Position numbers and translations under genes: made by a program. The notes under the pieces are model-generated. The model was not told where the DNA came from. It ran no database searches and saw nothing but the letters and a program-made list of their open reading frames with translations. From Candidatus Scybalocola fimicaballi (GTDB lineage Bacteria; Bacteroidota; Bacteroidia; Bacteroidales; Paludibacteraceae), in contig DCIP01000084.1 of NCBI GenBank assembly GCA_002317115.1, positions 1 to 20,022 on the forward strand: DNA of 20,022 nt, given 5' to 3'. Shown in pieces: positions 1-20,022 of this stretch (positions within the stretch are counted from its first letter, which is position 1; each line of letters begins with the position of its first letter).

Positions 1-261
1 TATAAAAGTATTTCTTCAAAAAGTGTTAGTCATAATGACTATTTAAGATTTAAGAATGAAAAATTTCAAAAATGTTACAAAGAGAATATCAGATTATTTT
101 ACAAATCTGGCTATTACGGAATGTATATTAAAGGTGGTTACGAATTGACAACTGATCCTATATCTAACCCAAATCAAGCTGATGAATTTGGAGAAGTGCA
201 TGAAGAAATTGAAGAGGAAGAAGAAGTGATCATTACGAATGAATATGAGATTTTACCTTGA
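1..261 (+). CDS. C-terminal fragment of a membrane-protein paralogue (5' end outside window)
   Basis: Frame 1 is open from the window edge to TGA at 259-261 and gives 86 residues. The piece ends in a very acidic tail (EEIEEEEEVI). Its stretch around SVSHNDYLRF, followed by a KSGYYGMYIKGGYELT segment, lines up with the C-terminal region of the next gene (SISYDEYL, then KVGYFGMVYHSSYQIT). This is therefore probably the end of a tandem paralogue of the 393-1955 gene. The family is not one I recognise, and the N-terminal part (membrane segments, TerB-like region) would lie outside the window. No clear terminator follows; 131 nt separate it from the next start. The reading frame is certain in that it is open and homologous to the neighbour. 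The function is unknown. Confidence 0.75.
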   Translation, partial: YKSISSKSVSHNDYLRFKNEKFQKCYKENIRLFYKSGYYGMYIKGGYELTTDPISNPNQADEFGEVHEEIEEEEEVIITNEYEILP

Positions 262-334
262 CGGCGTTACCCTATAAAAGAATTCTGTGATAATTGATTT
301 TTCGAGTATGATAAGAGAATATAATATTATTTAG

Positions 335-342
335 TAATTTTG
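335..342 (+). promoter_or_regulatory. Putative Bacteroides-type -7 promoter element
   Basis: TAATTTTG matches the Bacteroidota -7 consensus TAnnTTTG and lies about 50 nt before the start of the 393 gene. I see no good TTTG box at the expected -33 distance, so the assignment rests on the -7 element alone. It would let the 393 gene be transcribed separately from its upstream paralogue. Confidence 0.4.
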
Positions 343-392
343 CATTATTGTTGCGAAGACTAGTATATATTCGTCTTTTGGATTAAATAATT

Positions 393-1955
393 ATGTTAAA
401 AATGGAAAGCTTTTACATACTTTATTTCGTTTTATTTGCCATTGCGATTGGCATTTCGATTTATTTGATAAACTACGTCAGAAAGGAGTATAGTTTATAC
501 AAACTCTTTTCTGGAAACAAAGTAAAGATGCGTGCTTTGTTGGCAAAAGACGCAAAACGTTTCCACATGAGTATTGTCTATCTGATGACATATCTGACTC
601 GTTCCAATGGAATCCATAAGGTCCAGAAAGATAAATTGCGTTTGATTATCCGCTATATTGTTGAGGTTATGCCTCTTGAATATCAGTTGGATGCTGTCAA
701 GGTGCTAAAATATCTGACTGATAGAGAAAAGAAAAGTGGAAAAAACACATATGATGAATCTATTGTCGACGTTGATGCGTTCAAAGAAGGTAAATATAAG
801 ACTTGCATTAAAGACGGAGACTCTTCATACCATTATTCACATGACATCCATGGAGAAAGAATCGCAGAGGAGTTGTCCTATTATTTGTCTGAAGACGATC
901 GTTTGTATGTAATGTTCCTTCTATACCGTCTTGCAATTCTTGATGGTATCATCACAACAGATGGTTCTGATTCAGAATTGAATATGTTGAACAATCTATG
1001 TGTAGACGGCTTAAAGATAGACCCAAAAGATCTTGATGGATTGATAGAATCGTTCGAGAACGGAACTGACCAAAGTTGGTATGACCAACATTTCGTCAAC
1101 AAGAATGGCCAATATCCGTCGTCGAACCTTTTGGCTAATATATTCCGTGTCGATTTGGACGAGTTGGCAAATTTGAAACACAGAATCATCCATACCTCGT
1201 TCTTGGAGCCGATTCAAATCACAATATATGTGACTCTTGCCATTGTAGGTATTTTGTACATTATATTTAATATCTTCAATTCTGATGTGATGACTAGAAT
1301 CTATCCTGCTGGCTTCTTCTATGTTGGCATGGGATTGGTGGCCGTAATGACATTTGCCAATATCTTTGTTAAGCCATTGGACTCAGCAAAACTCTTTTTG
1401 TTGAGAACTGGTATTGAAGACAGTTTGCAACGTACTGGTTTGATCTTGACTTCAGTTCTTTCTGGATTATCAATAATTCTTCTCTTTTTGATAGTTCCAA
1501 ATTTTTTGTTGGTTTTGGGAAATGAAAAATTCGGAAAAGAAGAGGACGTTTATCATGTGACCGTACCTGTGAATAGTACTTATTCTACACGTCACAAGAA
1601 TAGCACTTCTTATCATGTTCAGTTTCCTGAGGTTAATTTTTCCGACAAAGGAATCCAAGACGGTACTGAGAATGAAGATGGAATTTCCTCAATTAATTCA
1701 TTTTGTTTGAACACTTTGCCATCGTTGTCAGGCATGAACTTGTTGGGAGTAACAAATTTTCCTTCGATGACTACCAGATCTATTAGTTATGATGAATATT
1801 TGAATGCCAACGGAAAGTATATCAGATTGAATTTCAAAGTTGGCTATTTTGGTATGGTTTATCACAGTTCTTATCAAATCACTGATTTTAACGATGAAGA
1901 TGACGTGATTGAGGATCAAGGATCTGTAATTGCCGCAGAAGACCCTGATTTTTGA
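393..1955 (+). CDS. Multi-pass membrane protein with TerB-like helical region
   Basis: A 520-residue protein of unknown function. It has one membrane segment at about residues 7-29, a long soluble helical part (about 40-235), three more hydrophobic segments (about 271-294, 306-325, 348-373), and a soluble C-terminal domain of about 145 residues. Within the helical part, SEDDRLYVMFLLYRLAILDG followed by an acidic/helical stretch (about residues 166-225) resembles the TerB fold, in which an acidic 'A-x-A-D-G' region follows a hydrophobic helix; an earlier block around SIVYLMTYLTRSNG looks similar. I call this TerB-like by pattern only. The C-terminal domain is shared with the truncated gene upstream. 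Start: ATG at 393; an in-frame ATG at 402 is an equally plausible start. The DUF2207-type gene begins 41 nt after the stop, so the two are probably co-transcribed. The gene is AT-rich, with no obvious damage. Confidence 0.7.
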   Translation: MLKMESFYILYFVLFAIAIGISIYLINYVRKEYSLYKLFSGNKVKMRALLAKDAKRFHMSIVYLMTYLTRSNGIHKVQKDKLRLIIRYIVEVMPLEYQLDAVKVLKYLTDREKKSGKNTYDESIVDVDAFKEGKYKTCIKDGDSSYHYSHDIHGERIAEELSYYLSEDDRLYVMFLLYRLAILDGIITTDGSDSELNMLNNLCVDGLKIDPKDLDGLIESFENGTDQSWYDQHFVNKNGQYPSSNLLANIFRVDLDELANLKHRIIHTSFLEPIQITIYVTLAIVGILYIIFNIFNSDVMTRIYPAGFFYVGMGLVAVMTFANIFVKPLDSAKLFLLRTGIEDSLQRTGLILTSVLSGLSIILLFLIVPNFLLVLGNEKFGKEEDVYHVTVPVNSTYSTRHKNSTSYHVQFPEVNFSDKGIQDGTENEDGISSINSFCLNTLPSLSGMNLLGVTNFPSMTTRSISYDEYLNANGKYIRLNFKVGYFGMVYHSSYQITDFNDEDDVIEDQGSVIAAEDPDF

Positions 1956-1996
1956 TAATTCAATAAAAAAAGGATTAAACTACAAATATTAAGATA

Positions 1997-3982
1997 ATGC
2001 GAAGATTAAGTACTATAATTGGGATGTTGCTGGCATTATCGCCGTCAGCGTTAATGGCATCCGAAATCGATACGATTGATATCCGTGTCGTTCTGGATCG
2101 TTCTGGTGACGCTTACGTCCAGGAACGTTGGAAGGTCGACGTGGATGATAGCAATACAGAATGGTATCTGTCGATGAAGAATTTCGGGAACATGGTGATT
2201 TCTGATTTCAAGGTTTACGACAATGATCAGAATTACTATCTTTCCGACGATTCTCCGTGGAATGTAGATCGATCGAGATTTGAAAAGGCAGGAAAATGTG
2301 GTGTGAAAAGCCTTTACGACAATGATTGCGAACTTTGTTGGGGAGTCGGTTCTTCGGGACCTCATTGTTGGACAGCCGAATATAAGATCAATGGATTAGT
2401 GAAAATGTACGACGACGGATGTGGCTTCAACCACTGTTTCGTCAATCATGATCTTTCCTCTGGTCCGAAGTTCACTCGTACCACCATTACAATGGCTGAC
2501 TCTACCCCACTCTCTCCAGACAACGCACGAATCTGGGCATTCCAGTATCATGGCACATGCAAATTCGTAGATGGTAAGGTTGTGGCTGAGAGTTTAGAGC
2601 AGTTGAGCACTGACAATTCAATGATTGTGATGTGCTTGTTTCCTAAAGAGGCGTTCAACTCAACCAATGTTGTCAACGACACTATAGGCACAATGAAATG
2701 GACTGCCCTTGAAGGAAGCGATTATCTTGATAATTACACAGAAGAGGATTATGCCCAAGGCAAAAACGTGATCTGTGATGAGACTGCATGGTGGGAAGAA
2801 ATACTTTTTATTATTTTAGTCATTGTAGTCGGGGGATTTCTTTATATGATAGGATACGGTTTGTTCTATCTCTTTGCGTCATTGGTTTTATTTTATGGAG
2901 CCGGTTTGCTTTGGAATGTGATAAGCCTTCGTCCGTTGAGAATTTACTGGCGTCGAAAGAAACTTATGCAGGGTGCAGTAAGCAATTATTTTAGAGCTAT
3001 CCCCATTAATGGCGACTTGAACAGAGCCTTCCATATCATTGACCATACAAATTACAAGATTCTTGATAAGGACAAGGATGATCTAATCGCAGCATACCTC
3101 GTGAGACTAATGTGTTATAAGGCAATCTCTATTGTCTCTACTATCGAGAAAGGAAAGATGGTATACCGTATGAAGATTGCGAAGGATTGGAATATCAAAT
3201 CAGTCCAAAGCAATAATAAGGCCGACAATAATTGTATGAGTCTGCTGTATAAGATTCTTAAGAATGCAGCGGGAGAAAACCTTATTCTTGAGAAAGGAGA
3301 ATTGAAAACATACTTGAATAAGAATAAGGATGAAGCAAAAGAGTTGGAAAAGGCAACTAAAAAAGATAATAATAATGATATCGAACCACAAGAATATCAG
3401 GAAGTTGTCGGTTTGAAGAATTATCTTGAAGACTTCTTGAGTTTGGGCGATACAGGAGTTAACCAGGTTAAACCGTTGAGTGAGACTGAGCAAGAACCTG
3501 ATTCAAGCCTACTTTTGGAAAAAGGAGAAAACAAAGAAAATTTGGATCGTAGCGACGTCGGAATCCAAAATTCAGAGACAAAAAGTTCAACTGAGACAGG
3601 AATTGTAGCGTCGGAAAATTATCAGAAAGATTATTCAAATGATGCTCGTGACGCAAAAGAGAAGAGAATGTTAGACGAGTACGAGATGAAGATGTGGGAT
3701 GAGTATCTTGTTTACGCCACATTGTTTGGAATGGCAGATAAGGTAATCAAAGATTTGAACAAGTACTGTCCAGATTATTTCCGCGTCTCAATGATTGGAA
3801 AACAGCTAATTGACCAGAGTGGACATGTTGTGACGGATTTCAACTCATTCACCGGAATTTCCAACGTGAGCCATAGATTGTCATCTTCATCATCTTCATC
3901 AAGTTCAGGAGGAGGAGGATTCTCCTCACATGGCGGAGGCGGTGGACACTCTGGAGGCGGAGGCGGCGGAGGTGGCCGCTAA
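1997..3982 (+). CDS. DUF2207-type membrane protein with Ser/Gly-rich tail
   Basis: A 661-residue protein. It has a signal peptide (about residues 1-21), then an extracytoplasmic beta-rich domain that opens with the DUF2207-like pattern of a strand, 'DRSGDAYVQERWKVD' and further strands. It is unusually Cys-rich around residues 98-145. A strongly hydrophobic stretch (about 264-310) provides one or two membrane segments and is followed by a basic segment (YWRRKK). The remaining half is soluble; a charged low-complexity linker (about 430-560) precedes a short helical domain. The protein ends in nine serines and a Gly-rich run. Gly-rich ends after the last soluble domain are typical of DUF2207 proteins. 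The biochemical role of the family is not established. It is probably in an operon with the TerB-like membrane gene just upstream, which suggests a joint envelope function (inference). A terminator follows. Confidence 0.75.
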   Translation: MRRLSTIIGMLLALSPSALMASEIDTIDIRVVLDRSGDAYVQERWKVDVDDSNTEWYLSMKNFGNMVISDFKVYDNDQNYYLSDDSPWNVDRSRFEKAGKCGVKSLYDNDCELCWGVGSSGPHCWTAEYKINGLVKMYDDGCGFNHCFVNHDLSSGPKFTRTTITMADSTPLSPDNARIWAFQYHGTCKFVDGKVVAESLEQLSTDNSMIVMCLFPKEAFNSTNVVNDTIGTMKWTALEGSDYLDNYTEEDYAQGKNVICDETAWWEEILFIILVIVVGGFLYMIGYGLFYLFASLVLFYGAGLLWNVISLRPLRIYWRRKKLMQGAVSNYFRAIPINGDLNRAFHIIDHTNYKILDKDKDDLIAAYLVRLMCYKAISIVSTIEKGKMVYRMKIAKDWNIKSVQSNNKADNNCMSLLYKILKNAAGENLILEKGELKTYLNKNKDEAKELEKATKKDNNNDIEPQEYQEVVGLKNYLEDFLSLGDTGVNQVKPLSETEQEPDSSLLLEKGENKENLDRSDVGIQNSETKSSTETGIVASENYQKDYSNDARDAKEKRMLDEYEMKMWDEYLVYATLFGMADKVIKDLNKYCPDYFRVSMIGKQLIDQSGHVVTDFNSFTGISNVSHRLSSSSSSSSSGGGGFSSHGGGGGHSGGGGGGGGR

Positions 3983-4015
3983 TTTAGATTAAAGTTGAGA
4001 TCTTTTAGTGAGTAT

Positions 4016-4059
4016 GGACTACCCCATTTGGTTTGATGGGGTTGGTCCTTTTATTTTTT
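4016..4059 (+). terminator. Rho-independent terminator
   Basis: The arms GGACTACCCCAT and ATGGGGTTGGTCC (4016-4048) form a hairpin with a small bulge and a loop of about 8 nt. It is followed by a T-rich tract, TTTTATTTTTT. It lies 34 nt after the DUF2207-type gene and would close that operon. Confidence 0.8.
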
Positions 4060-4091
4060 AGAACATATTAGTTTTATTTTCTTTCGATTAT

Positions 4092-4124
4092 TTTGCGTAG
4101 TTTGAAGATGTTTTTTTAGATTTG
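4092..4124 (+). promoter_or_regulatory. Putative Bacteroides-type promoter for the lipoprotein pair
   Basis: TTTG at 4092-4095 (-33 box) and TAGATTTG at 4117-4124 (-7 box, consensus TAnnTTTG) are 21 nt apart, within the usual spacing. Transcription would start near 4130, giving a leader of about 50 nt before the ATG at 4181. Confidence 0.6.
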
Positions 4125-4180
4125 CAAACGAAAGGTAAATACATCGAGTATTTTATTAGTTAGTTTTTAATTTATATATT

Positions 4181-4709
4181 ATGCGAAAAAGATTTTTGTT
4201 ATGCGGCTTGATGGCTATCGCCGCAGTCAATTTCATCTCTTGCGATGACGAGGATGAAAAACAACGACAGCAAAGTCGAGAACAAAACAAACAACAATTC
4301 CAACGGAGGTACAACAACACCAAAACTTTCTGGAGAGTTTGTAAGTTCAAGTGATTGTCTAGGTTCACCTTGGGACCATGAAACAACAAGAGCAGGTATG
4401 TATGGATCATCTATCTCATACAAGTTTGATGAGTCAAAAGGCGAGTTGGATTTGACCTTTAAGCGTTCAGTTCTTGAATGTGCATCAATCCCTATGGTTG
4501 ACTTTGAATTCTCTGGAGACACAATTATCTATATGCCATATAATGCAGATACAAGCGGAGTTCATGCAGACTGTATGTGTGTCTATGACATTGCTGCAAA
4601 AGTGAAGGGCGTACAATCAAAGGTTTATTATATTCGTCCGAAGACAATGTTTGAAGAGGATCAACTTCAAGTGTTGGAACTATCACAAAAGAGTGAAGGC
4701 GAACTTTAA
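4181..4709 (+). pseudogene. Frameshifted small lipoprotein gene, first of a tandem pair
   Basis: ATG 4181 opens a lipoprotein signal peptide (MRKRFLLCGLMAIAAVNFISC, lipobox ending at Cys21). The frame then runs into A5 at 4257-4261 and ends early at a TGA near 4352. The rest of the protein continues in the +1 frame to TAA at 4707-4709. The intact paralogue downstream has A4 at the equivalent place (4831-4834), and the 42 nt that follow are identical in both copies. The first gene therefore carries a one-base insertion. Removing it gives a 175-residue lipoprotein colinear with its neighbour, sharing the DCLGSP motif, a second conserved Cys and the ending VLELSQKSEG. An ATG at 4245 could start the downstream part without a signal peptide, but I think that start is an artefact. 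It could be a genuine pseudogene, a phase-variable gene or an assembly error. The family is not recognised. Confidence 0.8.
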
Positions 4710-4754
4710 TACCTGACAGATTAATGTTTATTGTTTTATAATATTTGAAGAACT

Positions 4755-5327
4755 ATGAAAAAGACATTATTATATATCAGCTTGTTAGTTGTTTCTGCAT
4801 TCAATTTCATCTCATGCGAAGACGAGGATGAAAACAACGACAGCAAAGTCGAGAACAAAACAAACAACAATTCCAATGGAAGTACAACATCTAAGCTTTC
4901 TGGAAAATTTGTAAGTGCAAGTGATTGTTTGGGATCACCAGTTGCAGAAGAGACTCGTGCAGCTGTTGATGAGAATAACTATAAGCTTCCTGAACTAGTC
5001 TACAAGTATGACAAGTCGAAGCAAGAGATTGAGATCAACATCGAGAATGCGACACTTATATGTGGATCTCTTCCTAAGATGGATATGACATTCAAAGGTG
5101 ACACTATCATTGTCAATGTATTCGACAGCAGCGACAGAAGCTCATGGCAAAAATGTCAATGTACTTACAACGTTAAATCGATTGTAAACGGAGCAGAGTC
5201 TAAAGTCTATTATGTTCGTCCAGAAGTAGCAACAAACGAGGAAGATGTCAAGATTCTTGAGCTTTCGCAGAAAGAAGAAGGTAGATTTGCATTCTCATCT
5301 CCTTACGTTTTTAATTCTTACAAATAA
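4755..5327 (+). CDS. Small secreted lipoprotein, intact copy of tandem pair
   Basis: A 190-residue predicted lipoprotein. The signal peptide is MKKTLLYISLLVVSAFNFIS with lipobox Cys21, followed by an acidic stretch (EDEDENNDS). This resembles the lipoprotein export signal reported for surface lipoproteins in Bacteroidota, where acidic residues follow the Cys. An Asn/Ser/Thr-rich linker leads to a domain of about 140 residues, probably beta-rich, with conserved Cys in DCLGSP, LICGSLP and KCQCTY. All are shared with the frameshifted neighbour, so disulfides are possible. Unlike that neighbour it has an extra C-terminal tail after the shared LELSQK motif. The gap to the upstream copy is 45 nt, so they probably share one transcript, and a strong terminator follows. 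I do not recognise the family; an outer-membrane or surface location is inferred from the signal. Confidence 0.75.
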   Translation: MKKTLLYISLLVVSAFNFISCEDEDENNDSKVENKTNNNSNGSTTSKLSGKFVSASDCLGSPVAEETRAAVDENNYKLPELVYKYDKSKQEIEINIENATLICGSLPKMDMTFKGDTIIVNVFDSSDRSSWQKCQCTYNVKSIVNGAESKVYYVRPEVATNEEDVKILELSQKEEGRFAFSSPYVFNSYK

Positions 5328-5353
5328 TCATCAAACGATAGATTATAGATATG

Positions 5354-5382
5354 CCGGATTACGAAAGTAGTCCGGTTTTTTT
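5354..5382 (+). terminator. Rho-independent terminator
   Basis: CCGGATTAC and GTAGTCCGG form a 9-bp stem (one G-U pair) with a GAAA tetraloop, followed by seven T. It closes the lipoprotein operon. Confidence 0.9.
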
Positions 5383-5403
5383 ATTAATTATTTAGATTGG
5401 AAA

Positions 5404-5435
5404 ATTGAGATTGTGAAATAGAAAGATTATATTTG
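5404..5435 (+). promoter_or_regulatory. Putative Bacteroides-type promoter for the DUF2851 gene
   Basis: ATTG (5404-5407) as the -33 box and TATATTTG (5428-5435) as the -7 box are separated by 20 nt. They lie about 30 nt before the ATG at 5466 and just after the preceding terminator. Confidence 0.6.
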
Positions 5436-5465
5436 CAAAAAAATTAATTGAATGTAGTTTAGACA

Positions 5466-6725
5466 ATGAAGGAAGAAGTATTACAGTACATTTGGAAGCA
5501 CCACCTGTATAAGGAGCCGCTCGTCACTACTGATGGCGAATCTGTAGAAGTGATAAATCCCGGAATGCATAATCAGTCGGCTGGACCTGATTTTTTCAAT
5601 GCCACAGTCAAGATAAATCGTTTGACATGGGTTGGAAATGTGGAACTGCATGTCAGGTCGTCGGATTGGAAAAAGCACAACCATGACGTGGATGGCAGAT
5701 ACGACAATGTGATTCTTCATGTGGTTGGCGACGCTGATGAGGATATATTGCGTAAGAATGGAGAACGTATTCCGACGGTGATGCTTAGAATATCAGACAA
5801 AGCGGCTAAAGTGGCTCAAGAGATTGCGTCGTCGCCATCAGATATCAAATGCTCACATTTTTGGAAACCGGAGTTTGTATCAGATATTCGTTTGAAATTT
5901 AGCAGTTTACTTTTTGAACGAATGGAACGACGAGCTGAAATCCTTCTTCAGAATATCAATAATTTAAAGACGACGTGGGATGAGATGCTCTACATTCTCA
6001 TCTGTCGCACAATGGGAGGAAATGTCAATCAGCAACCGTTTGAAACCCTTGCCCAACGAGTACCTCTTGACATCATCGGCAAGAAAGCAGATGAGGAATA
6101 TAAGATAGAAGCCCTACTCTATGGCGCGGCTGGTATGCTCGACGACGGTGATGACGATTACGTCGACAGACTACGATTGTTTTATAAATCCGCGTCGGCT
6201 TCATTTGATATCAAGAGGATGAACGGCACAGAGTGGAAATACAGCAAGATGAGACCACCGTCATTCCCAACCATAAGGATTTCTCAGATTTCCCAGTTGT
6301 TGTTTCGTCGGCTTAGAATGTTCACGCATATCATAGACTCTTGCGATATTGAGGAGATCAAGAAGATGTTTGAGATAGAAGTCTCAGACTATTGGCTCAC
6401 ACATTATAAGTTTGGCAAAGAGAGTAAAGCCAGGAAGAAAGAGATCGGTGTTGAGATGCAGAATGCGTTGATAATCAATGCTGTTGCACCTGCCGTATTT
6501 GCGTATGGAGTGCAAAACAATGATGAGAGCAAAAAAGAATGGGCGATTGAGATATTGGAGACGGTGCCGACGGAGATCAATAACATTACGAAATCTTGGG
6601 CTGAATTAGGAATAGAGGCCAAAGATGCGTCGGAGAGCCAGGCATTGATTGAGTTACGAAAAAACTATTGCGACAAGAGCAATTGCCTGAGATGTCCGAT
6701 TTGCAGGAAAATCATGAAATATTGA
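5466..6725 (+). CDS. DUF2851 family protein
   Basis: A 419-residue soluble protein that matches DUF2851, a family found mostly in Bacteroidota. Hallmarks are the start with LQYIWKHHLY, the SVEVINPGMHN and GPDFFNA motifs (about residues 27-46), and WVGNVELHVRSSDW followed by H-x-H-D (about 55-75). The protein ends with a Cys cluster of form C-x4-C-x2-C-x2-C (YCDKSNCLRCPIC), which could bind a metal. Length is normal for the family. No signal peptide or membrane segment is seen, so it is probably cytoplasmic. The family's function is not established. It has its own promoter upstream, and the stop is followed within about 12 nt by the first long direct repeat (R1). Confidence 0.9.
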   Translation: MKEEVLQYIWKHHLYKEPLVTTDGESVEVINPGMHNQSAGPDFFNATVKINRLTWVGNVELHVRSSDWKKHNHDVDGRYDNVILHVVGDADEDILRKNGERIPTVMLRISDKAAKVAQEIASSPSDIKCSHFWKPEFVSDIRLKFSSLLFERMERRAEILLQNINNLKTTWDEMLYILICRTMGGNVNQQPFETLAQRVPLDIIGKKADEEYKIEALLYGAAGMLDDGDDDYVDRLRLFYKSASASFDIKRMNGTEWKYSKMRPPSFPTIRISQISQLLFRRLRMFTHIIDSCDIEEIKKMFEIEVSDYWLTHYKFGKESKARKKEIGVEMQNALIINAVAPAVFAYGVQNNDESKKEWAIEILETVPTEINNITKSWAELGIEAKDASESQALIELRKNYCDKSNCLRCPICRKIMKY

Positions 6726-6737
6726 TGGATTAATATG

Positions 6738-6933
6738 AACAGAAAACCGCCATTAAAATAATAAAGTGGCGGGAAAACAGCCATCAAGATGTCTTAAAAC
6801 GCTTAACGCGGAAAATAAAAACGAAAGAAAACAAGAGAGTAAGTTTTTAAATGTTAGAGTTTACCCTGTTAAGGGTTTTCTGAAGCAAACGAGTTTGTGA
6901 GTTTTTCTAATTTAGACGTTGTTTATTATTTTA
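6738..6933 (+). repeat. Long direct repeat R1 (about 196 bp, structured), left of GxxExxY gene
   Basis: This is an imperfect direct copy of 7404-7609. Its first part is nearly identical to R2: a 33-nt identical block, then 19 nt identical after one change. Visible hairpins are 6747-6754 with 6765-6772 (CCGCCATT/AGTGGCGG, 10-nt AT loop), CGC-TTAAC-GCG at 6800-6810, ACCCT-GTTA-AGGGT at 6863-6876, and GCAAA-CGAG-TTTGT at 6885-6898. The middle (about 6811-6850) is poorly conserved. Near its end R1 has only the right arm (GACGTT, 6915-6920) of a hairpin that is complete in R2, as if about 11-14 nt were lost. The repeat runs almost into the ATG of the next gene, so it may also be that gene's 5' leader. 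It could be a mobile-element end or a structured RNA. Confidence 0.85.
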
Positions 6934-6947
6934 ACTAATAATTGGTT

Positions 6948-7397
6948 ATGTATATTGCAAAAGAAGAATTAAATAATTGTTTAAGACAAAGTTTAGTCGA
7001 TTTTTGTTATGATGTAATTGGATGCATGCATAATACTTATAAAGAGTTGTCTCCTGGTTTGCCAGAACCGATTTTCCAAGAGTCATTATTAATTGCTCTT
7101 AAAGAAGCTGGTTATAAAGATGCGGTACGAGAATATCATCATTTCCCAAAATTTAGAGGAGTTAAACTTTCAAGTCATATTCAACTGGATATTATGGTTC
7201 CAAAACAAGGACGTAATATCGCTATAGAGTGTAAATCTATAACGAAACTAAGTGATAAAGAACGAATTCAATTGTTTGGATATCTTCGGGCAACGGAGTT
7301 TCCTGTGGGAATTTTAGTGAATTTTGGTTCATTCCCAAAAGCTGAGATTGAAAGATATTATTATGATCGCAATAACAATACAATTAAGGCTTTTTAG
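6948..7397 (+). CDS. GxxExxY family protein, PD-(D/E)XK nuclease-like
   Basis: A 149-residue protein matching the GxxExxY family (PDDEXK_3-like). Conserved blocks are VIGCMHNTYKELSPGLPE (the family's G-x-x-E-x-x-Y appears as G37-L-P-E40-P-I-F43, with Phe for Tyr), FRGVKLSSHIQLDIMV, NIAIECKS, and QLFGYLRATEFPVGILVNFG. The residues D81 and E94-x-K96 fit a PD-(D/E)XK active site, so nuclease activity is possible but unproven for the family. ATG 6948 is chosen; a TTG six nt upstream is in frame but less likely. It lies between two long direct repeats, starting about 15 nt after R1 and stopping 7 nt before R2. By eye it is more AT-rich and uses more TTA, AAA and AAT codons than pyrC or the glycosyltransferase, which fits acquisition by transfer. 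Confidence 0.9.
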   Translation: MYIAKEELNNCLRQSLVDFCYDVIGCMHNTYKELSPGLPEPIFQESLLIALKEAGYKDAVREYHHFPKFRGVKLSSHIQLDIMVPKQGRNIAIECKSITKLSDKERIQLFGYLRATEFPVGILVNFGSFPKAEIERYYYDRNNNTIKAF

Positions 7398-7403
7398 TAT
7401 ATA

Positions 7404-7609
7404 AACAAAAATCGCCATTAAAATAATAAAGTGGCGGGAAAACAGTCATCAAGATGTCTTAAAACTCTTAATGAGGATAATTAAAAAAGAAAACCATTGA
7501 GATAGTTTTCAAATGTTAGAGTTTTCCCCGTTAAGGGTTTTATGAAACAAACTAGTTTGTGAGTTTTCCAAGCGTCAAAGTTTAATTTTAGACGCTGTTT
7601 TTTGTTTTA
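7404..7609 (+). repeat. Long direct repeat R2 (about 206 bp, structured), right of GxxExxY gene
   Basis: This is the partner of R1. Hairpins are 7412-7419 with 7430-7437 (TCGCCATT/AGTGGCGG), CTC-TTAAT-GAG at 7465-7475 (in R1 CGC/GCG, so the middle pair changed from G-C to T-A on both sides), CCC/GGG at 7526-7537, and a perfect 14-nt palindrome at 7547-7560 (ACAAACTAGTTTGT). It also has a complete AGCGTC/GACGCT hairpin near its end that R1 lacks. It fills most of the 340-nt gap between the GxxExxY gene and the glycosyltransferase gene. Confidence 0.85.
7571..7603 (+). terminator. Possible terminator at the end of R2
   Basis: AGCGTC (7571-7576) pairs perfectly with GACGCT (7591-7596) around a 14-nt AT-rich loop and is followed by GTTTTTT. 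The stem is short and the loop large, so this is a modest candidate. It would end transcription of the GxxExxY gene plus R2. Confidence 0.45.
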
Positions 7610-7708
7610 TATAATATATTAAGTCAATACATTGATAAATTTTTGATTTTATGTTTAAAAACAAACTTAATAGAACGGCAAACCGATTTTATATTGAATT
7701 GTTTTCAC

Positions 7709-7716
7709 TATATTTG
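7709..7716 (+). promoter_or_regulatory. Putative Bacteroides-type -7 element for the glycosyltransferase-pyrC operon
   Basis: TATATTTG matches TAnnTTTG and lies 21 nt before the ATG at 7738. Only a weak TTTT stands at the -33 distance (7686-7689). The stretch from R2 to this box (7610-7708) holds an 8-bp inverted repeat, TATTAAGT (7617-7624) and ACTTAATA (7665-7672), with 40 nt between. I see nothing else there. Confidence 0.55.
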
Positions 7717-7737
7717 CATAGAAATATATAAAATGAA

Positions 7738-8481
7738 ATGAGCGGCGTAGTTATAATACCGACATACAATGAGAAAGAGAATGTGGAGAATATATGCAGA
7801 GCAGTCTTTGAATTGCCTGAGAATTTCCATGTTTTGATCATTGACGACGGTTCGCCAGACGGTACAGCTAACATTGTCAAGAAGATGATGGAAGAGGAGT
7901 TTTCCGACCGTCTGTTTATTATTGAGAGAGCAGGAAAACTTGGTTTGGGTACAGCGTATCTTACTGGATTCAAGTGGGCTATAGAGAAGAAGTATGATTT
8001 CATTTTTGAGATGGATGCTGATTTCTCACACAATCCTTTAGATTTGAGTAAGTTGTATGCGGCTTGCAACGAAGGCGGTGCTGACGTTGCAATCGGTTCA
8101 CGTTACGTTACAGGAGTGAATGTTGTGAACTGGCCAATCGGACGAGTTTTGATGTCGTATTTCGCGTCGAAGTATGTAAGAATAGTCACAGGAATGAACA
8201 TCCACGACACTACAGCCGGATTCAAATGTTATCGACGAGAGGTGTTGGAAACAATCGGTTTGGATACGATCAAGCTTAAAGGCTATGGTTTCCAGATTGA
8301 AATGAAATACACAGCTTATAAATGTGGATTCAAGGTCGTTGAGGTACCAATCATCTTCATCAACCGTGTGTTAGGTACATCAAAGATGTCAGGAGGAATT
8401 TTCGGAGAGGCATTGTTCGGTGTGATTGGATTGCGTCTTCGCAGCTTATTCAAGAAATATCCACAGAAGCAGAGTAAATAA
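7738..8481 (+). CDS. Polyprenol-phosphate mannosyltransferase-like GT2 glycosyltransferase
   Basis: A 247-residue family 2 glycosyltransferase of the dolichol-phosphate mannose synthase (Dpm1) type. It opens with VVIIPTYNEKENV and has IIDDGSPDG (D36-D37) for nucleotide-sugar binding. DAD at residues 93-95 in EMDADFSHNP is the metal-binding motif, followed by GSRYV and a DTTAGFKCYRREVLE block typical of the subgroup. It lacks the C-terminal membrane segments of GtrB-type enzymes and ends in a basic tail, as in soluble/peripheral Dpm1. The likely reaction is transfer of mannose (or another hexose) from its nucleotide sugar to a polyprenyl phosphate at the inner face of the cytoplasmic membrane. 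It has its own -7 box, and pyrC starts 21 nt after its stop, so they form an operon. From general knowledge this pair of neighbours also occurs in Bacteroides genomes. Confidence 0.88.
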   Translation: MSGVVIIPTYNEKENVENICRAVFELPENFHVLIIDDGSPDGTANIVKKMMEEEFSDRLFIIERAGKLGLGTAYLTGFKWAIEKKYDFIFEMDADFSHNPLDLSKLYAACNEGGADVAIGSRYVTGVNVVNWPIGRVLMSYFASKYVRIVTGMNIHDTTAGFKCYRREVLETIGLDTIKLKGYGFQIEMKYTAYKCGFKVVEVPIIFINRVLGTSKMSGGIFGEALFGVIGLRLRSLFKKYPQKQSK

Positions 8482-8502
8482 ATAGCAAAAAACTTATTAG
8501 AT

Positions 8503-9852
8503 ATGAATACAATATTGATTAAGGATGCCAAGATTATCAATGATGGCACCTCATATAAAGGTTCTCTATTAATCGAGGGCGAGAAGATTTCCAAGATTTT
8601 CAGAGACAATATTCCAGATAGCGTTTTGAAGAGCGCTACAGTTATTGACGCTGATGGCAAGTGGGTTTTGCCAGGAGTAATTGATACTCACGTTCACTTC
8701 CGTGAGCCAGGTCTAACTGAGAAGGGTGATTTCGAAAGCGAGAGCCGTGCTGCCGTTGCTGGTGGTGTGACTACTGTGTTTGATATGCCAAACACTAATC
8801 CTCAGACTACATCTGCTGCTATGGTTGAGCAGAAGGCTGAGATCGCAAGCAAGAAGTGTTTGACTAACTACGGTTTCTATATCGGAGCTACAAACGAGAA
8901 TGTAGACGAGATCAAGAACCTTGATCCTAAGTCAGTTGCTGGAGTTAAGATCTTCATGGGCATCAGCACTGGCGGAATGCTTGTAAACTCAAAGAAGAGT
9001 TTGGAGGATATCTTCGCATCGGCTAAGGTTCCTGTAGTGACTCATAATGAGGATGTTGAGATGATCAACGCAAATGCAGAGGCTATCAAGGCTAAGTATC
9101 CAGAAGGACAAATTCCTATCTTTGAGCACATGAATATCCGTTCTTCCGACGCTTGCTACAAGTGTACATCATACGTGATCGACTTGGCTAAGAAGTATGG
9201 AACTCAGCTTCACGTTCTTCACTTGTCAACTAAGAAAGAGATCGCATTGTTCGACCGTAACGCTGATATCGAGAATAAGAAGATCACAGCAGAGGTTTGT
9301 CCTAACTACCTATGGTTCGACGAGAATGATTACGAGCGCTTGGGTGCAAAGATTAAGTGTAATCCAGCTATCAAGAAGGAGAAGAGCCGTGAAAACTTGC
9401 TTATCGGTCTTGAGCAGGGAAGCATAGATACAGTAGCGTCTGACCACTCTCCTCACCTATTGAGCCAGAAGCAGGGCGACGCGTTGACTGCCACTTCAGG
9501 TATTCCAAGCATCCAGCACACTTTGCCTATGATGCTTCAGCTTGCAAAGAAGAGCAATTTGTCTCGTGAGCAGGTTGTTGAGAAGATGTGTCACAATCCA
9601 GCTAAGATTTTCAAGTTGGAGAAGCGTGGATATATCAGAAAGGGTTATTATGCCGACCTTGTGATCATTTCTCCAGATGATCCATACACAATCGAAGAGA
9701 AAGACTTGCTTTACAAGTGTGGTTGGTCTCCAATGGTTGGCGAGCAGCTTCAGTACAAGGTTGAGAAGACTTTCGTTAATGGTAATCTTGTTTACGACGA
9801 GGGTAAGATCAACGATGAGAAGAAGGGTCAGAGAGTAAGCTTCGACAGATAA
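8503..9852 (+). CDS. pyrC: Dihydroorotase
   Basis: A 449-residue cytoplasmic amidohydrolase that closes N-carbamoyl-aspartate to dihydroorotate, the third step of de novo pyrimidine synthesis. The metal-binding D61-T-H63-V-H65 with FREPG matches the dihydroorotase signature. Later features are GVTTVFDMPNTNP, the VAGVKIFMG block, VTHNED, HVLHLSTKKE, and D314-H-S-P-H as the late catalytic Asp region; the NPAKIF block near the end is also typical. Length fits the longer, class I-like type rather than the short E. coli type. It is translated after the glycosyltransferase gene (21 nt gap) and followed by a strong terminator hairpin. Codon use is more GC-rich than in the surrounding accessory genes, as expected for a core gene. 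Confidence 0.95.
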   Translation: MNTILIKDAKIINDGTSYKGSLLIEGEKISKIFRDNIPDSVLKSATVIDADGKWVLPGVIDTHVHFREPGLTEKGDFESESRAAVAGGVTTVFDMPNTNPQTTSAAMVEQKAEIASKKCLTNYGFYIGATNENVDEIKNLDPKSVAGVKIFMGISTGGMLVNSKKSLEDIFASAKVPVVTHNEDVEMINANAEAIKAKYPEGQIPIFEHMNIRSSDACYKCTSYVIDLAKKYGTQLHVLHLSTKKEIALFDRNADIENKKITAEVCPNYLWFDENDYERLGAKIKCNPAIKKEKSRENLLIGLEQGSIDTVASDHSPHLLSQKQGDALTATSGIPSIQHTLPMMLQLAKKSNLSREQVVEKMCHNPAKIFKLEKRGYIRKGYYADLVIISPDDPYTIEEKDLLYKCGWSPMVGEQLQYKVEKTFVNGNLVYDEGKINDEKKGQRVSFDR

Positions 9853-9957
9853 TTGATATCAAATTCAATCAAACGCTTATGACTAAGAGATTAAAGTATA
9901 ACGAGTTTAGAATGTTATATGATAATCTCTCTCATATAAAGAATTAGATTTTTAGAC

Positions 9958-9993
9958 TCCCTTGTAGGCGTGAAAACGCCTATAAGGGATTTT
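9958..9993 (+). terminator. Strong terminator hairpin after pyrC, abutting the HTCS start
   Basis: TCCCTTGTAGGCGT (9958-9971) pairs with ACGCCTATAAGGGA (9976-9989) over 14 bp (one G-U) with a GAAA tetraloop, then TTTT. It lies 105 nt after pyrC and ends only 16 nt before the preferred start of the HTCS gene. A TAGATTTT at 9945-9952 resembles a -7 box; if used, the HTCS mRNA would begin with this hairpin. Confidence 0.8.
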
Positions 9994-10005
9994 ATAATTA
10001 AAGAG

Positions 10006-13000
10006 GTGCATCGTTACATCTTCACATTAATTTTATCTCTATTTATTTGCCTTGTTAATGCCGAGGTTATGCATACCGAAAGATTTTCGGAGCACAACAG
10101 CGGTCTACCTTCTATGGCTACTGGCGTGGCAAATTCTAAAGATGGTTTTGTGTGGGTGTCTACTCTCGACGGAATTTGTAGATTCGATGGTTATCAGTTC
10201 AAGACTTATCGTGCTAACCCGTCGGATTTCACTACCTCTATCAGTAATCAGTTTATAAAGATTCTCTGCATCGACAAATCTAAGTTTGCCTTGCTCAACA
10301 ATAATGGCCAGGTATTCTTGTTTAATGCCACTGATGAGAGTTTTAAGCTTTATCCTAATCCTGAAAATAATGCCACGGATTTTGTCTATGTCACTGATAT
10401 TACGCTTGATGTGGATAAAAATCTCTACCTAAGTTCTCCTAATAAAAATCTAAAAATTCCTTTTGATAAAGAAGATGAAGTCGACGCGGGTGATCTAAAG
10501 CTGCCTAAATCAAGCAGTTTTTTTGCTGCCGACACAGTTGGCGTAAGTTGGAGTATCGAAGGAGGTGCTTTGATAAAAAAAGTGGAGGGTAACCCTTCAT
10601 TTATACGTCACAATATCACCAGCGTAGATTCATATTCCACTTTTAATGATGTAGTCTGCACGGCTACTGATACCGAAGGTAATGTGTGGATTGCATTGCA
10701 GAGTTCGGAGGTTGCGATCATGTCGCCCAATGGAACTATTAAATTCCTTTCAGAAACAGGTTCGACTGAGTCCTTCCACACCGTATTTGACAAGATCAAT
10801 ACAATTGAGCCTAGCCGTCAAGGTGGTGTATGGCTTGGTGGAGACAACGGAGTCTATAGATTGTCAAAGGATGGAAACAAGTATAAATCAACTAAATATA
10901 AGAAGCAAAACTGTATTGTGACTGACATCCTGGAAGATTCACGTAAGAATATTTGGGTGGCAACGGAAAGAAAAGGACTGATGTTGCTCGTGGAGTCGGC
11001 TAAAGACAGTTTTATCACGATGGAGAACGAGTGGAAATTCTCATATCCTCCTACTCTATTCAAAATCAACTGTTTGTTTGAGGATTATCAGGGAGTTGTA
11101 TGGTTAGGTTCTCCTGATGGTATCACACTTCTCGACAATCAGTTCGCAAATCCACGTGATATAAAATTCTTCTTCTACGATTCCGAGACTACCAATCTTC
11201 AATATTCTTATATTACGGATATTAAGGAAGATGACGAACATAAGATTTGGATCTCCACTTTTGGTGGTGGAATCTATTACTGTGGTAGCGACCGTATGCT
11301 TGGTGTTCCACTTGAGCTACAGAAGATGGATTTGATGGAGAAACCGTTGGATTCGGAGATCGTGTTGGCTCTCTACCCTACCAAAAACTCCAATATTTGT
11401 GTTTTGACTCAGAAATCATTTGTGATGATCAACAGCAAGAGCAATAAGACACAGTTCTTTAATTTTGGTAACGGTTCAGTCTTAAACAGCAATTCAATCA
11501 AACGCCATACACAAGATATGGTGACAATCGCGTCGAATACAGGTTTTTATATAGTCAATATTTCTGCATTGCATCAGATTGATTATGAGCCTTCTATCAT
11601 TTTGTCTGAGTTTAAATTAATGAGAAGAACAGATGACGAGAAAAAAATAGATGACATCAATAAGATATCTGCAATAGTGTTGGGACACGACAATAAAGAT
11701 TTCTCTCTACGTTTTGCCAGCACTGATCATCGTTACGATTCTCAGATTCGTTATGCCTACCGTCTATCTCCGTTCAGTGAGAAATGGACTTATACTAATG
11801 AGCCGACATTGTCGTATACCAATATTCCATACGGCAAATATCAGTTGACAATAAGATGCACTAACAGCGATGGAAATTGGAGTAGTAAAGAGAGAACAAT
11901 CAACATCACAATCCTTCCGTCGAATTGGGAGACTCCATTGGCTTATGTCCTTTATTTCTTGATTCTATGCGCGATAATTGCTGGAATTGTTTACGCCTAT
12001 TCTCGTTTCTACCGTTTGCAGACTAAGATGGAGCTTGATGCTGAGATGAGTGAGGAGAAAATGAGATTCTTCACTGATATATCACATGAGATCCGTACTC
12101 CGTTGACATTGATTTCCGCTCCGATTGAAAAACTTAGTGCAAGCCAAACGCTCACTGAAGAGGAGCAGCAGCTTGTCAGCGTGATGAATAAGAATGCACA
12201 GCGAATGACGAAGATGATCGACCAGCTTCTTGATTTCAGTAAATTTTCGTCGCATCATATTGAGTTGAATCTGAAGAAATTCAATGTCTCTGAGATTTTT
12301 GAGAGTTTGTCGAAAATCTTCCAGTCGAAAGCACAGGACAAGAATATCACTCTGTCTTTTGCCAATAGTGTTGGCGACGAGCCTGTGATTGCCGATTATG
12401 ATAAGATGGAGACTGTGATGATTAATCTCGTCTCGAATGCGATGAAGTTCACTTCTGCCGACGGCAATATTATTATCGGAGCAAATTCGTCTGCTGGCAA
12501 TCTTATCTTGACTGTCACCGACAATGGATGTGGAATTGATAAGAAAGAGCTAAAAAACATCTTTAACCGATTCGTGACCAACAGCCATAATATGGAGGAA
12601 GGCAAAGGCATCGGACTGTCGATTGTTAAAGAGATTGTTGAGAAACATGGTGGAAATATCAACGTCGATAGTGAGAAAGACAAAGGCACTAAGTTCACTG
12701 TTACGATTCCTATGACCAATTCGTCATACGTTGAGAAAAATGTTTACGACGAGGATTCCACACAAACAAACATTGTCTCTTCGCATAGTAATTACACGAT
12801 TCAGATCAATGAGGATAATGAGGAGCTTCGACGCTTCATTGTGGACGCTTTGGCTGGAGATTACGAGATAATTGAGGCTGAGGATGGTAAAATCGGTGTA
12901 GAAAAGACGAAGAAATTCTTGCCAGATTTGGTTATCACAGATATTATGATGCCTCACATGAATGGTCAGGAATATTGTGCTGAAGTGAAACAGTTTGCTG

Positions 13001-13560
13001 AGACTTCACATATTCCTGTGGTGATGCTGACTGCCAAAACAGACATGCAGAGCAAACTTGATCTCCTTAAGATTGGAGCTTCCGACTACATTACCAAACC
13101 GTTTAGTATGGCATACTTGAAAGCCCGCATCGCCAACATAATTTCCGAAAGAGAGATGCTCCAACGCTTCTATCAGAAGTCGTTGATTGAAGCAGACAAG
13201 GATATCGTCGTCGAAGAAAAAGATGCTGAGACTCCGGATATGAAAGAAGCAAGTGCCATCATTGAAGCTGTCACTGCTATTCTTCCTGACTGTGATGCGA
13301 CGGTGGATATGCTCGCCGAGAAGTTGAAGATTTCCCGCACTGCCCTATCTGCTAAGTGCAAGACATATTTCAGTCTGACTCCAAACGAAGTCATCCGTGA
13401 TGTAAGACTACGCAAAGCAGTCGAGTTGATGAAGACAACCAATATGAATATCCAGCAGATTTCCATCGAAATTGGAATCGCCGACCAACGCTATTTCTCA
13501 CGTGTCTTTAAGGCTAAATATGGAGTGACTCCGAGTGAGTATAGGAATAATGGTGAATGA
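10006..13560 (+). CDS. Hybrid two-component system sensor/regulator (HTCS)
   Basis: A protein of about 1184 residues combining sensor kinase and response regulator, the type that controls polysaccharide utilisation loci in Bacteroidota. In order: signal peptide or N-terminal anchor (MHRYIFTLILSLFICLVNA), periplasmic beta-propeller repeats (WVSTLDGICRFDG, NVWIALQ, GVWLGGDNGVYR, NIWVATERKG, VVWLGSPDG, KIWISTFGGGIYY), Y_Y_Y domain (about 580-640), membrane segment (about 646-665), HisKA with H694 in SHEIRTP, HATPase with NLVSNAMKFT, DNGCGID and GKGIGLSIV, a receiver domain with D979 in ITDIMMP and Lys in ITKPF, and a C-terminal AraC-type HTH (about 1090-1181). All catalytic residues are present. 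I prefer GTG 10006, which begins at the signal peptide; an earlier GTG at 9970 lies inside the terminator hairpin. The ligand is unknown. The genes just downstream are secreted proteins rather than a complete SusCD pair. Confidence 0.93.
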   Translation: MHRYIFTLILSLFICLVNAEVMHTERFSEHNSGLPSMATGVANSKDGFVWVSTLDGICRFDGYQFKTYRANPSDFTTSISNQFIKILCIDKSKFALLNNNGQVFLFNATDESFKLYPNPENNATDFVYVTDITLDVDKNLYLSSPNKNLKIPFDKEDEVDAGDLKLPKSSSFFAADTVGVSWSIEGGALIKKVEGNPSFIRHNITSVDSYSTFNDVVCTATDTEGNVWIALQSSEVAIMSPNGTIKFLSETGSTESFHTVFDKINTIEPSRQGGVWLGGDNGVYRLSKDGNKYKSTKYKKQNCIVTDILEDSRKNIWVATERKGLMLLVESAKDSFITMENEWKFSYPPTLFKINCLFEDYQGVVWLGSPDGITLLDNQFANPRDIKFFFYDSETTNLQYSYITDIKEDDEHKIWISTFGGGIYYCGSDRMLGVPLELQKMDLMEKPLDSEIVLALYPTKNSNICVLTQKSFVMINSKSNKTQFFNFGNGSVLNSNSIKRHTQDMVTIASNTGFYIVNISALHQIDYEPSIILSEFKLMRRTDDEKKIDDINKISAIVLGHDNKDFSLRFASTDHRYDSQIRYAYRLSPFSEKWTYTNEPTLSYTNIPYGKYQLTIRCTNSDGNWSSKERTINITILPSNWETPLAYVLYFLILCAIIAGIVYAYSRFYRLQTKMELDAEMSEEKMRFFTDISHEIRTPLTLISAPIEKLSASQTLTEEEQQLVSVMNKNAQRMTKMIDQLLDFSKFSSHHIELNLKKFNVSEIFESLSKIFQSKAQDKNITLSFANSVGDEPVIADYDKMETVMINLVSNAMKFTSADGNIIIGANSSAGNLILTVTDNGCGIDKKELKNIFNRFVTNSHNMEEGKGIGLSIVKEIVEKHGGNINVDSEKDKGTKFTVTIPMTNSSYVEKNVYDEDSTQTNIVSSHSNYTIQINEDNEELRRFIVDALAGDYEIIEAEDGKIGVEKTKKFLPDLVITDIMMPHMNGQEYCAEVKQFAETSHIPVVMLTAKTDMQSKLDLLKIGASDYITKPFSMAYLKARIANIISEREMLQRFYQKSLIEADKDIVVEEKDAETPDMKEASAIIEAVTAILPDCDATVDMLAEKLKISRTALSAKCKTYFSLTPNEVIRDVRLRKAVELMKTTNMNIQQISIEIGIADQRYFSRVFKAKYGVTPSEYRNNGE

Positions 13561-13611
13561 GGAATTAAAACGTATTTATTAATAGAGATGTCGAATATAA
13601 ATTATTATTTA

Positions 13612-14814
13612 ATGAAAAAGAGTTTGTTTACTTTAGTTGCTCTATCTACATTCATTGTACCTACATTTGCAGTATCAGAGATGTATGTTGATCTAAAAAA
13701 CGGAACAATAGACACATTTAATGTGGCTAATGTCCGTGAAGTATATTATCAGTACGAAGAGCCTGTCATAAATGAATCAGAAACACCATTAATTTTCAAA
13801 GTTTACTCTGATTTTGCATCTGTAGAAGGTGTAAGGGATAGTTCAGTTACTGAGATAGAGATTCCAGAAAAAATTAAGATAGACGGAAAAGTCTACAATG
13901 TCGAGTCGATAGAAAATAAAGCATTTTTGAATTATCCCGCAACATCCATATTTATACCTGAGAGTGTTGATTTAATCGGAATTATGGCATTTAAGGGTTG
14001 TGACAAACTGACTACTATTAATATACCGTCAAAAGTAGTTGTATTACGTGACGAAACATTCTATAATTGTACAAGCTTGAAGCGTCTTGATCTGCCTGAA
14101 GGATTCATTCGTGTGGGATATAATGCTCTTGCATATTGTTCTGCACTAGAAGAGATTCATTTTCCATCTACATTAACTACTATTAATGAATACGGATTAT
14201 TTGGATGTACAAGTCTAAAGAAGGTTGAATTGCCTGCAAAACTATCAACTCTTGGCGAAGCAGCATTTTCTAAATGTACAAGTATGGAAGAGTATTATGT
14301 AGATCCCGAGAATACATCATTCAAATCTATTGATGGAGTATTGTACAATTATTCTTCTTTAGCCTATTTCCCAGCTGCTTTGACTGGTGAATTTACAATT
14401 CCTGATAATACAACAAGCATTGGTAGTTATGCTTTTTCTTATAGTAAATTATCGAACGTTACAATTCCTGAAAGTGTTAAGATAATTTACTCATATTCAT
14501 TTTTTCAAGCTGATAGTCTGACAAGTATCGTCATTCCTCCTCGTGTTGAATCTATTCCAAAAGCTACATTCTTCAGTTGTGACAATCTAGCTTCACTTGA
14601 ATTTCCAGAAGGTCTTACATATATAGGAACTCAGGCTTTTGAAGCTTGTGGAAAATTGACTAGTGTAACAATTCCAAACTCAGTTACTACATTATCTAAC
14701 GCTTCATTTAGATCTTGTTCTAACCTCAATATGAAGATCGATAATTACAAAGGAGGTATTGAACTTGGAGAAGATGCACTCTTTGGCATAAAATCAGTTG
14801 AATACTTAAAATGA
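13612..14814 (+). CDS. Secreted BspA-like leucine-rich repeat protein
   Basis: A 400-residue secreted protein. The signal peptide is MKKSLFTLVALSTFIVPTFA, followed by a short module (MYVDLKNGTIDTFNVANVRE) and then BspA/Treponema-type LRRs (LRR_5) from about residue 60 to the end. Repeats have the form 'I-P-x-x-V-x-x-I-x-x-x-A-F-x-x-C-x-x-L' (e.g. TIGSYAF-like and CTSLKRLDLPEG blocks), with the usual BspA insertion FKSIDGVLYN. Roughly ten repeats are visible. Such proteins are often surface-exposed and implicated in adhesion or substrate binding; the role here is unknown. The start at 13612 is preferred over an upstream in-frame ATG at 13588 because it begins the signal peptide. It follows the HTCS stop by 51 nt with no terminator between, and precedes the FISUMP-like gene by 33 nt. 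No C-terminal sorting domain is seen. Confidence 0.88.
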   Translation: MKKSLFTLVALSTFIVPTFAVSEMYVDLKNGTIDTFNVANVREVYYQYEEPVINESETPLIFKVYSDFASVEGVRDSSVTEIEIPEKIKIDGKVYNVESIENKAFLNYPATSIFIPESVDLIGIMAFKGCDKLTTINIPSKVVVLRDETFYNCTSLKRLDLPEGFIRVGYNALAYCSALEEIHFPSTLTTINEYGLFGCTSLKKVELPAKLSTLGEAAFSKCTSMEEYYVDPENTSFKSIDGVLYNYSSLAYFPAALTGEFTIPDNTTSIGSYAFSYSKLSNVTIPESVKIIYSYSFFQADSLTSIVIPPRVESIPKATFFSCDNLASLEFPEGLTYIGTQAFEACGKLTSVTIPNSVTTLSNASFRSCSNLNMKIDNYKGGIELGEDALFGIKSVEYLK

Positions 14815-14847
14815 GAGCATTAATTTAATTATTTAAAATAGTAAAAA

Positions 14848-15585
14848 ATGAAAAAGATACTATTCGCTTTAGCAGTATCATTTATGATTTCTGGATTCAT
14901 TGCTGCTGAAACATATATGTGCGTAAAACAAACAGACGGATCAGTTGTAAAATATGAAGTTGATAGTGTTACACAAGTTCGTCTTGGCACAAGAGAGGTA
15001 TTTGTCTATATTGATCTTGGACTTCCTAGCGGAACATTATGGGCTAATCGCAATCTTGGGGCTGAAAATGTAAATGAGGTAGGTGGCTATTATTCGTGGG
15101 GAGAAACCTCAACCAAAGAATATTATGAATGGAACACTTATAAATGGAGTGATGGCGATTATAGAAAAATGAGCAAGTATTGTCAGGGAATAGACGATAA
15201 GTATGTCATAGAGCCTGATGATGATGCTGTTACTGTAGAGCGAGGGGCAGGTTGTCAGATACCAACCATTGAGCAATGGAATGAATTAAAACAATATTGC
15301 GAATGTACTTGGATGGAGTATAAAGGCGTGTACGGATGCAGATTTATGGCAAAAAATGCGTCATGGATATTTCTTCCTGTTTCAGGAATGAAATATATGG
15401 ATCACATTTCTGGAGAGGACTGCACTTATTGGTCATCTAGCCGTAATTTATCAGATTCGGACAATGACGCTTTAGGCTACATGATGTCTCAACACAGTTA
15501 TATTGAAGATGAAGCGAATGTTTCGACTATTAGTGTAAGACGTTATTATGGTTGCCAAATCAGACCAGTAAAAGTAAAAAAATAG
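14848..15585 (+). CDS. Secreted FISUMP/DUF1566-like protein
   Basis: A 245-residue protein with a signal peptide (MKKILFALAVSFMISGFIAA), then a short module similar to that of the LRR protein before it (TYMCVKQTDGSVVKYEVDSV). The main domain has the pattern YIDLGLPSGTLWANRNLGA, then GGYYSWGET, CQIPTIEQWNEL, WIFLPVSG and CTYWSSSRN, ending with ISVRRYYGCQIRPV. This is typical of the Fibrobacter succinogenes major paralogous domain (FISUMP, TIGR02145) and the related DUF1566 proteins common in Bacteroidota. The function of the domain is not established; a surface or extracellular location is inferred. It is probably co-transcribed with the LRR gene, and a clear terminator follows. Confidence 0.82.
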   Translation: MKKILFALAVSFMISGFIAAETYMCVKQTDGSVVKYEVDSVTQVRLGTREVFVYIDLGLPSGTLWANRNLGAENVNEVGGYYSWGETSTKEYYEWNTYKWSDGDYRKMSKYCQGIDDKYVIEPDDDAVTVERGAGCQIPTIEQWNELKQYCECTWMEYKGVYGCRFMAKNASWIFLPVSGMKYMDHISGEDCTYWSSSRNLSDSDNDALGYMMSQHSYIEDEANVSTISVRRYYGCQIRPVKVKK

Positions 15586-15596
15586 TTGAATATACA

Positions 15597-15630
15597 GAGC
15601 TGTTACATAAAATGTAATGGCTCTTTTTTT
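15597..15630 (+). terminator. Rho-independent terminator
   Basis: GAGCTGTTACAT and ATGTAATGGCTC form a 12-bp stem (two G-U pairs) with an AAA loop (15597-15623), followed by seven T. It closes the LRR-FISUMP unit. Confidence 0.92.
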
Positions 15631-15645
15631 ATCTGTAATATATAA

Positions 15646-15677
15646 TTTCACAATTTTCATAATTTTTCTTAAATTTG
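15646..15677 (+). promoter_or_regulatory. Putative Bacteroides-type promoter for cca
   Basis: TTTC (15646-15649) as -33 box and TAAATTTG (15670-15677) as -7 box are 20 nt apart. Transcription would begin around 15683-15686, leaving a leader of only about ten nt before the ATG at 15693. This also rules out the in-frame TTG at 15675 as start. Confidence 0.6.
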
Positions 15678-15692
15678 CCTTGTAAATTGTCA

Positions 15693-17111
15693 ATGATGGT
15701 AGATTTTTGTAAAATATTTGAAGATAAGAGTATTAAATTGGTCTCGGAAACTGCGGAAAGTCTTGGTATTGAGGCATTTGTAGTTGGTGGATATGTAAGA
15801 GACCTTATTCTTGGTCGACCAAGTAAAGATATCGACGTACTTACAATTGGTAAGGATTCCAGCGAAATATTAAGCACAGCAGTCAAGAATAAAATCGGCA
15901 AATACGCTCATCTCTCTGTTTTCAAAAATTTCGGTACTGCTCAGGTGAAATGGGGAAAGAATGAACTTGAGTTTGTCACTGCACGTAAGGAAAGCTACCG
16001 TCACGACAGCAGAAACCCTGAATGTGAGCCAGGCACTCTTGAAGACGACCTTACTCGTCGAGACTTTACGTTGAATGCCATGTGTATTCGTTTGTCTTGT
16101 GGACAAAAGGGTGAATTGATTGACTTGTTCAACGGTCTTTCCGACCTAGAGAATAAGATTCTTCGTACTCCATGCGATCCCGTCATCACATTCTCAGATG
16201 ATCCTCTTCGTATGATGAGATGCGTTAGATTCGCGTCGACTTTGGAGATGTACATCGAAGAAAATACTTATAATGCGATAGTTAAGGATAGCGAAAGAAT
16301 CAAAATTATTTCGATGGAGCGTGTGAAGGATGAGCTTGTTAAGATTATGAAGAGTCCACGTCCAAGCGTCGGCCTTTATCACATGCTCAACACTGGCTTG
16401 ATGAAACATACCCTTCCTGAAATTGCCGCATTATCAGGTATTGAGACGCGAGATGGTCGAGGCCACAAGGATAATTTCCACCACACTATGCAGGTGGTCG
16501 ACTCCACTGCAAAAGAGAGTGATAATGAGTGGCTTAGAATTGCAGCGTTGCTCCACGATATAGGAAAACCTAAGTGTAAGAAGTGGGAGGATGGCCACGG
16601 ATGGAGTTTCCACGGTCATGAATACGTCGGCACAAAGATGGTGCCAAAGATATTCAAGAAACTCACTTTGTCGCTTGGTAATGAGTTGGCATACGTGCAG
16701 AAACTTGTGTTGCTTCACATGCGTCCGATCAATCTTATTGAGGATGATATCACAGACAGTGCGATCCGACGTCTACTTTTTGAGGCTGGCGATGACATCG
16801 ATGATTTGATGATTCTTTGTCATGCGGATATCACTTCCAACAACGCTTTTAAACGTGAACGATTCCATAAGAATTATGAGGATCTTCGCATTAAGATGAA
16901 GGAGATTGAGGAGAAGGATCACATCAGAATGTTCCAGCCTCCTGTCTCTGGCGATGAAATTATGACCACTTTCAACCTTCCTCCATGTCGTCAGGTGGGA
17001 GAGATCAAGGAGAAGTTGAAAGATGCCATACTAGATGGAATTATTCCCAACGACCGTAATGCGGCTCTTGAGTTGATGCACAAGATTGCAGCGGAAATGG
17101 GGTTGTCCTAA
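15693..17111 (+). CDS. cca: tRNA CCA nucleotidyltransferase with HD domain
   Basis: A 472-residue cytoplasmic enzyme of the class II nucleotidyltransferase family (poly(A) polymerase/CCA-adding). G-G-Y-V-R-D (residues 32-37) and D46-x-D48 in SKDIDVLTIG form the active site; RRDFTLNAMC and DDPLRMMRCVRFA are further family motifs. An HD domain follows in the second half (HHTMQVVDS, then LLHDIGKPKC with H288-D289, and HGHEYVG). This points to the bacterial CCA-adding enzymes that carry an HD domain. The role is to build or repair the CCA end of tRNAs. The start is ATG 15693 (15696 also possible); an in-frame TTG at 15675 overlaps the promoter box. It has its own promoter. The stop is followed immediately by a hexamer repeat tract and then the SusD-like gene. 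Confidence 0.9.
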   Translation: MMVDFCKIFEDKSIKLVSETAESLGIEAFVVGGYVRDLILGRPSKDIDVLTIGKDSSEILSTAVKNKIGKYAHLSVFKNFGTAQVKWGKNELEFVTARKESYRHDSRNPECEPGTLEDDLTRRDFTLNAMCIRLSCGQKGELIDLFNGLSDLENKILRTPCDPVITFSDDPLRMMRCVRFASTLEMYIEENTYNAIVKDSERIKIISMERVKDELVKIMKSPRPSVGLYHMLNTGLMKHTLPEIAALSGIETRDGRGHKDNFHHTMQVVDSTAKESDNEWLRIAALLHDIGKPKCKKWEDGHGWSFHGHEYVGTKMVPKIFKKLTLSLGNELAYVQKLVLLHMRPINLIEDDITDSAIRRLLFEAGDDIDDLMILCHADITSNNAFKRERFHKNYEDLRIKMKEIEEKDHIRMFQPPVSGDEIMTTFNLPPCRQVGEIKEKLKDAILDGIIPNDRNAALELMHKIAAEMGLS

Positions 17112-17152
17112 CGAAAACGAAGACGAAAACGAATAGGAAGACGAAGACGAAA
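17111..17152 (+). repeat. Seven tandem degenerate hexamers (ACGAAR)
   Basis: Seven consecutive 6-nt units, ACGAAA, ACGAAG, ACGAAA, ACGAAT, AGGAAG, ACGAAG and ACGAAA, start at the last base of the cca stop codon. More purine-rich sequence follows up to the AAAAAGG that directly precedes the SusD-like start. Purine-rich on the + strand, it could be a slippage-prone microsatellite. Confidence 0.85.
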
Positions 17153-17177
17153 CGCTTCGCTACGAAAACAAAAAAGG

Positions 17178-18923
17178 ATGAATTTTAGGCAATTTAACAC
17201 AAATTTTTTAGGAACACGCATTTGGAAAAGCAGATGCGTAGCAACTTGTGTTGCCGCTTCATTCTTAATTGGTGCGACGGGATGTAAAGATGACTTTGAG
17301 TCTGAATCACCGTCTACCCTATCCCAAACAGAGGTTTTTGATGCTACTCCACTTGCTCAACAGGCTTTGAATGGAGTTTACGTACAGTTGTCGTCCGGCA
17401 ATCTGTATGGCAAGAAATTGTCGTATTATCTTAGTTTGAATTCTGATACAGAGTGTATCAGTGGAGATACTGATAACGGACGTCGTGCCATAGCGAGATA
17501 TGTTGCGACGCCGTACAACACTGAATTGAAATCCGTTTGGGAATCACTTTATATTGCTATCAGAGAAGCAAATAGTTTCATTGAAGGTGTCAATAACAGT
17601 CGTTTGCTTGCGTCGACAAATCAAGACAAAGCGACATTGTTATGCTATAAAGGCGAGGCATTGACTATCCGTGCCCTACTCTATTTTGAGTTGGTTCGTA
17701 ATTGGGGAGATGTGCCATTCGTTCTTGACGAGAATTCCAACTACAACACTACAACTAATCGTAAGGAGATTCTCGACCATATCTTAGCAGACATTTCAGA
17801 ATCGATAGAATTCCTTCCAGAGAAGACAACATCGCCGTCGAGAGTATCGAAAGATGCGGCGAGATCGTTGGGCGCAAGAATAGCACTTTATCGTGCTGGC
17901 TACCACATGACAGATGATCATCAGTCAGCACCGTCGGATCGCAACGATTATATTGAGTTGGCGAAGGATTGGTGTAAAGAGGTGATCGACGGAGGTAATT
18001 ACTCTTTGGAGGATAATTACGAGCAGATTTTCCGCAAGATAATGTCGTATAAGAATACCGACGAGATTATCTTTGAGATTGCGATGTCGAAGGGAAACAG
18101 TGGTGAATTAGGCTATTTTGTAGGCAAAAAACACGCTGATGGCTCACCGTATGGATCAAGTGAATGTGGAGTGCTTGTTCCCGCGTCGCATTTCCATAAA
18201 TATAATCATTTTGATGTGCGACGTGATGTTTCCCTATCCCTTACTCAATACGAAGGTTCAGGAAAAGAGAAGGTTAGTTCGCCTAACAATATCTCTATCG
18301 GTAAGTTCCGACGTGAGTGGCTTGTGCCTGTGATCACGGGAAAGCAGAAATATTCAGGTGTGGATTTGCCAATTATCCGTTATGCTGACGTCCTTTTGAT
18401 GTATGCGGAATGTGAGACTGAATTGGAGCAGACAGCGACGTCGGAAGCAAAAGAGGCATTGAAAGCAGTGAGAAGCCGTGCGTTTGTTGGCACTCCTGAT
18501 TCGATTATGACAGAGTTGGTGGATAAATATATTGCCAAACTTGACGATTATGACGAGATGACTAAGGCTATACGTGATGAGCGCGCTTTTGAGTTTACTG
18601 CTGAGATGGTACGTAAGTTTGACTTGAAGCGTTGGGGAATCTTGCAAGAGACTCTTGATACTTGTAAATCAGATTTGCACAAGATCTTAAAGTCAGAGTA
18701 TCCATTCAATGATATTCCAGATAAATTGGTGTGGTATGTCGACGACGATAATGAGCATGTCAAGATTGCCACTACAGATAACTACCGTTTTGATCCTACG
18801 TTTGATTTTGAGCGAACAGTAAAGACAACAAAGTGGAAAACAGCCATTACTGAGGATTTCATCAACCGTATGTGCGAGTCATTGGAAGATGCTCCGTATG
18901 ATTTGCCGATACCGGAGGAATAA
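17178..18923 (+). CDS. SusD/RagB-family outer-membrane lipoprotein without a SusC neighbour
   Basis: A 581-residue lipoprotein. A long N-terminal region leads to the lipobox LIGATGC (Cys36). It has a SusD-like TPR fold: an N-terminal part with VWESLYIAIREAN, ALLYFELVRNWGDVPFVLDE at about residue 165-185 (the characteristic SusD motif), and a C-terminal SusD/RagB part with PIIRYADVLLMYAECETELE (about 398) and DERAFEFTAEMVRKFDLKRW (about 466-486). SusD proteins sit on the cell surface as the lid of a TonB-dependent SusC channel and bind glycans or peptides. Here cca lies upstream and a convergent minus-strand gene lies downstream, so no SusC is adjacent on either side, which is unusual. ATG 17178 directly follows AAAAAGG with no spacer, a poor SD arrangement though normal for this phylum. 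No promoter is recognised. Confidence 0.93.
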   Translation: MNFRQFNTNFLGTRIWKSRCVATCVAASFLIGATGCKDDFESESPSTLSQTEVFDATPLAQQALNGVYVQLSSGNLYGKKLSYYLSLNSDTECISGDTDNGRRAIARYVATPYNTELKSVWESLYIAIREANSFIEGVNNSRLLASTNQDKATLLCYKGEALTIRALLYFELVRNWGDVPFVLDENSNYNTTTNRKEILDHILADISESIEFLPEKTTSPSRVSKDAARSLGARIALYRAGYHMTDDHQSAPSDRNDYIELAKDWCKEVIDGGNYSLEDNYEQIFRKIMSYKNTDEIIFEIAMSKGNSGELGYFVGKKHADGSPYGSSECGVLVPASHFHKYNHFDVRRDVSLSLTQYEGSGKEKVSSPNNISIGKFRREWLVPVITGKQKYSGVDLPIIRYADVLLMYAECETELEQTATSEAKEALKAVRSRAFVGTPDSIMTELVDKYIAKLDDYDEMTKAIRDERAFEFTAEMVRKFDLKRWGILQETLDTCKSDLHKILKSEYPFNDIPDKLVWYVDDDNEHVKIATTDNYRFDPTFDFERTVKTTKWKTAITEDFINRMCESLEDAPYDLPIPEE

Positions 18924-18938
18924 TAATTCATAATGAAA

Positions 18939-18966
18939 AGTCCACGTGATTCACACCACATGGACT
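18939..18966. terminator. Possible bidirectional hairpin between convergent genes
   Basis: AGTCCACGTG (18939-18948) pairs with CACATGGACT (18957-18966) with one C-A mismatch and an 8-nt loop. It lies between the stops of the SusD-like gene (+) and the reductase-TusA gene (-). On the minus strand it is followed by TTTTCATTAT, a weak T tract; on the plus strand there is no T run. Confidence 0.4.
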
Positions 18967-19012
18967 CTATGAAAAGATTGAAAATCATTTTTGGCACAAA
19001 TAAACTTTCATC

Positions 19013-20022
19013 TTATTTCTTCTTTATCAATACTTGCCAGTGACCTTCTGGCTGTTGTTTCTCTGAGATAACTGTATGTCCTTCCAAACGAATTGATCCT
19101 GGCACATTCTCAATTGGTTTGCCATCGTCAAGAAGAATCTCCAACACGTCGCCTGACTGCAAGGTTGCAAGCTCAAGTTTTGTGCGGACGAAATTCATTG
19201 GACACAATACGCCACGAAGATCTTTTGATCTTGTCACGGCAGGACCGCTAATCTTTGGTTGTTCCTTTGTAGGTTCAACAGAGGCATTTTCACGCACATC
19301 TAAGGGAGACGGGGAACTCCCCGTCTCTACGGGTTTCTTAAACTGTAATGCGTCGTTCATATTTGCATATAGTCCGTTGACTGCATCTGCCAAGGCTTTG
19401 GCTTTCTCGCCGTCGTAATTACCGTTTTCTCCATCCTGCTTGGCCTGAAGCACAAGTGATTTGAATGAATCGTCGACGTAACCAGCATTGATGAAATGTT
19501 CGATGAATGCGTCGAAGACGTCTGCCGGTTGCTGTGGATCCAATCCACGTGTAACAAGAAGCATTCTTGATGCGTGGAAGATGACATTATAATTGTTCTT
19601 GCCCAATGCCTCTTTGATTGATTCCTGATCGACGGTGATCATATCAAATAATCCGGCAGAACACTCTGGTTTTCCTCTCTTTGTGACATTGAAGACGTCG
19701 TTGCTTCCCCAGTCGAAATAGTAATTCTTATCTTCTGAGAATAGCGGAACATTTGCGTATTCTGCTACCAACTTAGATGCTTCGTTCTGTCCGAGTGGTG
19801 AACGTAACCATTTGCCAAACGACAATGACTGCTTTCCTTCTCCACCAAACAGAAGATCTGCCAACTGAGTTGTCTCTACGTAACGTCTAACCAATCTCTC
19901 TACCAATTCAGGAATCTTATATGCTGCGACGGTACCGACCGACTGCGCAAGAGATGGATTCTTCTCGTAGCTTGCTCCGACGTAGATCTGATAAGCAGGA
20001 TAAGCATGGTCGGAATGAAGCA
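19013..20022 (-). CDS. Sulfite/nitrite reductase-like protein fused to TusA domain (C-terminal part, 5' end outside window)
   Basis: The minus-strand frame is open from the window edge to TAA at 19013-19015, giving 336 residues of a longer protein. The TTG at 19904-19906 is not the start; upstream codons continue with AYPAYQIYVGASYEKN and GTVAAYKIPELVERLVRRYVE. This resembles the end of siroheme sulfite/nitrite reductases, where a YQ-(V/L/I)-x-(L/V)-G-G/A segment is followed by IPAK-x-VP-x-x-VERL. This assignment is by pattern and less certain. After a region of about 150 residues and a low-complexity linker comes a TusA-like domain, DLRGVLCPMNFVRTKLEL, with the sulfur-carrying Cys in CPMN. 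The usual TusA CPxP is replaced by CPxN, which I recall as common in fused forms. Together this suggests sulfur or nitrogen reduction chemistry in the cytoplasm. Confidence 0.75.
   Translation of the reverse strand, partial: LHSDHAYPAYQIYVGASYEKNPSLAQSVGTVAAYKIPELVERLVRRYVETTQLADLLFGGEGKQSLSFGKWLRSPLGQNEASKLVAEYANVPLFSEDKNYYFDWGSNDVFNVTKRGKPECSAGLFDMITVDQESIKEALGKNNYNVIFHASRMLLVTRGLDPQQPADVFDAFIEHFINAGYVDDSFKSLVLQAKQDGENGNYDGEKAKALADAVNGLYANMNDALQFKKPVETGSSPSPLDVRENASVEPTKEQPKISGPAVTRSKDLRGVLCPMNFVRTKLELATLQSGDVLEILLDDGKPIENVPGSIRLEGHTVISEKQQPEGHWQVLIKKK
19306..19327. repeat. Perfect GC-rich palindrome inside the linker of the fusion gene
   Basis: GAGACGGGGA (19306-19315) and TCCCCGTCTC (19318-19327) are exact reverse complements with only AC between them. 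It is in frame within the minus-strand coding sequence and encodes part of the Ser/Pro linker (roughly ETGSSPSPLDV) between the reductase-like region and the TusA domain. The GC-rich composition stands out from the surroundings. It looks like a REP-type palindromic element tolerated in a linker. Confidence 0.75.

Follow-up and report, generated by a model that had tools for sequence, protein, structure and literature searches.

Genes of the GxxExxY family, whose products are predicted to be small nucleases, are often flanked by facing arms of short iterated boxes, and the GxxExxY gene studied here is bracketed by direct copies of a palindrome, which we designated R. On balance, we lean towards regarding GxxExxY proteins as the predicted nucleases of a repeat-embedded selfish or mobile module, of which the gene-less palindromes would be relatives. 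The strong and specific tie of the family to convergent iterated boxes provides a first testable substrate for it. In those parts of the open-licence literature that were searched, no description of a GxxExxY role or of flanking box repeats was found.

Organization of the window locus

The window, i.e. the whole analysed stretch of 20,022 nt from Candidatus Scybalocola fimicaballi, contains a GxxExxY gene between two repeats, R1 and R2 (Table 1). A first-pass annotation of the window had placed these repeats in direct orientation on both sides of the gene, and both the repeat search and blastn confirmed this arrangement. R1 and R2 are 87% identical over R1 positions 1-168 (blastn), and the repeat search divides their similarity into two blocks free of gaps, one of 79 nt (91%) and one of 91 nt (84%). 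The spacers measure 12 nt from the DUF2851 stop (6725) to R1, 14 nt from R1 to the ATG at 6948, and 6 nt from the stop codon of the GxxExxY gene (7395-7397) to R2. The direct-repeat score of the window was 238 compared to a maximum of 30 in 100 shuffles; a gene flanked by direct repeats with such a score is far outside chance expectation. In the arm test described below (start versus stop flanks), the window reached z 86.7 with direct repeats and z 4.7 with inverted ones. None of 200 dinucleotide shuffles folded as well as R2, and the folding of R1 was not significant (z -1.5; 19 of 200 dinucleotide shuffles as good). Two other ORFs in the window (4245-4709 and 4755-5327) have no Pfam match; both carry NNDSKVENKTNNNSNG and more, and they are apparently a tandem duplication.

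Table 1. Features of the window locus.
Feature	Position	Strand	Description and basis
DUF2851 gene	5466..6725	+	conserved neighbour upstream of R1
R1	6738..6933	+	copy of the dispersed near-palindromic R family with degenerate 3' end; alignments
GxxExxY/PDDEXK_3 predicted nuclease gene (149 aa)	6948..7397	+	Pfam, conserved residues, purifying selection
R2	7404..7609	+	sister of R1 (support 100/99); z of folding -5.8
Glycosyltransferase family 2 gene	7738..8481	+	conserved neighbour downstream of R2

The product of ORF 6948..7397 matches PF13366 (PDDEXK_3) with 74.5 bits at a curated cut-off of 22. Its version of the name-giving motif is GLPEPIF, hence GxxExxF. In an alignment of 29 sequences (the window protein and 28 selected from 73 other matches), D81, E94-x-K96 and Q108-xxx-Y112 are invariant; the active site is thus conserved. 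The AlphaFold model of the window protein (pLDDT 95) resembles Cas4-like and other PD-(D/E)XK nucleases. As judged from alignment and model, the PD-(D/E)XK active site and fold are present, and the protein is a predicted nuclease.

The R family of palindromes

R is about 200 bp long, and its copies are dispersed beside unrelated genes. Many further copies were found with blastn in the host genome (2.88 Mb, 77.6% complete), and R was matched by blastn in eight of 41 relatives, all belonging to one genus. A covariance model built from 18 copies matches eight of the nine genomes of this genus (128 rows, both strands counted). Among 200 genomes of the family, it matches ten, namely these eight genus members and two genomes of another genus (G115 and G125), whose R loci were also matched by nhmmer. 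Altogether 81 R places were extracted with their flanks, 79 of them within the genus; 42 of the 81 pass a two-end filter, although five of these look decayed, and R1 and R2 entered this 42-copy set by name. Full copies have the 5' end AACAGAAAAC and the 3' end GTTTTCTGTT. Their interior carries GAAAAC boxes, spaced 15 to 41 nt, in the left half and GTTTTC boxes in the right half; the hairpins between the boxes covary by compensating substitutions, and the boxes are nearly fixed. At many places, the full length of the model is matched on both strands; R is therefore nearly palindromic.

In 25 of 26 context rows, which represent 23 distinct and partly orthologous copies, R overlaps no ORF of at least 80 aa; the genes next to R copies face all directions, and the orientations of R are mixed. 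R therefore shows the features of a MITE: it is short, has terminal inverted repeats and no ORF, and occurs in many scattered copies. Copies of R1/R2 at unrelated genes, which the first-pass annotation had named as an argument against its own proposal of a unit of gene and repeat, are indeed found genome- and genus-wide, and for R alone this argument holds.

Sites without R were found in relatives, one clear and three unclear among the matches listed. At the clearest site (L098), two genomes are without about 330 bp comprising R plus flanking sequence. From the alignments, these sites may reflect R insertion or, alternatively, deletion in the relatives. No target-site duplication was seen in the four site comparisons, in which the flanks have diverged and the indels exceed the R core. 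A longer element with two R ends was not detected either, as no second matching end was present in 14 regions around orphan right ends.

The stems of R were counted in 20 copies (the 42 copies minus the five decayed ones, R1, R2 and the four G001/G002 locus copies, with one copy retained per 95% group). In 11 stems, 1181 of 1292 cells are Watson-Crick pairs, 25 are G-U, 44 are A-C and 42 are other combinations; if one stem of doubtful register is omitted, 23 G-U stand against 21 A-C. The RNAalifold consensus of R shows compensatory change in 14 of 51 pairs. RNA made from one strand is expected to tolerate G-U far above A-C. As G-U is not above A-C in R, a structure kept on both DNA strands, i.e. 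a DNA-level element, is favoured. No Rfam family was matched by the window at the gathering score, the weak matches (up to E 5) being far below it. R is therefore unlikely to be a structured non-coding RNA.

Inverted arms and boxes at GxxExxY genes

The expectation that R copies also flank other GxxExxY genes was not borne out: no R was found within the flanks, up to 1.5 kb long, that were fetched for seven other GxxExxY genes of the genus. These flanks carry other iterated repeats, and for this reason the whole GxxExxY family was tested. It is spread patchily and in multiple copies, TIGR04256 being present in 182 of 395 sampled genomes of the phylum (Bacteroidota, judging by named relatives) with up to 10 per genome (E 1e-15, best 11 candidates each). 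In the arm test, the 350 nt preceding the start codon were aligned to the reverse-complemented 350 nt that follow the stop codon, with 100 dinucleotide shuffles as reference. The 70 loci tested consist of 30 from the best family matches and 40 picked lower in the same ranking (one listed GxxExxY match per region, L256 with two); they represent best-scoring family members rather than a random draw, and related genomes among them are not independent.

Inverted arms were found at 38 of the 70 GxxExxY genes (17/30 and 21/40), as compared to 1/36 ORFs of the same loci and 4/172 ORFs of the genus (5/208 together; Fisher p 4e-22), and 2/99 isolated ORFs gapped on both sides (p 4e-16); the 36 and 172 control ORFs were assessed with 40 shuffles and z>4 only, i.e. 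more laxly than the test set. Direct repeats were present at 5/30 and 12/40 GxxExxY genes, and at 2/36 same-locus, 10/172 genus and 4/99 isolated ORFs. The direct repeat of L256 is due to a neighbouring paralogue; if this locus with its adjacent second GxxExxY gene is omitted, 16/69 stand against 12/208 (Fisher, 1e-4), the paralogue exclusion having been applied to L256 alone. A score of 30 was reached by 20 of 40 matched pairs versus 20 of 320 mismatched pairs (the upstream flank of one locus with the downstream flank of another). As mismatched pairs also score, part of the similarity is due to a box common to many loci. Among eleven further loci, six pass for inverted arms (the window, L010, L061, L064, L202 and L203), L060 is borderline, and L009, L062, L065 and L201 fail. 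L203 (G044:C28), from another genus of the family, has its GxxExxY gene between direct repeats of ~190 bp that are 73% identical; they are not R, and the layout matches that of the window.

The arms are rows of a short box repeated about 8-11 nt apart: CACAGAG, CACGGAG, CGCAAAG, CGCAGAG and relatives. Most boxes lie less than 100 nt before the start and less than 60 nt after the stop, with extremes above 200 nt. The motif CRCRRAG, which was derived from the same 70 loci on which it was counted, occurs 122 times in forward versus 34 times in reverse orientation within 150 nt upstream of GxxExxY genes, and 27 versus 155 times within 150 nt downstream. At least two convergent boxes on each side are present at 38/70 GxxExxY genes, at 0/30 four-helix (TIGR02436) genes and at 0/242 control ORFs; the association is thus specific. 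Arms and boxes occur together at 26 of the 70 loci, either of them at 50 and neither at 20, and inverted arms are absent by the arm test at 32. Four-helix genes have inverted iterated arms as well (10/30), and as these are built of other boxes, the principle may extend further. Their boxes (loci L274-L303), such as TCTAAGAT/TCTGAG, are unlike those of GxxExxY genes.

In a small hold-out set of eight plasmid loci (8/10 places, one per plasmid record), three have at least two convergent boxes per side, and the same three pass the arm test. They come from Bernardetia, Bacteroides finegoldii and Gemmatirosa, the last belonging to Gemmatimonadota and thus lying outside the phylum. Five of the eight fail; by eye, a mirror arm of 11 nt is visible in Treponema and a short direct repeat in the Fusobacteria locus. 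The GxxExxY gene of a Sphingomonas parapaucimobilis plasmid (L329) has fabD and fabG as its same-strand neighbours, one on each side, and two box repeats immediately upstream.

The box subtype follows the protein tree. It requires six changes compared to a shuffled mean of 13.2, with none of 500 shuffles as low, for the 43 of 70 rows that could be labelled (the remaining 27 are ten mixed loci and 17 with fewer than three boxes). CAC-box and CGC-box proteins separate on this tree, in which L271, L232, L207 and L273 form long branches, and proteins that share a box type can cluster although their hosts belong to different families (e.g., L251, L255, L265). As an exception, the close relatives L228 and L245 differ in box type.

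Palindromes of the same kind also occur without a gene. A 400-kb part of genome G876 contains eight arrays of at least three boxes, versus none in five block shuffles. One pair of arrays flanks a GxxExxY gene as its arms; a second pair, built of the same boxes and located 4 kb away, makes up a gene-less palindrome; and a third pair makes up a palindrome of CTTCGTG/CACGAAG boxes. The last two arrays are solitary, and one of these is opposed, as seen by eye, by a shorter mirror arm. The boxes suggest that GxxExxY proteins may be the enzymes for CTCTGTG- and CTTTGCG-type palindromic repeats, and the nuclease may act on the boxes, which are its candidate substrate. The earlier idea of an endonuclease with structured repeats thus finds support at the level of the family, where arms are present at 38/70 loci and the box type tracks the protein. 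R itself has GAAAAC boxes, which differ from CRCRRAG, and its link to the gene goes back to a single ancestral event, so that R is at most a candidate cognate repeat of this nuclease.

The window locus in related genomes

The interval from the DUF2851 gene to the glycosyltransferase gene was compared in the genus genomes G000-G008 and was readable in all but G004, G007 and G008. The order is R-gene-R in G000, gene-R-R-fragment in G001, gene-R-R-R-fragment in G002 (one R partly N) and R-R-gene-R-R followed by the contig end in G003. G006 has a truncated R and no gene, and in G005, whose DUF2851 is at 42%, neither R nor the gene lies within the fetched stretch. An orthologue of the window gene was thus found in four genus genomes, and R copies adjoin it in all four, their number and position differing between species. 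The R copies of the locus group by genome (R1 with R2 in Table 1; G003 copies, support 100/97; G001 with G002, 100/99). The four G003 copies, a to d, are 93.6% alike for a versus c and 96.2% for b versus d; a similar two-copy block therefore lies on either side of the gene.

The DUF2851 protein of G006 is 98.8% identical to that of G003, and in G006 the GxxExxY gene has been lost. The left flank of the R remnant in G006 is as in copy a, one interior variant is as in b and d, and another as in c and d, a pattern read by eye at few diagnostic sites. Over all 170 aligned columns, the remnant is 83, 80, 78 and 81% identical to a, b, c and d, respectively; these low values are caused by its diverged right part. 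The remnant looks like an upstream/downstream hybrid, fitting recombination between an upstream copy and the last downstream copy. The suggestion that the gene can be lost between the repeats is therefore borne out by G006, which is without the gene and keeps a hybrid-looking R, and the locus offers a natural case where a bracketed gene was apparently deleted through its repeats.

The orthologues of the window gene share 79-81% protein identity. Their dN is 0.12-0.15 and dS is saturated between lineages, which indicates that the gene is under purifying selection. As the gene is old and selected, the window cassette is no fresh insertion. Between G001 and G003, dS of the GxxExxY gene is 3.3 versus 0.63 for DUF2851; dS of the glycosyltransferase gene between G001 and G006 is 0.72. 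With dS saturated this is a soft signal, which hints that the gene may have been replaced by a divergent allele at the locus.

Possible role of GxxExxY proteins and their repeats

If GxxExxY proteins belong to such modules, they would be small PD-(D/E)XK nucleases housed within repeat units. Short boxes iterated in arms that face the gene from both sides would travel with it, a palindrome repeated in direct orientation on either side of the gene would be an alternative form, and scattered gene-less palindromes with the same boxes would be non-autonomous relatives. The window would then represent the direct-repeat form, with the gene between two R palindromes, as it occurs in an uncultured Paludibacteraceae genus. 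R copies would spread, expand in tandem and become locally alike, and recombination between them would delete or exchange the gene in their midst. The nuclease may recognise or cut the boxes or the cruciform that they can form, this action might drive the spread, and R may be the cognate repeat of the window nuclease. More tentatively, and with less confidence than in the module as such, GxxExxY proteins could be the enzymes of widespread undescribed mobile elements, in which convergent arrays of cognate boxes and gene-less palindromes are spread by the same nuclease, possibly via cruciform cleavage.

A serious competitor, to which we nevertheless give less than even credence, is that R is a genus-specific MITE-like or ERIC-like palindrome moved by another enzyme, its adjacency to the GxxExxY gene being one ancestral accident. 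The 79 R places in eight of nine genus genomes, the virtual absence of ORFs (25 of 26 rows), the mixed orientations and inverted ends, and the one clear and three unclear R-less sites among the matches listed would all be expected of such an element; moreover, no R was found in the fetched flanks of seven other GxxExxY genes of the genus, and R persists in genomes without the window gene. However, R adjoins the gene in 4/4 genus genomes in which the orthologue was found, and arms or boxes are far more frequent at GxxExxY genes than at other genes. We consider it rather improbable that GxxExxY genes home into pre-existing REP-like palindromes, so that the repeats would be a target outside the unit. 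A gene-less palindrome with the same boxes does lie 4 kb from the gene-bearing one in G876, but the window R units are whole on both sides of the gene, and box subtype agrees with the protein tree in different host families, a pattern better explained by joint travel than by homing.

It is unlikely, in our estimate, that the flanks work as RNA, with the ORF in a hairpin loop that RNase III would excise, insertions being harmless and R a structured RNA. Four-helix genes, whose family TIGR02436 we take to be that of the 23S intervening-sequence ORF, have inverted arms too, R2 folds well as RNA, and several plasmid GxxExxY genes stand in same-strand gene rows; however, the four-helix arms are built of other boxes, R is found in mixed orientations and matches no Rfam family at gathering scores, and in its stems (20 copies, R1 and R2 not included) the G-U to A-C balance favours neither strand. 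That the boxes are operators of a self-regulated or toxin-like GxxExxY gene is very improbable: many loci have boxes near the start codon, yet boxes are equally frequent after the stop codon, in mirror orientation.

In REP/RAYT systems, a transposase gene is tied to palindromic repeats, the REPs of 20-40 bp, and gene-less copies are scattered in the genome. For REP palindromes with RAYT (TnpA-REP) tyrosine transposases and for REPINs (PMC2817692, PMC3116915, PMC8266576), the likeness lies in the combination of a nuclease or transposase gene with palindromes and gene-less copies elsewhere. Such gene-less copies of the flanking palindromes are present here, namely the R copies and the CACAGAG palindromes in the 400 kb of G876. 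In contrast to REPs, the arms are iterated heptamers or composite palindromes of ~200 bp, and the enzyme is a predicted PD-(D/E)XK rather than a Y1/HUH transposase. The window was therefore rejected as a REP/RAYT system, the flanked gene encoding no Y1/HUH transposase. By analogy, REP/RAYT is the nearest known arrangement, differing in enzyme class, and if our interpretation is correct, a PD-(D/E)XK nuclease would occupy the place held by Y1/HUH transposases in those systems.

The BrickBuilt MITE of Porphyromonas gingivalis (PMC4596501) is intergenic and lineage-restricted, with small inverted-repeat ends and internal modules. It resembles R in a host of the same order and as an intergenic, lineage-restricted MITE with inverted ends and internal repeated modules, whereas its core is a 23-nt tandem repeat. 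R, unlike BrickBuilt, consists of inverted GAAAAC/GTTTTC halves with covarying hairpins between the boxes, and has whole-unit tandem copies beside a predicted nuclease gene. In 23S rRNA, intervening sequences have an inverted repeat at their borders. Those with the S23 ORF, which are called selfish (PMC4990558), resemble the window locus in carrying a small ORF. The window gene, however, belongs to the TIGR04256/PF13366 PDDEXK_3 family and encodes a nuclease-like product between protein genes, and the CRCRRAG boxes of GxxExxY loci are absent at four-helix genes (0/30). Its location between the DUF2851 and glycosyltransferase genes led us to reject the window as a 23S rRNA intervening sequence.

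Other occurrences of R-like sequences

A scan of genome contigs for the R end pattern yielded 23 stretches, 22 of them in Paludibacteraceae or Bacteroidales MAGs, and the pattern was found in none of the viral contigs, phages and plasmids scanned. The 23rd stretch (L076), from a goat-cecum Lachnospira MAG, matches the last 40 model positions only (E 0.1) and may be a chance match or a mis-binned contig. The right half of R is also part of another mosaic repeat (L137, L140, L141, L142, L154), which measures ~400-490 bp and has ends like TAACGTCAATTCGANGAAAT. Furthermore, R fragments border a chromosomal hot spot with differing defence-like cargo in three species (L177, G003:C49; L178, G001:C14; L181, G006:C5), on the left side in 3/3 and on the right side in 2/3 cases. 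The cargo sets are putAbiC with KAP NTPase/PDC-S49, UvrD-like helicase with HSP70-TPR, and PDC-M11A with a kinase and a metallo-beta-lactamase fold.
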